Below the pieces are notes generated by a model. It ran no database searches. It saw only the letters and a program-made list of their open reading frames with translations, and was not told where the DNA came from. Below, one piece after another: positions 1 through 64,000 of a stretch of DNA of 64,000 bases (positions within the stretch are counted from its first letter, which is position 1; each line of letters starts with the position of its first letter). This stretch comes from Roseivivax marinus (GTDB lineage Bacteria > Pseudomonadota > Alphaproteobacteria > Rhodobacterales > Rhodobacteraceae): NCBI RefSeq assembly GCF_900109705.1, contig NZ_FOAI01000001.1, positions 372,001 to 436,000 on the forward strand, in the 5' to 3' direction. The position numbers and the translations under genes are program-made.

Positions 1-168
1 CGAAACCAGATCGTCACGACCGAGCGCTTCCCGGCGGCCAGCCACTACGTCCTGCAGGTCGAGGCATTCAACGAGAGCGTCCGGACCGGGGCCGAGTATC
101 CTTGCCCGCTGGAGTTCTCGCGCGGGACACAGGCGATGATCGACATGGTCTTCGCCGCCGAGCGCTGA
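1..168 (+). CDS. Gfo/Idh/MocA-family oxidoreductase, C-terminal fragment
   Basis: The window opens inside this gene; 55 codons and the TGA stop remain. The residues HYVLQVEAFNESV followed by a PLEFSRGTQAMIDMVF-like tail are typical of the C-terminal domain of NAD(P)-dependent Gfo/Idh/MocA oxidoreductases, where the beta-sheet domain ends with a helix predicted to pack on the dinucleotide fold. Substrate cannot be judged because the Rossmann half is outside the window. It converges on the MFS gene with a gap of only 19 bases. Family assignment is recognition from the tail alone. Confidence 0.6.
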   Translation, partial: RNQIVTTERFPAASHYVLQVEAFNESVRTGAEYPCPLEFSRGTQAMIDMVFAAER

Positions 169-187
169 GGCACGGCGGCGGCCGGGG

Positions 188-1405
188 TCAGGCCCGGCGC
201 GGCTCCATCCGGTATGTGCGGGCCTCGGGGCGGGGCCTGCGGTGGAAGGCGCCGAAGACAATCGCCGCCATCGCCAGCAGGATACCGGCCGCAACCGCGA
301 AGGTCAGCTCGTATCCGAGCCAGCCGATCATCGGCGTGCTGAAAATCGGCGACAGGAATTGGCCAAGGAAGATGCTCGTGGTGATGGCTCCCGACGCAAA
401 ACCGCGCCGGTGCGCCGGTGCCACGTCGAGCGCGATGGCGAAGAAGGTGGGCATGGTCAGGCCGAAGCCTCCGCCCAGCATCAGGGCCGCAAGCGAGATG
501 AAGGGCAGCGCGTGCGCCTGGTCGAGCACCCCGAAACCGCCCGCCATCAGCAGGTAACCAAGCGCCGGCGTCATGCCGCGACCGAGCCGCGCCCGGACGG
601 CTCCGAACACGAGCGCCGAGAAGCCCCCCGCCAGCGTGACCATCGCCAGAACCTGCGCCTGCGCGCTTGGGTCGTCGTAGCCCAGCGTGCCGAGATAGAA
701 CGGCATCTGCGTGGGGATCATGTAGAACAGCACGAAGCTCAGACCCGACAACACAAGCACGATGCCGAGGGTGAGCGGCCAGTTCGCGTCCCCGCCGAGG
801 TCCTCGGGCTCGTGGCCCTCGGCCTGCTCGGGCGTGGTGCGGTTGGGCTCGACCACCGCCCACAGCAGGAACGGAAGGATCAGCGCGCCCATGCCGTAGA
901 TCAGGAACGGCAGGCGCGGCGAGATACCGGCGAGCCAGCCCGCGAGGCCGATGAAGGCAAAGCCGCCGAAGTTCACCGCGGCGATCTGGAGGCCCATGAA
1001 GCGACCGCGCGCAGCGCCGCTGAAGTAATCGCCGATCAGCGCGGCCTGGCTCGTCATGACGATCGCCACGGCAATGCCGAGGACGAGGCGGCTTGCCAGG
1101 ATGAGAGGGAGGGTCGGCAGGACGGCGCCGGCACAGCCCGCAACCGCGAAGAGCGCCACGCCAAAGAGCAATTGCCGGCGGCGGCCGAAGCGGTCGGCGG
1201 TGATGCCCGCGAGGGGAGCGACGATCGCGACGAGGATCGAGGGCGCGGTCACCAGGAGCCTCGTCAGCAACGCGGCATTTTCGGTCCCGTCGAAGCTGGC
1301 CTCAAGTCCCGGCAGTGCCGGACTGATGACCATGTTCGACAGGATGGTCAGCGACGCAGCCAGCAGCAACGCCACCGCCTTCGGATCCTTGAGAAAGGCG
1401 AGCAT
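188..1405 (-). CDS. MFS drug-resistance-type transporter
   Basis: About 405 residues with some 12 hydrophobic segments, an inner-membrane secondary transporter of the major facilitator superfamily. The loop between helices 2 and 3 reads GITADRFGRRRQLL, the classic MFS motif A (GxxxDRxGRR). The N-terminus (LLLAASLTILSNMVISPALPGLE) resembles the Bcr/CflA and DHA1 efflux branch, so drug or metabolite export is the likely role, but the substrate is not predictable. An in-frame TTG at 1414 is an alternative start; neither codon has a convincing Shine-Dalgarno. A 16-bp perfect palindrome lies just upstream, suggesting control by a local repressor. Confidence 0.85.
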   Translation of the reverse strand: MLAFLKDPKAVALLLAASLTILSNMVISPALPGLEASFDGTENAALLTRLLVTAPSILVAIVAPLAGITADRFGRRRQLLFGVALFAVAGCAGAVLPTLPLILASRLVLGIAVAIVMTSQAALIGDYFSGAARGRFMGLQIAAVNFGGFAFIGLAGWLAGISPRLPFLIYGMGALILPFLLWAVVEPNRTTPEQAEGHEPEDLGGDANWPLTLGIVLVLSGLSFVLFYMIPTQMPFYLGTLGYDDPSAQAQVLAMVTLAGGFSALVFGAVRARLGRGMTPALGYLLMAGGFGVLDQAHALPFISLAALMLGGGFGLTMPTFFAIALDVAPAHRRGFASGAITTSIFLGQFLSPIFSTPMIGWLGYELTFAVAAGILLAMAAIVFGAFHRRPRPEARTYRMEPRRA

Positions 1406-1422
1406 GAACGGCAACCATATAT

Positions 1423-1438
1423 GGAACTATAGAGTTCC
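1423..1438. promoter_or_regulatory. Perfect palindrome upstream of the MFS gene (operator candidate)
   Basis: GGAACT-ATAG-AGTTCC is a perfect inverted repeat of two 6-base arms around 4 bases, 18 bases upstream of the MFS ATG. The surrounding stretch is AT-rich in an otherwise GC-rich region. Position and symmetry fit a TetR- or MarR-type operator overlapping the promoter. No regulator gene is adjacent in the window. The operator role is inferred. Confidence 0.45.
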
Positions 1439-1470
1439 CTAAATAGTCAGAATACGCGCCACGCAAGGGA

Positions 1471-1501
1471 AAGCCCGCGCACATTCGGTGTGCACGGGCT
1501 T
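1471..1501 (-). terminator. Hairpin after phaZ
   Basis: AAGCCCG and CGGGCTT pair across an imperfectly paired middle, 45 bases past the phaZ stop on the minus strand. The stem is followed by a short pyrimidine run (CTTTCCCTT) on that strand. A plausible but not ideal intrinsic terminator. Confidence 0.45.
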
Positions 1502-1545
1502 GAAGGCGGGGTTGCGCGGAACGAACTGTCCGCGCCGTGGGCAGA

Positions 1546-2814
1546 TCAGTTCACGACCGAGAGGCTGGCGCCCGAACGGGCCTCCGCGGCGTTCTGGTCG
1601 ATGAAGTTCAGAACCAGCGGACGGATGTTGTTGCGCCAGCTCTTGCCGGCGAAGATGCCATAATGGCCTGCGCCCGGCTCGAGGTGGCTGGCCTTCTTCT
1701 CGTCGGGCAGGCCGGTCAGCAGATCAAGCGCGGCGACACACTGGCCCGGGGCCGAGATATCGTCGTTCGCCCCCTCGACCGTCTTTACGGCGACGGTGGT
1801 TATCTTGCCGATGTCCACATGCTTGCCGTTCACGGTGAAGGCGTTCTTCGCGACCTCGCAGTTCTTGAAGATGCGTTCGACCGTCGAGAGGTAGAATTCC
1901 GCCGGCATGTCCATCACGGCGAGATACTCGTCGTAGAACTTGTTGTGGGGGTCGTGATCCGACGCCTCGCCACGCGCGACGCGCAGGATCTGGTCGGTGA
2001 AGGCCTTCGAGTGACGGTCCATGTTCATCGACATGAACGAGCTGAGCTGCAGCAGTCCCGGGTAAACCCGCCGCCCGACACCGGCATACTTGAAGCCCAC
2101 GCGCTGGCACATCGTCTCTTCGAGCTGACCCATCGTGACGCGGTGCCCGAAGTCGGTGACGTCGGTCGGGGTCGCATCGGGGTCGATGGGGCCGCCGATC
2201 AGTGTAAGCGTGCGCGGCTGGGCGTCCGGGTCCTCTTCCGCAAGGTAGGCGGTCGCGGCGAGCGTGAGCGGCGCGGGCTGACAGACCGCGACGACGTTTG
2301 TCTCAGGTCCGAGATGCCGCATGAAATCCACGAGGTAGAGGGTGTAGTCCTCGACATCGAACTTGCCGGCGCTGACCGGAATGTCCCTCGCATTATGCCA
2401 GTCGGTAACATAGACTTCACAGTTGGTGATGAGCGACTTTACGGTCGAGCGGAGGAGCGTCGCGTAATGGCCCGACATTGGCGCCACGAGGAGGATCTTG
2501 CGCGGCTGCGGCTCTCGTCCTGCGACCTCGAAGTGCAGGAGGTCACCGAACGGACGCTCCACCACCGTGCGGACGTTGACCAGGTGGTCGCGCCCGTCGT
2601 CGCAGGTGATCGAATCGATCCCCCAGTCAGGCTTGGCGACCATGCGCTCGAAGCTGCGCTCGGTCACTTCGCCCCAGGCCGCCATCCAGCGGATCGCCGG
2701 GTTGGGAAGCATGGCCATGTAGGGAAAAGACGCCAGCGTGCGCGCAGAAGCGCCGAGCCACTGGTTGGTGTTGCGGATCGTCTCCATCAGATCGTAGGTC
2801 GCCATGTAGCGCAT
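1546..2814 (-). CDS. phaZ: Intracellular polyhydroxyalkanoate depolymerase
   Basis: A 422-residue alpha/beta-hydrolase of the cytoplasmic PHB depolymerase type, which mobilises stored PHB granules to hydroxybutyrate oligomers and monomers. The nucleophile is the cysteine of VVAVCQPAP (about Cys178), as in the intracellular PhaZ family where Cys replaces the lipase serine. A histidine near the C-terminus (EPGAGHYGIFAG) completes the likely triad. Length and the absence of a signal peptide match the family. It is transcribed divergently from phaC, so storage and breakdown genes share a 114-bp control region. AAGGAG lies 11 bases before the ATG; an in-frame ATG at codon 4 is a possible alternative. 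Confidence 0.95.
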   Translation of the reverse strand: MRYMATYDLMETIRNTNQWLGASARTLASFPYMAMLPNPAIRWMAAWGEVTERSFERMVAKPDWGIDSITCDDGRDHLVNVRTVVERPFGDLLHFEVAGREPQPRKILLVAPMSGHYATLLRSTVKSLITNCEVYVTDWHNARDIPVSAGKFDVEDYTLYLVDFMRHLGPETNVVAVCQPAPLTLAATAYLAEEDPDAQPRTLTLIGGPIDPDATPTDVTDFGHRVTMGQLEETMCQRVGFKYAGVGRRVYPGLLQLSSFMSMNMDRHSKAFTDQILRVARGEASDHDPHNKFYDEYLAVMDMPAEFYLSTVERIFKNCEVAKNAFTVNGKHVDIGKITTVAVKTVEGANDDISAPGQCVAALDLLTGLPDEKKASHLEPGAGHYGIFAGKSWRNNIRPLVLNFIDQNAAEARSGASLSVVN

Positions 2815-2890
2815 GATCCGGCTCTCCTTTCACCGACGCGGGGCCCTGTTGCCCAGCGGGCGCGAGGGGGATCGGGGCGTCGGCGACAAA

Positions 2891-2904
2891 TGCTGCATTG
2901 CGGA
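2891..2904. promoter_or_regulatory. TGC-rich motif upstream of phaC (possible PhaR site)
   Basis: TGCTGCATTGCGG sits 25-38 bases before the phaC ATG in the phaZ/phaC divergent region. It shares TGC half-sites with the stronger palindromes in front of the phasin genes. PhaR proteins of alphaproteobacteria are known to bind TGC-rich DNA. Assignment to PhaR is inference by similarity. Confidence 0.35.
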
Positions 2905-2928
2905 GAAAACTAAGGGGGAACTGCAGCG

Positions 2929-4734
2929 ATGACAACTGAGACCAACGCCGCATCGAATATGAATGTCACGCGTTTGAACGAGAATCTGGCCCGGGTTGAG
3001 GAGCTGTCGCAGCGTCTGATCCATGCCATGACGCAGAAAAAGATGACGAATCCCTCGTTGTCGGGCCCCAGCCAGGACCTCTACGCGAACGCGCTGACCG
3101 CCTATTGGCAAGAGTGGTTTCAGAACCCCGCCAAGGTCATGGAACACCAGTTGGAGTACTGGTCGAAGTCGGTGCGTCACTACCTCGAGGCGCAGCAGGC
3201 GCTGGCGTCGGGCAGGCTTCGCGCGCCGGACGATCCGGGCCCGGCGGACCGGCGTTTTTCCAATCCGCTCTGGGACAGCCACCCCTATTTCAACTTCATA
3301 AAGCAGCAGTACCTGATCAATTCCGAGGCGATCGAGCAGGCCGTATCCGACATCGATGATATGGATCCCACAGAGAAACGGCGGCTCAAATACTTCGCCC
3401 GGCAGATCGTCGACATGATGGCGCCGACGAACTTCCTGTCGACCAATCCCGACGCGCTGGAAAAGGCGATCGAGACCGAGGGCGAGAGCCTCGTTCAGGG
3501 CATGGAGAACCTGATCCGCGATCTCGAGGCCAACGATGGCGAACTCGTGGTGCGACTCGCCGACGAAGAGGCCTTCAAGATCGGCGAGAACATCGCCACC
3601 GCCGAGGGCGAGGTCATCTTCCGCAACCGGATGATGGAGGTGATCCAGTACGCGCCCACGACCGACAAGGTGAAGCAGACGCCCGTCGTCCTCTTTCCGC
3701 CGTGGATCAACAAGTTCTACATCCTCGATCTCAAGGAGAAGAACAGCTTCATCCGCTGGCTGGTCGGGCAGGGTTACACGCTGTTCGTCGTGAGCTGGGT
3801 GAACCCCGACGAAACCTATGCCGACGTCGGCCTCGACACGTATATCGAGGAGGGCTTCCTGACCGCCATCGACCTGGTGAAGTCCATCACCGGCGAGGAG
3901 CGCATCAATGCCATCGGGTACTGCATCGCCGGGACGACCCTGGCGCTGACGCTGTCGCTCATGAAGAAGCGCGGCGACAACTCGATCAAGTCGGCGACGT
4001 TCTTCACCACCCTCACCGATTTCCGCGACCAGGGCGAATTCACGCCGTTCCTGCAGAACGATTTCATCGACGGGATCGAGGAAGAGGTGAACCGCACCGG
4101 CCTTCTGCGGTCCTTCATCATGGCGCGGACGTTCTCGTTCCTGCGCTCCAACGACCTGATCTACGGGCCGGCGATCAAGTCCTACATGATGGGCGAGACG
4201 CCGCCCGCCTTCGACCTGCTCTACTGGAATGGCGACGGGGCCAACCTGCCGGCGCGTATGGCGGTGCAGTACCTCCGCCGCCTGTGTCAGGACAACGCCT
4301 TCTGCGAGGACGGAGTCGAGTTCCTTGGCGAGACGCTGCACATCTCGGATGTGGACCTGCCGCTGTGCGCGGTGTCGTGCGAAACCGACCACATCGCTGC
4401 GTGGCGCGACTGCTACCGCGGCATGTCCAAGACCGGCTCGCGCCAGCGGACGTTCATCCTGTCGGAGTCGGGACATATCGCCGGCATCGTGAACCCGCCG
4501 TCGAAGAAGAAGTATGGCCACTACGTCAATGACGACCTGACCGGCACGGCGGACGAATGGTTCGACGGGGCGACGTACCACGAGGGCTCGTGGTGGCCGG
4601 TCTGGGAAAGCTGGATTTCCAAGCGTGCCGGCAAGTGGGTCGAGGCCCGGACCCCGGGGGATTCGCAGCATCCGCCGCTCTGTCCGGCCCCCGGAACCTA
4701 TGTGAAGGTCAAGGCGAGACAGGCAGAACAGTGA
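2929..4734 (+). CDS. phaC: Class I poly(3-hydroxyalkanoate) synthase
   Basis: A 601-residue class I PHA synthase that polymerises (R)-3-hydroxyacyl-CoA on the granule surface. The lipase-like box is GYCIAGTT with catalytic Cys332. The catalytic aspartate is in SCETDHIAAW and the histidine in LSESGHIAGIVNPP. An N-terminal region of about 100 residues contains PSLSGPSQDLYANALTAYW, typical of the family. Length is normal. The ATG follows GGGGGA about 10 bases upstream. phaC heads the rightward unit phaC-phaP1-phaP2-phaR. Confidence 0.97.
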   Translation: MTTETNAASNMNVTRLNENLARVEELSQRLIHAMTQKKMTNPSLSGPSQDLYANALTAYWQEWFQNPAKVMEHQLEYWSKSVRHYLEAQQALASGRLRAPDDPGPADRRFSNPLWDSHPYFNFIKQQYLINSEAIEQAVSDIDDMDPTEKRRLKYFARQIVDMMAPTNFLSTNPDALEKAIETEGESLVQGMENLIRDLEANDGELVVRLADEEAFKIGENIATAEGEVIFRNRMMEVIQYAPTTDKVKQTPVVLFPPWINKFYILDLKEKNSFIRWLVGQGYTLFVVSWVNPDETYADVGLDTYIEEGFLTAIDLVKSITGEERINAIGYCIAGTTLALTLSLMKKRGDNSIKSATFFTTLTDFRDQGEFTPFLQNDFIDGIEEEVNRTGLLRSFIMARTFSFLRSNDLIYGPAIKSYMMGETPPAFDLLYWNGDGANLPARMAVQYLRRLCQDNAFCEDGVEFLGETLHISDVDLPLCAVSCETDHIAAWRDCYRGMSKTGSRQRTFILSESGHIAGIVNPPSKKKYGHYVNDDLTGTADEWFDGATYHEGSWWPVWESWISKRAGKWVEARTPGDSQHPPLCPAPGTYVKVKARQAEQ

Positions 4735-4749
4735 CTTAGGGTAAATTTT

Positions 4750-4788
4750 CTGCACCGCAGCGAAAATGCTTGAAATGCTGCGGTGCAG
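4750..4788. promoter_or_regulatory. Inverted repeat upstream of phasin 1 (PhaR operator candidate)
   Basis: CTGCACCGCAGC (4750-4761) and GCTGCGGTGCAG (4777-4788) are perfect 12-base inverted repeats separated by 15 bases. They begin 15 bases after the phaC stop and end 76 bases before the phasin ATG. Each arm carries TGC/GCA half-sites like those reported for PhaR operators. It could also fold as a hairpin and attenuate read-through from phaC, though no strong T-run follows. Confidence 0.55.
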
Positions 4789-4864
4789 CGCTCATATTTT
4801 GGTCAGCTACGGAGGCAACGCGGGGTGGGCCCGCTGCCAACACGGCAAGTAAGAGGTGACCAAG

Positions 4865-5317
4865 ATGGCTGCGAAGACCCAAGATTTCACGACCATGATG
4901 AAAGACATGATGGGCGCGTTCCCCGTGGATACCGCGGCGATGGAAGACGCGTTCAAGACCACCGCGACGCTGAACGAAAAGCTGTCGGGCGTGGCTCTCG
5001 AGGCGGCGGAGAAGTCGACCGAGATTTCGTCCAAGTGGACGAAGGACACCCTGACCCGTCTCAGCGAGATGTCGAAGGCCAAGACCGAGCCCGCCGACTA
5101 CGCGAAGGCGATGACCGATTTCGCATCGGCGCAGGCAGAGATGACCGCCGAGCACATGGCGGCCTTCGCCGAAGTCGCGAAGAAGGTCCAGATGGACACC
5201 GTCGAGCTGATGATGGCGGCTGGCAAGGATTTCTCCGAGGACGCATCCGCCGTCATGAAGAAGGCCACCACCGACATGACCGCGAACGCCAAGAAGGCGA
5301 CCGCGGCGGCCAAGTAA
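4865..5317 (+). CDS. phaP: Phasin 1, PHA granule-coating protein
   Basis: A 150-residue mostly helical protein with no signal peptide or membrane segment, of the phasin_2 type that coats PHA granules in the cytoplasm. Amphipathic helices extend from TMMKDMMGAFPVD through ASAQAEMTAEHM; the C-terminus is rich in Ala and Lys (AKKATAAAK). The start is the ATG at 4865, preceded by AAGAGG at good distance; a GTG three codons upstream falls inside that ribosome site. It is a clear paralogue of the next gene and has its own operator-like palindrome and terminator. Confidence 0.9.
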   Translation: MAAKTQDFTTMMKDMMGAFPVDTAAMEDAFKTTATLNEKLSGVALEAAEKSTEISSKWTKDTLTRLSEMSKAKTEPADYAKAMTDFASAQAEMTAEHMAAFAEVAKKVQMDTVELMMAAGKDFSEDASAVMKKATTDMTANAKKATAAAK

Positions 5318-5372
5318 GCCGACGTCGACAGACAACGTGCCGCCTTCCTCCCATTCGGCGGCACGACCCTGG

Positions 5373-5399
5373 GGCGGGCTCTTCGGGCCCGCCTTTTTT
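5373..5399 (+). terminator. Intrinsic terminator after phasin 1
   Basis: GGCGGGC pairs with GCCCGCC across a 7-base loop and is followed by six T. It lies 55 bases past the phasin 1 stop, so the second phasin is probably transcribed mainly from its own promoter. Confidence 0.85.
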
Positions 5400-5444
5400 A
5401 TGTTTGCAAGTGCGGCAAGCACTTAGCACTGAACCGAAAATTTT

Positions 5445-5461
5445 TTGCTGCAGTGCAGCAA
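5445..5461. promoter_or_regulatory. Palindrome upstream of phasin 2 (PhaR operator candidate)
   Basis: TTGCTGC-AGT-GCAGCAA is a perfect inverted repeat with 7-base arms, preceded by a T-run and AT-rich DNA that could hold the promoter. It shares the TGC half-site with the palindrome before phasin 1. The best PhaR operator candidate in the window. Confidence 0.6.
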
Positions 5462-5542
5462 TTCCCCCTTGCGTGACGCTGGGTCATTCCCCACATGGAG
5501 GTGGAAGGCGCAGGGCAGCCCCCGGCGCGAGAGACACACGCC

Positions 5543-5550
5543 AAAGGAGG
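5543..5550 (+). promoter_or_regulatory. Ribosome binding site fixing the phasin 2 start
   Basis: AAAGGAGG is a near-perfect Shine-Dalgarno 7 bases before the ATG at 5558. It rules out the earlier in-frame ATG at 5495. Confidence 0.85.
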
Positions 5551-5557
5551 TCCCACG

Positions 5558-6019
5558 ATGACCAAGCAGACGCAGAACTTCGACACCATTCTCCGCGATG
5601 CCATGAACGCGTTCCCCGTGAACACCGAGGCGTTCGAGGACACGTTCAAGCGCAACGCCGAGCTGACCGAGAAGCTCTCGGACATCGTCACCGACGCCGC
5701 AGGCCGCAGCACCGAGCTGTCGACCGACTTCACCCGCAAGACGCTCGAGCGCATGGGTGACCTGACCAAATCGAAGTCCGAGCCCGCCGACTACGCGCAG
5801 GGCGTTGCCGACTTCTCGAGCGCACAGGCGCAGGCCGCGTTCGACATGATGAACAGCTTCGCCGAGATCGCGAAGGAAACCCAGAAGGCGACCGTCGACG
5901 CGATGATGGACGCCGGCCGTGCCCACGGCACGCAGGCCGCGCAGACTGCAAAGAAGACCACGCAGCGCGCCACCAAGACTGCGAACGACGCGGCAAAGGC
6001 CACCGCATCGGCGGCCTGA
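5558..6019 (+). CDS. phaP: Phasin 2, PHA granule-coating protein
   Basis: A 153-residue phasin, paralogous to the preceding gene: both share an AFPV(D/N)T motif near residue 20, a KLS block, SEPADYA / TEPADYA in the middle and an Ala/Lys/Thr-rich tail. It probably binds the granule surface and sets granule size and number. Tandem duplication with separate operators suggests differential expression rather than simple gene dosage. A terminator-like hairpin follows before phaR. Confidence 0.9.
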   Translation: MTKQTQNFDTILRDAMNAFPVNTEAFEDTFKRNAELTEKLSDIVTDAAGRSTELSTDFTRKTLERMGDLTKSKSEPADYAQGVADFSSAQAQAAFDMMNSFAEIAKETQKATVDAMMDAGRAHGTQAAQTAKKTTQRATKTANDAAKATASAA

Positions 6020-6057
6020 ACGATCCAGGTTGAGTGACGCCCCCACGAGGGCGACAG

Positions 6058-6083
6058 GGGCGGGCCCGCGAGTCCGCCCTTTT
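6058..6083 (+). terminator. Intrinsic terminator after phasin 2
   Basis: GGGCGG (6058-6063) pairs with CCGCCC (6074-6079) and is followed by TTTT. It lies between phasin 2 and phaR. Confidence 0.65.
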
Positions 6084-6116
6084 CTCTGCGCATGCATCCG
6101 ATCCGACCGGCGAGGG

Positions 6117-6131
6117 TTGCAGGTGCAGCGA
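6117..6131. promoter_or_regulatory. TGC-rich site before phaR (possible autoregulation)
   Basis: The stretch TTGCAGGTGCAGCGAA contains the same TGC(A)G half-sites as the phasin operators and lies about 50 bases before the phaR start. Autorepression of PhaR is known in related bacteria; here it is inferred from the motif. Confidence 0.35.
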
Positions 6132-6178
6132 ACCTCGGCCTAAGCTTTTCCGACGCGCCGACATTGGGAGGTCTATCG

Positions 6179-6730
6179 TTGTCCGACGCCGAAAAACCGC
6201 TGCTGATCAAGCGTTACGCGAGCCGGCGGCTCTACAACACCGAAACCAGCGATTACGTGACCCTGGAGGATATCGCAGGGTTCATCCGCGAAGGGCGCGA
6301 AGTGAAGATCGTCGACCTGAAATCGGGCGACGACCTGACGCGGCAATATCTTCTGCAGATCGTGGCCGAACACGAAAGCCGGGGCGAGAGCGTGCTGCCG
6401 ATCAGCGTGCTCACCGATCTCGTGCGCAGCTACACCACGCAGGCGACGTCGATGGTGCCGCAGTTCCTCGCGGCCAGCTTCGAGGCATTCCGCGACAGCC
6501 AGTCGAAGTGGGTCGAGAACATGAACCAGATGAACCCGATGGCCAAGATGCCCGGGTTCGAGGCCATGCAAGCCCAGCAGGAGGCGTTCCTGAAGGCGAT
6601 GACCGGCGGAGCGGGCGGTGCCGGCTGGCCCAGCGGTCCGCAGCCCGAGGACGAGAATGGTGACGATCTCGACACCATCAAGAAGCAGTTGGCGGAGCTT
6701 CAGGACAAGCTTGCGAAGATGAACAAGTGA
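6179..6730 (+). CDS. phaR: Polyhydroxyalkanoate synthesis repressor
   Basis: A 183-residue PhaR repressor that binds both DNA and nascent PHB, releasing phasin promoters when polymer accumulates. The N-terminal PHB_acc_N domain begins LLIKRYASRRLYNTETSDY; the following PHB_acc domain contains LPISVLTDLVRSY. The C-terminus ends in a charged helix (IKKQLAELQDKLAKMNK). I place the start at TTG 6179: GGGAGGT lies just upstream with about 7 bases spacing, and the resulting N-terminus matches the family. The ATG at 6092 would add 29 residues without family likeness and overlap the possible operator. Confidence 0.93.
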   Translation: MSDAEKPLLIKRYASRRLYNTETSDYVTLEDIAGFIREGREVKIVDLKSGDDLTRQYLLQIVAEHESRGESVLPISVLTDLVRSYTTQATSMVPQFLAASFEAFRDSQSKWVENMNQMNPMAKMPGFEAMQAQQEAFLKAMTGGAGGAGWPSGPQPEDENGDDLDTIKKQLAELQDKLAKMNK

Positions 6731-6770
6731 GGGGCCTGCGGGCGTGGCAGGTGCCGCGCCCGCGCCGGCC

Positions 6771-7961
6771 TCAGGTGCCGTAGGCGCGCGCCGGGCGCAT
6801 AACGTGCTCGGCCGCGGCCAGAAGCACGTCCGCCACCGCCTCGCACTCGTCCGTGGTCAGCCGGGCGGGCAGGCGGGTGTCACAGGCCCGCATCAGCATG
6901 GCGCGGGTCTTGGGAAGCTCGGGCAGATCCGGAATGAACGTCCAGTTCCAGAAGGCACGGGCGTTGTCGCGGCTCATGCCGAAGGCCTGAACCTTGACGC
7001 CGGCCGCTTCGGTCGCCTGCACGAAAGCCTCGACCTCGACATCGCTCATGCCGCGCAGGTTGAACTGCAGCGAATCCGGCGCGCGCTCTTCCGGGCCAAG
7101 CTTCTCAGGCACCGAGAACCACGGCGATGCGTTCAGCCGCGCCGCCACGAGGTCGTGGTTGCGCCGGCCCTGGGCCACCCGCTCGGCGATCAGCGCGATC
7201 TGCGGCCGGATGACTGCCGCAGCGAGGTTCGACAGGCGCTGGTTGTAGAGCGGAAGGCGGTTCTGCCACCGCGCCACGGCCTCGTGCAGGACGGGATGCT
7301 TTTTCCAGTTGTGCTCGTAGGCGCCGGACATGATGACGGCGCGCGCCATCACGTCGGGATCGTCCGACACCAGCAATCCGCCTTCGCCCGCGTTCACCAG
7401 CTTGTAGCTCTGGAAGCTGAAGCAGCCGATCTTGCCGAGCGTGCCGATCGTGCGGCCGTTCCAGGTGGTCCCCAGCGAGTGCGCCGCGTCCTCGACCACC
7501 GGCACGCCGGCGGCGTCGCAGAGCGACAGGATCGCGTCCATGTCCGATGTGTGGCCGCGCATGTGGCTGATGACCACCGCCTGCACGTCCGGCAGCTTGG
7601 CGGCGAAGTCGTCCATGTCCACGCGGTAGTTCTCGCCGACCTCGCACAGGATCGGCAGGCAATCGGCATGCATGACCGCCGAGGGCACCGCCGCGAAGGT
7701 GAAGCCCGGCACCATGACGCGCGCGTCGCGGGGCAGGTCCAGGGCCTTCAGCGCCAGGAAGATCGCCGCCGAGCAGCTCGACACGGCCAGCGCGTAGCGC
7801 GCGCCCAGATGCTCCGCGAACTCGGCCTCCAGCAGCGACACCGGGCTGTTCTCTGGCGCCGTGTAGCGGAACAGGTCGCCGGAGTTGAGCAGCCGGTCGA
7901 TCTCGTCGCGCGCGGCGTCCGGGATCGGCTCCGCCTGGTGCATGTCGGGGATCGTGGTCAT
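6771..7961 (-). CDS. DegT/DnrJ/EryC1/StrS-family PLP aminotransferase
   Basis: A 396-residue fold-type I PLP enzyme of the DegT family. The PLP lysine is in FSFQSYKLVNAGEGG and the cofactor-binding aspartate in VVEDAAHSLG. Family members usually transaminate keto-sugars. This one sits 102 bases downstream of a PuuB-like oxidase on the same strand, with no sugar-nucleotide genes nearby, so it may instead transaminate a product of the gamma-glutamyl-amine pathway; that is inference. The ATG at 7961 gives the natural N-terminus (MTTIPDMHQAEPIPD). It ends 41 bases from the convergent phaR gene. Confidence 0.8.
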   Translation of the reverse strand: MTTIPDMHQAEPIPDAARDEIDRLLNSGDLFRYTAPENSPVSLLEAEFAEHLGARYALAVSSCSAAIFLALKALDLPRDARVMVPGFTFAAVPSAVMHADCLPILCEVGENYRVDMDDFAAKLPDVQAVVISHMRGHTSDMDAILSLCDAAGVPVVEDAAHSLGTTWNGRTIGTLGKIGCFSFQSYKLVNAGEGGLLVSDDPDVMARAVIMSGAYEHNWKKHPVLHEAVARWQNRLPLYNQRLSNLAAAVIRPQIALIAERVAQGRRNHDLVAARLNASPWFSVPEKLGPEERAPDSLQFNLRGMSDVEVEAFVQATEAAGVKVQAFGMSRDNARAFWNWTFIPDLPELPKTRAMLMRACDTRLPARLTTDECEAVADVLLAAAEHVMRPARAYGT

Positions 7962-8063
7962 GGGGGCCTGTCCTCTGGATAAACCTTTCAACGTCATACG
8001 GGTCCGGGCCCGGCCCGCCAAGTCATATCGCGGACCGTGCGCCCGTGCCGCAGGGCCGTTGCC

Positions 8064-9365
8064 TCAGATCCCCAGCTTGTCGCGCAGGGCGAACCACGAC
8101 ATCGCCAGCGCCAGGAGCGGAGTGCGCAGCGCGCCGCCGCCGGGGAAGGCGGGGGTGGGCACGGCGGCCATGGCGTCGAACCCGTCGGTTTCGCCCGCGA
8201 CCGCCCGCGCCATCAACTGGCCGGCGTGGATCGCGGTCCCGACGCCGTGCCCGGAATAGCCTCCCGCCGACAGGATACCGGGCGCGGGGCGCGCAAGGTG
8301 CGGCATCCGCGAACGCGTGATCCCCAGCGTGCCGCCCCAGGCGTAGTCCAGCCGGACGTCCTGCAGCGACGGGAACACCTCCAGCATCGGCTTGCTGACG
8401 GTCTTGCGGATGTCGGGAAACCGGTAGCCGTAGCTCTCCCCGCCGCCGAAAAGCAGTCGGCCGTCCTGGCTGAGGCGGAAGTAGTTCACCACGAAGCGCG
8501 CGTCCGCGACGGCGATGTCGCGGGTCAGCACCTCGGCGGCACGGCTCCCCAGCGGTTCGGTTGCCACGATGAAGTTGTTGATCGGCATCACCGACCGCGA
8601 GACCTCGGGCTGCAACCCGCCGAGATAGCCATTCCCTGCGAGGATCACGTGATCGGCCACCACGCGCCCCGCCCCGGTCGTCACCACGTTGGGCGATCCG
8701 GGCTCGACCCCGGTGACGTGGCTCTGCTCGTGGATGACGGCGCCCGCGTCCCGTGCGGCGCGCGCCAGGCCGATCGCCAGCCGCAGGGGGTGCAGGTGGG
8801 CCGCGTCCATGTCCACGATCCCGCCGCGGTAGTCGGGCGAGGGACAGATCGACGCCCAGCTCGCGGCGTCATGGACCTCCAGCGCGTCGTAACCGTAGTG
8901 CCGCGACAGGTGCTCGGCGTAGTCGTGCAACTCGCGGACGTCGCTCTCGGACGAGGCGGTCCAGGCCACGCCCGGCCGCAGGTGACAGTCGATGTCGTGC
9001 CGCGCGATCAGGTCCTTTGCCAGTCGCTTCGCGTCCTCGGCCAGGTCCCAGAGCCGCCGCGCATCCTCGGCGCCCACCATCTTCTCGAGCTTTACCTGGT
9101 CCGCGCGCTGGCCCGATCCGAGTTGCCCGCCGTTGCGTCCCGACGCGCCGAAGCCCACTCGGTGCGCCTCGAGAAGCACCACGCGCCGCCCGGCCTCGGC
9201 CAGGTGCAGTGCCGCCGACAGGCCGGTATAGCCGCCGCCCACCACGCAGACATCGGCGCGGGTCTCGCCCTCCAGCGCCGGGAACGGGGCCAGCGGCTCG
9301 GCCGTCGCCGCGTACCAGCTTTCCGGGTATTCGCCCCGCCGGTCGTTCGAGAACAGCAGATCCAC
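8064..9365 (-). CDS. FAD-dependent oxidoreductase, gamma-glutamylputrescine oxidase-like (PuuB)
   Basis: A 433-residue DAO-fold flavoenzyme. The dinucleotide motif is VCVVGGGYTGLSAALHLAEA, followed by the family signature GFGASGRNGGQL. Its closest known type is PuuB, which oxidises gamma-glutamylputrescine to the aldehyde with release of ammonia and H2O2. Two glutamine-synthetase-like ligases upstream in the same operon support a gamma-glutamylated amine as substrate. I choose GTG 9365 as start: AGAAGG lies 8 bases before it and the N-terminus (DLLFSNDRRGEYPESWYAAT) matches relatives. The ribosome site is part of a dispersed repeat. No aldehyde dehydrogenase (PuuC) is in the window. Confidence 0.82.
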   Translation of the reverse strand: MDLLFSNDRRGEYPESWYAATAEPLAPFPALEGETRADVCVVGGGYTGLSAALHLAEAGRRVVLLEAHRVGFGASGRNGGQLGSGQRADQVKLEKMVGAEDARRLWDLAEDAKRLAKDLIARHDIDCHLRPGVAWTASSESDVRELHDYAEHLSRHYGYDALEVHDAASWASICPSPDYRGGIVDMDAAHLHPLRLAIGLARAARDAGAVIHEQSHVTGVEPGSPNVVTTGAGRVVADHVILAGNGYLGGLQPEVSRSVMPINNFIVATEPLGSRAAEVLTRDIAVADARFVVNYFRLSQDGRLLFGGGESYGYRFPDIRKTVSKPMLEVFPSLQDVRLDYAWGGTLGITRSRMPHLARPAPGILSAGGYSGHGVGTAIHAGQLMARAVAGETDGFDAMAAVPTPAFPGGGALRTPLLALAMSWFALRDKLGI

Positions 9366-9373
9366 GCGCGCGC

Positions 9374-9422
9374 CCTTCTTCTTGGTGAAAATACTCCGGG
9401 AGCGCGAGGGCAGCGCCCTCGC
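9374..9422 (-). repeat. Dispersed GGAGTATTT repeat, copy A
   Basis: On the minus strand: hairpin GCGAGGGC-GCT-GCCCTCGC (9404-9422), then GCTCCCGGAGTATTTT, then CACCAAGAAGAAGG. It fills most of the 76-base gap between a ligase gene and the PuuB-like gene, in the direction of transcription, and its last bases form the ribosome site of the PuuB-like gene. Same consensus as copies at 36395-36435, 41975-42023, 47857-47906 and 56551-56598. Confidence 0.8.
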
Positions 9423-9441
9423 TCCGGCCGGTGACACGGTC

Positions 9442-10803
9442 TCAGACGTTCATCAACAGGTGCTCGCGCTCCCAAGGGCTGATGACCTGCAGGAACTCCT
9501 CGTACTCCGCGCGCTTCACGATCGAGTAGACGCGCGCGAACTCGGGGCCCAGCACGTCGTGCAGCGCGGTCGCCTCGTCGAAGAGGTCGAGCGCCTGTCC
9601 CAGCACCCGGGGAATGTCGCCGTCGCCCTCGTAGGCATCGCCCTTGAACTGCTTCGACGGCCAGCGCTCTTCCATCAGCCCGAGATAGCCGCACGCGAGC
9701 GACGCGGCGATTCCGAGATACGGATTGCAGTCCATGCCGGCGAGCCGGTTCTCGATGCGCCGGCTTTCCGGCCCCGAGAGAGGGACGCGGATGCCGGTGG
9801 TGCGGTTGTCCCGCGCCCATTCGAGGTTGATCGGCGCCGCGTGGTCGCGGACGTAACGGCGGTAGGAGTTCACGTAGGGCGCCAGCACCGCGATCGCCGA
9901 GGGCAGATGCGTCTGCATTCCCCCGATGAAGTGGAAGAAGGCGTCGGTCTCGCCGCCCTGCGGCCCCGAGAAGATCGACTTGCCGCTTTCGAGATCATTG
10001 ATCGAGTGGTGGACGTGCATGGCCGAGCCGGGTTCGTCGGCAATCGGCTTGGCCATGAAGGTGGCGAAGCAGTCGTGGCGCAGCGCGGCCTCTCGGATCA
10101 GCCGCTTGAAGAAGAAGACCTCGTCGGCGAGCCGCACCGGATCGCCGTGCCGCAGGTTGATCTCGAGCTGGCCGGCGCCGCCTTCCTGGGTGATGCCGTC
10201 GATCTCGAAGCCCTGTGCCTCTGCGAAGTCGTAGATGTCGTCGATCACCGGGCCGAACTCGTCCACCGCGGTCATCGAGTAGGCCTGCCGCGCCGCGGCC
10301 GGGCGCCCGGAGCGGCCCATCATCGGCTCGATGTCCTTGGCCGGGTCGACGTTGCGGGCGACGAGGTAGAACTCCATCTCGGGCGCCACCACCGGCTGCC
10401 AGCCCTGCTTGTGGTAAAGATCAACCACCCGGCGCAGCACGTTGCGGGGGGCGCATTCCACGGGCTTGCCCTTGCGGTCATAGGCGTCGTGGATCACCTG
10501 CAACGTCCAGTCCCCGGTCCACGGCGCCGCCGAGGCGGTCGCCATGTCGGGATAGAGGATCATGTCTCGCTCGATGAAGCCCTCCTCCTCGTCCGCGGCC
10601 TCGCCCCAGTCGCCGGTGATGGTCTGGTAGAAGATCGAATCCGGCAGGTGGAAGTACTTCTGGCGGGCGAACTTCGACGCGGGCACGGCCTTGCCTCGGG
10701 CGATGCCGGGCAGGTCGGCGATGATGCATTCCACCTCGTCGAGCCGGCGCCCCTCCAGGTAGTCGCGGGCCGCCTGCGGCAGGGTCTCGATCCACTCGCT
10801 CAT
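9442..10803 (-). CDS. Glutamine-synthetase-family ligase 1 (gamma-glutamyl-amine synthetase, PuuA-like)
   Basis: A 453-residue GS-fold enzyme. Metal and ATP site motifs are present: APEMEFYLV, GAGQLEINLRHGDP, MHVHHS and RRIENRLAGMDCNPYLG. The divergent N-terminus (YLEGRRLDEVECIIADLPGI) resembles the PuuA / GlnA3 class that ligates glutamate to amines rather than ammonia. With the PuuB-like gene 76 bases downstream, the likely reaction is ATP-dependent gamma-glutamylation of an imported amine. The ATG overlaps the stop of the amidotransferase gene by 4 bases (ATGA), so the two are translationally coupled. Confidence 0.88.
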   Translation of the reverse strand: MSEWIETLPQAARDYLEGRRLDEVECIIADLPGIARGKAVPASKFARQKYFHLPDSIFYQTITGDWGEAADEEEGFIERDMILYPDMATASAAPWTGDWTLQVIHDAYDRKGKPVECAPRNVLRRVVDLYHKQGWQPVVAPEMEFYLVARNVDPAKDIEPMMGRSGRPAAARQAYSMTAVDEFGPVIDDIYDFAEAQGFEIDGITQEGGAGQLEINLRHGDPVRLADEVFFFKRLIREAALRHDCFATFMAKPIADEPGSAMHVHHSINDLESGKSIFSGPQGGETDAFFHFIGGMQTHLPSAIAVLAPYVNSYRRYVRDHAAPINLEWARDNRTTGIRVPLSGPESRRIENRLAGMDCNPYLGIAASLACGYLGLMEERWPSKQFKGDAYEGDGDIPRVLGQALDLFDEATALHDVLGPEFARVYSIVKRAEYEEFLQVISPWEREHLLMNV

Positions 10804-11483
10804 GTCAGCTTTCCGGTCTTGAGGAATTCGGCGATCTGGTCGCTCATCTCGCCGGTGGCGAGCGGCGTGCCGATCTTGGCGCGCGCGCCTTCGAGCAGCG
10901 CATCGGGCACCACGCCGCGGCCGCGCTGGTCGATCAGGCCCTCGGTGAAGGCGTCGTCGAATTCGGGATGGGCCTGCACGGTGTAGATGCTGTCGCCGTA
11001 GAGCAGGGCGGCATTGGCGCAGAACGGGTTGGTGGCGACCACGCGGGCCTCCTCGGGTTTGTCGATCACCTGGTCCTGGTGCCAGGCGTTGATCGTGCGC
11101 GGCCCGTCGGCGAAGTCGTAGGTATGTGCGCCCACGGCCCAGCCGCCTTCGTATTTCGCGACCGTCCCGCCGAGGGCCTGCGCGATGATCTGATGGCCGA
11201 AGCAGATGCCGACCATGCGCTTGCCGGAGGTGTGGATCGCCCGGATCAGGTCCTCGAGCGGCGGGATCCAGTCGTGCTCTTCGTAGGCGCCGTGGCGCGA
11301 GCCCGTGATCAGCCAGGCGTCGGCGTCGTCGGGGCCGTTCGGGAACTCGCCCTCGACCACGCTCCAGCTCTGGAAGGTGAAGCCCTGGTCCGCGAGCAGC
11401 CGCTCGAACATGCCGGGATACTGGCCGTGCTCCGCGGCGAGGCCGTCGGGCACGAGGCCTGTCTGCAATATGCCGATTTTCAT
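10800..11483 (-). CDS. Class I glutamine amidotransferase-like hydrolase
   Basis: A 227-residue class I GATase (GMP-synthase-like, GATase1 fold). The nucleophile cysteine is in VGICFGHQIIAQALGG and the His-Glu pair in VQAHPEFDDAF. As a stand-alone protein next to gamma-glutamyl ligases it probably hydrolyses a gamma-glutamyl bond, the step done by PuuD in Escherichia coli, although the motif is GMP-synthase-like rather than PuuD-like. It sits between the two ligases and overlaps the second by 4 bases. Confidence 0.82.
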   Translation of the reverse strand: MKIGILQTGLVPDGLAAEHGQYPGMFERLLADQGFTFQSWSVVEGEFPNGPDDADAWLITGSRHGAYEEHDWIPPLEDLIRAIHTSGKRMVGICFGHQIIAQALGGTVAKYEGGWAVGAHTYDFADGPRTINAWHQDQVIDKPEEARVVATNPFCANAALLYGDSIYTVQAHPEFDDAFTEGLIDQRGRGVVPDALLEGARAKIGTPLATGEMSDQIAEFLKTGKLT

Positions 11484-11571
11484 GGATCACCACATCCGGT
11501 TTCGGGCCCGACCCTAAAGAGGCGCCCGGAGGGCCGCAAGGCAGCGGCCCGCCGCCTCGCGGATTTTTTGA

Positions 11572-12924
11572 TCAAACCGTGTCGAGGTAGATCGTGACCT
11601 GCTCCTGCGGGCTCAGCTCGTTCATGTAGAACACCTCCTGCTTCTTGGTCAGCAGCAGGTTGCGGATCAGCTCTGCGGGCAGCAGCCGCGGGATGATCTC
11701 GCTCTGCTCGAACGCCTTGATCGCGGTGTCCCAGTCCGACGGGATCGTCTTCAGACCCTGTGCGTAGGCGTTGCCGGTGATCGGCTCGGGCGCCTCGGCC
11801 TTGCGCTCGATCCCGTCCAGCGCGGCACCGAGGATCGCGGCCAGGAGAAGGTAGGGGTTCACGTCGCCTCCCGCCACGCGGTGCTCGATCCGCCGCGCCT
11901 TGGGGTTGCCGGACGGCACGCGGATGGCGCTGGTGCGATTCTCGTAGGCCCACGAGATGCCGGTGGGCGCGTGCGCGTCGGGCACTAGACGGTCGTAGGA
12001 ATTGAGGTGCGGCGCGAAGATCAGCGTCGAGTCGTACATCGCATCGAGGCAGCCGCCGATGGCGTGGCGCAGCGTGTCGGTGCCGGCCTGACCACCGTCG
12101 TCGAAGATGTTGCGTCCCTCGTCGTCGAGGATCGAGAAGTGCGTGTGCAGGCCGGAGCCGGGATAGTCCTCGTAGGGCTTGGCCATGAACGACGCGGCAA
12201 AGCCGTGGCGCCGCGCCATGCCCTTCACAAGCAGCTTGAAGAACCACGCGTCGTCGGCCGCGCGCAGGGCGTCGTCGCCGTGCATGAGGTTGATCTCGAA
12301 CTGACCGAGGCCGGCCTCGGAGATCGCCGTGTCGGCGGGAATGTCCATCTCTTCGCAGGCGTCGTAGAGTTCGGTGAAGAAATTGTCGAACTGGTCCAGC
12401 GCGCGGATCGACATGGTCTCGGCGGCCTTGCGCCGCTTGCCCGAACGCGGGCTGACGGGCACCTCGAGATTGCGGCCCGAGTCGTCGATCAGGAAGAATT
12501 CGAGTTCACAGGCCACGACCGGGGTGAGGCCCTTCTTGCGGTAGCGGTCAAGGACCGAACGCAGGGCGTGGCGGGGATCGCCCTCGAACGGGCGGCCGTC
12601 CTCGCGGAACATCCAGATCGGCAGCATGGCGGTCGGGCCTTCGAGCCAGGGCATGGGGACGAAGCCGCGCTCGGTGGGCCACAGGATGCCGTCGCGGTCC
12701 CCGCTTTCGAAAACCAGCGGGCTGTCGTCGATGTCCTCGCCCCAGATGTCGAGGTTCAGCACCGACATCGGAAACCGGGTGCCGTCCTCGACGATCTTGT
12801 CGGCGAAGCGCGACGGCACGCGCTTGCCGCGTGGCTGGGCGTTCAGGTCCGCCGCGGTGGCGCGGATCGTCCGGATCTGGGGGTTCTTGCGAAGGAAGCT
12901 CTTGAGGTGGTCGGCACGCGCCAT
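11572..12924 (-). CDS. Glutamine-synthetase-family ligase 2 (gamma-glutamyl-amine synthetase-like)
   Basis: A 450-residue GS-fold ligase, paralogous but clearly divergent from the one at 9442-10803. Active-site motifs: VACELEFFLID, GLGQFEINLMHGDD, GLHTHFSILD and RRIEHRVAGGDVNPYLL. The substrate loops differ between the two paralogues (MDCNPY versus GDVNPY), which suggests two amine or amino-acid acceptors. It follows the second permease gene by 28 bases. It is unlikely to be the housekeeping GlnA: it lacks the GlnA adenylylation-loop context and sits among catabolic genes. Confidence 0.86.
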   Translation of the reverse strand: MARADHLKSFLRKNPQIRTIRATAADLNAQPRGKRVPSRFADKIVEDGTRFPMSVLNLDIWGEDIDDSPLVFESGDRDGILWPTERGFVPMPWLEGPTAMLPIWMFREDGRPFEGDPRHALRSVLDRYRKKGLTPVVACELEFFLIDDSGRNLEVPVSPRSGKRRKAAETMSIRALDQFDNFFTELYDACEEMDIPADTAISEAGLGQFEINLMHGDDALRAADDAWFFKLLVKGMARRHGFAASFMAKPYEDYPGSGLHTHFSILDDEGRNIFDDGGQAGTDTLRHAIGGCLDAMYDSTLIFAPHLNSYDRLVPDAHAPTGISWAYENRTSAIRVPSGNPKARRIEHRVAGGDVNPYLLLAAILGAALDGIERKAEAPEPITGNAYAQGLKTIPSDWDTAIKAFEQSEIIPRLLPAELIRNLLLTKKQEVFYMNELSPQEQVTIYLDTV

Positions 12925-12952
12925 GGAGAGGTCTTTCCGGGTTCTCGGTGTC

Positions 12953-13762
12953 TCAGCGCATCAGGGTCGCGGCCCGGAACCGGGGCCGCGTGCGCCGCTC
13001 CTGCGGAAGATGCCGGTTCAGCCGCCGGTTCACCACCCCGAAGATCGAGATCACCACGAGGGTCAGCAGGATGAAGTAACCCGCGAGGATCGGGTAGGGC
13101 ACGAACGGGTTGAACGTCTTGTCCGCGAAGTAGCTGGCATAATAGAGCGCATCGCCCTTCTGCTGCCGGGCGGGAAAGCCCGACACGAAGACGAGCGCCG
13201 TTGCGTGGAAGAGGAAGATCGCCTCGTTGGTGTAGGCGGGCCACGCCAGCCGCAGCATCGTGGGCCATGTGATCCGACGGAACTTGCGCCAGCCCGAGAA
13301 GCCGTAGGCATCCGCGGCCTCGGTGTCGCCCTTGGGCACCGACAAGAGCGCGCCGTAGAAGATCTCGCCCGAGTAGGCGGCCGTGTTGAGGAACAGCACG
13401 ATCGTCGCGCCCAGCCAGGCCGAGGTGAACGGATCGAAGAACGGGTAGGCGGACTTGAGCGACAGGAACGCGAAGTAGGCAAAGAAGAACTGGATGAAGA
13501 GTGGCGAGCCCCGGAACAGGAAGATGAACCATTCCGAAGGCTTGCGGATCAGCGGGTTCGACTGTGCCTTGCCCACGGCGACCGCGGTCGCCAGCGCGAA
13601 ACCGGTGACCAGCGCGAGGACGCCGAAGTAGATGTTCCAGATCATGCCCGAGCCGATGAGCACCACCTGCTGGCAGAGCGTGAAATCCGAGCGCGGCAGC
13701 AGCCGCTCTCCGATTCCGAGGCTGCGCAGGCCGTAATCTGCGATGGTCTCCCAGCAACTCAT
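12953..13762 (-). CDS. Polar amino-acid-type ABC transporter permease 2 (HisM/ArtM-like)
   Basis: About 269 residues with five or more membrane helices. The EAA loop is EAADAYGFSGWRKFRRITWP, the conserved site that contacts the ATPase in HisQM-type importers. It pairs with the permease upstream to form the heteromeric channel. The start is set at ATG 13762, which gives the usual periplasmic lead-in (MSCWETIADYGLRSLGIG); a TTG at 13810 would add 16 atypical residues. A degenerate repeat tail (13795-13819) lies in the leader. Confidence 0.88.
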   Translation of the reverse strand: MSCWETIADYGLRSLGIGERLLPRSDFTLCQQVVLIGSGMIWNIYFGVLALVTGFALATAVAVGKAQSNPLIRKPSEWFIFLFRGSPLFIQFFFAYFAFLSLKSAYPFFDPFTSAWLGATIVLFLNTAAYSGEIFYGALLSVPKGDTEAADAYGFSGWRKFRRITWPTMLRLAWPAYTNEAIFLFHATALVFVSGFPARQQKGDALYYASYFADKTFNPFVPYPILAGYFILLTLVVISIFGVVNRRLNRHLPQERRTRPRFRAATLMR

Positions 13763-13794
13763 GGCGCGGCACTCCGGCGGCTGGCGTCCGACCG

Positions 13795-13819
13795 TGGAGG
13801 TTCGCACCAAGAAGAAGCG
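13795..13819 (+). repeat. Possible degenerate copy of the GGAGTATTT repeat
   Basis: GGAGGTTCGCACCAAGAAGAAG resembles the tail of copy A (GGAGTATTTTCACCAAGAAG...). The hairpin part is missing and the central bases diverge. Listed only as a possible remnant. Confidence 0.25.
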
Positions 13820-13844
13820 GGGGCGGGTGCGCGGATCGGGAAGG

Positions 13845-14729
13845 TCATGCGGCCGCCTTCCGCTGCGCTTCGCCGCCGGCGGTGGCCTGGCCCTTGGTCA
13901 GCCGCGCCATGATACGCGCCAGCACGACCTCGGAGACCTTCGTGAAGGCGAGGTAGAAGACCAGCAGCGCGAGGAAGTACCACATGCGCCAGTCGCCGTG
14001 CGGGTAGTCGGTGAACTGCGGCGTCTTGGTCCCGCCAAGCTCGCGCGCCCAGTAGACGATGTCGCGCACACCCAGCAGGAACAGGAGCGGGGTCGCCTTG
14101 ATCAGCACCATCCACAGGTTCGACAGGCCCGGCAGCGCGTAGACCCACATCTGCGGCACGAGGATGCGACGGAAGGTCTGGCGCTCGGTCATGCCGTAGG
14201 CTTCGGCGGTCTCTATCTGGGCACGTGGCACGGCCCGCATGGCGCCATAGAGCACGTTCGCCGCGAAAGCGCCGAAGACGATGGCGAAGGTCAGCACGGC
14301 CAGCGCGAAGCCGTAGGTCTCGTGCACCCATTGCGGCGCTGTCGAGAGCGGTAGCTTGGCCTCGGCGCAGACCACGAAGTCGTTGCCCTGCCGGATCGGC
14401 TGGTCCCAGTCCGGGCACTTGGCCTGATGACGCAGCCACTCGAAGGCCTGGTCGAGGGCGATGACGAAGAACAGGAAGAACGCGATGTCGGGCACGCCTC
14501 GGACGATCGCGATGTAGGTGCGTCCGATCCACGAGACCGGCGCGATGCGCGAGCGCGCCATGACCGCGCCACCGAAGCCGAAGGCCAGCGCCGCGGGCGC
14601 GGTGATGGCGAGCAGCAGCAGCACCGTCCCGAAGGAGGTATAGAACGCCATGTGCTTGCCCGTCGTGAGGTAACAGGCAAGCCAGGCGAGGCCCTCGAGG
14701 GCGTCGGGATCGGTGCAGGCCGGCATCAT
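13845..14729 (-). CDS. Polar amino-acid-type ABC transporter permease 1 (HisQ-like)
   Basis: A 294-residue inner-membrane permease of the HisM/HisQ family. The EAA loop is ETAEAYGMTERQTFRRILVP. An insertion of roughly 50 residues between helices (from FEWLRHQAKCPDWDQ to QWVHETYG) contains two cysteines and is probably periplasmic; it is longer than in basic HisQ proteins. Gap to the substrate-binding protein gene is 47 bases. C-terminus is Ala/Lys rich. Confidence 0.88.
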   Translation of the reverse strand: MMPACTDPDALEGLAWLACYLTTGKHMAFYTSFGTVLLLLAITAPAALAFGFGGAVMARSRIAPVSWIGRTYIAIVRGVPDIAFFLFFVIALDQAFEWLRHQAKCPDWDQPIRQGNDFVVCAEAKLPLSTAPQWVHETYGFALAVLTFAIVFGAFAANVLYGAMRAVPRAQIETAEAYGMTERQTFRRILVPQMWVYALPGLSNLWMVLIKATPLLFLLGVRDIVYWARELGGTKTPQFTDYPHGDWRMWYFLALLVFYLAFTKVSEVVLARIMARLTKGQATAGGEAQRKAAA

Positions 14730-14776
14730 CGCTGGGCGGAGGGCCGGGCGGGCGCTGGGCCCGCCCGGTCATCGGA

Positions 14777-15505
14777 TCAGTACTGGCCGATCTCGTCGCC
14801 GAACCACTTCACGAGCATCTCGTTCAGCGTGCCGTCTTCCTTCATCGCGGTAATCGCTTCGTCGAAGGTGTCCTTCAGCTCGGCGTCGCTTTCACGCAGG
14901 CCCATGCCGATGCCGCCGCCGAGCGGGACCGGCTCGCCGACGAAGACCAGCTCGCCGCCGGAGGATTCGACCACCGGCTTGAGGAAGTCGTAGTCCGCGA
15001 AGACCGCGTCGGCCTCGCCGTTACGCACGGCGGCGACGGTTTCCTCGGGGGTGGCGAACTCGAGAAGGGCGGCGTCGCCCTCGGCCACGTGGGCGGCCTG
15101 GATCGTGGTGGCCTGCGCGGCGACCACGCCGGTTTCCCAGTCGGCATCCTCGGACGCGGCGACGTAGGCGCTTTCGGTCGGCGGGTAATAGTCCTGGGTG
15201 AAGTCGATGACCTCGTCACGCTCGTCGGTGATCGACATGCCGGCCATGATGGTGTCGTAGTTCGACGACACGAGGTTCGGGATGATCGAGTCCCACTCGT
15301 TCGTCACCCACTCACACTCCAGTTCGGCCCGCGCGCACAGCTCGTTGCCCAGCTCGATCTCGAAGCCGTCGACCTCGCCCGCATCGTTGATGAAGTTGTA
15401 CGGAGGGTAGGCGCCCTCGGTGCCCATGCGGATCACGTCCTGTGCCGAAACGGCCGAGGCCGCGAGCGTCAGCGCCGCGGCGGCGGTGGCAAGGTGAAGC
15501 TTCAT
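14777..15505 (-). CDS. Periplasmic substrate-binding protein, family 3 (amino acid/amine)
   Basis: A 242-residue protein with a signal peptide (MKLHLATAAAALTLAASAVSA, cleavage before QD). The mature start IRMGTEGAYPPYNFINDAGE is the SBP_bac_3 signature, as in HisJ, ArgT and opine-binding proteins. Substrate is probably a cationic amino acid, opine or polyamine-like amine given the downstream gamma-glutamyl ligases; binding residues cannot be assigned by eye. Four cysteines lie close to two disulfide-like pairs (LCARAELECEW region). Confidence 0.9.
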   Translation of the reverse strand: MKLHLATAAAALTLAASAVSAQDVIRMGTEGAYPPYNFINDAGEVDGFEIELGNELCARAELECEWVTNEWDSIIPNLVSSNYDTIMAGMSITDERDEVIDFTQDYYPPTESAYVAASEDADWETGVVAAQATTIQAAHVAEGDAALLEFATPEETVAAVRNGEADAVFADYDFLKPVVESSGGELVFVGEPVPLGGGIGMGLRESDAELKDTFDEAITAMKEDGTLNEMLVKWFGDEIGQY

Positions 15506-15544
15506 GTCTGGGATCTCCCTGGTCTTGTGATTGATCGCCCGGTC

Positions 15545-16321
15545 TCAGCCGGGCTGGGTCGAGGTCAGGAACCCGCGGAGGCGTTCGCTCTGCGGGTTTC
15601 CGAACAGCGTCTCGGGCGGGCCTTCCTCTTCGATCAGGCCCTGGTGCAGGAATACGACGTGGTTGGACACGTCGCGCGCCATCTTCATGTCGTGGGTCAC
15701 GATGATCATCGTGCGGCCCTCTTCGGCCAGCGCCTTGATGACGCGGACCACCTCCTGCTCGAGCTCGGGGTCGAGCGCCGAGGTCGGCTCGTCGAAGAGA
15801 ATGGCTTCGGGCTCCATGCAGAGCGCGCGTGCGATGGCGGCGCGCTGCTGCTGGCCACCGGAGAGCTGGGCCGGGTAGACGTCGCACTTGTCGCCGATGC
15901 CCACCTTGGCGAGGTAGTCGCGGGCGCGGGGCTCCACCTCGGAGGGCGCACGGCGCATCACCGTGACCGGCGCCTCCATCACGTTCTGCAAAATGGTCAG
16001 GTGGGACCACAGGTTGAACTGCTGGAACACCATCGACAGGTTCGTGCGGATTCGCAGGACCTGCTTGGCGTCCGAGGGCCGCCGGCTGTGGCCCGTGCCC
16101 TTCCACGTCACCGCCTCGCCCTTGAACAGGACCTCGCCCTGCTGGCTGTCCTCGAGCAGGTTGGCGCAGCGCAGGAGCGTGGACTTGCCCGAACCCGACG
16201 AGCCGATCAGCGACACCACGTCGCCGCGCCGCGCCTCGATGTCTACGCCTTTCAGCACCTCGAGCGAGCCGTAGCTCTTGTGAAGGTCACGGATCGCGAT
16301 GACGGGGGTGGAAGGGGTCAC
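15545..16321 (-). CDS. Polar amino-acid-type ABC transporter ATP-binding protein (HisP/GlnQ-like)
   Basis: About 258 residues with Walker A IGSSGSGKSTLLRC, Q-loop MVFQQFNLW, signature LSGGQQQRAAIARAL, Walker B ILFDEPTSALD and H-loop IVTHDM. First gene of the leftward operon. The start is uncertain: GTG 16321 gives a compact family-like N-terminus; a TTG at 16393 would add 24 residues, and neither has a good ribosome site. Upstream lies a 160-base gap with the presumed promoter. Confidence 0.88.
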   Translation of the reverse strand: MTPSTPVIAIRDLHKSYGSLEVLKGVDIEARRGDVVSLIGSSGSGKSTLLRCANLLEDSQQGEVLFKGEAVTWKGTGHSRRPSDAKQVLRIRTNLSMVFQQFNLWSHLTILQNVMEAPVTVMRRAPSEVEPRARDYLAKVGIGDKCDVYPAQLSGGQQQRAAIARALCMEPEAILFDEPTSALDPELEQEVVRVIKALAEEGRTMIIVTHDMKMARDVSNHVVFLHQGLIEEEGPPETLFGNPQSERLRGFLTSTQPG

Positions 16322-16403
16322 GGTGGGCAGGCGCACTCGCAGTCTGGGTTTGGCGGAGTGTGGTGCAAAACCCGAGGGCGTTGCAACGTGCAATCCGGCG
16401 AAA

Positions 16404-16422
16404 GTGCCGCCCGGAGCGGCAC
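16404..16422 (-). terminator. Hairpin after the TerB-like gene
   Basis: GTGCCGC-CCGGA-GCGGCAC is a perfect 7-base-pair hairpin. Read leftward it is followed by CTTTCG. It lies 62 bases past the stop of the TerB-like gene and before the ABC operon, so it may insulate the two. Confidence 0.5.
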
Positions 16423-16483
16423 CGTGACGGAGCGTCAGCCCGTTTTTCGGGCGGCGCGGCCGGGGCCGACCGCGGCGGGCGAG

Positions 16484-16924
16484 CTAGCCGCGCGCCTCGA
16501 CCCGTTGCCGCGCGAGCGCGCTGTCGCGATCCTCGATCCCCAGCATGTGCGAGACCAGCCGCAGGAGGGAATCTTCTTCGGGGTCGCGCACGCCGTCGGC
16601 CAGCACCACCGACCACAGCGCCTCGATCACGCCGATGCGCTCCTCGTAGGGGACGGCGTCCTTGATCGCGCGGGTGAAGCGGACGGTGTCGGGGGCCTCC
16701 GCTTCCAGCGCCTCGGCCTCGGTGCGCAGGGCGGTGGCGGCTTCGGGCGCGAGATCGTAGCGCGCGGCAGCGATGCGGCCGATGCGCGCGCGTTCCTCGC
16801 TGTCGTAGTCCCCGTCCGAGCGCGCCACGCGCACGAGAAGGGCGGTCAGTGCGAGACGCGCGTCGGAATCGGGCAGCGTGTCGGGGTCGGGGGCGGTCAG
16901 ACGCCGGAGGAAATCGCCAAACAT
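16484..16924 (-). CDS. TerB-family tellurite-resistance-like protein
   Basis: A 146-residue all-helical TerB-fold protein. It contains LALTALLVRVARSDGDYDSEE, an acidic metal-binding-like loop after the first helix, and a second loop VVLADGVRDPEEDSLLR. TerB-family proteins are cytoplasmic; this stand-alone type is common in Rhodobacterales and its role is unknown. The start is the ATG at 16924 (MFGDFLRRLTAPD). Forty bases upstream is a diverged paralogue. Confidence 0.82.
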   Translation of the reverse strand: MFGDFLRRLTAPDPDTLPDSDARLALTALLVRVARSDGDYDSEERARIGRIAAARYDLAPEAATALRTEAEALEAEAPDTVRFTRAIKDAVPYEERIGVIEALWSVVLADGVRDPEEDSLLRLVSHMLGIEDRDSALARQRVEARG

Positions 16925-16964
16925 GATCGGAATATAGTCAGGGCCCGCTGCAGGGAAAGGCGGC

Positions 16965-17378
16965 TCAGGCGCGTCCGACCGCGCCGAAGGCCGTCTCGGG
17001 CAGGCCGAAGGTCCGGGCAAGCGTGCGGGCCGCGTCGGGATCGGCTGCGGGCCGCCGCGCCTCGCGCCACAGGCACCGCGCGAACGCGTCGCGTTCGTCG
17101 GCGGCCACGTGCTGCGCCACCAGCCGCGAGTAGCCCGAGCCGGGTGGCACTGCCGCGGCGACCTCCTCGCAGGCGCGGCGCATTTCCTCGGCCTCGCTGC
17201 GGGTCAGGTCGTAGCGATGCGCCAGCGCGGCATCGATCCGCGCGCTGTCGAGCGCGAGCGGCGCGAGGTCCTGGCGCGCGAGGCGCACGGCCAGAGCCCC
17301 CAGCGCGAGCGGGGTGTCGGCCGGGTCGAGCCAGCCGTAATTGGGCCGCAACGCCCAGAAGATCAGTCGAGCGGACAG
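16965..17378 (-). CDS. Divergent TerB-like protein, probable CTG start
   Basis: A 137-residue helical protein that aligns with the next gene: PLALGALAVRLARQDLAPL against LALTALLVRVARSDGDYDS, and ALAHRYDL against AAARYDL. The acidic loop of TerB is lost here, so metal binding is doubtful. No ATG or GTG start exists in this frame near the homologous N-terminus. A strong AAGGAGG (17392-17386) lies 7 bases before an in-frame CTG at 17378, giving MSARLIFWALRPN. TTG 17351 is the conventional alternative but has a weak ribosome site. Tandem duplication with decay of one copy is the simplest reading. Confidence 0.62.
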   Translation of the reverse strand: MSARLIFWALRPNYGWLDPADTPLALGALAVRLARQDLAPLALDSARIDAALAHRYDLTRSEAEEMRRACEEVAAAVPPGSGYSRLVAQHVAADERDAFARCLWREARRPAADPDAARTLARTFGLPETAFGAVGRA

Positions 17379-17385
17379 CGCGCAT

Positions 17386-17392
17386 CCTCCTT
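17386..17392 (-). promoter_or_regulatory. Strong Shine-Dalgarno before the CTG codon
   Basis: AAGGAGG on the minus strand. An ATG directly abuts it in another frame and is too close to be used. The next codon at suitable spacing in the conserved frame is CTG 17378. It decides the start of the TerB-like paralogue. Confidence 0.6.
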
Positions 17393-17462
17393 CAGCCCAC
17401 GCCGACAGCCCGGACGAACCGGCCTGTTCGGGGCGAAGCGTGGCGGGCGGCGCGCGGTTTGT

Positions 17463-18269
17463 CTAGGTGGCGGTTCGTGGCGATCGCGTGCCGAGGCGCC
17501 GCGAGAAGGTGCGCGACAGGTCTGCCATCGCGCCATCGAGCCCCCAGGGCGGGTTCACCACGAAGAGGCCCGATCCCTCCATCCGGTGTCCCTCGCGCAC
17601 CGGCGGGAAGCGGACTTCGTGGCCCAGGCCCTCGGGAAACGCCGCCTCGAGCGCGCGCGCCATCGCGCCATGCGGGCCGTCGCGCAGCAGCGGGTACCAC
17701 AGGATCAGGATGCCGACGTTCCATTTCCGGGCGAGCTTCTGGAAGGCCCGGGGAATGTCCTCGTAGTCCGACTTGATCTCCCAGGACGGGTCGCAGAGCA
17801 GCACGCCCCGGCGCGGGTCGGGCGGGCAGAGGCTCTGGGCCAGCGCCAGTCCGTCCTGCTTGTGGACCTGCGTCCCGGTCCCGGCCATCGCGGCCTCGAG
17901 CGCGGCGTGCTCGGCCGGATGCAGCTCGGCCAGGTGCATCGGGTCGGTGGCGCGCAGCAGGTGGCGCGCGATCAGCGGCGAGCCGGGATAGGCGTCGGCC
18001 CCGTGCGCCGCGCGCACCGCATCCACCGCCCGGCGATAGGGGTGGTCCGCCCCGAACCAGTCGGCAGCGCGGACGATCCCGGCCGCGGCTTCCCCTGTCT
18101 TGACAGCCTCGGCGCCCGAGAGGTCGTAGAGCCCGCGGCCGGCATGGGTCTCGATGTAGCTCAGCGGCTTGTCCTTCCGCGTGAGGTAGTCGAGCGTCCA
18201 CGCCAGCGCCGCATGCTTGTGCACGTCCGCGAGGTTTCCCGCGTGATAGGCGTGCTGGTAGGACAGCAT
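17463..18269 (-). CDS. rlmJ: 23S rRNA (adenine(2030)-N6)-methyltransferase
   Basis: A 268-residue RlmJ. The N-terminus LSYQHAYHAGNLADVHKH is diagnostic of the family, and IETHAGRGLYDL is the SAM site. The catalytic motif reads LLCDPSWEIKSDY, where enterobacterial RlmJ has DPPY. Methylates A2030 of 23S rRNA using SAM. Start ATG 18269; its first base overlaps the last base of the cutA stop (TGATG), so translation is coupled. Confidence 0.92.
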   Translation of the reverse strand: MLSYQHAYHAGNLADVHKHAALAWTLDYLTRKDKPLSYIETHAGRGLYDLSGAEAVKTGEAAAGIVRAADWFGADHPYRRAVDAVRAAHGADAYPGSPLIARHLLRATDPMHLAELHPAEHAALEAAMAGTGTQVHKQDGLALAQSLCPPDPRRGVLLCDPSWEIKSDYEDIPRAFQKLARKWNVGILILWYPLLRDGPHGAMARALEAAFPEGLGHEVRFPPVREGHRMEGSGLFVVNPPWGLDGAMADLSRTFSRRLGTRSPRTAT

Positions 18270-18592
18270 CAGCCGACGGACTCGGCGATCCAGGCGAGGT
18301 AGCCGCCCGAGCCCGCGGCGATCTCGTGCGCCCAGAGCGACGGCTCGTCGTAGGGGTGGGCGTCGAGGATCATCTCTTCCAGCGCCGCGTAGCCGTCCTT
18401 GGTGGTCTTGAACAGCACCCGCCATTCCGGCTCTTCGCGCAGGCCGTCCCAGTCGTAGACCGAGGCGATGGCGGTGATCTGGACGCAGGCGGCAAGCTTT
18501 TCGCTCACGGCGCGGCGCGCGAGGTCGCGGGCGCCGTCCTCGCTGTCGATGGTGGTGAAGACGGCGAGGGTGGTGGTCGGCGTGTCGGTCAT
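18269..18592 (-). CDS. cutA: Divalent-cation tolerance protein CutA
   Basis: A 107-residue CutA1. Family motifs are VFTTIDSEDGARDLARRAV near the N-terminus, LAACVQI, and the C-terminal HPYDEPSLWAHEI. Forms a compact trimer in other bacteria; the physiological role remains debated despite the copper-tolerance name. Middle gene of a DUF2306-cutA-rlmJ unit: it overlaps the upstream gene by 4 bases (ATGA) and the downstream gene by 1. Confidence 0.92.
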   Translation of the reverse strand: MTDTPTTTLAVFTTIDSEDGARDLARRAVSEKLAACVQITAIASVYDWDGLREEPEWRVLFKTTKDGYAALEEMILDAHPYDEPSLWAHEIAAGSGGYLAWIAESVG

Positions 18593-19221
18593 GTCCGCTC
18601 CGTTCTCAGGACGAGTTCGAGGATCACGAGGTAGGGCAGGTAGAAACCCGCGAAATTGAACAAATCGAACGGGCCGGTGAAGTCCGGCGTCGAGCCCGCC
18701 CCGCCGGTGGCCGCATACCAGACCCAGTAGTGCAGTCGATAGAGGAACGACCCGAGTGCCAGAACCGTGAGCCTCAGCGCCCAGACCCGGTGCGCCGCAC
18801 GGTTCTTGTCGAGCGCGTGGTAGACGGTGTTCGCCGCCGCGATCAGCAGGAGCGCGCCGTAGAGCGCGAACCCCGCCGTCATGAGCGGGCCTCCGATGGT
18901 GCCTTTCAGCGCGATGTAGAGAAGCCCCGCGATCCCGGTGATCGCGGCCGCGGCAAGCGTGACGTAGCCGAGTGTCCGGTGAACCCGGGGCCGCCGGGTG
19001 CGGATACGCTCGATCAGCTGGAACGGCGCGAGGAGGGTGGCGACCGCGCCGGTCGTCATGTGCGCGAAGATCAGCGCGGTCGGCAGCGGCGTGGTGTAGA
19101 ACCGCGTCTCGCCCGAGAGGTCGGTCGCCAGCCCTGCCAGTCCGAACGCCCCGGCGTAGAGCACGAAGGGCAGGGCGAGGAGTGCGACACCGAGGGTCGC
19201 GAGGGTGGCGGCACGGGTCAT
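18589..19221 (-). CDS. DUF2306 membrane protein
   Basis: A 210-residue integral membrane protein with about six hydrophobic segments. Conserved histidines occur in FAHMTTGAVATLLAPFQL, RVHRTLGYV and NTVYHAL and near the C-terminus in YRLHYWVWYA, the pattern of the DUF2306 family. Paired intramembrane histidines suggest haem or quinone binding, but no function is established. The ATG at 19221 is preferred over one 12 codons upstream. It heads the operon and overlaps cutA by 4 bases. Confidence 0.8.
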   Translation of the reverse strand: MTRAATLATLGVALLALPFVLYAGAFGLAGLATDLSGETRFYTTPLPTALIFAHMTTGAVATLLAPFQLIERIRTRRPRVHRTLGYVTLAAAAITGIAGLLYIALKGTIGGPLMTAGFALYGALLLIAAANTVYHALDKNRAAHRVWALRLTVLALGSFLYRLHYWVWYAATGGAGSTPDFTGPFDLFNFAGFYLPYLVILELVLRTERT

Positions 19222-19674
19222 GAGCGCGATGGTGCGGCGTGCATGGCGGTTGGGCAAGTGGGGTGGGGTGCCGCGTGCTTAGGTTCATTCGGTCGAGCGG
19301 TGCCCGGGCGCGGGGCCGAGGGCGACGCCCGCCGCGCCAGCGTCATGCCTCAGGCATGACCCCCCCCGGCGCGGCGCTGGCGCTGTGTCGGGATCGTGCG
19401 AGCCGTAGGTCGGCACCGGCGCGCGTGGCGGCTACCGGATGCCGTGCCGTGCGTCTTGGTTCGAGCGGTGCCCCGGGCGCGGAGTCAAGGGCGAAGCCCG
19501 CCGCGCCAGCGCCGACCCGCCCCCCGGGGCGGCGCTTTGGCTGGGCCTGGCGGGACCTTCGAGGTCTTTCGGATGTGGGGGGATAAAGCGCACCCGCTCG
19601 GAGGGCCGGAGCGCCGCCCCGCGGGTCGGCGCTGTCGCTTTTTGGGAGGTCGACTGGAATAATTTTCCTAAAAT
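19222..19674. repeat. 453-base gap with a GC-rich interspersed repeat, no convincing gene
   Basis: A block beginning GAGCGGTGCCCGGGCGCGG and ending GCCCGCCGCGCCAGCG occurs near 19299-19346 and again, with a few changes, near 19464-19511. A piece of the second block (CAGCGCCGACCCGC, 19507-19520, plus GGGGCGGCGC, 19526-19535) returns inverted at 19611-19634. A local palindrome TCATGCCTCAGGCATGA lies at about 19343-19359. Reading frames through it have no gene-like protein. The repeats stop abruptly where AT-rich DNA starts near 19650. Confidence 0.6.
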
Positions 19675-20319
19675 TCAGAATAACGTAAATAGCGGATAGC
19701 TAAGTCGGTAACCTGGAGTATAGCTCATAAGTAAATGCGCGTGGGCAATATGCGGCGTTGGCTGAAATTGAATTTCTGTAATCCATTTTTCTACATCATA
19801 GACGCTAAGCCAGTCTTCGTCAGTGTGTATAATCAAGAAGTCAATGCCGTCGAGGTGCGAGATATCTTTTCGAATTGAGCGCTGTTCATACTTACTATTG
19901 GCATCATGAACTATTTCGAGAATTTCTTTCTTAAATCTATCTCTGTTCCATTGTGTCTCATGAAAGACTTCCGGTGATGAGGAGGTAAGTGATATTCCAC
20001 GTTTCCGAGCCCCATCAATCCTTCGGAGGGCCTCGCCATCAACCAGCTCCTTTAGTTCAACTGAGCGAAAACGCTTATCGATTTCTACGAAGGCATCGGG
20101 AGGGTCGTTTTCATTGAGCTGCCAATTTCCAATGCTTTGTTTTCCGCGGAGGGAGAGAGATTCGATCCAAGCTTTCAGAACTTCTGATTCTACAAGCGCT
20201 TTGTCTTCTGCGTCTCGTCTTGCGTACGCGGAGGCATGCCCTCGTGAATTTGTAATCTCGATATAATATCGCAGCCTGTTCTGTTCTTTAAGCGCTTTCC
20301 AATCTTTCTTATTCTTCAC
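19675..20319 (-). CDS. Uncharacterised AT-rich gene, PD-(D/E)xK nuclease-like pattern
   Basis: A 214-residue soluble protein with much lower GC and different codon use from all neighbours, so probably recently acquired. The middle reads [16 protein letters not shown] then SVELKELVD, matching the PD...(D/E)xK core of restriction-endonuclease-like folds (PD, 15-residue gap, ELK). Next come a Lys-rich helix with [14 protein letters not shown], a strand [10 protein letters not shown] and the end [12 protein letters not shown], an order I recognise from small orphan nucleases of this fold. The start is GTG 20319, overlapping the pyrG stop by 4 bases (GTGA). Function unproven; defence or mobile-element origin is inference. 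Confidence 0.6.
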
Positions 20320-21959
20320 ACCAACCTCGACACATCCTTCGCCGCCCGCACGAAATCCCGGAACAGCGGATGCGGGTCAAAGGGTTTCGACTTCAGCTCG
20401 GGGTGGAACTGGACGCCGATGAACCACGGGTGGTCGGACCATTCGACGATCTCGGGCAGCTTGCCGTCGGGGGACATGCCCGAGAACGTCAGGCCGCCGT
20501 CCTCCAGCGCCTTCTTGTACTGGATGTCGACCTCGTAGCGGTGGCGGTGGCGTTCGTCGATCGCGGTGGTGCCGTAGACGTCGGCCACGCGCGAGCCCTC
20601 GGTCAGAACCGCGTCGTAGGCGCCGAGGCGCATGGTGCCGCCCTTGTCGTCGTCGGGGCGGCGGTTGACCTTGGCGTTGCCCTGCACCCACTCCTTGAGG
20701 TGGTAGACCACCGGCTCGAAGCGCTTCTTGCCGGCCTCGTGGTCGAACTCCTCGGACCCCGCGCGCGAGACGCCGGCCACGTTCCGCGCCGCCTCGATCA
20801 CCGCCATCTGCATGCCGAGGCAGATGCCGAGATAGGGCACCTTGTGCTCGCGCGCGAACTGGGCGGCCTTGATCTTGCCTTCGGTGCCGCGCTCTCCGAA
20901 GCCGCCGGGCACGAGGATCGCGTGGTAGCCCTGAAGGTGCGTGGCCGGATCCTCGCGCTCGAAGATCTCTGCGTCCACCCACTCGACATTGACCTTCACG
21001 CGGTTGGCGAGCCCGCCATGGGTCAGCGCCTCGGCGATGGACTTGTAGGCATCCTCGAGCTGCGTGTACTTGCCGACGATCGCGACCGTGACTTCGCCCT
21101 CGGGGTTGTGGATGCGGTCGGACACGTCCTCCCAGCGCGACAGGTCGGGCTTGGGCGCGGGGCTGATCTGGAACGCGTCCAGAACGGCCTGGTCCAGCCC
21201 CTCGCGGTGGTATGCGAGCGGCGCGTCGTAGATCGAGGACAGGTCCTGCGCGGCGATCACGCTGTCCGGGCGCACGTTGCAGAACAGCGCAAGCTTCTCG
21301 CGCTCCTTCTGCGGGATCGGACCTTCCGAGCGGCAGACGAGGATGTCGGGTGCGAGACCGATCGAGCGCAGCTCCTTCACCGAGTGCTGCGTCGGCTTGG
21401 TCTTGAGCTCGCCCGAGGCCTTGATCCACGGCAGCAGCGTCAGGTGCATCAGCGTGCACTGGCCGCGCGGCTTGTCCTGGCTGAACTGGCGGATGGCCTC
21501 GAAGAAGGGCAGGCCCTCGATGTCGCCGACGGTGCCGCCGATCTCGCAAAGCATGAAGTCCACCTCGTCCTCGCCGATCGAGATGAATTTCTTGATCTCG
21601 TCGGTGACGTGGGGAATCACCTGGATCGTCTTCCCGAGGTAGTCGCCGCGGCGCTCCTTCTCGAGGACGTTGGTGTAGATGCGACCCGACGAGATCGAAT
21701 CGGTCTTGCGCGCCGGCACGCCGGTGAACCGTTCGTAGTGCCCGAGGTCGAGGTCGGTCTCGGCGCCGTCGTCGGTGACGAAGACTTCGCCGTGCTCGAA
21801 GGGCGACATCGTGCCCGGGTCCACGTTGAGATAGGGATCGAGCTTCCTCAGCCGGACGGAAAAGCCGCGCGCCTGCAGCAGCGCGCCGAGTGCCGCGGAG
21901 GCGAGACCCTTACCAAGCGAAGAGACCACACCGCCGGTGATGAAGATGAAGCGTGCCAT
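20316..21959 (-). CDS. pyrG: CTP synthase
   Basis: A 547-residue CTP synthase: amidates UTP to CTP with glutamine and ATP. The N-terminal synthetase domain starts [19 protein letters not shown] (P-loop). The C-terminal class I GATase domain has the nucleophile Cys in LGICLGMQ and the His-Glu pair in [12 protein letters not shown]. Full length. Unusually, the last codons overlap the AT-rich gene downstream; secG lies 209 bases upstream on the same strand. Confidence 0.98.
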
Positions 21960-22123
21960 GTCGTTCCCGTAGTCTGCTCGACGTCGTGCGAAATGCGCCT
22001 GCGTACCGCAGGACCACGGGATTTAAGTGTAAGCGGATTCGCATGCCGAAGGCAAGGCGAACCGCCAGATGTAGTCCCGCAAAAGCGCGTCGGCCAAGAT
22101 GTTGTGGATATCTGTCAGGTTTG

Positions 22124-22144
22124 GGCCCGCCGGGATGGCGGGCC
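22124..22144 (-). terminator. GC hairpin after secG
   Basis: GGCCCGCC-GGGAT-GGCGGGCC forms a perfect 8-base-pair stem 25 bases past the secG stop. No T-run follows, so it may be a weak terminator or a transcript-stabilising hairpin between secG and pyrG. Confidence 0.45.
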
Positions 22145-22168
22145 GGGCGCATTCATGGGCCCGCGCGG

Positions 22169-22561
22169 TCAGTCCGCGCGCGGCACCAGCGGCGCGTCGC
22201 CTTCGCCGTCCCCACCCTCGGCCGAGGGTGGCGGCAGCAGGCCGTCGGTGTCGAGGCCGCCGTCGGAGGCGGGCGCATCGCCGTCTTCGACCGTGGCCGG
22301 GCCGCCGTTCAGGCGGTCCATGATCGAGCTGCCAGAGCTGTCAGCGGCGGCGAAGATGGTCAGCAGCAGCGACGTGCAGATGAAGGCTGCCGCGAGGATC
22401 CAGGTCATCCGTCCCAGGGCCGTGCCGGCGCCACGGGCGCTCATGGCACCGCCGCCACCACCGCCCATGCCGAGGCCACCGCCCTCCGACCGCTGCAACA
22501 GCACCACGCCGATGAGCGACAGGGCGAGCAGCAGGTGAACGATGAGGATGACGTTTTCCAT
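22169..22561 (-). CDS. secG: Preprotein translocase subunit SecG
   Basis: A 130-residue SecG, small membrane subunit of the SecYEG channel. Two hydrophobic helices flank the conserved LQRSEGGGLGMGGGGGG loop, ending in an R/T-rich cytoplasmic turn (ALGRMTWILA). The Asp/Glu/Pro-rich C-terminal tail of about 45 residues is long but usual for Rhodobacterales. The secG-pyrG order is common in alphaproteobacteria. Confidence 0.95.
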   Translation of the reverse strand: MENVILIVHLLLALSLIGVVLLQRSEGGGLGMGGGGGGAMSARGAGTALGRMTWILAAAFICTSLLLTIFAAADSSGSSIMDRLNGGPATVEDGDAPASDGGLDTDGLLPPPSAEGGDGEGDAPLVPRAD

Positions 22562-22651
22562 GAAGCGGGCCTCGCGCGTTTGCTGCGCGGTATCTAGGGA
22601 AATTCGTCACGGGCCGCAAGCCGCGCGGGCCGTGGCGCCCGTGGCGTCGCG

Positions 22652-22879
22652 TCAGATGTCGCCGGTGCCTGACGGGCCGGGCAGGCGACCCCACGTGATG
22701 CGCGCCCAAAGTCGTTCGTAAAGCACGTAGGTAATGAGACCGAGGCCTGCCGAGGCGAGCGCGAGCGTGCCGCCTGCGCCGACCGATCCTGTGACAAGCA
22801 CGCCGAGCAATGTCATGACCGCAATGCCCAGAACCTGCCAGCCGATCGCCTTCACCCACGTGCGTGCGCGCGTCTCCAT
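22652..22879 (-). CDS. DUF2061 small membrane protein
   Basis: A 75-residue protein. The start METRARTWVKAIGWQ is the DUF2061 signature, followed by two membrane helices. Family function is unknown; homologues are often near cysteine or sulfur genes but not here. Divergent from the XRE regulator at 22995. Upstream of the ATG is AGGAGGAC, a strong ribosome site. Confidence 0.85.
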   Translation of the reverse strand: METRARTWVKAIGWQVLGIAVMTLLGVLVTGSVGAGGTLALASAGLGLITYVLYERLWARITWGRLPGPSGTGDI

Positions 22880-22949
22880 CTTGTCCTCCTGATGTTCGGA
22901 TTTTCGTATCTAACGGAGGGGTAGCTGCACGCGCCGGTGTGGTGTATTC

Positions 22950-22979
22950 CCAATTTCGTGCCCAAAAATACGCAATTGG
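22950..22979. promoter_or_regulatory. Inverted repeat before the XRE regulator (operator candidate)
   Basis: CCAATT (22950-22955) and AATTGG (22974-22979) are inverted over 18 bases in an AT-rich stretch just upstream of the XRE gene and within the region shared with the divergent DUF2061 gene. Likely autoregulatory operator. No Shine-Dalgarno precedes the ATG at 22995 (ATAAAAATAAACAATG), so the mRNA may be leaderless. Confidence 0.4.
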
Positions 22980-22994
22980 CGATAAAAATAAACA

Positions 22995-23852
22995 ATGATT
23001 ACCGTAACGGACAAACGGCATCGCGCCGAGGTGTTTCGAGAACGTCTGCGCAGCGCGCTGATCCACGCGGACACCAATCGCAGCGCGCTGGCGCGGGCCG
23101 TCGGCGCGAACCGGTCCACCATGTCCCAGCTGCTCGACGATGGCGGCGCCCGGCTGCCCAACGCGCACCTCGCGGCGGAATGCGCGCAGGCGCTCGGGGT
23201 CAGCACGGACTGGCTGCTGGGCCTGACGGACCGCCCGGAACGGCCGGGCGACGTGGTGGACGCGGCGGTGCAGCTGACCCAGGCCGAGCGCACGGCCTCC
23301 GACGACCAGCTTCTCGACTGGCACCGCGAGGCTGCGGGCTACAAGATCCGGCACGTTCCGGCGACCTTGCCCGACCTTCTCAAGACCGAGGCGGTGATGC
23401 GCTGGGAATACGCGGCCTTTCTCGGCAAGACGCCGGACCAGGCGATCCGGGCCATGCAGGGGCGAGTGGACCTGCTCTATCAGGGGCTCTCGGACTACGA
23501 GATCGCTCTGCCAGCGCACGAGCTCGACGCGCTGGCAGCGGGCGAGGGCTATTACCGGGGGCTGCCGGCGGCCGCGCGGACCGAGCAGATCGAGCGGCTG
23601 GCCGCGACATGCGATGAGTTCTACCCCGCGCTCCGGGTGTTCGTCTTCGACGCCCGGCGCGTGTTCAGCGCGCCGATCACGCTGTTCGGGCCACGGATCG
23701 GGGTGATCTACGTGGGCCGGTTTTACCTCGCGTTTCGCGAAAGCAGCCGCATCCGGTCACTGACGCAGCATTTCGACGGGCTCATCCGCGAGGCGTCGGT
23801 CGATGCACGCGACGCGGCGGCCTACCTCCGCGCGCTGACCGTCACGGGGTGA
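22995..23852 (+). CDS. XRE-family transcriptional regulator
   Basis: A 285-residue protein. Residues about 9-75 form an XRE/Cro helix-turn-helix (SALARAVGANRSTMSQLLDD) ending in ALGVSTDWLLGLTD, the usual tail of the domain. The remaining 200 residues have no obvious enzymatic motif and may bind a ligand; YALP-like repeats are absent. Stand-alone regulator with a probable operator in front. Convergent with the porin gene. Confidence 0.85.
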   Translation: MITVTDKRHRAEVFRERLRSALIHADTNRSALARAVGANRSTMSQLLDDGGARLPNAHLAAECAQALGVSTDWLLGLTDRPERPGDVVDAAVQLTQAERTASDDQLLDWHREAAGYKIRHVPATLPDLLKTEAVMRWEYAAFLGKTPDQAIRAMQGRVDLLYQGLSDYEIALPAHELDALAAGEGYYRGLPAAARTEQIERLAATCDEFYPALRVFVFDARRVFSAPITLFGPRIGVIYVGRFYLAFRESSRIRSLTQHFDGLIREASVDARDAAAYLRALTVTG

Positions 23853-23875
23853 GGGCGCGGACGGTCCGCGCCCTC
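23851..23875. terminator. Bidirectional terminator between the XRE and porin genes
   Basis: GAGGGCGCGGAC-G-GTCCGCGCCCTC is a near-perfect 12-base-pair palindrome that starts within the stop codon of the XRE gene and ends 9 bases before the porin stop on the other strand. Very stable, but without T-runs. Confidence 0.6.
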
Positions 23876-23883
23876 CGTCAGGT

Positions 23884-25032
23884 TCAGAAGTCGACCTGGA
23901 ACGAGGTCTGGATGCGGTCCGTGCCGTAGGAGCCGCCGCCGAAGGTCTCGCGCTTGCCGTTGAAGTACTCGACCCCGAAGCTCGCCCGCTCGGTGATCTG
24001 GTAGCTGGCGTTGAGGTGGACCGACTGCAGGCTCTCGGTGTCGCCCATCAGGCCAGTCTCGTTCTCGCGCCAGCCGTAGATCGCGCGGAAGGTCCAGTCC
24101 TCGCCGACCTCCTGCGAGATGCCGGCATAGGCCGACTGCACCTCGATCGGGTCGCCGTTGGCGTCGAGGTCGTCGCCGAGGAACACCAGGTAGGACGCGA
24201 TGCCCTCGCCGTAGGTGTAGGAGGCGTCGAAGCTGCCGCCTTCCCACAGCTGGGCGGTGGTCGACAGGTTGACGCCCCAGACGTCCTCGTCGCTGCCACC
24301 GTCATCCTCGACCTGGCCGCCGATCACCGAGGCGCGCAGCAGCAGCGGGTCGGTGTCGTAGGCCAGGGCGCCGATGACCACCGGCGTGTCGCTTCCCGCG
24401 TTCGAGTCCTCGAGCGCGACCGACGCGCTCATGTTGTTGCCGAACTCGTGGGTGTAGCGGATCTGTTCCTGCCGGGCGAAGGGAATGCCCGCAACGCCCT
24501 GGAAGTCGAGCGTGATCGGGTAGGACGACAGCGGCATGAACGTCGTCCAGTACTTGCCGATCCGCAGGCCGCCGAGCGTCGCCACGGCATGGCGCAGGCG
24601 CGGCTCGGGGCCAGCGTCCGCAAAGGCGCCCGATGCGCCGTAGAAGTCGATCTCGACCTGGGTGCCAAGCTCGCCCATGCCAGTCTGCGTGGTGGTGCGG
24701 AACCCGAGACGCGTCTGGTTCACCGTCGCGGTGAAGGCGTCCCCGTCCTCGGCGCCCGGGCCGATGCCCACGAGGCCGAACGTGGTGTTCCCGAGCTTGT
24801 AGCCGAAGTCGTAGATGAAGTCGGACTTGAAGTAGCCGTAGAACTCGAGCTGCGTACCGGTCTCGGTGCCGAAGGTCAGCGGCTCGCTGCGCGTCTCTTC
24901 GAGCTGCGCGACCCGCGCCTCGAGCGCGGCGATGCGCTGGGCGTCGGTCTGGGCGCTCTGGGCCTGAACCGTGGATGCAAGGCCGGTCGCCGCGAGGGCG
25001 ACCGCGATGGCGGTCGTCGTGCGTGAAGTCAT
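23884..25032 (-). CDS. Outer-membrane porin-like protein (DcaP type)
   Basis: A 382-residue exported beta-barrel protein. Signal peptide (AVALAATGLASTVQA-QS), then a short coiled coil (RIAALEARVAQLEE) as in trimeric DcaP porins, then alternating amphipathic strands with EFYGYFKSDFIYDFG, and a terminal phenylalanine (QTSFQVDF), the outer-membrane assembly signal. Probably a channel for small acidic solutes. GAGGCGAC precedes the ATG. It shares a 235-bp control region with purA. Confidence 0.85.
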   Translation of the reverse strand: MTSRTTTAIAVALAATGLASTVQAQSAQTDAQRIAALEARVAQLEETRSEPLTFGTETGTQLEFYGYFKSDFIYDFGYKLGNTTFGLVGIGPGAEDGDAFTATVNQTRLGFRTTTQTGMGELGTQVEIDFYGASGAFADAGPEPRLRHAVATLGGLRIGKYWTTFMPLSSYPITLDFQGVAGIPFARQEQIRYTHEFGNNMSASVALEDSNAGSDTPVVIGALAYDTDPLLLRASVIGGQVEDDGGSDEDVWGVNLSTTAQLWEGGSFDASYTYGEGIASYLVFLGDDLDANGDPIEVQSAYAGISQEVGEDWTFRAIYGWRENETGLMGDTESLQSVHLNASYQITERASFGVEYFNGKRETFGGGSYGTDRIQTSFQVDF

Positions 25033-25086
25033 GTCGCCTCGTTTGTTTGCTTGTGATGCGGACCCGCGTGGTTCGGGACCGATCAC

Positions 25087-25139
25087 TGTCAACCTGACAC
25101 GACATGCGCGGAGGTCAGCCGATGTCACGGGATCGTGAC
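25087..25139. promoter_or_regulatory. Two inverted repeats between the porin and purA
   Basis: TGTCA-ACC-TGACA (25087-25099) and GTCACG-GGAT-CGTGAC (25124-25139) lie in the divergent region, 55-107 bases upstream of the porin start. Both contain the GTCA element, so one regulator might bind both. The first faintly resembles a Pho box but lacks the direct-repeat structure. Regulator unknown. Confidence 0.35.
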
Positions 25140-25267
25140 GGCCGCGAGGCTGATTTTCGTCCGGGTCGATCCGACGCGCACAGAAAGCAGGATCTGCGAA
25201 AGTGGTTTTCCCGCCCGGCGCGCATCTGTAAGGAAGGCGCGTTTGACGACATCGAAGCGAGGCAGTG

Positions 25268-26559
<1,292 letters not shown>

Positions 26560-26560
<1 letters not shown>

Positions 26561-26781
26561 TGCCTGAGCTGTCCCACAAGACCCGCCGGCGGTTGTCGCT
26601 GCTGGTTCTGATCGTCGGCCTGCCGGTCTACATCGTCGTCGCCTCGACGATCGTGACGCTGTTCGAGCGGCCGCCGATCCTTGTGGAACTGGCGATCTAC
26701 GTGGCTCTGGGCGTGCTCTGGGCATTCCCGCTGCGCTTCGTGTTCAAGGGAGTGGGCCGCGAGGCCCCTCCCGAGGAGTAA
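26560..26781 (+). CDS. DUF2842 small membrane protein
   Basis: A 73-residue protein with two hydrophobic helices and a basic N-terminus (SHKTRRRLSLL). Matches the DUF2842 family found in alphaproteobacteria, often next to purA. Role unknown. Translationally coupled to purA. Confidence 0.85.
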
Positions 26782-26941
26782 CGCGCCTCCCGCGCGGTGC
26801 TTGACACCCCCCGGCGAAGATCTCACCAACCAAGGCATGTTACGGTGCCGCCGTGGCACCACGGCGCCGTGTGCCCGTCCCGAGAAGGCCGGGCGATCCG
26901 CGTGCCCCGGACCCGCGGCACGCATCACTTGGGAGGACACC

Positions 26942-27958
26942 ATGACGAATTTCACCCGACGCGGCGCCCTTGCGCTCGCCGCAGCTCTCGCGGCCGGTCC
27001 CGCGCTGGCACAGGACAGTGAGGACCTGACCGAGGTCAGCGTCGGCGCGCTGCGTTTCACCAGCCACGCGCCCAGCTTCATCGCCGCCGAGCGCGGCTAC
27101 TTCGAGGATGCGGGCCTCGACGTGTCCTTCGAATTCTTCCAGGCGGCCCAGCCGATGGCCATCGCGATCGCCTCGGGCGATGCGGATTACGGCGTGACCG
27201 CGATCACCGGCGGCCTGATCTCGCTGGCGCAGAAGGGCGCGGCCAAGGTCATCGGCGGCGCGCTGTCCGAGGAGCCGGGTATCGACGGCCAGAAAATCCT
27301 CGCCTCGACGCAGGCCTACGAGGACGGTCTGACCGATCCCTCGCAGCTCGACGGGCGCAGCTGGGGTGTCACGCAGGCGGGCTCGTCCTTCCACTACATG
27401 GGGTCGCGCATCGCCGAGGCCGAGGGCGCCGAGCTGACATTCCGCCCGCTCCAGAAGGTCCCTGCGGTGATCGGCGCGCTCAAGACCGGCCAGATCGACG
27501 CGTGGTCCATCGTGCCGCACATCGCGAAGCCGCTGGCCGGGGCGGGTGCAGTGCAGGTGATTGGCAACGTCTCGGACTACCTGCCGAACTACCAGGTGAC
27601 CACGCTCTTCACCTCGACCGACACCGCGGAGAACGAGCGTGAGCAGACCGAGGCCTTCATCGAGGCGTTCTCACGCGGGGCGGCCGACTTCAACGCGGCG
27701 CTCGTCGACAAGACCGCTTCGGACTCGGAAGTGGACGAGATCATCTCGATCATCGCGGGCTACGTCTATCCCGACCGCCCGGTCGAGGACGCGCGCGACG
27801 CCATCGTCAACGGCGCCATGCGCGTGAACCTCGATGGCGCGCTCAACGAGGAGTCGGTCCGCGATCAGCTCGACTGGTTCAAGTCCGAGGGTCTCGTCGA
27901 CGAGGGCGTGACCTACGAAACGCTGGTGGACGACAGCTACGCCGGCGGCAATTCCTGA
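26942..27958 (+). CDS. ABC transporter substrate-binding protein, SsuA/THI5-like
   Basis: A 338-residue exported protein (signal peptide with an RR pair: MTNFTRRGALALAAALAAGPALA). The mature part carries SHAPSFIAAERGYFEDAGLDV, the NMT1/SsuA signature used for sulfonates, nitrate, taurine or the thiamine pyrimidine precursor. Ligand cannot be fixed. GGGAGG sits 9 bases before the ATG. First gene of a three-gene importer. A TTGACA box lies about 120 bases upstream, but no TPP riboswitch core is seen. Confidence 0.88.
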   Translation: MTNFTRRGALALAAALAAGPALAQDSEDLTEVSVGALRFTSHAPSFIAAERGYFEDAGLDVSFEFFQAAQPMAIAIASGDADYGVTAITGGLISLAQKGAAKVIGGALSEEPGIDGQKILASTQAYEDGLTDPSQLDGRSWGVTQAGSSFHYMGSRIAEAEGAELTFRPLQKVPAVIGALKTGQIDAWSIVPHIAKPLAGAGAVQVIGNVSDYLPNYQVTTLFTSTDTAENEREQTEAFIEAFSRGAADFNAALVDKTASDSEVDEIISIIAGYVYPDRPVEDARDAIVNGAMRVNLDGALNEESVRDQLDWFKSEGLVDEGVTYETLVDDSYAGGNS

Positions 27959-27990
27959 CCATCGCGGCGGGGGCGGCGACGCCCCTGCCC

Positions 27991-28776
27991 ATGACTGCCG
28001 AGGCGCCGATGGACCTCCGACTGAACTCGATCTCCCACCGCTACGACGATCTCGAGGTCCTGCGGGACATTTCCCTCGACATTCCGGCAGGGCGGATCGT
28101 GTGCATCGTCGGGCCATCCGGCTGCGGCAAGTCCACGCTGTTGCGCTTCATCGGAGGGCTCGAAAAGCCGACACGCGGAGAGGTTCTGCAGATCGGCGAG
28201 GCGCCCGCCGACAGCCTCAACCCGCTGACCTACGTCTTCCAGGATTTCGCCCTGCTGCCCTGGCGCACGGTCGAGGGGAACATTTCGCTGGTCCTGAACG
28301 ACCACGGCGTGCGCGGCCGCGAGGCAGAAGAGATCATCGCCGACGTGCTCGCGCGCACTAAGCTGTCCGAGTTCCGCACCGCGTGGCCGCGGCAGTTGTC
28401 GGGCGGCATGAAGCAGCGTGTGGCCATCGCCCGCGCGCTGGCCGTGAACCCCGCCGCGCTGCTGATGGACGAACCCCTCTCGGCCCTCGACAGCCAGACC
28501 CGCGAGCTTCTCATGGACGACCTCGTGGGGCTTTGGACCCGCGCGCCGTTCACCGCGGTCTACGTCACCCACAACCTGTCCGAGGCGGTGCGCCTCGGGC
28601 ATCGGATCGTGGTGCTGTCGCGGCGACCCGGCGAAATCCGCGAAATCGTGGAGATCGACTCCCCGCTGGCCGGTCGCGACCTCGCCGAACCGGAACTCGA
28701 CGCGCGGCAAAAGCACCTCTGGGCGCTCATGCGCGCCGAGGCCGAGGCCGCCGACAAGGAACTTGCCCATGGCTGA
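27991..28776 (+). CDS. ABC transporter ATP-binding protein (SsuB/TauB type)
   Basis: A 261-residue ATPase. Walker A GPSGCGKSTLLRF, Q-loop VFQDFALLPW, signature LSGGMKQRVAIARAL, Walker B LLMDEPLSALD, H-loop YVTHNL. The FQDFALLPWRTV stretch is typical of nitrate/sulfonate/taurine importers. Starts 32 bases after the binding-protein gene and overlaps the permease gene by 8 bases. Confidence 0.93.
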   Translation: MTAEAPMDLRLNSISHRYDDLEVLRDISLDIPAGRIVCIVGPSGCGKSTLLRFIGGLEKPTRGEVLQIGEAPADSLNPLTYVFQDFALLPWRTVEGNISLVLNDHGVRGREAEEIIADVLARTKLSEFRTAWPRQLSGGMKQRVAIARALAVNPAALLMDEPLSALDSQTRELLMDDLVGLWTRAPFTAVYVTHNLSEAVRLGHRIVVLSRRPGEIREIVEIDSPLAGRDLAEPELDARQKHLWALMRAEAEAADKELAHG

Positions 28777-29608
28777 CGGCAGCCTGACCTCGCCCGGCGG
28801 GATCGCCACCGGAGACCGCCCCGAGGCTCGCCCGGTCCGTTTTCGCGGCGGCGGCTTCAACCCCACCTCGCCGCGCTGGGTCGGGGCGGCCGTCTTCGTG
28901 GTGCTGATCGCGTTCCTCGAATGGGGCACGCGCGCCGGCGTGATCTCGAACCTGACCATGCCGCGGCCATCGGACGTGTTCGCGACGCTGGTCGACCTCG
29001 CCCGCAGCGGCATGCTCTGGACCCACCTCGTGCCGTCCCTGACCCGCCTCGCGGTAGGCAGCGCGCTGGGTACGCTCGCTGGCATCTTCGTGGGCGTGAT
29101 GATCGGGCTCTTCTCGGTGGCGCGCGCCGGCCTGGTGCCGCTGGTCGCGGCGCTGTTTCCGATCCCCAAGATCGCGCTTCTGCCGCTTTTCGTGATCTGG
29201 TTCGGCATCGACGAGGCGTCGAAATACGCGCTGATCGCCTTCGGGACGTTCACGCCCACGGTGGTCGCGACCTATGGCGCCGTGGACACCGTTGACCGGA
29301 CGCTGATCCGCATGGGCCAGAGCTTCGGGCTGAAATGGCACACCATCGTGCTGCGGATCGTGCTGCCCGGCGCGATGCCGGGGATCCTGTCGGGCCTGCG
29401 CGTCAGCCTCGCCATCGCCATCATACTGCTCGTCGCGGCAGAGATGCTGGGCGCGGAATACGGGATCGGCGCCTATATCCTGCAGGCCGGTTCGCTCTAC
29501 GACCTCGAGCGTCTTTTCGCAGGCGTGGCGATCCTGTCGCTTCTCGGTGTGCTGGTGAGCGCGGCCATCGGGCGGATCGAAGCGCGCCTCCTGCGCTGGC
29601 GGGGATAG
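28769..29608 (+). CDS. ABC transporter permease (SsuC/TauC type)
   Basis: A 279-residue inner-membrane permease with about six helices after a 35-residue hydrophilic N-terminus. The EAA-like loop is MGQSFGLKWHTIVLRIVLPGAMPGILSG, consistent with the BPD family. Together with the two preceding genes it makes a complete importer. The ATG at 28769 lies inside the last codons of the ATPase gene. Confidence 0.92.
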   Translation: MADGSLTSPGGIATGDRPEARPVRFRGGGFNPTSPRWVGAAVFVVLIAFLEWGTRAGVISNLTMPRPSDVFATLVDLARSGMLWTHLVPSLTRLAVGSALGTLAGIFVGVMIGLFSVARAGLVPLVAALFPIPKIALLPLFVIWFGIDEASKYALIAFGTFTPTVVATYGAVDTVDRTLIRMGQSFGLKWHTIVLRIVLPGAMPGILSGLRVSLAIAIILLVAAEMLGAEYGIGAYILQAGSLYDLERLFAGVAILSLLGVLVSAAIGRIEARLLRWRG

Positions 29609-29703
29609 GCCGCGCGGAGGTCTGAGGCGGCCGCCGGGTCAGGAGTGACCGGGTCGCCGATGGGCATTGTCCCTTCCGGAGCATGCGGTTGTCCCCCGGA
29701 AAC

Positions 29704-29738
29704 GAAATCGGGGCGCCCCGGCCGGGACGCCCCGTTTC
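29704..29738. terminator. Bidirectional terminator
   Basis: CGGGGCG (29709-29715) pairs with CGCCCCG (29728-29734), flanked by GAAAT and TTTC so that short T-runs occur on both strands. It lies between the convergent permease gene and the acidic-protein gene. Confidence 0.65.
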
Positions 29739-29759
29739 GGGACCGTCATGCTGCCGGTA

Positions 29760-32318
29760 TCAGCCGGCGGCACGCTTGGGACGGAAGCCGATGCGGTCGG
29801 AGGCGGTGAAGCGACCGCCTTCGATCTTTGCGATCTTGCCCTCGCGCAGCAGTTGGCCGAACGAGCGCAGCCGATCTTCGCGGCTGGTGTCTGCGGGCTC
29901 GGCCTCGCGCAGCATGGTCATGAGCTGCGGGCGCGAGAATTGCGGACGCTGCTCGACGAAGGACAGATAGGCCGCCGCAGCCTCCAGCAGCTCCGAAAGG
30001 TCGTGCGCGCCGACCTTGGCGGCGTAGTCGGCAAAGCTCGGGCCGTCGGCGGCGGGCGCTTCGGTCGCCTCGACCGCGTCGCGATGGATACGGCGCGGAC
30101 GAACGGCCTCGGCGGCCTCGGCCTCTTCGGCATTCACGCGCTGCTCGGCCACCAGCTTGAGCGGGGCTGGCCGCGCCGGGCTAGGACGCTGGCTGCGCGT
30201 TGCGGTTTCCGGAGCGTCGGCGACCGGCTGGGGCCGGCGCGGCCGCACGACGGTGGCCAGATCCTCGCGATAAGGTTCGGTCGCGGCGCTGTCATCCTTG
30301 CGCTTGCCCAGCAAGCGGTCGGCGCGGGTCGCGGCGACGGCGGCCCGCAGGTGCGCGATGGCCGAACGCCGGCGGTTGCCCTCGGGCTCGCGGAACTCGC
30401 GGTCGGTCTCGTCCATGAGGCGCGAGACGGCGGGTTCGTCCTCCTCGACCTTCTGCTCGGTGAGCATGGCGCGTGCCGGGCTCGACATCTTGACCGCGCG
30501 GCGGGCCTGCTCGTAGCGGGCGGCGTCCTCGCGAAGCGCCTCGTCGTCATCCTCGAAGCTGTCGTCGTGCTCGAGCGGCCTGCGGGCAGCGGGAGCGACC
30601 TCTTCGTCGTCCTCGTCCGGACCGAAATCGGCATCGGCGAAGGCGGCGTCGAGCTCGCGGCCGAACGCCTCGTCGTCGTCGGCATCGTCCTCGGAGGTAT
30701 CGTCGTCCTGATCTTCCGTGGCCTCGTCCTCTGCCACGTCGTCCCAGTCTTCCTCCTCGTCGAACGCGTCCTCGTCGCTTTCGTCTGTCGCCAGGGCATC
30801 GGCACCGAGAAGGTAGGCGCCGGGCGCCGCTTCCGCCTCGTCGTCGTCCTCGTCGGGATCGGCCTCGGCGACGACCGGCTCGGGCGCATCGTCGCCTTCC
30901 GCGCTGTCGTCCTCGCCGGCAAGCTCCGCGCGAAGGGCGGCAAGCTCGCGGGCCAGGTCGTCCTCGTCCTCGTCGCTCAGGCTGCTGTCGCCCGGCGCGG
31001 GCGCTGTCGTTTCTGCCTGTGGCGCCTCGTCCTCGTCTTCTTCGAGCGCGCCGGACGCGACCACGGCATCGAAGTCGGCCTGTTTCACGCGCAGCACGCG
31101 GGGCGCTTCGGATGCAGCCTCGGGCAGGGTGTCGCCCTCGTCCTCGGCAGTTTCCTCCGATGCGACCTCGGCCTCGGTGTCGTCCTCGGCGAGATTCGCT
31201 TGGGCGTCGTGCTCGACGTCCACCTCGTCCTCGGGCGTGTCGGCGACTGCCTCGCTCTCGACCGTGTCCGAGAGGTCATCGGCCTCGTCCTCGGCGACGG
31301 CGGCATCCTCCGTTTCGCCGGTCTCTGCGGCGAAGAGGTTCTCGTCCTCGTCTTCTGCCTCGGCGGCAACAAGGTCGTCCCGCTCCTCGTCGGCGCTACG
31401 CTCTTCGGCGAGGTCGCTGAGGAAAGCAGCCAGCGAATCGTCGTCGCCGAGGTCGATGTCGGCTTCGTCGTCGTATTGCTCGACCCGCGGCGTGGGAGCC
31501 GCGGCGGCCGCAGCCGTCGCGGCGGCGCCGCCGGCGACCACGGCCCGGATCCGGGCGAGCTTGTCGCTGACGCTGGCATGGGTCTCGGTGGGTGCGGGGG
31601 CGATCGTCGCGGTCTTCGGGGCCTCGGCGACCGGTGCGGGCGCGGGAGCCTCGGTGACGGCGATGTCATCCTCGGCCACGTCCGGCGAGCCGGTTTCAGC
31701 CGCGTCCGCGATGGCGGGAGCTGCCGGGGCATCGGTGGGGGCGGCGGTCGCCTGCGGCGCATTGGCCTCGTCCGCGTCAGGCGGGAAGAACCCCGAGGCC
31801 GTGGCCAGCGGATCGAGCGGCGTCGCGCTGTCGCGATCAACCGGCGCGGCCTCGGCGCGGGTGTCCGGGGCAGGGGCGTCGGCAACCGTAGGTGCAACGG
31901 TCGGAGCGGGCGCTTTCGTTTCGACGGGGGCCGCCGCCGTGGGGGCAGGTGCGGCTTGCGCGGGTTGGGGGGCGGTCGCCTGTCCGGGGGCCGGAGTCGC
32001 GGCGGCCTGCGGCGGTGCCATCGGCGCCGGGGTCGTATGGGCCCCGGAGGCGGCCGCCGCGGCGAGCGAGGGCCGCAGAACGAAACCGCCGTCCTCAAGC
32101 CGCGCATCGACCCGCCGCGAAATCTCGCGCTCCGCGATTCGTGCCAGCATGTCCGCGTCGGGCGTCGGCGGTTCGGCTCCGAAATACCGGTCGTCCTGTG
32201 CGAGGTCGCGGAAGTACTCGGCGATCGCCTTCATGGTGTCGAACGAGTCGTCAAAGCCCTCCAGCGTGCAGGAGAACGTCCCGTACGAGACCGTAAGGAT
32301 TTTGCTCGAACTCACCAT
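29760..32318 (-). CDS. Large acidic, largely disordered protein conserved in Rhodobacterales
   Basis: An 852-residue protein. The first 80 residues are an ordered block ([19 protein letters not shown], then [17 protein letters not shown]). Residues about 85-600 are low complexity, dominated by Ala, Pro, Asp and Glu, with long Asp/Glu runs. A basic patch ([17 protein letters not shown]) and an ordered end of about 95 residues with [20 protein letters not shown] and a winged-helix-like IAKIEGGRF follow. No signal peptide, membrane helix or catalytic motif. I recognise the N-terminus as conserved in roseobacters; function unknown. Divergent from thiamine pyrophosphokinase. Confidence 0.8.
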
Positions 32319-32456
32319 ATCCAGCTCACTCTCATCCGTGTCGCAACAAAGCGTTTACCATCGTCCTCGGGACGAAAGCGGACCGACTCTGTGCCCGTCA
32401 CCGTATCATTTCATGACTTCATTGTGTTCCCGTTCGCTGAACGCCATCACGATGGA

Positions 32457-33146
32457 ATGATGGAATCTTTGCTCAGACGGGCCGGACCGGCGCTTCTCGT
32501 GGGCGGCGGTGCGGTGGATCCGGGCCGCCTCGCGCGGGCTGCGCGGGACGCGGCCGGCGTGGCGGCGGCCGACAGCGGCGCGGACACATTGCTGGCAGCG
32601 GGTATCGTCCCGGACGCGGTGATCGGCGACATGGACTCGATCTCCGGGGCCGCCCGCGCCGCGCTGCCGCCGGGGGTTCTGCACGAGATCGCCGAACAGG
32701 ACAGCACCGACTTCGACAAGGCGCTGCGCCACATCGAGGCGCCGCTGGTGATCGGCCACGGATTTCTCGGTGCGCGCATGGATCACGCGCTGGCGGTGCT
32801 CTCGGTGCTGGCGCGCTACCCCGAGCGGACGTGCCTGCTGGAGGGGCCGGAGGACGCCGTCGCGCTCCTGCCGCCCGAGATCACGCTCGATCTCGCGCCG
32901 GGCACGCGGGTGTCGCTCTGGCCGCTCGGTCCGGTGACCGGACGCTCGGAAGGGCTGCGCTGGCCGATCGACGGGCTGTCGTTTGCCCCCGACGCGACCG
33001 TCGGCACCTCGAACGAGGCGACGGGGCCGGTGCGCCTCCGGATCGACGCGCCCCGGATGCTGGTCATTCTGCCGGTGGCGGAGGCGGAAGCGTTGCGGCA
33101 CGGACTTGCCGCGCGGCCCGCGACGTGGCCCGCTCGCGCAGGATGA
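32457..33146 (+). CDS. Thiamine pyrophosphokinase
   Basis: About 229 residues; transfers pyrophosphate from ATP to thiamine to make TPP. Family motifs are AAADSGADTLLAAGIVPDAV, IGDMDSI and DSTDFDKALRHI. Two ATG codons in tandem (32457 and 32460) are both possible starts. The upstream in-frame open stretch is antisense to the acidic gene and is not part of this gene. The 3' end overlaps the convergent DMT gene by 83 bases. Confidence 0.9.
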   Translation: MMESLLRRAGPALLVGGGAVDPGRLARAARDAAGVAAADSGADTLLAAGIVPDAVIGDMDSISGAARAALPPGVLHEIAEQDSTDFDKALRHIEAPLVIGHGFLGARMDHALAVLSVLARYPERTCLLEGPEDAVALLPPEITLDLAPGTRVSLWPLGPVTGRSEGLRWPIDGLSFAPDATVGTSNEATGPVRLRIDAPRMLVILPVAEAEALRHGLAARPATWPARAG

Positions 33147-33993
33147 CGTAAAGGCCCGCGGCCATGGTCACCGCGATCCCCGCGGCCGCCATGCCATCGG
33201 GCAGGTCGCCGAAAAGCGCCCAGCCGTAGAAAGTGGCGAAAGGGATCTCGAGATACTGCATTGGCGCGAGCGTCGCCCCCGGGGCGAAGCGCAGCGACCA
33301 CGTCATCAGCAGGTGGCCGACCGTGCCCAGCAGGCCCATCGCCAGCACGATGCCCCAGACGCCGGTCGGTGCGCTCCAGTCGAGCGTGCCCGGGGGGCCG
33401 AAGATCAGCACCGGCGCAAGGGCGACCACGGCCATGCCCGCCGACACGGCCTGCATCCCCACCGGATCGACCTCGCGCGCGATGGTGCGCGTGGTCAGCA
33501 TGAAGGCGGCGAAGGTCACCGCCACCCCAAGAGGCAGGAGCGCCGCCGCGCCGACCTCCTGGAAGGCGGGCCGGATCACCATGAGCACGCCGGCGAATCC
33601 CACCGCGCAGGCGGCGATGCGGCGCGGACCGACCTCTTCGCCCAGGAGGAGCCAGCCCAGAAGCAGCAGGATGAAGGGCATCACGAAGGCGATGGCGATG
33701 GCGTCGGCCAGCGGAAGCACCCTCAGCGCCGAGAACATGAAGCCGATCCCGGCGATGTGGAACACAGTCCTCAGCGCGATCCGTGCCATCACCCCGCGCG
33801 GATAGCGCCAGTCCCGCCCGCTGGCGGCCACCAGCGGGGCGAGGATCGCCGCCTGGATCGCGAAGCGCAGGAACACGAGCTGCACCAGAGGCACGCGGTC
33901 CCCGACGATCTTCGCCAGAGCGTCGCCGAACGGGGCGAGCGCGCAGAAGCCGAGCATCAGAAGGATGCCGAGAGGAGGATTGTCGCGGGACAT
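33064..33993 (-). CDS. EamA/DMT-superfamily exporter
   Basis: A 309-residue membrane protein of ten helices in two EamA repeats (GILLMLGFCALAPFGDALAK in the first, GVAVTFAAFMLTTRTIAREV at the start of the second). Probably exports a small metabolite; substrate unknown. The ATG at 33991-33993 is set by the first helix. The C-terminus (RERATSRAARQVRAATLPPPPPAE) is encoded antisense to the last 27 codons of thiamine pyrophosphokinase. Confidence 0.87.
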   Translation of the reverse strand: MSRDNPPLGILLMLGFCALAPFGDALAKIVGDRVPLVQLVFLRFAIQAAILAPLVAASGRDWRYPRGVMARIALRTVFHIAGIGFMFSALRVLPLADAIAIAFVMPFILLLLGWLLLGEEVGPRRIAACAVGFAGVLMVIRPAFQEVGAAALLPLGVAVTFAAFMLTTRTIAREVDPVGMQAVSAGMAVVALAPVLIFGPPGTLDWSAPTGVWGIVLAMGLLGTVGHLLMTWSLRFAPGATLAPMQYLEIPFATFYGWALFGDLPDGMAAAGIAVTMAAGLYVILRERATSRAARQVRAATLPPPPPAE

Positions 33994-34143
33994 GCTGCCG
34001 GACGTTAGGGGCATCCCGCGCGAAACGCCATGAGCGGCGCTCCGCCGCCGGTGCGAAGGCGTCAGGGAACGCACCCCCCGGGGTCGGTGTTTGATCCGTG
34101 AAAGGCGAGCGGAGGGCTCGCACACGTAATCGGAGGAAGACCC

Positions 34144-34305
34144 ATGTCGCTTGGAAATATCGTCCGCCGCGCCGTCTCCACCTACACCCGGAGCAAGCGT
34201 CGCACCACTGCAACGCCCACGCGCAACCGCCCGGTGCGTCGTCGCACCAGCGCCGAGGGCCAGGCCCTGAAAGGTGCCCTGCGCTTCGCCAAGAAGAAGC
34301 TCTGA
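34144..34305 (+). CDS. Small basic protein, 53 residues
   Basis: ATG 34144 follows GGAGGA at 6 bases. The product (MSLGNIVRRAVSTYTRSKRR ... ALKGALRFAKKKL) has about 17 Arg/Lys and almost no acidic residues, with no membrane segment. A strong terminator follows 24 bases after the stop. Ribosome site, codon use and terminator together support a real gene. The charge suggests nucleic-acid or membrane-surface binding; function unknown. Confidence 0.72.
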   Translation: MSLGNIVRRAVSTYTRSKRRTTATPTRNRPVRRRTSAEGQALKGALRFAKKKL

Positions 34306-34328
34306 GCCTGACGGCCAAGCGGAAACGC

Positions 34329-34360
34329 AAAAGGCCCGCAGCGACGCTGCGGGCCTTTTT
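34329..34360. terminator. Strong intrinsic terminator
   Basis: AAAAGGCCCGCAGC-GAC-GCTGCGGGCCTTTT is a perfect stem with A- and T-runs on both sides. It serves the small basic gene (plus) and ettA (minus). Confidence 0.92.
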
Positions 34361-34390
34361 CATGTCTGCGGGGGCGGTGCGCGGCCCGGC

Positions 34391-36046
34391 TCAGCGCGCG
34401 AACTTCTTGAACTTCACGCGCTTGGGCTCCACGGCATCGGGACCGAGACGACGTTTCTTGTCCTCTTCGTAGTCCTCGAAATTGCCCTCGAACCATTCCA
34501 CGTGCGCCTCGCCTTCGAAGGCGAGGATGTGCGTGCAAATCCGGTCCAGGAAGAAGCGGTCGTGGCTGATGACGACGGCGCAGCCCGCGAAATCGGTCAG
34601 CGCGTCCTCGAGCGCGCGCAAGGTCTCCACGTCGAGGTCGTTGGTCGGCTCGTCGAGCAGCAGGACGTTGCCGCCGGACTTGAGCAGCCGCGCCATGTGC
34701 ACGCGGTTGCGCTCACCGCCCGACAGCTGGCCCACCACTTTCTGCTGGTCGCCGCCCTTGAAGTTGAACGCGCCGCAATACTTGCGGCTGTTGATCTCGG
34801 CGTCACCCAGCTTGATGATTTCGGCGCCGCCGGTGATCGCCTCCCACACCGTGTCGGTGGGCGTCAGGTCGTCACGGGTCTGGTCGACATAGGACAGGTC
34901 CACCGTCTCACCGTATTCCAACGTGCCGGCATCCGGCTGTTCCTGCCCGGTGAGCATCTTGAACAGGGTCGACTTGCCGGCGCCGTTGGGGCCGATCACG
35001 CCCACGATGCCGCCCGGCGGCAGCGAGAAGCTCAGATCCTCGATCAACAGCTTGTCGCCCATCGCCTTGCGGAGGCCCTCGACCTCAATGACCTTCGAGC
35101 CCAGGCGCTGTCCGTTCGGGATGACGATCTGGGCCTTGCCGACGCGCTCCTTCTCGGACTGGCTGGCCATCTTCTCGTAGGCCGAGATGCGGGCCTTCGA
35201 CTTGGCCTGGCGGGCCTTGGCGCCCTGGCGCATCCATTCGAGCTCGCGCGACAGGGTGCGCTGCTTGGCCTTGTCCTCGCGCGCTTCCTGCTCGAGCCGC
35301 TTCGCCTTCTGCTCCAGCCAGCTCGAGTAGTTGCCCTCGTAGGGAATGCCCCGGCCGCGGTCGAGTTCGAGGATCCAGCCGGTGATGTCGTCGAGGAAGT
35401 AGCGGTCGTGCGTGACGCAGAGGATCGTGCCCTTGTACTCGATCAGGTGGTTCTGGAGCCAGGCGATGGTCTCGGCGTCGAGGTGGTTCGTCGGTTCGTC
35501 GAGGAGCAGCATGTCGGGCGCCTCGAGCAGCAGCTTGCAGAGCGCCACGCGGCGCACCTCGCCACCCGAGAGGCTGGCCACGTCCGAGTCGTCCGGCGGG
35601 CAGCGGAGGGCCTCCATGGCGACGTCGATGCGGCTGTCGAGATCCCACAGGTTCTCGCCGTCGATCTCGTCCTGGAGCTGCGCCATCTCGTCGGCGGTCT
35701 CGTCCGAGTAGTTCATCGCCAGCTCGTTGAACCGGTCGAGCTTGGCCTGTTTCTGCGCGACGCCCAGCATGACGTTGCCGCGCACGTCGAGGTTCGGGTC
35801 GAGCTGCGGCTCCTGCGGCAGGTAGCCGATACGCGCGCCTTCCGCGGCCCAGGCCTCGCCGGAGAAGTCCTTGTCGAGCCCGGCCATGATCTTGAGCAGG
35901 GTCGATTTACCGGCGCCGTTGACGCCGACGACGCCGATCTTCACGCCGGGCAGGAAGTTGAGGCGGATGTTTTCGAAGCAGGTCTTGCCACCGGGATAGG
36001 TCTTCGAGACCCCGTCCATGTGGTACACGTACTGGTAGGACGCCAT
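34391..36046 (-). CDS. ettA: Energy-dependent translational throttle ATPase EttA (ABC-F)
   Basis: A 551-residue soluble ABC-F protein with two ATPase domains. Walker A boxes GVNGAGKSTLLKI and GPNGAGKSTLFKM; signatures SLSGGEVRRVALC and QLSGGERNRVHMA; Walker B MLLLDEPTNHLD and VLLLDEPTNDLD. The linker of about 80 charged residues (EQEAREDKAKQRTLSRELEW) and the N-terminus YQYVYHMDGVSKTYPGGKT are typical of EttA, which binds the ribosomal E site and gates the first peptide bond according to ADP/ATP. Full length. Confidence 0.95.
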   Translation of the reverse strand: MASYQYVYHMDGVSKTYPGGKTCFENIRLNFLPGVKIGVVGVNGAGKSTLLKIMAGLDKDFSGEAWAAEGARIGYLPQEPQLDPNLDVRGNVMLGVAQKQAKLDRFNELAMNYSDETADEMAQLQDEIDGENLWDLDSRIDVAMEALRCPPDDSDVASLSGGEVRRVALCKLLLEAPDMLLLDEPTNHLDAETIAWLQNHLIEYKGTILCVTHDRYFLDDITGWILELDRGRGIPYEGNYSSWLEQKAKRLEQEAREDKAKQRTLSRELEWMRQGAKARQAKSKARISAYEKMASQSEKERVGKAQIVIPNGQRLGSKVIEVEGLRKAMGDKLLIEDLSFSLPPGGIVGVIGPNGAGKSTLFKMLTGQEQPDAGTLEYGETVDLSYVDQTRDDLTPTDTVWEAITGGAEIIKLGDAEINSRKYCGAFNFKGGDQQKVVGQLSGGERNRVHMARLLKSGGNVLLLDEPTNDLDVETLRALEDALTDFAGCAVVISHDRFFLDRICTHILAFEGEAHVEWFEGNFEDYEEDKKRRLGPDAVEPKRVKFKKFAR

Positions 36047-36464
36047 GGTCGCGCTCCGCTGTCTGGGAATGTCGGGTTGGCGGCGCTTGTAGGCGATTCC
36101 GCACCGCGCCGAAAGGGGCAGGGTGCACGGGGGCGTGGCATGCGCGCCCTGTCGTGCCGGGACCCGGCGCGGAACGTCCCGATCTTCACGCGACGCGCCG
36201 GACGGTGCCGCGGTCCGGCCGTCCGCGGAGCCTTCGAACCGGCACTCCGCGCCTCGATCGCCTCTTCCCGCGCAAAGCCTGCCGGGACCTGGCGCGGCCG
36301 GGAGCGTCTGCCGGCGCGTCAGCTCTCGCCGCGGCCCGGCTCCCGCCCTCGCCCGTTGATCGAAGGCCGGCCGCCTCCGCGCGGCCGCCCGCGTCTTCTT
36401 CTCGTGACAAATACTCCCGCCGGAGGCATGCCCCGGCCTCGCCGCCCGCGCGGGCGGCAGGTCA
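36047..36464. other. 418-base gap between rpe and ettA
   Basis: No gene-like reading frame with a ribosome site is seen on either strand. The part nearest rpe holds repeat copy E and a perfect palindrome GCCGCCCGCGCGGGCGGC (36441-36458), which may end the rpe transcript. The remainder presumably carries the ettA promoter; I see no clear -35/-10 pair. Confidence 0.55.
36395..36435 (-). repeat. Dispersed GGAGTATTT repeat, copy E
   Basis: On the minus strand: CCGGGGCATGCCTCCGG (imperfect hairpin with GGCATGCC core), then CGGGAGTATTT, then GTCACGAGAAGAAG. Located 30 bases past the rpe stop, same orientation as rpe. The GGAGTATTT core and GAGAAGAAG tail match the other copies; the hairpin differs. 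Confidence 0.72.
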
Positions 36465-37142
36465 TCAGACTGACACGGACGTCGCGGCGGTGCGGATCGC
36501 GCGGATGTTCTCGCCATAGGGGGCGGGGTCCGCGACCGAGCCGCCACGGAACACCGACGAGCCCGCGACCAGCACGTCGGCGCCGGCGTCCACGAGGCGG
36601 CGGGCGTTCGAGGCGCTGACGCCGCCGTCGATCTCGATGTGCAGGTCGGGACCGCCCCAGTCGCGCAGCTGGGCGACCTTGGGTATCGCGCTTTCGATGA
36701 AGCTCTGGCCGCCGAAGCCGGGGTTCACGGTCATCACGCAGACGAGGTCCACGAGGTCGAGAACCGGCCGCACCGCCTCGGCCGGCGTGCCGGGGTTCAG
36801 GGCCACGCCGGGGCGGCAGCCGGCGGCGCGGATCGCCTGCAGCGTGCGGTGAATGTGGGGCCCGGCCTCGACATGCGCGGTCAGGATGTCGGCGCCGGCC
36901 TCGGCGAAGGCGGCGATGTAGGGATCGACCGGTGCGATCATCAGGTGGACGTCCATCACCGTCTTGATGTGCGGACGCAGCGCGCGGCACATGTCGGGAC
37001 CGAAGGTCAGGTTCGGGACGAAGTGGCCGTCCATCACGTCCACGTGCACCCAGTCGGCGCCCTGCGCCTCGACGGCTTCGATCTCGGCGCCGAAGGCGGC
37101 GAAGTCGGCGGCGAGGATGGACGGAGCGATCTTGACGGACAT
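36465..37142 (-). CDS. rpe: Ribulose-phosphate 3-epimerase
   Basis: A 225-residue TIM-barrel epimerase interconverting ribulose-5-phosphate and xylulose-5-phosphate. Motifs: KIAPSILAADFAAFGAEI at the N-terminus, HVDVMDGHFVPNLTFG (metal-binding His and catalytic Asp), VMDVHLMI, MTVNPGFGGQSF and IEIDGGVS. Full length, clear start ATG 37142. Lies 82 bases after the hydroxyacid dehydrogenase start on the same strand side of the operon end. Confidence 0.97.
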   Translation of the reverse strand: MSVKIAPSILAADFAAFGAEIEAVEAQGADWVHVDVMDGHFVPNLTFGPDMCRALRPHIKTVMDVHLMIAPVDPYIAAFAEAGADILTAHVEAGPHIHRTLQAIRAAGCRPGVALNPGTPAEAVRPVLDLVDLVCVMTVNPGFGGQSFIESAIPKVAQLRDWGGPDLHIEIDGGVSASNARRLVDAGADVLVAGSSVFRGGSVADPAPYGENIRAIRTAATSVSV

Positions 37143-37224
37143 GGGCTGACTCTCCCGGATCAGAGTGCTGGGACGGTTGGGCGCGCGCTTCAGATGGCGT
37201 GGCGCGCGGCAAAGCGCAATGGGC

Positions 37225-38160
37225 TCAGTAGCCGCGGTCCCGGTCGACGAGGCCCTTCAGCGTCTCGCCCCGCTCGCATCGCGCGATGTTCGCCGCGACC
37301 TCGCGCGCCGCACTGTCGGTCCGGGTCTCAGAGGCGATGTGCGGCGTCACGGTCACCCGCGGGTGCGCCCAGAACGGGTGGTCCTGCGGCAGCGGCTCGG
37401 TGCGGAAGACGTCGAGCGTGGCGTGGGTCAGTTGGCCCTCGTCCAGCGCGGCCAGCAGCGCGTCGTCGTCGATCAGCGGGCCGCGTCCGGGATTGATGAC
37501 CACGGCGCCGCGCGCCAGCCGGCCGATCGCGGCAGCATCCAGAACGTTGCGCGTCGCGGCGGTGTCCGGAAGCAGCAGGACCACGATGTCCGCGCCGTCC
37601 AGTGCCGTTCCGAAGCCCGCGTCGCCGTGGTGACAGGCGACATCCTCCACGGACTTCTCGGTCCGGCTCCAGCCGCGCATGTCGAAGCCCACCGTTGCCA
37701 GCATTCGCGCGCATGCCGTGCCCAGAGTGCCGAGTCCCAGGATCGTGACGGTCCGCTCGGCGGCCAGCGGCGGGGCTCGGTGGTCCCAGGCATGCTCGGG
37801 ATTCACGATATGCGCGTCCATCCCGAGATGGTGGCGCAGCACGTGGCCGGTGACCCATTCGACCATGCCCTGGGTCAGACCCTCGTCATCGACCATGCGC
37901 GCCAGCGGCTGGGTCAGCGTGTCGTTGCCGACAATGCCCTCGACCCCGGCCCAGAGCGTCTGCACGGCTTTGGCGTTCGTGTAGGGGGTGAAGTCCTGCA
38001 CCCAGCCGTTCGGTGCAGTGACGATGTAGTCGACATCCTCCGGCGCGGCCTCTGTCACGAGGCGGGCGTCGAGGCCGGCCTCGGAAAGCGCGCGCGTGAG
38101 GGGGGCTTCGTAGTCCGCGAAGGCGGCGTCGCCTGCGGCGAACAGGACAGTAAGAGTCAT
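37225..38160 (-). CDS. D-2-hydroxyacid dehydrogenase, glyoxylate/hydroxypyruvate reductase A type
   Basis: A 311-residue NAD(P)-dependent enzyme. Dinucleotide site VTILGLGTLGTACARML, catalytic Arg in VVINPGRGPLID, catalytic Glu in DVFRTEPLP and His in VTVTPHIASETR. The short N-terminal domain (VQTLWAGVEGI) resembles GhrA. Reduces glyoxylate or hydroxypyruvate; exact substrate open. Its ATG overlaps the rodA stop by 4 bases, placing it at the tail of the rod-shape operon. Confidence 0.88.
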   Translation of the reverse strand: MTLTVLFAAGDAAFADYEAPLTRALSEAGLDARLVTEAAPEDVDYIVTAPNGWVQDFTPYTNAKAVQTLWAGVEGIVGNDTLTQPLARMVDDEGLTQGMVEWVTGHVLRHHLGMDAHIVNPEHAWDHRAPPLAAERTVTILGLGTLGTACARMLATVGFDMRGWSRTEKSVEDVACHHGDAGFGTALDGADIVVLLLPDTAATRNVLDAAAIGRLARGAVVINPGRGPLIDDDALLAALDEGQLTHATLDVFRTEPLPQDHPFWAHPRVTVTPHIASETRTDSAAREVAANIARCERGETLKGLVDRDRGY

Positions 38161-39296
38161 CGGGGCCTGTGGATGTGGGCGGATTGGACGAGGCCGAAGG
38201 CGACCATGAGCACGAGCATCGCCGACCCGCCGTAAGAGACGAGCGGCAGAGGCACGCCCACGACAGGGGCAAGGCCCATGACCATCGACATGTTGACCGC
38301 GAAGTAGAGGAAGAACGTCACCCCGATCCCGAGGGTCAGCAGCGACGAGAAGCGGTCGCGGTTCTGGATCGCCGAGACGATGCAGAACAACAGCACCAGC
38401 ACGTAGAGGGCCAGCAGGGACACGCCGCCGACAAAGCCGAACTCCTCGGCGAGCGTGTTGAAGATGAAGTCGGTGTGCTTCTCGGGCAGGAAGTTCAGCC
38501 GCGACTGTGTGCCCTGCATGAAGCCCTTGCCGGTCCAGCCGCCCGAGCCCATGGCGATCTTGGCCTGGGTGATGTGGTAGCCCGCGCCGAGCGGATCCGA
38601 GGACGGGTCGAGGAAGGTGTCGATGCGGCGGAACTGGTAGTCCTTCAGAAGCTGCCAGTCGGTGCCCCGCGACTTGAACACGGTGGCCACGAAGCCGGAC
38701 CCGGCGGCGATCACGGCGCCGAAATAGGCCCAGTGGACGCCGGCGAGGAACATCATCAGGCCGCCTCCGGTGATCAGCAGGATCGCTGTGCCGAGGTCGG
38801 GCTGCGTGAGGGTCAGGAAGGTCGGCAGCAGGATGATCAGCACCGGCAGCAGCACCCAGAGCGGCCGCGACACCTTCTTCATCGGCAGCCAGTCGTAATA
38901 GGCCGCCAGCACCATCACGAGGGCGATCTTCATCAGCTCGGAGGGCTGGAGACGCATGAAGCCCAGGTCGATCCAGCGCTGCGCCCCCATGCCCACGGTG
39001 CCGAAGAACTCCACCATCACCAGAAGTCCGAGCGAGACCAGATAGGCCAGCACCGACATGTTGCGCCAGAACCAGATCGGCACCAGGGCGACCATGAACA
39101 TGACGAGCAGGCCGAGGATGTAGCGCTTCATCTGCGGCTCGGCCCACGGCGTGAAGCTGCCGCCGGCCACCGAGTAGAGCATCAGGAAACCAACGCCGGC
39201 CACCGCCGACAGCAGCAGGATGATCGGCCAGTTCAGGTAAAGCACCTTGCGCCAGCCGCCGGGGACCGTCTTGACGGTGTATTCGAGGTAGCTCAT
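38157..39296 (-). CDS. rodA: Peptidoglycan glycosyltransferase RodA (SEDS)
   Basis: A 379-residue SEDS polymerase with about ten helices that elongates lateral-wall glycan with PBP2. The C-terminal SEDS signature reads GLAPVVGVPLPLVSYGGSAM, and KHTDFIFNTLAEEFGFVGG is the conserved loop with the catalytic-region Asp. Starts 4 bases inside the stop of a 48-residue ORF and ends overlapping a dehydrogenase gene, all ATGA junctions. Confidence 0.96.
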   Translation of the reverse strand: MSYLEYTVKTVPGGWRKVLYLNWPIILLLSAVAGVGFLMLYSVAGGSFTPWAEPQMKRYILGLLVMFMVALVPIWFWRNMSVLAYLVSLGLLVMVEFFGTVGMGAQRWIDLGFMRLQPSELMKIALVMVLAAYYDWLPMKKVSRPLWVLLPVLIILLPTFLTLTQPDLGTAILLITGGGLMMFLAGVHWAYFGAVIAAGSGFVATVFKSRGTDWQLLKDYQFRRIDTFLDPSSDPLGAGYHITQAKIAMGSGGWTGKGFMQGTQSRLNFLPEKHTDFIFNTLAEEFGFVGGVSLLALYVLVLLFCIVSAIQNRDRFSSLLTLGIGVTFFLYFAVNMSMVMGLAPVVGVPLPLVSYGGSAMLVLMVAFGLVQSAHIHRPR

Positions 39297-39439
39297 CGCG
39301 CAGGACCTTTCGCGAGGGGCAGGGCGCGGCGGTCCACGGCGCCGGGCCAGGGGCCGGCGGCAGCCATGACGCGACCGGACTGCGCGGCGCGCACGGGGCC
39401 ACCGGTGGCCCGGACGGTCTGACGGAGCCTCGGGGTCAT
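39293..39439 (-). CDS. 48-residue ORF between mrdA and rodA
   Basis: The ATG at 39439 overlaps the mrdA stop (ATGA) and its TGA overlaps the rodA ATG (ATGA), so ribosomes would pass mrdA, this ORF and rodA in order. The product (MTPRLRQTVRATGGPVRAAQ ... RRALPLAKGPAR) is basic, with no transmembrane helix; there is a mildly hydrophobic stretch AAAGPWPGAV. It may be a real small elongasome peptide or a coupling ORF whose translation matters more than its product. Similarity to known proteins not recognised. Confidence 0.5.
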   Translation of the reverse strand: MTPRLRQTVRATGGPVRAAQSGRVMAAAGPWPGAVDRRALPLAKGPAR

Positions 39440-41379
39440 GCTCGGCTCGTGCCTCCGGCGGCGGGGGCGTCTCGGCGCTCGCGCAGTTCCTTCTGCAGTT
39501 CCTCGATCCGGCCGCGGTCGGCCGTCGGATAGGCCTCGAGCGGCGGGTCGCCGTCGTAGAGCGCCTGCAGCGTGACGTCGCGCGCGATGGGCGCCGCCGC
39601 GGACGAGCCGCCGCCGCCGTGTTCGACCACCACCGACACCGCGATGCGCGGATTCTCGTAGGGGGCGAAGTTGACGAACAGGCCGTGGTCCCGCCGGTTC
39701 CACGGCAGGTCCTCGTTGCGGATCACGCCGCGCGCACGCTCGGCCGCGGTGATGTTGCGGACCTGGCTTGTGCCGGTCTTGCCGGCCATGCGCATGTCCT
39801 CTGCGATGATGCGCGAGCGGTAGGCCGTGCCGCGCCGGTTGTTCGACACCTGGAACATGGCGTTGCGGATCATCCGCAGATGGTTCTCGTTCAGGCCGAG
39901 ATCGGCGCCCGCGCGCGAAGGCTCCTCGACGCCGTCGATGGACTTCACGAGCCGCGGCTCGATCGCGCGGCCGGTGGCGACGCGTGCGGCCATCACCGCC
40001 AGTTGCAGCGGCGAGGTCAGAACGTCGCCCTGGCCGATCGAGCTGTTCACCGTGTCGCCGATGCGCCACTCCTGGCCCCAGCGTTCACGCTTCCACGCCT
40101 TGTCGGGCATGATGCCCTCGCCGACCGCAGACATCGGCACGTCGTGCGCCATGCCGAGGCCGAGCCGGCGGCCCATCTCGGCGATGCGGTCGATGCCCAC
40201 CCGGAGCGCGAGCTCGTAATAGTAGACGTCGCAGGACTGCATCAGCGAGTTTTCGAGGTTCATGTGCCCGTGGCCCGCACGCTTCCAGCAGTGAAAGCGG
40301 CGTGATCCGACCTTGAGGTGGCCGGGGCACCAGACCGTCTCGCCGGGGCCGATAATGTTCGCCTCCAGCGCGGCGAGTGCGGTGACCATCTTGAACGTGG
40401 AGCCGGGCGGGTAGAAGCCCTGCACCGTCTTCGACACGAGCGGGTGCCGCTCGTCGCCCTGCAAGGTACCGTAATCGTTGTAGGAAATGCCGCGCACGAA
40501 CTTGTTGGGATCGAAGCCCGGCGCCGAGACCGCGGCCAGAAGGTCACCGTCCACGAGGTCCATGACCACGACCGAGGCGCTGTCCTCGCCGATGCGGGCG
40601 TGGATGTAGTCTTGAAGGCCGGTGTTCACCGTGAGCTGCAGGTCGGCGCCGGCCTCGCCCTCGCGGCGGTCGAGTTCGCGCATGACCCGTCCGGCGGCGT
40701 TGACCTCCACGCGCTTCGATCCGGCACGTCCGCGGAGCATGTCCTCGTACTTGGTCTCGACCCCGATCTTGCCGAACTGGAAGCGCGGGATTCGCAGGAC
40801 CGGGTCCGGGTCCTCGTACCGGGCGAGGTCGCGTTCGGAGACGGGCTGCACGTAACCCACGACGTGGGCGTAGATCTCGCCGTGCGGGTAGTGGCGCGAC
40901 AGGCCCACCTCGGGGTTCACGCCGGGCAGGGCCGGGGCGTTGGCGGCGACGCGGCTGACCGCGTCCCAGCTCACCCGGTCGGCCACGGTGACGGGCAGGA
41001 ACGGCGCGGATCGCTGCATCTCGGCCACCGCGCGCTCGATCTCGGCGGGGTCGAGCTCGACCAGCGTGGCGAGACGCGCGATGGTGTCGTCGAGATCGCC
41101 CGCGTCCTCGCGCACCACCGTGATGCGGTAGGCAGGCTCGTTCGCGGCGATGACCACGCCCTTGCGGTCGAAGATCTGCCCCCGTGCCGGCGGGATCAGC
41201 CGAAGGTTCACGCGGTTTTCCTCGGCGAGCAGGCGGAACTCCTCGCCCTGGTCGATCTGCATGTAGCGCATGCGCATGCCGAGCAGCGTGGCGAAGCCCA
41301 ACTGCGCGCCGCCGAGGATCATGCCCCGGCGGGTGATCCGGCGCGCGCTGTCGGCGCTGTCCTTGGGTGTGCGTCTCAT
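39436..41379 (-). CDS. mrdA: Penicillin-binding protein 2, elongasome transpeptidase
   Basis: A 647-residue class B PBP. N-terminal anchor helix (GMILGGAQLGFATLLGMRM), pedestal domain with EIYAHVVGYVQPVSE, then transpeptidase motifs: YPPGSTFKMVTAL (SxxK, catalytic Ser), SSIGQGDVLTSPLQLA (SxN region) and KTGTSQV (KTG). Crosslinks lateral-wall peptidoglycan with RodA. Starts 25 bases after the mreD stop. Confidence 0.97.
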   Translation of the reverse strand: MRRTPKDSADSARRITRRGMILGGAQLGFATLLGMRMRYMQIDQGEEFRLLAEENRVNLRLIPPARGQIFDRKGVVIAANEPAYRITVVREDAGDLDDTIARLATLVELDPAEIERAVAEMQRSAPFLPVTVADRVSWDAVSRVAANAPALPGVNPEVGLSRHYPHGEIYAHVVGYVQPVSERDLARYEDPDPVLRIPRFQFGKIGVETKYEDMLRGRAGSKRVEVNAAGRVMRELDRREGEAGADLQLTVNTGLQDYIHARIGEDSASVVVMDLVDGDLLAAVSAPGFDPNKFVRGISYNDYGTLQGDERHPLVSKTVQGFYPPGSTFKMVTALAALEANIIGPGETVWCPGHLKVGSRRFHCWKRAGHGHMNLENSLMQSCDVYYYELALRVGIDRIAEMGRRLGLGMAHDVPMSAVGEGIMPDKAWKRERWGQEWRIGDTVNSSIGQGDVLTSPLQLAVMAARVATGRAIEPRLVKSIDGVEEPSRAGADLGLNENHLRMIRNAMFQVSNNRRGTAYRSRIIAEDMRMAGKTGTSQVRNITAAERARGVIRNEDLPWNRRDHGLFVNFAPYENPRIAVSVVVEHGGGGSSAAAPIARDVTLQALYDGDPPLEAYPTADRGRIEELQKELRERRDAPAAGGTSRA

Positions 41380-41404
41380 GTGCCTGTCCCGATTGCCTGT
41401 CCGG

Positions 41405-41941
41405 TCAGCCCAGAAGCGTGCGATCGCCCTCGCCCGGCCGGGCGCGCCGCAGCCCGAAGACCACGTGCGAGACCGCGACCACCGCCGGGTAGACGAGGAT
41501 GGTCAGCACGGTCTGCGTGAGCAGCAGGGCACCGTTCGCGGTGGGGATTATAAGCAGGAGCAAAACGATTTGATAGGCCAGCGACATCACGATCAGCGCG
41601 ACCGAGACCGAAACCCATTCGAGCGCGAAGGCGGTCTCGCGGCTGTGCCGGTCGCGGGCCTTCAGGCTCTCGGTCATGACCACGGTGAGTGCGGCCCAGA
41701 GCCCCGGCGGCCGTTGCAGCACGAAGTCCGCGAGCAGCAGCATCAGCGCCACCAGCGGTGCCGGCACCACGTCCGGGCGCCGGATCGCCCATGCGAAGGT
41801 CAGCGCGACGATCAGGTCCGGCCCCGCCATCCGCGCCGGCGTCATGTCGAGCGGCAGCAGGCTGAAGAACAGCACGGCAAGGCAGAGCGCCACGTAGAGC
41901 GCCCGCCGCGCCCAGAGGCGGATGATCGCGGCGTCTAGCAT
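41405..41941 (-). CDS. mreD: Rod shape-determining protein MreD
   Basis: A 178-residue membrane protein with five or six helices, fitting MreD: FFSLLPLDMTPARMAGPDLIVALTFAWAIRRPD region and LLADFVLQRPPGLWA are recognisable. Links MreBC to PBP2/RodA. The start is ATG 41941; the reading frame extends upstream only through a repeat element and is not used. Separated from mreC by an unusual 381 bases. Confidence 0.9.
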   Translation of the reverse strand: MLDAAIIRLWARRALYVALCLAVLFFSLLPLDMTPARMAGPDLIVALTFAWAIRRPDVVPAPLVALMLLLADFVLQRPPGLWAALTVVMTESLKARDRHSRETAFALEWVSVSVALIVMSLAYQIVLLLLIIPTANGALLLTQTVLTILVYPAVVAVSHVVFGLRRARPGEGDRTLLG

Positions 41942-41974
41942 GGGCGGTGTCCCGGCATGGCGCGCATCGGATGG

Positions 41975-42023
41975 CCGGGGGCGCCGCCCCCGGACCCCCG
42001 GAGTATTTCGGACAAGGAGAAGG
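41975..42023 (+). repeat. Dispersed GGAGTATTT repeat, copy B
   Basis: Hairpin CCGGGGGC-GCC-GCCCCCGG (41975-41993), then ACCCCCGGAGTATTTC, then GGACAAGGAGAAGG. Orientation is opposite to the flanking mre genes, so the element cannot act only as a leader or ribosome site. Confidence 0.8.
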
Positions 42024-42096
42024 AAGGCGCGTCGCGCTCTTTCCCGCATGGAGGGAGAGGGTGGGCAGCGTATGCTGCGTGGGTTCTATCCCCGCA

Positions 42097-42125
42097 CCTC
42101 CGGGATATTTTCGCCGTGAAGAAGG
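42097..42125 (+). repeat. Short variant of the GGAGTATTT repeat, copy B2
   Basis: CCTCCGGGATATTTTCGCC followed by GTGAAGAAGG resembles the second half of the element with GGATATTTT in place of GGAGTATTT. No perfect hairpin precedes it. It follows copy B by 73 bases in the same orientation. Confidence 0.5.
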
Positions 42126-42322
42126 GATGGGGGTGGAGGTGGCGTTCCGGATGGGCACAGGACTCTTGTTCTGGCCGGCCGCCAGCGGAAGCGGCCAAGG
42201 CGGGGCTGGTCGCGCCGTCGCAAGCCGGGGAGCGGGGTGTGATTGTTCCCTCACGCACCGGTGGGCCGCTATCGTCGTGGGCGGTGCGCCTGTCCAGGGG
42301 TGGCCGTTGGAATGAAGCCACG

Positions 42323-43273
42323 TCAGCCATCGACGGCCTCGGGGACCGGAGCGTCCGAGGGTCCGTCCGCGGGGGCCTCCTGCGCCTCGCCCTCGGGGGC
42401 GGGCGCGGCCGGCGGCTCTTCCGGAGAGATCAGGCCCGAGGGCGTGGTCACCCGGCGCGCGCCGTGATCGCGCAGGACGCGCAGGAATTCGAGCCGTTCG
42501 TAGTCGGCGGCGAGACGGACCCGCAGGCGGCCGCCCGGATCCTGGGCGACCTGTCCGATCAGGAGGCCAGGCGGGAACACGTCGCCGTCGCCGCTGGTGA
42601 CGATCCGGTCGCCGGGACGCACGAGGTCGGGGCTTTCGAGAAAGTCGATGGGCGGCGCGGAGGAGTTGTCCCCGGTGATCAGCGCGCGCTGGCCGGAGGG
42701 CTGGATCACCGCCGGGATGCGGCTGGTGGCGTCGGTCAGCAGGATCACCCGGCTGGTGTTCGCGCCGACGCCCGAGATCCGGCCCACGAGGCCGATGCCG
42801 TCCATGGTCGCCCATCCGTCGACGATTCCGTCGCGGCTTCCGACATTGATCAGCACCGTCTGCCGGAAGGGCGAGCCCGAATCCGCGAGCACCACGCCGG
42901 TGATGTACGTGAGCTCGGGGTCTAGGCGCACGTTGTTGAGGTCGCGCAGGCGGGCGTTCTCCTGCTCAAGCTGGAGCGCGGCCTCCTTCCAGGCGGTCAT
43001 CTGGCGCAGCTCGCGGCGCAGTTCGCGGTTCTGGTCGTAGATGTTGCGGTAGCTCTCGAAGTCGCGGAACAGCTGGACGGTGGCCGCCACCGGCGCCATC
43101 GCCCAGTCCATGCGGGGGACCACCGCGTCCACCACCTGGGCGCGGAAGCGCTCGACCCTCGGGCTGTCGATGCGCCAGATCAGCAGCAGCGCGATCAGGC
43201 ACAGGATCAGGACCGCCAGAAGCAGCCGCTTCAGCGGGCCGGCATAATCCTCAGTGGATCGGTCCCGTGCCAA
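42323..43273 (-). CDS. mreC: Rod shape-determining protein MreC
   Basis: A 316-residue protein: one N-terminal membrane helix (LLLAVLILCLIALLLIW), a coiled coil (FESYRNIYDQNRELRRELRQ) and the periplasmic double beta-barrel with GLVGRISGVGANTSRVILL. The Pro/Glu/Ala-rich C-terminal tail of about 45 residues is non-conserved. Scaffold linking MreB to PBP2. Starts 26 bases after mreB. Confidence 0.95.
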   Translation of the reverse strand: MARDRSTEDYAGPLKRLLLAVLILCLIALLLIWRIDSPRVERFRAQVVDAVVPRMDWAMAPVAATVQLFRDFESYRNIYDQNRELRRELRQMTAWKEAALQLEQENARLRDLNNVRLDPELTYITGVVLADSGSPFRQTVLINVGSRDGIVDGWATMDGIGLVGRISGVGANTSRVILLTDATSRIPAVIQPSGQRALITGDNSSAPPIDFLESPDLVRPGDRIVTSGDGDVFPPGLLIGQVAQDPGGRLRVRLAADYERLEFLRVLRDHGARRVTTPSGLISPEEPPAAPAPEGEAQEAPADGPSDAPVPEAVDG

Positions 43274-43299
43274 TGCATGTCCTCGCCGGGGTCACGGCG

Positions 43300-44427
<1,128 letters not shown>

Positions 44428-44481
44428 CTATGGCGAAAGGCCCCCGGGGGACCAAATCAGCGTGTTCTTGCCAGATTGCGC

Positions 44482-45123
44482 TCAGCGCGGCCACGCGGCG
44501 GGCAGTCGGTCGCGGATCCGCTTCAGTTTCAGAAGCGGGATGTAGTTGTCGATGCGGTGATCCTCGCCGACCTCGGGCTCGTCCGGGGCCATCCAGTAGA
44601 GGCTGCCCATGTGACGGAAGCCCAGGAAAGGCGGCGGCACGTGAGCCACGGTGTCGTCGACGCGGTTGACGTTCACCACCCAGCCCTCGCCGCGAAGCTT
44701 GGTGCGGGTCTTGGTGGTGCGGGGCGAGGCGAACGCGATCGTGGGCACGGCGAGCGAGGCGCCCACGATCTGCGCCGAAGCCGCCCCGAGCGAGTGGCCG
44801 ACAACGAATTTCGGCCGCAGTCCCTTGGCGAAGGTGTAGACGATCTGAGCGTGCTCGAGAAAGCCGCCGTGGTAGATCGCGCCGGAGTCGCCGGGCACCG
44901 TCTCGAAGCCGTGCCCCTCCAGCGCGACAGCGCCGATCTGCAGGTTGAAGTCGAACCAGTCGGAGAACTCGTTGGTGCCGGGAATGATCAGGGTGCCGTC
45001 GTGCAGATAGTGCGCCTGCACGCCGCGGACGTCGATCGTGGTGTGCAGCCGGTCGCCCAGATCACGGGCGTAGGCGTCGCGGATCAGGAGGGCCGCGTCG
45101 TCGAGGGACAGGGTGTGGGGCAT
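44482..45123 (-). CDS. Class 3 lipase-like alpha/beta hydrolase
   Basis: A 213-residue protein without a signal peptide. The nucleophile elbow is FVVGHSLGAASA, the acid is in VNRVDDTVAHVPP and the histidine in EDHRIDNYIP, the order of the lipase_3 fold. Small for a secreted lipase; may be cytoplasmic or a truncated core form. Divergent from the dimethylglycine-dehydrogenase-like gene. Confidence 0.82.
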   Translation of the reverse strand: MPHTLSLDDAALLIRDAYARDLGDRLHTTIDVRGVQAHYLHDGTLIIPGTNEFSDWFDFNLQIGAVALEGHGFETVPGDSGAIYHGGFLEHAQIVYTFAKGLRPKFVVGHSLGAASAQIVGASLAVPTIAFASPRTTKTRTKLRGEGWVVNVNRVDDTVAHVPPPFLGFRHMGSLYWMAPDEPEVGEDHRIDNYIPLLKLKRIRDRLPAAWPR

Positions 45124-45287
45124 GACAAATCTCTTTTGGCGCGAAAACGGAATCTGAAAACTCGCTCAGTATAGCACGTCGCGATCGGACCCGTATGTCG
45201 GTTTCGGCGCGGCGGGCGTCGCGCCAAACGAAGTGCGCCGGCATGGACGCGGTATTCGATCTCGAAACACGCTGCGGGAGTCGCGCC

Positions 45288-47795
45288 ATGAAAGCCCAGG
45301 TCAAAGCCCTAGTCGTCGGCGGCGGTGCCGTCGGAACCTCGATCGCCTATCATCTGGCCCGGCATGGCTGGGACGACGTGATGCTGCTCGAGCGCGACGA
45401 GCTGACGAGCGGATCGACCTGGCACGCGGCCGGCCTGCTGCCCTACTTCAACATGTCGTATGCCACGACACACATCCACGACTACTCGATCAAGTTCTAC
45501 AAGACGCTCGAGGAAGAGACCGGCCTGGACGCGGGCTTCTTCGTGGTCGGTAACCTGCGCATGGCGCAGACCGAGGAGCGGATGGACGAGTATCGCCTCT
45601 ATGCCTCGACCGCCGAGACCTGCGACGTGCCGTTCGAGTGGATGACCCCCGACCAGATCAAGGCGCGCTGGCCGCTCATCAACACCGAGGACCTCAAGGG
45701 CGCGATCTACCATCCGACGGACGGCTACATTAACCCTGCCGACGTCACCATGGCGATGGCCAAGGGCGCGCGCCAGCGTGGCGTCACGATCGAGCGCAAG
45801 TGGCAGGTCGACGGCTACGAGTGGAAGGGCGACCACTGGGACGTGACGCTGACCAAGATGGTCGAGAAGGGGGGCAACCTCGTGCCTTCGGAGGAAACCA
45901 CCGTGGTCTCCGCCGAGCACGTCGTCACGGCCACCGGCAACCACGCCCAGCGCACCGCGAAGCTTCTGGGCATCAAGATGCCGGCGATTCCGGTCGAGCA
46001 CCAGTTCATCGTAACCGAGCCCGATCCCGCGCTGGTCGAGTACCGCAAGTCGAACGAGCAGCACCCGGTGATCCGCGACGCCGACGCCAAGTGGTACGTC
46101 CGCGAGGAGCGTGGCGGCTGGATCCTCGGCCCCTACGAGCGCAACGCGCCCGCGCGCTTCATCCATGGTGTGCCCGACAGCTTCCGCGCCGACCTCTTCC
46201 CGCTCGACCTCGAGCGGATCGAGGAGGAGTACATGTCGTTCATCCACCGCATTCCGTCCTCCGAGACGGTGGGCCTCAAGGACGATTTCAACGGCCCGAT
46301 CTGCTACACGCCCGACGGCAACCCGCTGATCGGCCCGGCGCCGGGGCTGCGGAACATGTGGCTGGCCGAGGGCTTCAGCTTCGGCATCACCGCCGCGGGC
46401 GGTGCCGGTCACTACCTCGCGCAGATGATGGTGCACGGCGAGGCCGAGATCGACATGGCCTCGCTCGACCCCAAGCGCTTCGGCCAGGACTGGATGACCT
46501 CGGAATACGCCGCGCGCAAGAACGAGGAAGCCTACGACCACGTCTACGTGCTGCACCATCCCGACGAGGAGCGCCCGGCCTGCCGTCCGCTTCGGACCGC
46601 GCCGTGCTACGACCGGCAGAAGGCGCTGGGCGCGCAGTTCGGCTGCGTCAACGGATGGGAGCGTCCCAACTACTACGGCCCGCTCGACGCCGACGACAAT
46701 TTCGACCACGACGCGCGGTCCTTCCGCCGCGGCGCCTGGTGGGAGCACGCCAAGGCCGAGGCCGAGGCGATCCGTTCGTCCGCGGGCCTGATCGATGCCA
46801 CGGCCTTCGCCAAGCACGCCGTCACCGGTCCCGGCGCGGCCGAGTTCCTGTCGGGCTTCACCTGCAACAAGCTTCCGAACGTTGGGCGCATCAACCTCAC
46901 CTACGCGCTGACCGAGGCGGGCACCGTCCGGACGGAGTACACCATCGTCCGGCGCGGCGAGCAGGACTTCTACCTGGTGTCCGCGGGCGCCTGGGCCGCC
47001 TATGACGGCGACTACCTCCGCAAGGCGGCCGAAGACTACATGGCGCAGGGCGGCGGCATGGTCATCGTGCAGGACATCACCACCCAGTGGGGCGTCTTCG
47101 CCATCGCGGGTCCGAAGTCGCGCGACATCCTGAACGCTCTGGTGGTCGACGCGGAGCCCGGCACCGTGCTGTCGAACAAGCGCTTCCCGTGGCTCTCGAT
47201 GCGAAACATCGAACTCGGCATGGTCCCGGTCATGGCGCTGCGCGTGGCGTATACCGGCGAACTCGGCTGGGAACTGCACCACCCGATCGAGATGTCGACG
47301 TACCTGTGGGACCGGCTGATGGCGGCGGGCGCGGAGCACGGGCTGAAGCCGGTGGGCGGCCGGGCCCAGAACTGGCTGCGGCAGGAGAAGTCCTACCGCG
47401 CGTTCGGCCACGAGCTCGGCCGCGACGCGACCCCGCTCGAGGCCGGTCTGGACCGCTTCGTCGACTGCACCCGGCCCTATCACGGCAAGCCCAGGATGCT
47501 GGAGACCGGCATCCGTTCGAAGTGCTGCACGGTGCTGATCGACGGCCCGGCCGACGCCGATCCCTGGGGCCGCGAGGCGCTCTACACCCCCGAGGGCGAT
47601 CGTGTCGGGCGCCTGACCTCGGGCGGTTACTCGGTGGCCTTCGGCAAGTCCATCGGCATGGGCTACGTGCGGCCGGGCCTCGCCCAGCCGGGCACCAAGC
47701 TGAAGGTTCGCATGATGGGCGATCTGTGGGATGCCGAGGTGACCGAGGACAGCCCCTACGATCCGAAGAACGAGACCATCCGCAAGGACGGGTGA
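45288..47795 (+). CDS. Dimethylglycine/sarcosine dehydrogenase-like flavoprotein with GcvT domain
   Basis: An 835-residue two-part enzyme. Residues 1 to about 400: DAO-type FAD domain (ALVVGGGAVGTSIAYHLARH) with SGSTWHAAGLLP, where the His is the covalent flavin site of DMGDH and sarcosine dehydrogenases. Residues about 430-835: GcvT aminomethyltransferase fold with YTGELGWELHHPIEMS and a C-terminal barrel (GGYSVAFGKSIGMGYVRPG). Oxidative demethylation with transfer of the methyl carbon to tetrahydrofolate is expected. Glycine-betaine catabolism is the usual setting, which suits an osmolyte-using organism. Start ATG 45288 follows GGGAG at about 7 bases. Confidence 0.9.
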   Translation: MKAQVKALVVGGGAVGTSIAYHLARHGWDDVMLLERDELTSGSTWHAAGLLPYFNMSYATTHIHDYSIKFYKTLEEETGLDAGFFVVGNLRMAQTEERMDEYRLYASTAETCDVPFEWMTPDQIKARWPLINTEDLKGAIYHPTDGYINPADVTMAMAKGARQRGVTIERKWQVDGYEWKGDHWDVTLTKMVEKGGNLVPSEETTVVSAEHVVTATGNHAQRTAKLLGIKMPAIPVEHQFIVTEPDPALVEYRKSNEQHPVIRDADAKWYVREERGGWILGPYERNAPARFIHGVPDSFRADLFPLDLERIEEEYMSFIHRIPSSETVGLKDDFNGPICYTPDGNPLIGPAPGLRNMWLAEGFSFGITAAGGAGHYLAQMMVHGEAEIDMASLDPKRFGQDWMTSEYAARKNEEAYDHVYVLHHPDEERPACRPLRTAPCYDRQKALGAQFGCVNGWERPNYYGPLDADDNFDHDARSFRRGAWWEHAKAEAEAIRSSAGLIDATAFAKHAVTGPGAAEFLSGFTCNKLPNVGRINLTYALTEAGTVRTEYTIVRRGEQDFYLVSAGAWAAYDGDYLRKAAEDYMAQGGGMVIVQDITTQWGVFAIAGPKSRDILNALVVDAEPGTVLSNKRFPWLSMRNIELGMVPVMALRVAYTGELGWELHHPIEMSTYLWDRLMAAGAEHGLKPVGGRAQNWLRQEKSYRAFGHELGRDATPLEAGLDRFVDCTRPYHGKPRMLETGIRSKCCTVLIDGPADADPWGREALYTPEGDRVGRLTSGGYSVAFGKSIGMGYVRPGLAQPGTKLKVRMMGDLWDAEVTEDSPYDPKNETIRKDG

Positions 47796-47856
47796 ACGTG
47801 GAGAAGGGGGCCGCGCGGCCCCCTTCTTCGTTTCGGGCCGATTGGCGCCGTCGGAT

Positions 47857-47906
47857 GCGAGGGGCCAGCCCCTCGCGCTCCCCGGAGTATTTCGGACGAG
47901 AAGAAG
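47857..47906 (+). repeat. Dispersed GGAGTATTT repeat, copy C
   Basis: Hairpin GCGAGGGGC-CA-GCCCCTCGC (47857-47876, perfect 9-base-pair stem), then GCTCCCCGGAGTATTTC, then GGACGAGAAGAAG. Lies 61 bases past the DMGDH-like stop, in the direction of transcription. Confidence 0.82.
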
Positions 47907-47996
47907 CGCCGACGGGCGCCTGACCGGTTCGTGACTCGAAACCCGGGCGGCGGGGCTATCTTTCCGGTCATGTCCACCGGAGAGGAGACCGCCCGG

Positions 47997-48752
47997 ATGA
48001 AGACCGTTCTCTGCCTGACCGCCGCGGCGCTTGCGCTGCCCGCCGCCGCCTCGGCGCAGATCGCCGGGGAAACGCACAGCTACACCGTCGGTGACCGCGA
48101 ATACGAGGGCTATGTCGCGCGCCAGACCACGCTGGACGAACCGCTCGGCACGGTGCTGATCGTGCACGACTGGGACGGGCTGACCGACTACGAGATGCGC
48201 CGCGCCGACATGCTTGCGGCGCAGGGCTACACGGCCTTCGCCATCGACGTCTACGGGGCCGACGAGGACCCTCAGTCGGTGGACGAGAACCGGGCGCTGT
48301 CCGGCGCGCTCTACGAGGACCGCGAGGAGTTCCGCGCGCGGCTCATGGGTTCGATCGAGGCGGCCCGTGCGCTCGACGGCACGACCGACGCGATGGTGCT
48401 GATGGGCTATTGCTTCGGCGGGGCGGCGACGCTGGAGGCCGCGCGCGCAGGCGCGGACCTGGCCGGCTTCGCGACGTTCCACGCCGGTCTCGACCTGCCG
48501 GAGGGACAGGATTACGCGGGCGTCACCGCGCCGGTAACGCTGTTCCACGGTTCGGCCGACCCGGTGTCGGGCATGGACGCCATGGCCGCCACGCTGACCG
48601 CGATGCAGGAGGCGGGCGTCACGCACGATGCGCGCATCTTCGGCGGCGCGCGGCATTCGTTCACGGTCTGGGGCTCGGACGATTACGTGCTCGAGGCCGA
48701 CCGCGAGTCGTGGGACGGGCTGATGACCTTCCTCGACGACACGTTCCGCTGA
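47997..48752 (+). CDS. Exported dienelactone-hydrolase-family protein
   Basis: A 251-residue alpha/beta hydrolase with a signal peptide (MKTVLCLTAAALALPAAASA). The nucleophile is the cysteine of LMGYCFGGAATLEAA; Asp is in HGSADPVSG and His in GGARHSFTVWG. Family enzymes open dienelactone rings but this exported type acts on unknown esters. The start is ATG 47997; an in-frame ATG 22 codons earlier lacks signal-peptide logic. Confidence 0.87.
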   Translation: MKTVLCLTAAALALPAAASAQIAGETHSYTVGDREYEGYVARQTTLDEPLGTVLIVHDWDGLTDYEMRRADMLAAQGYTAFAIDVYGADEDPQSVDENRALSGALYEDREEFRARLMGSIEAARALDGTTDAMVLMGYCFGGAATLEAARAGADLAGFATFHAGLDLPEGQDYAGVTAPVTLFHGSADPVSGMDAMAATLTAMQEAGVTHDARIFGGARHSFTVWGSDDYVLEADRESWDGLMTFLDDTFR

Positions 48753-48812
48753 TCGACACCGGCGCGGCGTGGGCGTAGGTCGGGGCGGCAGCCCTTTTCG
48801 GAGACCGCGCCC

Positions 48813-49154
48813 ATGCCCAGCCTTGCCACCTACGCCCTGCTTGCCGCCGCGATCTGCGCCGAGGTCATCGCGACCACTGCGCTGGCCCGCAGCGACAGCT
48901 TATCGCGGCTGTGGCCTTCGGTCGTGACCGTGGTGGGCTACGCGCTGGCGTTCTATTTCCTGTCGTTCCCGATCCGCGTGCTGCCCACGGGCATCATCTA
49001 CGCGATCTGGTCGGGGCTGGGCGTGGTGCTGATCACGCTGGTCGCCTGGCTCTGGGCCGGCGAGCGGCTGGACCTGCCGGCGACGATCGGCCTTGGCCTG
49101 ATCGTCGCCGGGGTCGTCGTTATCAATGTCTTCTCGGACGCGGTGCGCCACTGA
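48813..49154 (+). CDS. Small multidrug resistance (SMR) efflux protein
   Basis: A 113-residue four-helix protein. The essential glutamate is in ICAEVIATTALA (Glu17, equivalent to EmrE Glu14), and YAIWSGLGVVLITLVAW in helix 3 is the SMR signature. Proton-coupled export of cationic compounds, probably as a dimer. 60 bases after the hydrolase gene. Confidence 0.93.
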   Translation: MPSLATYALLAAAICAEVIATTALARSDSLSRLWPSVVTVVGYALAFYFLSFPIRVLPTGIIYAIWSGLGVVLITLVAWLWAGERLDLPATIGLGLIVAGVVVINVFSDAVRH

Positions 49155-49170
49155 GGCGGCCGCGGGTGCC

Positions 49171-49353
49171 TCAGCGCGAGGCGCCCGAGGGCAGGGCGGC
49201 GCAATGCGCGCCGCCGGACGCCTGACCGGACCCGAGCGCGAGAATGGGCGGCTGGTTGTAGATGTCGACCGACGCACCGCCGGCGAAGTCGGCGACGGTG
49301 ATGACGGCGAGGCCCGCGAGGGCCAGCAGCGCGATGGGCCAGCGTGTGGTCAT
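49171..49353 (-). CDS. Small exported/membrane protein coupled to the YeeE/YedE gene
   Basis: A 60-residue ORF starting MTTRWPIALLALAGLAVITV, one N-terminal hydrophobic helix, then DIYNQPPILALGSG and a short tail with one cysteine (GGAHCAALPSG). Its ATG overlaps the YeeE/YedE stop by 4 bases. Coupling and a signal-like helix support a real gene; a periplasmic or membrane accessory of sulfur uptake is a guess from context only. Confidence 0.55.
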   Translation of the reverse strand: MTTRWPIALLALAGLAVITVADFAGGASVDIYNQPPILALGSGQASGGAHCAALPSGASR

Positions 49354-50477
49354 GAGCGCGCCTCCAGCCCGAGGATCGGGCGCAGCTTGATGCCGTAATA
49401 CGCGCCGCCGAAGGCCGCGGCGAACCAGGCCCAGCCGTGCAGGCTGCCGGTGGAGATGCCCGAGAAGAACGCACCCACGTTGCAGCCGAAGGCCAGCCGC
49501 GACGAGTAGCCGAGCAGGAAGCCCGCCACGATGGTCGCGACCCACGCGCGGGCCGGCAGCGAGGGAAGGCCGTTCGACAGGCTCGAGCGCCACGCGGCGA
49601 CGAGGAACGCGCCACCGATGATGCCGAAGTTCGTCAGCGAGGTGACGTCGGTCAGGATCGGCTGGGCAAGGCGTTCGACGTTGCCCGGGGTGGACCAGAA
49701 GCCCGAGGCCGAGACGTCCGCGCCGAGCGCCGTGGCGCCCTTGGCGGCCCAGAGGCCGAGGCCGTAGATCACGCCCCAGGGCTGTCCCGCGACCACCAGG
49801 TTGGCGATGGCGAGGCCCGCCAGGCAGATCGCGGCGAGCCACATGCGCCGGGGAATCGTGCGCTTCTCGGCCGGGGCGCGCCACCACAGGAACGCGGCGA
49901 CAGCGACCAGTGCGACCAAGGTGACGACCAGCCCGGTGGTGCCCGACAGAGCGACCGTGGGGGCCGAGCCGAGCGAGGTCCACCACAGCAGGTGGCTCGC
50001 GCCGAAGAACGAGCCGATGGCAAAGAACGGAAGGGCGACGAGGCTGACCGGATTGCCCGAACCCGCGTTCACCAGCGTGCCCGAGCCGCACCCCATGACG
50101 ATCTGCATGCAGGCGCCGAACACGAAGGCACCGCCCACCATGGCGAACCCGATGGGCGCGTGCGCGCCGATCAGCTCCTCTCCGTGAGTGGCCAGCAGCG
50201 GGAAGGCCGCGAGGGCCACCAGCGCGATGGAGACGAGCTGCGCGACGGTGCCCGCCGGGTCACGCTCGCGGATGGTGCGGCGCCACGGACCGGCAAACCC
50301 GAAGCGGAAGCCCTCGAGGACGATGCCGAAGCCGAGCCCGATCAACAGGAGCAGGCCGTAGCGGGCGCCCACGAGGGTCGCGACGGCCGCGCAGACGAGA
50401 AGCGCGCCGAGGATCAGCCCGGCGCGCGGCAGCGCCCGGTTGCCCGGGCGCGCAGCGGTGTCGGAGGCAGTGGCCAT
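49350..50477 (-). CDS. YeeE/YedE-family (TsuA-like) thiosulfate/sulfur transporter
   Basis: A 375-residue membrane protein with two repeats of about five helices. Each repeat has the conserved Cys loop: QIVMGCGSGTLVNAGSGNP in the first and LAFGCNVGAFFSGISTG in the second, the cysteines that relay thiosulfate through TsuA. Starts 3 bases after the rhodanese stop, so the two are coupled. A substrate of thiosulfate or a related sulfur anion is well supported by family; direction of use is not. Confidence 0.88.
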   Translation of the reverse strand: MATASDTAARPGNRALPRAGLILGALLVCAAVATLVGARYGLLLLIGLGFGIVLEGFRFGFAGPWRRTIRERDPAGTVAQLVSIALVALAAFPLLATHGEELIGAHAPIGFAMVGGAFVFGACMQIVMGCGSGTLVNAGSGNPVSLVALPFFAIGSFFGASHLLWWTSLGSAPTVALSGTTGLVVTLVALVAVAAFLWWRAPAEKRTIPRRMWLAAICLAGLAIANLVVAGQPWGVIYGLGLWAAKGATALGADVSASGFWSTPGNVERLAQPILTDVTSLTNFGIIGGAFLVAAWRSSLSNGLPSLPARAWVATIVAGFLLGYSSRLAFGCNVGAFFSGISTGSLHGWAWFAAAFGGAYYGIKLRPILGLEARS

Positions 50478-50480
50478 GGA

Positions 50481-51410
50481 TCAGAACACGCTCTTGATCT
50501 GGAACCACAGCTGGCGGATCGGGCCGGGGACGTTGGCCATCTCGTAGCCCGCGTTCGACCAGCCGACCATCGACTCGGGGTAGAGCTTCACGTTCTCGAT
50601 CTCGGCCAGCTCGGAGAGGGCGAACCAGTTGGTGGCCGCCCAGTGGCCGGTGTTGCAGAACGAGATCAGGTTCTCCGCGCCGGTGAGCTCGTTTTCCTCG
50701 GCCAGCTGGCGCGCGGCCTCGGCGTCGATGATCGCCGGACCCGAGCTGAACCAGTTGGCGTGCTCGAAATACTGCGACTGCGGAAGCGTGCCCGGCTTGG
50801 CGGCCGCGGGGTGCGACTGCTCGCCGTTCCAGAAGCTCTCGGGACGGGCGTCGAGCAGCAGGGTGTCGTCGCCCTCGAGAGCGGTCTGAACGTCCTCGGC
50901 GCTTGCGGTCCACTGGTCATTCCAGGTGACCTCGATGTCGGAGGCCTCGGCGGTCACGGCATCCTGCGACAGGGCCATGTCCGCCTCGGACCAGGCGGCG
51001 AGACCGCCGTTGAGGATGGTCAGGTCCTCGATGCCCGAGGACTTCAGCGTCCAGTAGACCCGTGCGGCGGCGCCGAAATCGCTGACGTCCGAACCCTGGT
51101 AGGTGATGACCACCGGGGTGCCGGTCTCGAGGCCGAGCGATTGCAGCGTGTCGGTCAGCGCGTCTTCGCCGGGCACCTGGCCCGGGTTCTCGGACGGGCC
51201 GCGAAACAGGCCGTAGGGTGCGTTCACGGCGCCTTCGACGTGACCTTCGGCGTAGGCGTCCTCGGCGCGGATGTCGATCACGTCGACATTGCCGGCGGCC
51301 ACGAGGTCCGACACCTCCTGCGGGCTGGCCAGGGGGCCGGGCAGGGTCTGGGCCGTGGCGGCGGTGCCGAGGGCCAGGACGAAGAAAGATGCGGGAGCGA
51401 GGGCTTTCAT
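50481..51410 (-). CDS. Periplasmic two-domain rhodanese-like sulfurtransferase
   Basis: A 309-residue protein with a signal peptide (MKALAPASFFVLALGTAATA). The C-terminal domain has the active-site cysteine in ISFCNTGHWAATNWF. The N-terminal domain keeps the fold (VDVIDIRAEDAYAEGHVEGA) but its loop reads VITYQGSDVSDFG with no cysteine, so it is probably catalytically dead, as in classical two-domain rhodaneses. It may deliver sulfane sulfur or thiosulfate to the YeeE/YedE channel next door. GGAGG precedes the ATG. Confidence 0.88.
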   Translation of the reverse strand: MKALAPASFFVLALGTAATAQTLPGPLASPQEVSDLVAAGNVDVIDIRAEDAYAEGHVEGAVNAPYGLFRGPSENPGQVPGEDALTDTLQSLGLETGTPVVITYQGSDVSDFGAAARVYWTLKSSGIEDLTILNGGLAAWSEADMALSQDAVTAEASDIEVTWNDQWTASAEDVQTALEGDDTLLLDARPESFWNGEQSHPAAAKPGTLPQSQYFEHANWFSSGPAIIDAEAARQLAEENELTGAENLISFCNTGHWAATNWFALSELAEIENVKLYPESMVGWSNAGYEMANVPGPIRQLWFQIKSVF

Positions 51411-51647
51411 GGAATCCTCCGTCGCTTATGGATGGGAAACTGTCTCGCGCGACAAATTGCGCCGATCGGGCTCAGGTTCAAGCGCCGGGGCGCGGGATCG
51501 GCGACAGGACCATGGTAACACGTTCCGGGGTGGCCGCGGGCGGTCGGATCGGCGTTTGCGGCTCGGGGCCGGGGGCAAACATGCGTTCGCGCCCGGCGCC
51601 GCGCGTCGAACGGTGTTCTTTTTCAGGGCGCTGTGGCCGGGCGGCGC

Positions 51648-52391
51648 TCAGATCGACAGCAGGCCGCGCGCCATCGCGAGCGCCAGCGCCTGATCGGTGG
51701 AGCTGGAATCCATCTTGGTCCGTGCCCCGCTCAGGACCGCCATGATCTCGGCCTCGGACAGCTTCATGTCGTCGGCCACCTGCGCCTCGGTCCGGCCCTC
51801 GGCCAGCCGGCTGAGCACCTCGGCCTCCGCGCGGGTCAGGCGCCGCCAGTGGGTGCCGAAGGTGCGCGCACCGGGCGCCTCGGGCCCCGAGGGGCTCAGC
51901 GCAAGCGACATCATCGCGGCCACCGCCGACAGCGCGCGCTGGGTGCCGGGCCCGAAGAGATGGGCGGGGTCGTCGCGGGTGGCGATGGCAATGCAGGTCG
52001 AGACGTCGCCGTCGCGCCAGGCCTGCGTCAGCATGAAATTGTAGTTGTAGCGCATCATGCCGGCGTGCAGGCGCTTCAGGTCGCCCGTGGCGTGACGATC
52101 CTCGTCCCGCACCGAGTAGAACGGCGGAGGCGTGCCCGCGATCGCGGCGGCGAGCAGCGGATCGATTTCGTAGAGTTCCTCGTGCGCGTATTCCTCGAGC
52201 CATTCCGGCGCCATGCTGCTGCGCGTCCAGGCGATCTGCCTGGTCACGGGCAGGAAGGCGCCCGCGTTGACTGCCTCGCCGCCGATGCGCGAGACGATGG
52301 CCTCGATCCGCAGCCACGCAACCTCGCCATTACGGGCGTGCGACAGCGTATCGGCCGTGTCGATGAGAAGACGCGCGAAGCGCGTTGTCAT
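51648..52391 (-). CDS. LuxR-family transcriptional regulator (solo)
   Basis: A 247-residue protein. The N-terminal half resembles an autoinducer-binding domain: MAPEWLEEYAHEELYEIDP keeps the W, Y and D-P of LuxR proteins, but the later conserved Trp is Phe. The C-terminal helix-turn-helix is LTRAEAEVLSRLAEGRTEAQ through AVLSGARTKM. No luxI-type synthase is in the window, so it is a solo that may sense a foreign or non-AHL signal. Start ATG 52391; strong promoter with tandem boxes upstream. Confidence 0.85.
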   Translation of the reverse strand: MTTRFARLLIDTADTLSHARNGEVAWLRIEAIVSRIGGEAVNAGAFLPVTRQIAWTRSSMAPEWLEEYAHEELYEIDPLLAAAIAGTPPPFYSVRDEDRHATGDLKRLHAGMMRYNYNFMLTQAWRDGDVSTCIAIATRDDPAHLFGPGTQRALSAVAAMMSLALSPSGPEAPGARTFGTHWRRLTRAEAEVLSRLAEGRTEAQVADDMKLSEAEIMAVLSGARTKMDSSSTDQALALAMARGLLSI

Positions 52392-52421
52392 GAAGGTGCC
52401 CCCGAAACATTCCCCGCAGGG

Positions 52422-52451
52422 TATGTAAGGGAGGGCCGGCGGTGACGTCAA
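52422..52451 (-). promoter_or_regulatory. Promoter of the LuxR solo gene
   Basis: On the minus strand, TTGACG (52451-52446) and TACATA (52427-52422) are separated by 18 bases, ending 31 bases before the ATG. The -35 is part of a TTGACGTC box. Confidence 0.55.
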
Positions 52452-52475
52452 TCGACGTCAAATTGCGTCACCGCC
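52438..52475. promoter_or_regulatory. Inverted repeat with tandem TTGACGTC boxes
   Basis: GGCGGTGACG (52438-52447) and CGTCACCGCC (52466-52475) form a perfect 10-base inverted repeat. Between and overlapping them, the minus strand reads TTTGACGTCG then ATTGACGTCA, the same 8-base box twice at a 10-base period. One box overlaps the -35 of the luxR promoter. It may be an operator for the LuxR protein; it could also stop transcription from the mscS gene, whose stop is 17 bases away. Confidence 0.5.
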
Positions 52476-52491
52476 TGTTGCCTTGAGGTCA

Positions 52492-54996
52492 TCATTCCTC
52501 GCCGGCGTCGGGGCCGAGATCGGCGTCCGGCGGGGCGTCCTCGGTGGGCGTGCGGCCGGTGGTAGAGCCGCTGTCCGAAGCCCGGGCCGCCTTGCGTTCC
52601 TCCTCGCGCTCTTCCTGGCGATTGACGTCGCGCAGGCGCAGCACCTGGGTCGAGCCCGACTTGTCCTCGCCGAAGAACAGCGTTTGATGCGGGAACGGGA
52701 TCTCGATGCCGCGCTCGTCGAAGAGCTTCTTGAGGATTTCGTTGAACGCGCGGCCGACGCCCCATTGGCTGCCCGGCTTGGTCTTGATCCGCGTGCGCAG
52801 GACCACCGCACTGTCGCCGAGGCTGTTGACGCCGAACCATTCCATGTCGCCGATGATCGGCTCGCCGGCCTCGGAGGCGCGCAGTTCGTCGAAGGCGTCG
52901 TGCATGGCCTGCTTCGCCTCGTCGATGTCCTCGCGGTAGGCGATGCCCATGTCGGTGACGGTGTAGGCGAACTCGCGCATGTAGTTCGACACCATGTCGA
53001 GCGAGGAGAACGGGATGATGTGGTAGGTGCCGTCCAGCGCCCGCAGGCTGACCGAGCGGATCGTCAGCTTCTCGACGGTGCCGGTGGTGCCGCCCACGGT
53101 CACCACGTCGCCCACGTTCATCGCGTTCTCGAGCTGGATGAACACGCCGGTGATGATGTCCTGAACCAGCTTCTGCGCACCGAAACCGATGGCGAGGCCG
53201 AGGACACCGGCGGAGGCCAGCAGCGGCCCGATGTTGATGCCGATCTCCGACAGCGCGAACATCAGCGTCAGGATGATCAGCACGATGGTCGCCGCGTTGC
53301 GGAAGAGCGACAGCAGCGTCGTCTCGCGCGAGCTGGGCGGTTTGCCGATCTCGGCGCTGAGGCGGTAATCGACCCACGAGTTCAGCGCGAGCCACAGCCC
53401 CGCCGCGACGATCAGGATCAGCGCGACGGACACCACGGCGCCCGAGAAATTCAGACCGCGGTCCGAGGACAGCCAGTCGGCGACGCCCAGAAGGCCGATG
53501 ACGTTGATCGTGTAGATCGCCACGGCGAGCGTCACGAGGATCCGCAGGATCAGCAGGATTTTCGGCACGACGCTGTTCAGCCGGTGCTGAAGCAGGGGCA
53601 TCTTGCGGTTCAGCTCGTCCGGCAGCCGGATGCCGTTCTTGGCGGCGCGCCCGAACGCGCCGACGATCATCGAGCCGATCAGCACCGCGAGCGCGATCTT
53701 GCCCGACGCCAGCAGGGTCGAGAACACGACGTCGGCGGGCCGCGTCATGATGATGACGAACATGACCGCGAGGTACGCCAGCATGAACCAGTGCCACAGC
53801 CGGATGAGCGAGCCGAGAACGCCCGAGGGCTTCATCCGGTCGGGGCGCTCGTCCGGAGTGTCGGTGTTCTCGGTCTCGTCGTGGAACTTGTTCATCGCGA
53901 GACGCCGCGCCAGCCAGTCCGCGACCGGGTTGCGGTAGCGCACGACCGCAACGAAGAGATAGAGCAGCACCAGAAGCGACAGCACCGCCGATACGCCGAG
54001 GCCGGCCGCGAAGGAGACGTTGCGGTTCACGATTGGGACGATCAGAAGCTGGCCGTAACCCAGCACGCTGACCACCACGTTCAGGATGCGGTAGAGCGTC
54101 TTTGCCCCCGCATCGCTCACGTTCACGAGCCGGAGGCCGCCCGACGCCGGAGCGATGATCATCCGGATCGCGACCTTCACCAGCTCCACGATCAGGAACG
54201 CATTGAGGTACAGCGCCTGACGGAAGCCGATCTGCCCGTAATCCCCCACAAGCAGGAGCGTGATCGCATAGCCGATGGCCCACGCCAGAACGACCACCAC
54301 GATGTCCATCAGCGCCGAGCCGATGTAGAGCAGCACGGTGCGGACGATGCTGGCTTCTTCTGCGCGCGCGCCCATACGGCGGAAGATCGGCACGAAGGTC
54401 AGCCGCAGGCCGAGATAGACCGCGACCGTGATCGCGATTATGATGAAGAGGTTGCCGAAGGCGTCGACCAGAACGCCCAGCTCGTCGCCGCCCAGCCCGC
54501 TGAACACGTTGTTCGAAGAGTCGAAGGAGCGCAGAACCGCGTTCACCTGGTCGAGAATGTTCTCGCCGACGCTCGATGTGAACTCGGCGATGCGACCACC
54601 CAGCGACTGCCGTGGTTCCGTGGACAGAACGCCTTCATCGCCGGAGCCCTCGCCGGCCGAAGCACCCTCACCGCCCTCTTCGCCGGATGCGCCTTCGCCG
54701 GACTGGTCGAGCGCGGATTCGAGTTGGGTCACCAGCTCCTGCCGCGCTTCCTCGTTCTGCAGGACTTCGAGAAGACTCTGGAGCGCGAGCGCGGTGTCCA
54801 CGCTGCCCTCTCCGGTGCCGCCGTCGCCCGATCCACCGTCTCCGGACCCGCCGCCGGATTGCTCCGAAGCCGCCGCGCCGCCTGCGCCCTGGGCGTGAAC
54901 ACTGCCCAAGGGAACGAGGGCTGCCGTCACGGCGAGGAGGAAGGCTGCAAAGAGGGCGAGCCAGCTCGAGGGAAGCCAGCGGAATCCGTGCGTCAT
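52492..54996 (-). CDS. MscS-family mechanosensitive channel, large type
   Basis: An 834-residue membrane protein. Signal peptide (LAVTAALVPLGSVHA), then an acidic Gly/Ser-rich periplasmic stretch, about 10 membrane helices, and the MscS core: ASAGVLGLAIGFGAQKLVQD (pore helix) then the beta domain FIQLENAMNVGDVVTVGG and SSLDMVSNYMREF. The last 50 residues are charged and disordered. Releases solutes on osmotic downshock, which fits an ectoine producer. ATG 54996 follows AGGTGG at 5 bases; a GTG 3 codons earlier lies inside that site. Confidence 0.92.
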   Translation of the reverse strand: MTHGFRWLPSSWLALFAAFLLAVTAALVPLGSVHAQGAGGAAASEQSGGGSGDGGSGDGGTGEGSVDTALALQSLLEVLQNEEARQELVTQLESALDQSGEGASGEEGGEGASAGEGSGDEGVLSTEPRQSLGGRIAEFTSSVGENILDQVNAVLRSFDSSNNVFSGLGGDELGVLVDAFGNLFIIIAITVAVYLGLRLTFVPIFRRMGARAEEASIVRTVLLYIGSALMDIVVVVLAWAIGYAITLLLVGDYGQIGFRQALYLNAFLIVELVKVAIRMIIAPASGGLRLVNVSDAGAKTLYRILNVVVSVLGYGQLLIVPIVNRNVSFAAGLGVSAVLSLLVLLYLFVAVVRYRNPVADWLARRLAMNKFHDETENTDTPDERPDRMKPSGVLGSLIRLWHWFMLAYLAVMFVIIMTRPADVVFSTLLASGKIALAVLIGSMIVGAFGRAAKNGIRLPDELNRKMPLLQHRLNSVVPKILLILRILVTLAVAIYTINVIGLLGVADWLSSDRGLNFSGAVVSVALILIVAAGLWLALNSWVDYRLSAEIGKPPSSRETTLLSLFRNAATIVLIILTLMFALSEIGINIGPLLASAGVLGLAIGFGAQKLVQDIITGVFIQLENAMNVGDVVTVGGTTGTVEKLTIRSVSLRALDGTYHIIPFSSLDMVSNYMREFAYTVTDMGIAYREDIDEAKQAMHDAFDELRASEAGEPIIGDMEWFGVNSLGDSAVVLRTRIKTKPGSQWGVGRAFNEILKKLFDERGIEIPFPHQTLFFGEDKSGSTQVLRLRDVNRQEEREEERKAARASDSGSTTGRTPTEDAPPDADLGPDAGEE

Positions 54997-55158
54997 CGTG
55001 TCCACCTAATCTGCGTCGCGCGGATACCTAGCGGACCGCCATGTGAGTGCAAGCAGGCCCCGACCCTGCACGAATCGCCGCCGCGCCTATCGGCGGGCGA
55101 CCACCTGTCGCGCCTGGGTCGTATTGTCAGGAACGAAGGAAGAACTTATTAAGAACGC

Positions 55159-56391
55159 ATGGTGAAGCGCACTCTTTCCGAGAAGCTCTCGATTCTCTCC
55201 GATGCGGCCAAGTATGACGCCTCCTGCGCGTCGTCGGGCGGCGAGCGCCGGGATTCGCGCGATGGCAAGGGGCTTGGCTCGGCCGGCGGGTCGGGCATCT
55301 GTCACGCCTACGCGCCGGACGGGCGATGCATTTCGCTTCTGAAGATCCTGATGACGAACTTCTGCATCTACGATTGTGCCTACTGCATCAACCGGGCCTC
55401 CAGCCGCGTCGAGCGCGCCCGCTTCTCGGTGGAGGAGGTCGTGTCGCTGACGGTGGAATTCTACCGGCGCAACTACATCGAGGGGCTGTTCCTGTCCTCG
55501 GGCATCATCCGCTCGCCCGACGACACCATGGCCGACATGGTCCGGATCGCCCGCACCCTGCGCGAGCAGGAGGGCTTCCGCGGCTATATCCACCTCAAGA
55601 CGATCCCCTCGGCCAGCCAGGAGCTGCTGGACGAGGCCGGGCGCTGGGCGGACCGGCTGTCGATCAATATCGAGATGCCGACGGAGCAATCCTTGTCCCG
55701 GTTCGCGCCCGAGAAGTCCGCCAAGGGCATCCGCAAGTCGATGGCCGACGTGCGGCTGCGCCGCGAAGCCTCGCGCGAGGGCCCGACCTTCCGCGGCAAG
55801 CGCCCGGCCAAGTTCGCTCCGGCGGGGCAGTCCACGCAGGTGATCGTGGGCGCGGACGGGGCGGACGACCGCACCATCCTGACGCAATCCTCGTCGCTCT
55901 ATGCCAGTTACGGGCTGAGCCGCGTCTACTACTCGGCGTTCTCGCCCATTCCCGACCCCGCCAAGGCGCTGCCGCTCAAGGCGCCGCCGCTGGTGCGGGA
56001 GCATCGGCTCTACCAGGCGGACTGGCTCCTGCGCTTCTACGGTTTCGGGGTGGAAGAGATCGGCGGTCGGAGCGGAATGCTGGACCTCGAGATCGACCCC
56101 AAGACCGCGTGGGCACTGGAGCACCGAGAGCGATTTCCCGTGGACGTGAACCGCGCCAGCCGCGAGGACCTGCTGCGCGTGCCGGGCTTCGGCACAAAGA
56201 CGGTGGGCCGCATCCTTGCCGCACGGCGCAGGGGCCTCGTGCGGTATGAGCACCTCAAGGCCATGGGGGCGGTGCTGAAGAACGCCAAGCCGTTCATCAT
56301 CGCCGGTGGCTGGTCGCCGCGGGGCATGCTGGAGGCGGAGGCGCTGCGCGCGCGGTTCGCCCCGCAGCCAGAGCAGATGGCGCTGTTCTGA
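55159..56391 (+). CDS. Putative DNA modification/repair radical SAM protein
   Basis: A 410-residue radical SAM enzyme. The cluster motif is NFCIYDCAYCINR (CxxxCxxC). The C-terminus has a helix-hairpin-helix DNA-binding element (DLLRVPGFGTKTVGRILAAR). This is the TIGR03916-type protein, which always pairs with a DUF4130 / UdgX-type protein. Its substrate is unknown; nucleic-acid repair is suggested by the helix-hairpin-helix and its partner. One base separates its stop from the partner's ATG. Confidence 0.9.
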   Translation: MVKRTLSEKLSILSDAAKYDASCASSGGERRDSRDGKGLGSAGGSGICHAYAPDGRCISLLKILMTNFCIYDCAYCINRASSRVERARFSVEEVVSLTVEFYRRNYIEGLFLSSGIIRSPDDTMADMVRIARTLREQEGFRGYIHLKTIPSASQELLDEAGRWADRLSINIEMPTEQSLSRFAPEKSAKGIRKSMADVRLRREASREGPTFRGKRPAKFAPAGQSTQVIVGADGADDRTILTQSSSLYASYGLSRVYYSAFSPIPDPAKALPLKAPPLVREHRLYQADWLLRFYGFGVEEIGGRSGMLDLEIDPKTAWALEHRERFPVDVNRASREDLLRVPGFGTKTVGRILAARRRGLVRYEHLKAMGAVLKNAKPFIIAGGWSPRGMLEAEALRARFAPQPEQMALF

Positions 56392-56392
56392 G

Positions 56393-57883
56393 ATGCGGCA
56401 GGTTATCCTTCCCCGCGTGCACACGGTGGCCGCATGGCGCCGCGAGGCGCGCGCGCTGGCGGCCGAGGGCGTGCCGGCCGAGGACGTGATCTGGTCGGTG
56501 GGGGAGGCGCCGCGAGACCTGTTCGCCGGGGCGTCCGGCGGCGGGGGGCGGACCGGGGCTCTGCCCCGGACCCCGGAGTATTTGGCGCGAGAAGAAGGTG
56601 CGGGCGATCGCTTGAGGGTGTCGCGCAAGGCGCTCGACAGTATCGAGAGCGCGCTGTGCCATTCGGACCCCGAGCGGTTCGGGCGGGGCTACCGCCTCGT
56701 GCTGCGGCTGTCGGCGGGGGCGGTGACGTGGGGCGACCGGGCGGACCGCGACGTGCGCGCTGTGCTCGAACACGCCATGGCCATCGGGCGCGACATCCAC
56801 AAGATGCATGCCTTCGTGCGGTTCCGGGAGGTGCCCGCGGACGGGCCGCGCCGCGCTTTCGCCGCCTGGTTCGAGCCAGAGCACAACTGCGTCGAACGCG
56901 GCACACCGTTCTTCGCCAAGCGCTTCGGTGACATGGACTGGGTGATCGCGACGCCTTCCGTCACGGCCCGGTTCGAGGGCGGGCGGCTGAGCTTCGAGGA
57001 AACGGTATCGCAGCAGCGCCCGCCGGAGGACGCGACCGAGGACCTGTGGCGGACCTACTACGCGTCGATCTTCAATCCGGCCCGGGTGATGGTGAAGGCC
57101 ATGTGCGCCGAGATGCCGAAGAAGTACTGGAAGAACCTGCCGGAGGCGGAGCTGATCCCCGGCCTTGTCCGTGACGCCGAGGCGCGGGTGCGCGAGATGG
57201 CCGAGACCGCGCCGGCGTCGATGCCGGATCGGCGCACCGAATCGCTGCGCGAAACGACGCGGGCGCTGCTGGCCGAGGCGGAACCGCAGGACGCGCTGGG
57301 TCGGCTGAACCGGCAGATCGGTGCCTGTGCGCGCTGCGGGATTTGCGCGCAGGCCACCGGCGCGGTTCCGGGAGAGGGGCCCGCCGATGCCGCGCTCATG
57401 GCGGTGGGCGAGCAGCCGGGCGACCGGGAGGACCTCGCGGGGCGGCCCTTCGTGGGCCCGGCGGGTCAGGTGTTCGACCGCGAGGCGCAGGCCGCGGGGC
57501 TCGATCGCGCGGCGGTCTACGTCACCAACGCGGTCAAGGGCTTCAAGTTCGCGCCGCGTGGCAAGCGGCGCATCCACCAGCGTCCGGACGCGGGCGAGGT
57601 AGCCCACTGCCGGTGGTGGCTCGACCTGGAGCGGCAGCTGGTGCGGCCGAAGCTGATCCTCGGCATGGGCGCGACCGCGGCGGAGGCGCTGACCGGCTCG
57701 GGGCGCGACATCGGTCGGCGCCGCGGTCGGATCGAGGAGGCCTCGGACGGCACGCCGGTGCTGTTGACGGTCCATCCGTCCTACCTCTTGCGGCTGCCGG
57801 ACCGGGCACGGGCCGAGGCCGAGACCGAGCGCTTCCGCGGCGATCTCGCCGCCGCGGCGCGGATCGCCGACAGCCTGGCTTGA
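56393..57883 (+). CDS. DUF4130-UdgX fusion, uracil-DNA binding protein
   Basis: A 496-residue fusion. Residues 1 to about 270 are the DUF4130 (SAM-partner) domain, with a HAFVRFRE block. From about 300 a UdgX-type Fe-S uracil-DNA glycosylase: cluster cysteines in GACARCGICAQ, GEQPGDREDLAGRPFVGPAG (motif A region), KRRIHQRP with His395, the residue that in UdgX becomes covalently bound to the abasic DNA, and LTVHPSYLLRL (motif B). Probable uracil sensing and covalent capture in DNA repair. Residues about 49-71 are encoded by an in-frame dispersed repeat and do not resemble the domain. Confidence 0.9.
   Translation: MRQVILPRVHTVAAWRREARALAAEGVPAEDVIWSVGEAPRDLFAGASGGGGRTGALPRTPEYLAREEGAGDRLRVSRKALDSIESALCHSDPERFGRGYRLVLRLSAGAVTWGDRADRDVRAVLEHAMAIGRDIHKMHAFVRFREVPADGPRRAFAAWFEPEHNCVERGTPFFAKRFGDMDWVIATPSVTARFEGGRLSFEETVSQQRPPEDATEDLWRTYYASIFNPARVMVKAMCAEMPKKYWKNLPEAELIPGLVRDAEARVREMAETAPASMPDRRTESLRETTRALLAEAEPQDALGRLNRQIGACARCGICAQATGAVPGEGPADAALMAVGEQPGDREDLAGRPFVGPAGQVFDREAQAAGLDRAAVYVTNAVKGFKFAPRGKRRIHQRPDAGEVAHCRWWLDLERQLVRPKLILGMGATAAEALTGSGRDIGRRRGRIEEASDGTPVLLTVHPSYLLRLPDRARAEAETERFRGDLAAAARIADSLA
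56551..56598 (+). repeat. Dispersed GGAGTATTT repeat, copy D, inside a coding sequence
   Basis: Hairpin CCGGGGC-TCT-GCCCCGG (56553-56569), then ACCCCGGAGTATTTG, then GCGCGAGAAGAAGG. It lies in the DUF4130-UdgX fusion gene and keeps the frame open, adding GRTGALPRTPEYLAREEG to the protein. All three parts of the consensus are present. Confidence 0.82.
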
Positions 57884-57965
57884 CCTAGGTTTGCGATTCG
57901 CGGGCGGGCATGGCAGCCCGGACGCCATTCCGACGACTCCGCGACCCGTCCGAAAGGCCCGAGAC

Positions 57966-58424
57966 ATGTCAGACCTTACCATCCGGAAGAACGCGCCGTT
58001 CGAGCTGATCACGCTCGGCGAGATGCTGACCGACGAAGACGAGATGAAGCTCGTGAATCCCAACGCCAAGTTTCCCTTCGATCCGCAGGAATGGGCCGAG
58101 AAATGGCTGAACGAGCCTGACGATGCCTCGTTCTACATCCTCGACGAGACCGGGCAGCCGGTGGGCTTCTTCGCGCTGCGGGTGGGCGTGGGGCCGGAGG
58201 TGCGTCACCTCACCTACGTCTTCGTCGCGCCCGAGGCGCGGGGCGGGGCCGGTGCGCAGATGGCGGCGCTGGTGGAACAGGCGGCGCGCCAGTTGGAGGC
58301 ACTGACCCTGACCCTGAAGGTCGAGACCGACAACGAGCCGGCGCACAACGCCTACCTTTCGGCGGGATACGAGGAACTGTCGCGGCGCAATGGAATGGCC
58401 ACCATGCGTCGCGATCTTGGTTGA
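57966..58424 (+). CDS. GNAT-family N-acetyltransferase
   Basis: A 152-residue GNAT. The acetyl-CoA loop is VFVAPEARGGAGAQMAALVE (Q/RxxGxG/A form) and the C-terminal VETDNEPAHNAYLSAGYEE is the usual last helix and strand. Substrate unknown. It begins 83 bases after the UdgX fusion, same strand, and might share its transcript. ATG 57966 gives the compact start MSDLTIRKNAPFEL. Confidence 0.85.
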   Translation: MSDLTIRKNAPFELITLGEMLTDEDEMKLVNPNAKFPFDPQEWAEKWLNEPDDASFYILDETGQPVGFFALRVGVGPEVRHLTYVFVAPEARGGAGAQMAALVEQAARQLEALTLTLKVETDNEPAHNAYLSAGYEELSRRNGMATMRRDLG

Positions 58425-58441
58425 CGGGGCCGTCGCGCACG

Positions 58442-58469
58442 AAAAAGGGCCGCCCGGAAGGACGGCCCT
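58442..58469 (-). terminator. Terminator after the exported PRC-barrel-like gene
   Basis: AGGGCCG pairs with CGGCCCT across 10 bases; read leftward it is followed by TTTTC. It lies 22 bases past the stop of the minus-strand gene at 58491. Confidence 0.75.
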
Positions 58470-58490
58470 GATCCCGTGATCCAACCGGGA

Positions 58491-58979
58491 TCAGTTGCGC
58501 GCGGTGGTCTCGGTCGGACCGGTCTCGATCGCCGCGGCGAACTGGTCACGCGACATGTCGAGCATCAGGCCTTCTTCACCGGCCATGAGCGAGCGCACCT
58601 GCACGGCCACGCGCTCGACGCCATCACGCGCGATCTGGTTCTCCATCTCGCCGTCGAGGTCGATCAGCACGCGGTCGCCGTCGAGGTCGGTGCGGTAGAT
58701 GGTGCCGACGATCTCGCCATCGGAGGAGCGCACGATGGCGTCCTCGGTCACGGCGGCGTCGATCTGTGCGGCTGCGTTGCTCGCCGCGCCATAGGTCTCT
58801 TCGGCACCTTCGACGACCGCGCCTGCGGCGGCCTGACCGGTGTCGACGATTTCCTGGCCGGCATCGGCGGCCTGACCGGTCACGGTCATGTCGTCGTCGG
58901 GCGTCTGCATGGTTTGCGCGCCGGCGGCGCCTGCCAGGACGAGTGCGGCTGCGGTGGTGCTGAGGATGCGCGTCTTCAT
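58491..58979 (-). CDS. Exported protein with PRC-barrel-like domain
   Basis: A 162-residue protein with a signal peptide (ILSTTAAALVLAGAAGA-QT). An acidic, Ala-rich linker (residues 25-85) leads to a PRC-barrel-like segment: DAIVRSSDGEIVGTIYRTDLDGDRVLIDLDG. Probably periplasmic and involved in protein interaction; no enzyme motif. GGAGG lies before the ATG. Confidence 0.72.
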   Translation of the reverse strand: MKTRILSTTAAALVLAGAAGAQTMQTPDDDMTVTGQAADAGQEIVDTGQAAAGAVVEGAEETYGAASNAAAQIDAAVTEDAIVRSSDGEIVGTIYRTDLDGDRVLIDLDGEMENQIARDGVERVAVQVRSLMAGEEGLMLDMSRDQFAAAIETGPTETTARN

Positions 58980-59141
58980 GATGGCCTCCTTGGTCTTTTC
59001 CGTCGTCGTAAATCGTGCCCCTCGGGGCGGTTCACGGCCATAACGCCGACCCCGGGGGTGGGTGTTCCAAGATGGTGTCGGGGAAGGGGACGGCGGTGGC
59101 GAGACCCTGCCGACGCGCGCGGTGCGCCACCCGAACAGAAC

Positions 59142-59170
59142 AAAAAAAGGGCCCGCGCGAGGCGGGCCCT
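59142..59170 (-). terminator. Terminator of the ectoine operon
   Basis: AGGGCCCGC pairs with GCGGGCCCT over a 5-base loop and, on the minus strand, is followed by seven T. It lies 24 bases after the aspartate kinase stop. Confidence 0.92.
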
Positions 59171-59193
59171 AGTCTGTCAGGTCGGTTCAGACC

Positions 59194-60624
59194 CTATGCC
59201 ACCAACTTCGGGCTGGCATTCCCTTTGCCCATGAACTGGTCATGGAGCGTTTTCACGCATTTGTCGCGATCGTCGCGGTGGACGACGAACTGGGCGTCCA
59301 CGGTGCGCGTCGTCTGGTGCGCCGAGATGACGTCGATCCCCTCCTCGCGGAGGCATCCGAGGCCACGTTCGAGCACGTGCAGGCCGCGCAGGTCGCGGCC
59401 GATCACGGACACGATGGCGGTCTGGCGCACGTCGACCTCGGAGCTCGGATAGATCTCGGTCAGTTCCGACTGCACCTGCCGCATCGAGTCGAGGGGCGCG
59501 TCCACGTAATGCGTGATCGTGTTCGCGTTCGACGTCTTGGACACGATCCGAAGGCTGTGGCGCGTCAGGATGTCGAGGGTCTTGGCGTCGTAGCCCTTCA
59601 CCCCGACCATGTCCTGCTCGAACAGTTCGAGCGCGAAGACATCGAGACCGCAGACGATCTCGGCGACGCCCTTCTCGGCTTCCTGATCGTCGATCAGCGT
59701 GCCGGGGTCCTCGGGCTCGAACGCGTTGGTCACACGCAACGGCACCTCGGTCTGGCGCAGCGCCTTGGCCGCAGTCGGATGGATCGCCTCCATCCCCATG
59801 TTCGACAGCTGGTCGGCCACGTCGTAGTTGGTGTGACCCAGCTTGCGGACGTTGTCTTCGCCCACGAGCTTGGGATCCGCCGAGCTGAGATGAAATTCCT
59901 TGTGGATGATCGCCTCGCGCGCCTTCGTGCTCGCGGCGATCTGGCTGAACGTGACCTCGGAATATCCACGGTCGAACTTGTTCATCAGACCTTCGGCACA
60001 TTGCGCGTAGCCGGTGACGATCGGCATCTCGGTGGCGAAGTCCACGCTGTCGAGGCCGTCGGCGATGCGCTCGTCGAGCGTCATCACTCGGTCGTCGCGC
60101 CAGCCCGACAGGTCCACGAAACGCGCGTTGACGCCGTGCCGCTTGAGCAGGAGCGCAGTCACGAAGGCTGAATGCGCCTCGCCCAGGCCCGACAGCAGTT
60201 CACGCGTCTCGGCCATGTGGGTCGACAGGCGGAAGTGCCCGTAGCTGCACAGGCGGTGCAGGTCGATCAGGCAGTTGCGCGCGCCCTCGATCCGGTCCCG
60301 GACGAAGTCGTCGGCTTCCTGACGGTCGCCCTTGTGCTCGAGCAGCTTCTCGTGGGCTTCCCGCATGGCGCGGTCGACGCGGTTCAGCGCGCCCATCCAG
60401 CCATGTTCCTGGGTCTCGTTGGCGAACTCGGCATAGACGCCGGCCTCGCCGCTCTTCTTGTGTTCGAGCAGGAGGTTCGTGATCCCGCCGAAGGCGGAAA
60501 CCACGAAAATCCGGTCGTACTTGGGGTTCGAGACCTTGAAGAGGGGATCGAGAAGTTCGTCGAGGCGGGACATAGTCGTCCCGCCAATCTTCTCGACGGT
60601 ATGGTTCTTCAGTTCGGTGCTCAT
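59194..60624 (-). CDS. ask_ect: Ectoine-operon aspartate kinase
   Basis: A 476-residue aspartokinase (EVE KIGGTTMSRLDELL start, FVVSAFGGITNLLL). It carries two ACT-like regulatory segments near the C-terminus (IVSVIGRDLRGLHVLERGLG). This is the specialised Ask_Ect isoform that feeds aspartyl phosphate to ectoine synthesis and is usually relaxed to feedback inhibition. Last gene of ectABC-ask_ect, 18 bases after ectC. Confidence 0.94.
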   Translation of the reverse strand: MSTELKNHTVEKIGGTTMSRLDELLDPLFKVSNPKYDRIFVVSAFGGITNLLLEHKKSGEAGVYAEFANETQEHGWMGALNRVDRAMREAHEKLLEHKGDRQEADDFVRDRIEGARNCLIDLHRLCSYGHFRLSTHMAETRELLSGLGEAHSAFVTALLLKRHGVNARFVDLSGWRDDRVMTLDERIADGLDSVDFATEMPIVTGYAQCAEGLMNKFDRGYSEVTFSQIAASTKAREAIIHKEFHLSSADPKLVGEDNVRKLGHTNYDVADQLSNMGMEAIHPTAAKALRQTEVPLRVTNAFEPEDPGTLIDDQEAEKGVAEIVCGLDVFALELFEQDMVGVKGYDAKTLDILTRHSLRIVSKTSNANTITHYVDAPLDSMRQVQSELTEIYPSSEVDVRQTAIVSVIGRDLRGLHVLERGLGCLREEGIDVISAHQTTRTVDAQFVVHRDDRDKCVKTLHDQFMGKGNASPKLVA

Positions 60625-60642
60625 ATGGTCCTCGCGGGTCGC

Positions 60643-61035
60643 TTAGGCCGCCTCGTCGGGGGCAGCATAGGAGCCGTCTTCACGGTGCACTTCCTTGCCG
60701 GTGACCGGCGGGTTGAAGCAGCACGCCATGACCAGCTCTTCCTCGGCGCGCACGGTGTGCTTGTCGTGCTGGTCGAGGGCATACATCACGCCCGGCTTGA
60801 TCTCGTGGGTCTCGCCGGTGCCGAGGTCGGTGATCGAACCCTTCCCCGAGATGCAGTAGACGCTCTCGAAGTGGTTCTTGTAGTGGAACGTGTGCTCCGA
60901 CCCGGCCTTCAGGTACGTGATGTGGAAGGAGAACCCCATCTGGTCGTCTGCGAGTAGCATCCGGACCGAGGTCCACTCGGCATCGGACACCGCGCGATCG
61001 GAGTTTTTCAGCTGGTTTTCGTCACGAACGATCAT
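60643..61035 (-). CDS. ectC: Ectoine synthase
   Basis: A 130-residue cupin that cyclises N-gamma-acetyl-diaminobutyrate to ectoine. Start [20 protein letters not shown]; metal-site motifs [20 protein letters not shown] and [15 protein letters not shown]. Full length. Seven bases lie between it and ectB. Confidence 0.97.
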
Positions 61036-61041
61036 TGTCTC

Positions 61042-62325
61042 TTACTCCGCTGCGATCTTGTTGTTCTCGGTGACCTCGCGTGCCGCCTCGAGCAGAATGT
61101 CGAGACCCTTGCGCAGGTTTTCCGGCGAAACGGTGAGCGCCACGAGCACCTTGACCACCTCGTCGTCGGCGCCGGACGTTTCGATGATGAGGCCCTTCTC
61201 GAAGCACTTGGCGCAGATGGCCTCGGCCACGTCGCCCGAACCGACGTCGACGCCCTGCATCATGCCGCGGCCCTTGAGCTTGGCGCCCGGAACCACGTCC
61301 GCGACGGCTTGCAGGCCCGTGGTGAGCATCACGGCCTTTTCCTGGACCTTCGACTGGAACTCGTCGGTCTTCCAGAACTTCTCGAGCGTCACACGCCCGG
61401 TCACGAAGGCATGGGTGTTGCCGCGGAAGGTGCCGTTGTGCTCGGCCGGCTTCCAGATGTCGTGCTCTTTCTTCACGAGGAGGCATGCGAACGGCAGGCC
61501 GAAGCCCGACAGCGATTTCGCCTGGGTGATCATGTCCGGTTCGACGTCCATGCCCTCGAAGGCAAAATAGGTGCCCGAGCGGCCGCAGCCCGACTGGATG
61601 TCGTCCACGATCAGCATGGCACCGTGCTTCTTGGCGAGGCGCGCAACGCCTTCCATCCATTCCTTCGACGCGGCGTTGAGGCCGCCTTCGCCCTGGATCG
61701 GCTCGAAGATGAACGCGGCGGGTGCGTCGATGCCCGAGGACGAGTTGTCGAGCATCATCTCGACCTGCTTGAGCGTGTCGACACCGTCGCCGAACGCACC
61801 GTCATAGGGCATGTGGGTCACGCCGCAGAGCGAACCGCAGCCCGCACCGTTCCGCTTGCCGGCGTTGCCGGTCAGCGAGAGCGCACCCATGGTCATGCCG
61901 TGGAACGCGTTGGTGAAGGACACGATGTTTCGGCGGCCGGTGATTTTGCGCGCGAGCTTCATCGCCGCCTCGACGGCGTTGGTGCCCGTGGGCCCGGTCA
62001 TCATGATCTTGTAGTCGTCCATCCCGCGCGGACGCAGGATGATGTCCTCGTAGGCTTCGAGCCACGCGGCCTTTTCGGCGGTGAACATGTCGAGGCCATG
62101 GGCGATGCCGTCCGCGGACACGTGGTTCATCAGGGCGGCCTTCATGTCGGGGTCGTTGTGCCCGTAGTTGAGCGACGAACACCCGGCGAGGAAGTCGATG
62201 TAGGTGGTGCCGTCCTCGGCAGTCATTTCGGAGCCGACCGCCTTGGTAAAGACGGTATCGAACGAACGGCAGTAGCTGCGCGCCTCGGATTCGCGGCGCG
62301 CGAAGATCTGTTTGTCTGTCGACAT
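61042..62325 (-). CDS. ectB: Diaminobutyrate-2-oxoglutarate transaminase
   Basis: A 427-residue PLP aminotransferase of class III. PLP lysine in ITQAKSLSGFGLP; DDIQSGCGRSG carries the cofactor Asp. The N-terminus IFARRESEARSYCRSFDTVF is typical of EctB. Converts aspartate semialdehyde to 2,4-diaminobutyrate. 57 bases after ectA. Confidence 0.97.
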   Translation of the reverse strand: MSTDKQIFARRESEARSYCRSFDTVFTKAVGSEMTAEDGTTYIDFLAGCSSLNYGHNDPDMKAALMNHVSADGIAHGLDMFTAEKAAWLEAYEDIILRPRGMDDYKIMMTGPTGTNAVEAAMKLARKITGRRNIVSFTNAFHGMTMGALSLTGNAGKRNGAGCGSLCGVTHMPYDGAFGDGVDTLKQVEMMLDNSSSGIDAPAAFIFEPIQGEGGLNAASKEWMEGVARLAKKHGAMLIVDDIQSGCGRSGTYFAFEGMDVEPDMITQAKSLSGFGLPFACLLVKKEHDIWKPAEHNGTFRGNTHAFVTGRVTLEKFWKTDEFQSKVQEKAVMLTTGLQAVADVVPGAKLKGRGMMQGVDVGSGDVAEAICAKCFEKGLIIETSGADDEVVKVLVALTVSPENLRKGLDILLEAAREVTENNKIAAE

Positions 62326-62382
62326 GAGAATAGTCCTTCGGACTGTCTAAAAGAGGGTAACGCGATTTGCGGGAGCGCGGTT

Positions 62383-62913
62383 TCAGGCCGCGCTCTGCAC
62401 CGCATCGCGGAAGGTGATGGTCACCATGTGCTCGGTCGCGTGTTCACCGGCGAAGTGCGTGTCGCGGGTGAAATGCGCGTCCGAGGTCAGGTCCGCGTTG
62501 TTGCGCGAGGCAAACTTGCGGAAGAGGCCCCAGGAGGCATCGTTGTCGAGCGTGATGGTCGTCTGCATGCGCTTCACGTCAGCGCATTCCTCACGCTCCA
62601 TCAGCGACGAGAGCATGCGGCCGCCGACGCCGAGGCCGCGTGCCTTTTCAGACACGGCCACCTGCCAAACGAACACTGTCTCGGGGTCGTTCTGCTTCAC
62701 GTAGGCCGACACCCAGCCGACGATGTCGCCGTCTTTCTCGGCGACGACGCACGTGTCGCTGAAGTGATCGCTCTGAAGCAGGTTGCAGTACATCGAGTTC
62801 TCATCGAGCGGTTTGCAGCTGCGGATGAGCTCGAAGATCGCTGCACCGTCTTCACGGACCGGTTTGCGGAAGGTGACGGCACCTTCGTTATCAACGCTTT
62901 GCAGTGTCTGCAC
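62383..62913 (-). CDS. ectA: L-2,4-diaminobutyrate gamma-acetyltransferase
   Basis: A 176-residue GNAT: VTFRKPVREDGAAIFELIRS at the N-terminus, QVAVSEKARGLGVGGRML (acetyl-CoA loop). No ATG is available near the family start; GTG 62913 (VQTLQSVDNEG) with AAAGG 9 bases upstream is chosen. First gene of the operon, with a strong promoter 42 bases further up. Confidence 0.94.
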   Translation of the reverse strand: MQTLQSVDNEGAVTFRKPVREDGAAIFELIRSCKPLDENSMYCNLLQSDHFSDTCVVAEKDGDIVGWVSAYVKQNDPETVFVWQVAVSEKARGLGVGGRMLSSLMEREECADVKRMQTTITLDNDASWGLFRKFASRNNADLTSDAHFTRDTHFAGEHATEHMVTITFRDAVQSAA

Positions 62914-62954
62914 GGATCTGAACCTTTGTTGGCGCTTTATCTTTCGTAAGCCTA

Positions 62955-62982
62955 AGTATAGGTGGTTTTCACCATAGTTCAA
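62955..62982 (-). promoter_or_regulatory. ectA promoter with internal inverted repeat
   Basis: On the minus strand TTGAAC (62982-62977), 16 bases, TATACT (62960-62955), a near-consensus sigma-70 promoter. The spacer contains GGTG-GTTTT-CACC (62961-62973), an inverted repeat placed where a MarR-type repressor would block polymerase. EctR regulates ectABC in other halophiles; binding here is inferred. Confidence 0.65.
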
Positions 62983-63171
62983 GTTGCAAAGTAATTTTCT
63001 TCCCCGGGTCCCGTGAGGTGCCATGTAAGCGTCTACGTTGCTGTAAAATAAAGGAAGTGTCGCCCTCGCGTCAAAATAATAGTTCGCACATGGGAACAGA
63101 ATCGCGACTCGTGATGCGACATTCGGATTGCCGCCGTTGCACCGGTCGATTACAAGACTAAGTATCCATGC

Positions 63172-63822
63172 ATGTTGGATCAAACCAAAGATACGAGTTG
63201 CGCCGCGGTCAGTTCCCTTGGGGGGCCGACGCACGCGGTGCTCGAGACGAGTGACGAATCGATGGATCGAACTGACGACAGCCTGATCGCACTGCGGCGC
63301 ATCCTGCGGGCGACGGAGCTTTACGGCCGCGACCTTGCGCGCGACGCGGGTCTGACGGCCGTACAACTGCGCGTGCTTCAGATCGTTGCCGAGCGCGGCT
63401 CGTGTCACCCGTCCGACGTGGCGAGCCAGATGGGCGTCAGCCAGGCGACGATCTCGGTCCTCATCAAGAAGCTCGTGTCCTACGGCCTGATCGCGCGGCA
63501 GATTTCCGCGACGGATCGCCGGCAGGTGGACCTCAGCATCACGTCCGCTGGCCGGGAAAAGGTTGCCGTGGCGCCCGACGCGCTTCAGCAGAAATACGTG
63601 GCGCAGTTCGAGGGTCTGCCGGAATGGGAGCAGGCGATGGTCGTCTCCGTGCTCGAGCGCGTGGCCGGAATGCTCGACGCCGGGGACATCGACGCGGCCC
63701 CGGTCCTGGCGGTAGGGGAGATCACGCGCCACAACGGTGCGGGGCAGGGGGCCCCGACCTCCGAGCGGGAACGGTCGGCAGACGTTCCCGAAGATCAGGC
63801 AGACCAGCGCAAGGCCAGCTGA
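63172..63822 (+). CDS. MarR-family regulator of ectoine synthesis (EctR-type)
   Basis: A 216-residue protein with a MarR winged helix: AVQLRVLQIVAERGSCHPSD, VSQATISVLIKKLVSYGLI (recognition helix) and TDRRQVDLSITSAGREK (wing). An N-terminal extension of about 35 residues and a hydrophilic C-terminal tail of 35 are extra to the core. Divergent from ectA across 258 AT-rich bases, the standard place for ectR. The start is uncertain: ATG 63172 or ATG 63262, neither with a clear ribosome site. Confidence 0.88.
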   Translation: MLDQTKDTSCAAVSSLGGPTHAVLETSDESMDRTDDSLIALRRILRATELYGRDLARDAGLTAVQLRVLQIVAERGSCHPSDVASQMGVSQATISVLIKKLVSYGLIARQISATDRRQVDLSITSAGREKVAVAPDALQQKYVAQFEGLPEWEQAMVVSVLERVAGMLDAGDIDAAPVLAVGEITRHNGAGQGAPTSERERSADVPEDQADQRKAS

Positions 63823-63911
63823 ACGAGGCGGCGCGGTTCTGACGCTCGCGGTTCCGATTGCCGGACCCTGCACCGCGCGGCGCCACGATACACCCGACAT
63901 GACATGCACGA

Positions 63912-63939
63912 AGGCCGCCCGTGGATGGGCGGCCTTTTG
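63912..63939 (+). terminator. Intrinsic terminator after ectR
   Basis: AAGGCCGCCC-GTGGAT-GGGCGGCCTT followed by TT is a 10-base-pair stem about 90 bases after the ectR stop. The remaining 60 bases of the window show nothing further. Confidence 0.85.
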
Positions 63940-64000
63940 CGTCGACGGTTTGTCAGAATGTGCGCGACCGGCGAGCCTGACGGGCAGGGGCCATGTGGCG

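Follow-up and report, generated by a model that had tools for sequence, protein, structure and literature searches.

The DUF4130-UdgX fusion gene of Roseivivax marinus carries, within its reading frame, a 48-bp sequence of the same build as copies lying between genes elsewhere in the 64,000-nucleotide stretch analysed here (contig NZ_FOAI01000001.1, positions 372,001 to 436,000; hereafter the window). A dispersed repeat inside a protein-coding gene raises the question of how the copy came to be there, and whether it acts through the peptide it encodes or as nucleic acid. The initial annotation of this DNA likened it to the Rickettsia palindromic elements (RPE) and proposed a protein-tolerated mobile sequence. 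Here, the repeat is instead read as a REP-like recognition site for a putative sequence-specific factor, for the reasons set out below.

The repeat copy in the DUF4130-UdgX gene

The three-part element first reported in an intact 496-codon gene is indeed present, in the form of a hairpin followed by CCGGAGTATTT and GAGAAGAAG (Table 1). Flanking GG-A/A-CC pairs lengthen the hairpin to 56550-56572, and the copy folds with an energy typical of sequences of this base composition (z -1.3). The product matches TIGR03915 over residues 11-252 and TIGR03914 (UdgX) over residues 254-487, with the Pfam domains PF13566 (DUF4130) and PF03167 (UDG). Since W15, R16 and R20, all of which precede the element, are invariant in 35 aligned sequences, the gene does begin ahead of the element, and the earlier suggestion that it might begin downstream fails.

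Table 1. Features of the window, with positions counted from its first letter.
Feature	Position	Strand	Detail
Upstream neighbour, radical SAM protein	55159..56391	+	TIGR03916
DUF4130-UdgX fusion gene, host of the insertion	56393..57883	+	TIGR03915 + TIGR03914, 496 aa; ATG at 56393, stop at 57883, frame intact
In-frame repeat copy	56551..56598	+	encodes residues 53-69, RTGALPRTPEYLAREEG
Perfect hairpin CCGGGGC-TCT-GCCCCGG, 7-bp GC stem	56553..56569	+	
Core CCGGAGTATTT, AG type	56573..56583	+	
Dialect tail CGAGAAGAAG	56588..56597	+	commonest tail among sampled copies of the R. marinus genome (G000)
Intergenic copy between two minus-strand genes	9375..9426 (approximate limits)	-	core 9389-9399
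Intergenic copy, mutated core CGGGAGTATTT, tail CACGAGAAGAAG	36389..36440 (approximate limits)	-	core 36409-36419
Intergenic copy	41973..42022 (approximate limits)	+	core 41998-42008
Degenerate GA-core copy adjoining the preceding one	42075..42125 (approximate limits)	+	
Intergenic copy, other hairpin type GCGAGGGGCCAGCCCCTCGC	47857..47906 (approximate limits)	+	core 47882-47892

In an AlphaFold2 model built with the 35 sequences, the pLDDT is below 50 at residues 46-59 and 69-71, which places the insertion in a poorly ordered linker, as had been supposed; the residues between these two runs average in the 50-70 range, with residues 61-69 forming a low-confidence helix. As far as the protein is concerned, the segment probably amounts to a lengthening of the linker that is tolerated.

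The homologue alignment that the initial annotation called for bears out the insertion. Sixty-one genomes were searched with the protein, and those 15 whose match spans nearly its whole length were aligned. Five of nine Roseivivax genomes (G000, the R. marinus genome of the window, and G001, G002, G006 and G008) have the element at an identical position and in one frame, and its residues are absent from the other four (G003, G004, G005 and G007) and from six outgroup homologues; the G005 protein has a long linker of its own, unrelated to the element. In a scan of DNA from 80 loci, the only core matches were those in the DUF4130 genes of four Roseivivax records and a further, unrelated one in L116. 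The 48-bp element is, in other words, a real in-frame insertion which added about 15 residues. The flanks are too diverged to mark its exact borders or a target duplication, and no close empty site is present. Within the five genomes, only one of ten species pairs, G002 against G008 (48/51), shows significantly better conservation of the copy than of the remainder of the gene; the few linker codons to either side are, even so, less conserved than the copy (412/510 for the copy vs 99/162 and 108/189, from pairs that are not independent).

Anatomy, placement and distribution of the repeat

The family to which this copy belongs consists of a GC hairpin and an anchor CGGRRTATTT, followed after about two free bases by a tail of about ten bases spelled in a species dialect. 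By eye, the stem is followed by the anchor with no uninterrupted T run. In the window, CCGGAGTATTT occurs five times with at most one mismatch against 0.28 expected, a number that none of 100 shuffles reaches, whereas the hairpin word alone is unremarkable there (four matches with at most two mismatches vs 5.2 expected). Across the R. marinus genome, CCCCGGAGTATTT is found 16 times and its reversed control not at all. Two hairpin types recur, again by eye, in all five species. An Rfam search of nine loci gave no match at the copies. At 41973-42125 of the window, a decayed GA-core copy lies some 100 bp from a good-stem copy of the same strand, which looks as if a newer copy adjoins an old one; two same-strand copies also lie 172 bp apart at L158:2083-2306 in G002.

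For a census, 192 distinct core matches were collected from loci of the five genomes, of which 175 remained as clean copies after a filter on hairpin and tail. The 17 dropped comprise ten from G000 (six with a GA core, including a decayed bchB copy, L140), one from G002 and six from G006, among them a chance coding match (L201); a few of the 17 have a good stem and merely an odd tail. Gene calls came from a codon-usage script rather than from annotation, and the dialect words and classes were defined in this analysis. On this basis, 164 clean copies are intergenic, four lie across a gene edge, one lacks a called gene on one side, and six are coding, at a coding density of 0.885. These six represent just two gene sites, the UdgX fusion and bchB, which are read in different frames. 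The coding-versus-intergenic count and the comparison of frames proposed at the outset thus return few coding copies and no common frame, and the RPE pattern, in which coding copies would be frequent, is not supported. Nor is it in two other genera, where the repeat has the same anatomy and placement: none of 40 copies lies fully inside a called gene and four overlap one (one of 41 matches having been dropped for its tail). Of the clean copies, 94 of 175 have no stop in any of the six frames of the stretch taken as the element.

The intergenic copies favour gene ends. The nearest upstream gene is on the same strand as the repeat for 124 of the 164, at a median distance of 33 nt; 30 are antisense to both neighbours and ten lie between divergent genes. 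In tandem gaps, 63 copies are in the sense orientation vs 30 in the other (p 0.0008). Among gaps of at least 60 bp, those with an element are convergent in 30 cases, tandem in 45 and divergent in three, in loci chosen for holding elements, vs 16, 152 and 64 for gaps without one. In three species (L128, L147 and L222) the called end of a GlcD-like gene overlaps the start of the hairpin; in L128 the best NCBIfam match of that gene is below the cut-off.

With one genome taken per genus, a core match is present in 148 of 198 Rhodobacteraceae genera, and at least four matches in 110, the number per genome ranging from 0 to 174; a stricter pattern that includes the tail occurs in 93 of the 198. An apparent strand bias by chromosome arm among the core matches is probably an artefact of truncated match lists. 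Since 50 genera have no core match, the repeat is dispensable. In a class-wide draw of 289 genomes the stricter pattern occurred only in the R. marinus genome; three of the 288 others are Rhodobacteraceae, so that core plus tail was found in none of the 285 genomes from other alphaproteobacterial families. Copies are sparse in G000, G002 and G006, with roughly one for every 30-120 kb. Three genera of the family share a type of hairpin region that has CCAATGGCGC..CAATGG as its basis (L186, L316, L322 and L326).

Tail dialects and a second coding site

Tails differ by species and the core letters are tied to the tails, while hairpin types recur across species. In the sampled loci of G000, the AG core goes with CGAGAAGAAG in 23 of 24 copies. 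All 28 copies sampled in G002 have an AG core, 27 of them with CCAAGAAGAAG, and the same tail goes with a GA core in G001 (24/24). In G008, AG is paired with CCAAGAAGAAG in 19 of 19 copies and GA with TCAAGAAGAAG in 12 of 13, and in G006 three combinations coexist, GA with GGCAGATGAA (23/23), AG with CCCAAAGAAG (37/37) and AG with CGAGAAGAAG (8/8). A dialect is thus shared genome-wide, and some genomes have two or three. For G001 and G008, loci were selected by a tail-containing pattern that is blind to GGCAGATGAA; a tail-free search gives the same dialects. That search also finds low-copy elements with other tails in G003 (three) and G005 (six), one relative in G004 and no copy in G007. In G000, a broken stem or the lack of a known tail affects nine of 12 GA-core matches vs four of 26 with an AG core. 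The copy inside the UdgX fusion follows the rule: its tail is that of its own genome's dialect in all five genomes, which two of 120 permutations equal.

The second host gene is bchB, which passes the TIGR01278 cut-off. In G002 the copy is read in a frame other than that used in the UdgX gene (..PQTPRSISAKKTE..) and precedes the conserved C-terminal part, in a variable stretch of the protein. The peptides differ accordingly, ..TPEYLAREEG.. in the UdgX fusion and ..PRSISAKKTE.. in BchB. The corresponding segment is present in G000, G001 and G008 and absent from G003, G004, G005 and G007; in G006 a bchB match was not found. The G002 copy reads AGTATTTccGCCAAGAAG, with an AG core and GCCAAGAAG, which is the dialect of that genome, and the G008 copy reads GATATTTccGTCAAGAAG, with a GA core and GTCAAGAAG, again the local dialect, the agreement in both cases coming with amino-acid changes. 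In G000 and G001 the bchB copies are degraded, by a broken stem and a mutated core respectively. Copies within or adjoining bchB, bchY and bchX genes lie at L140, L163, L221 and L234.

With one insertion common to five species and the other to four, the coding insertions are old, and that in the UdgX gene has been inherited. Of the proposal of a protein-tolerated mobile sequence, the in-frame entry, the linker position and the absence of a stop stand; mobility, on the other hand, is not supported, no sign of transposition having been seen among the species compared.

Inheritance of hairpin and tail

Copies at the same site in different species allow the history of the parts to be compared. Regions from G000 (19), G002 (20), G006 (40), G008 (20) and G001 (20), with some other fetched loci, gave 48 orthologous pairs at 25 distinct sites, defined by both neighbours being shared or by the same coding site; the tests on them count related pairs as independent. 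The hairpins of these pairs have a similarity of 0.62 vs 0.29 for random pairs, and core plus tail 0.52 vs 0.46 (p 0.009). The 34 intergenic pairs behave alike (hairpin 0.58 vs 0.30, core plus tail 0.51 vs 0.45), with 26-nt flanks at 0.18 and 0.14 vs -0.04. From these similarities it follows that sites and hairpins are mostly inherited, while the letters of the tail change together across a genome. Neither rule is strict, since hairpins are less alike than random pairs in six of the 48 and the tail is slightly above random.

The free bases between anchor and tail bear on how the tails change. Among pairs with the same tail word they match at 15 of 30 positions vs 7.7 expected (p 0.004), and among intergenic same-tail pairs without G000 at eight of 16 vs 4.2 expected (p 0.035). 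They tend, in other words, to be inherited under a given tail word, which favours change in place over replacement of a whole cassette.

What the repeat may be

The reading that we consider on balance probable combines an old linker insertion with a tail that serves as the site of a trans-acting factor, the tails tracking the specificity of that factor. One copy entered the DUF4130-UdgX linker in the common ancestor of a single Roseivivax subclade, whose members have kept it in frame. The repeat would act as nucleic acid rather than as peptide, and selection would retain those sites where binding is harmless, at the 3' ends of genes and within linkers. When the specificity of the putative factor shifted in a lineage, the tails would shift across its sites, coding copies included, while the hairpins were mostly just inherited. 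Two or three dialects in a genome would then correspond to two or three readers, and decayed relics may mark a reader that has been lost. Uptake-sequence dialects, for comparison, evolve with their receptor. A broader form of the idea is offered only tentatively and is more doubtful than the first: the repeat could throughout the family be a set of recognition sites in which the hairpin-CGGRRTATTT anchor stays constant and the tail is re-spelled along with a fast-evolving reader, a protein or a guide RNA, even within genes, some genomes having two or three such readers.

Candidates for the factor were sought with Pfam models and by clustering neighbouring genes, and it was not found by these means. 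RAYTs mobilise REPs; the RAYT/Y1 transposase (PF01797) is absent from all nine Roseivivax genomes and present in five of 14 control genomes. The IS91-type Y2 transposase (PF04986) is lacking in the R. marinus genome and occurs in 20 of 198 genera, where its presence is unrelated to that of the repeat (11 of the 110 genera having at least four core matches vs nine of 88 others). Reverse transcriptases (RVT_1, PF00078) are likewise lacking in R. marinus, occur in 53 of 198 genera and are unassociated with the repeat (25/110 vs 28/88, p 0.2). Among clusters of 930 called genes around the copies, made up of unannotated families, no dedicated partner gene was seen by eye.

Of the other explanations, concerted evolution without function, in which gene conversion or cassette overwriting homogenises the copies, would account for tails that track the genome rather than the site, for hairpin types recurring in several species, and for same-site hairpins that in some cases differ completely. 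Against this stand the hairpins, which are mostly inherited, and the free bases, which tend to be so too, given the same tail word; conversion tracts would consequently need to be very short, and we regard this account as unlikely. Less likely again is a selfish mobile sequence of the RPE kind, with insertion at any site and tolerance inside proteins. In-frame insertion in two unrelated genes, the many copies open in all six frames and the patchy distribution among genera are what such a sequence would give, but the coding copies are few against a coding density of 0.885, the orthologous pairs show sites to be common across species, the frames at the two coding sites differ, and PF01797, PF04986 and PF00078 detect no enzyme of these three kinds in the R. 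marinus genome.

Two functional roles have also to be weighed. Species dialects, hairpins at gene ends and occasional coding copies would suit a sequence of the uptake-signal type that molecular drive has spread, like the DNA uptake sequences (DUS) of Neisseriaceae; the density of the repeat is, however, far below the thousands of DUS per genome given in the available text of PMC3630211, which makes this role improbable. Rho-independent or bidirectional transcription terminators would fit the placement after same-strand genes and the excess of convergent and deficit of divergent gaps among those with an element. The stem is nevertheless followed by no uninterrupted T run and the dialect tail beyond it is left unexplained. 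Moreover, since sense-orientation copies persist inside two genes, where termination would truncate the product, and since 50 of 198 genera do without the core, termination is very improbable as the main role, and the least probable of the four accounts.

The repeat is REP-like, although it differs from each of the known systems compared here. As far as the available text of the sources on REP, RPE and QMITE features goes (PMC3733652, PMC12306157, PMC10969869, PMC2635572, PMC5896051), it shares with REPs the short GC hairpins, the many copies, the intergenic position near gene ends and the lineage-specific variants. It differs from REP/RAYT systems in having no GTAG or CGTC tag consistently beside the stem (within 8 nt, GTAG/CTAC in 0/175, CGTC in 6/175 and GACG in 11/175) and no Y1_Tnp in the nine Roseivivax genomes, and from REPs in its long, one-sided dialect tail, which is inherited differently from the hairpin. 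It has in common with the RPE its palindromic build and its translation, in frame, within genes that are otherwise normal; the RPE are, however, about 150 bp long rather than about 48 bp, nearly half of their copies are coding according to the parts of PMC10969869 at hand, and they supply one conserved peptide where the present repeat is read in two frames at two sites. It resembles the DUS in having species-specific dialects uniform within a genome, as excerpts of PMC3630211 report, and departs from them in its much lower copy number and in being composed of hairpin, anchor and tail rather than a short word. The Coxiella QMITEs, too, are palindromic, and in some cases they lengthen a protein or lie in frame within one; they are MITE-like and longer (QMITE2 matches of 83-100 nt), and, as described in the portions of PMC5896051 consulted, have no dialect pattern. 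Among the matches listed in the literature searched, a description of a hairpin-CGGRRTATTT repeat was not found, which is weak evidence of absence.

Palindromic repeats built into proteins, reported for Rickettsia and Coxiella, are found here in a further lineage, and, of greater weight, the repeat family exposes a case where hairpin and tail obey different rules of inheritance. Should the tails indeed be set by a trans-acting reader, the genera with at least four core matches (110 of 198) would constitute a natural series of reader-site pairs which, with its dialects, multi-dialect genomes and decayed relics, could be used to find the reader and to ask by what route a genome changes the spelling of so many sites. 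Copies inside genes are well suited to such tests, since the surrounding gene can be aligned.

Copies in viral collections

Six contigs of about 14 kb and 64-73% GC in viral collections (L253, L256, L264, L271, L274 and L275) carry a copy of the repeat, which lies 1.3-1.8 kb from one end and directly after a called gene; from their size, these may be gene-transfer-agent clusters filed as viruses. In phage records the full element was not found. Six small-phage records, one of them classed as Microviridae, match 28-29 bases of hairpin plus core over one common stretch; in the rodent-gut microvirus among the six (L246:2316-2360) CCGGGGCTCTGCCCCGGACCCCGGAG is followed by GATCAAGGAGA, which together are close to hairpin plus core.
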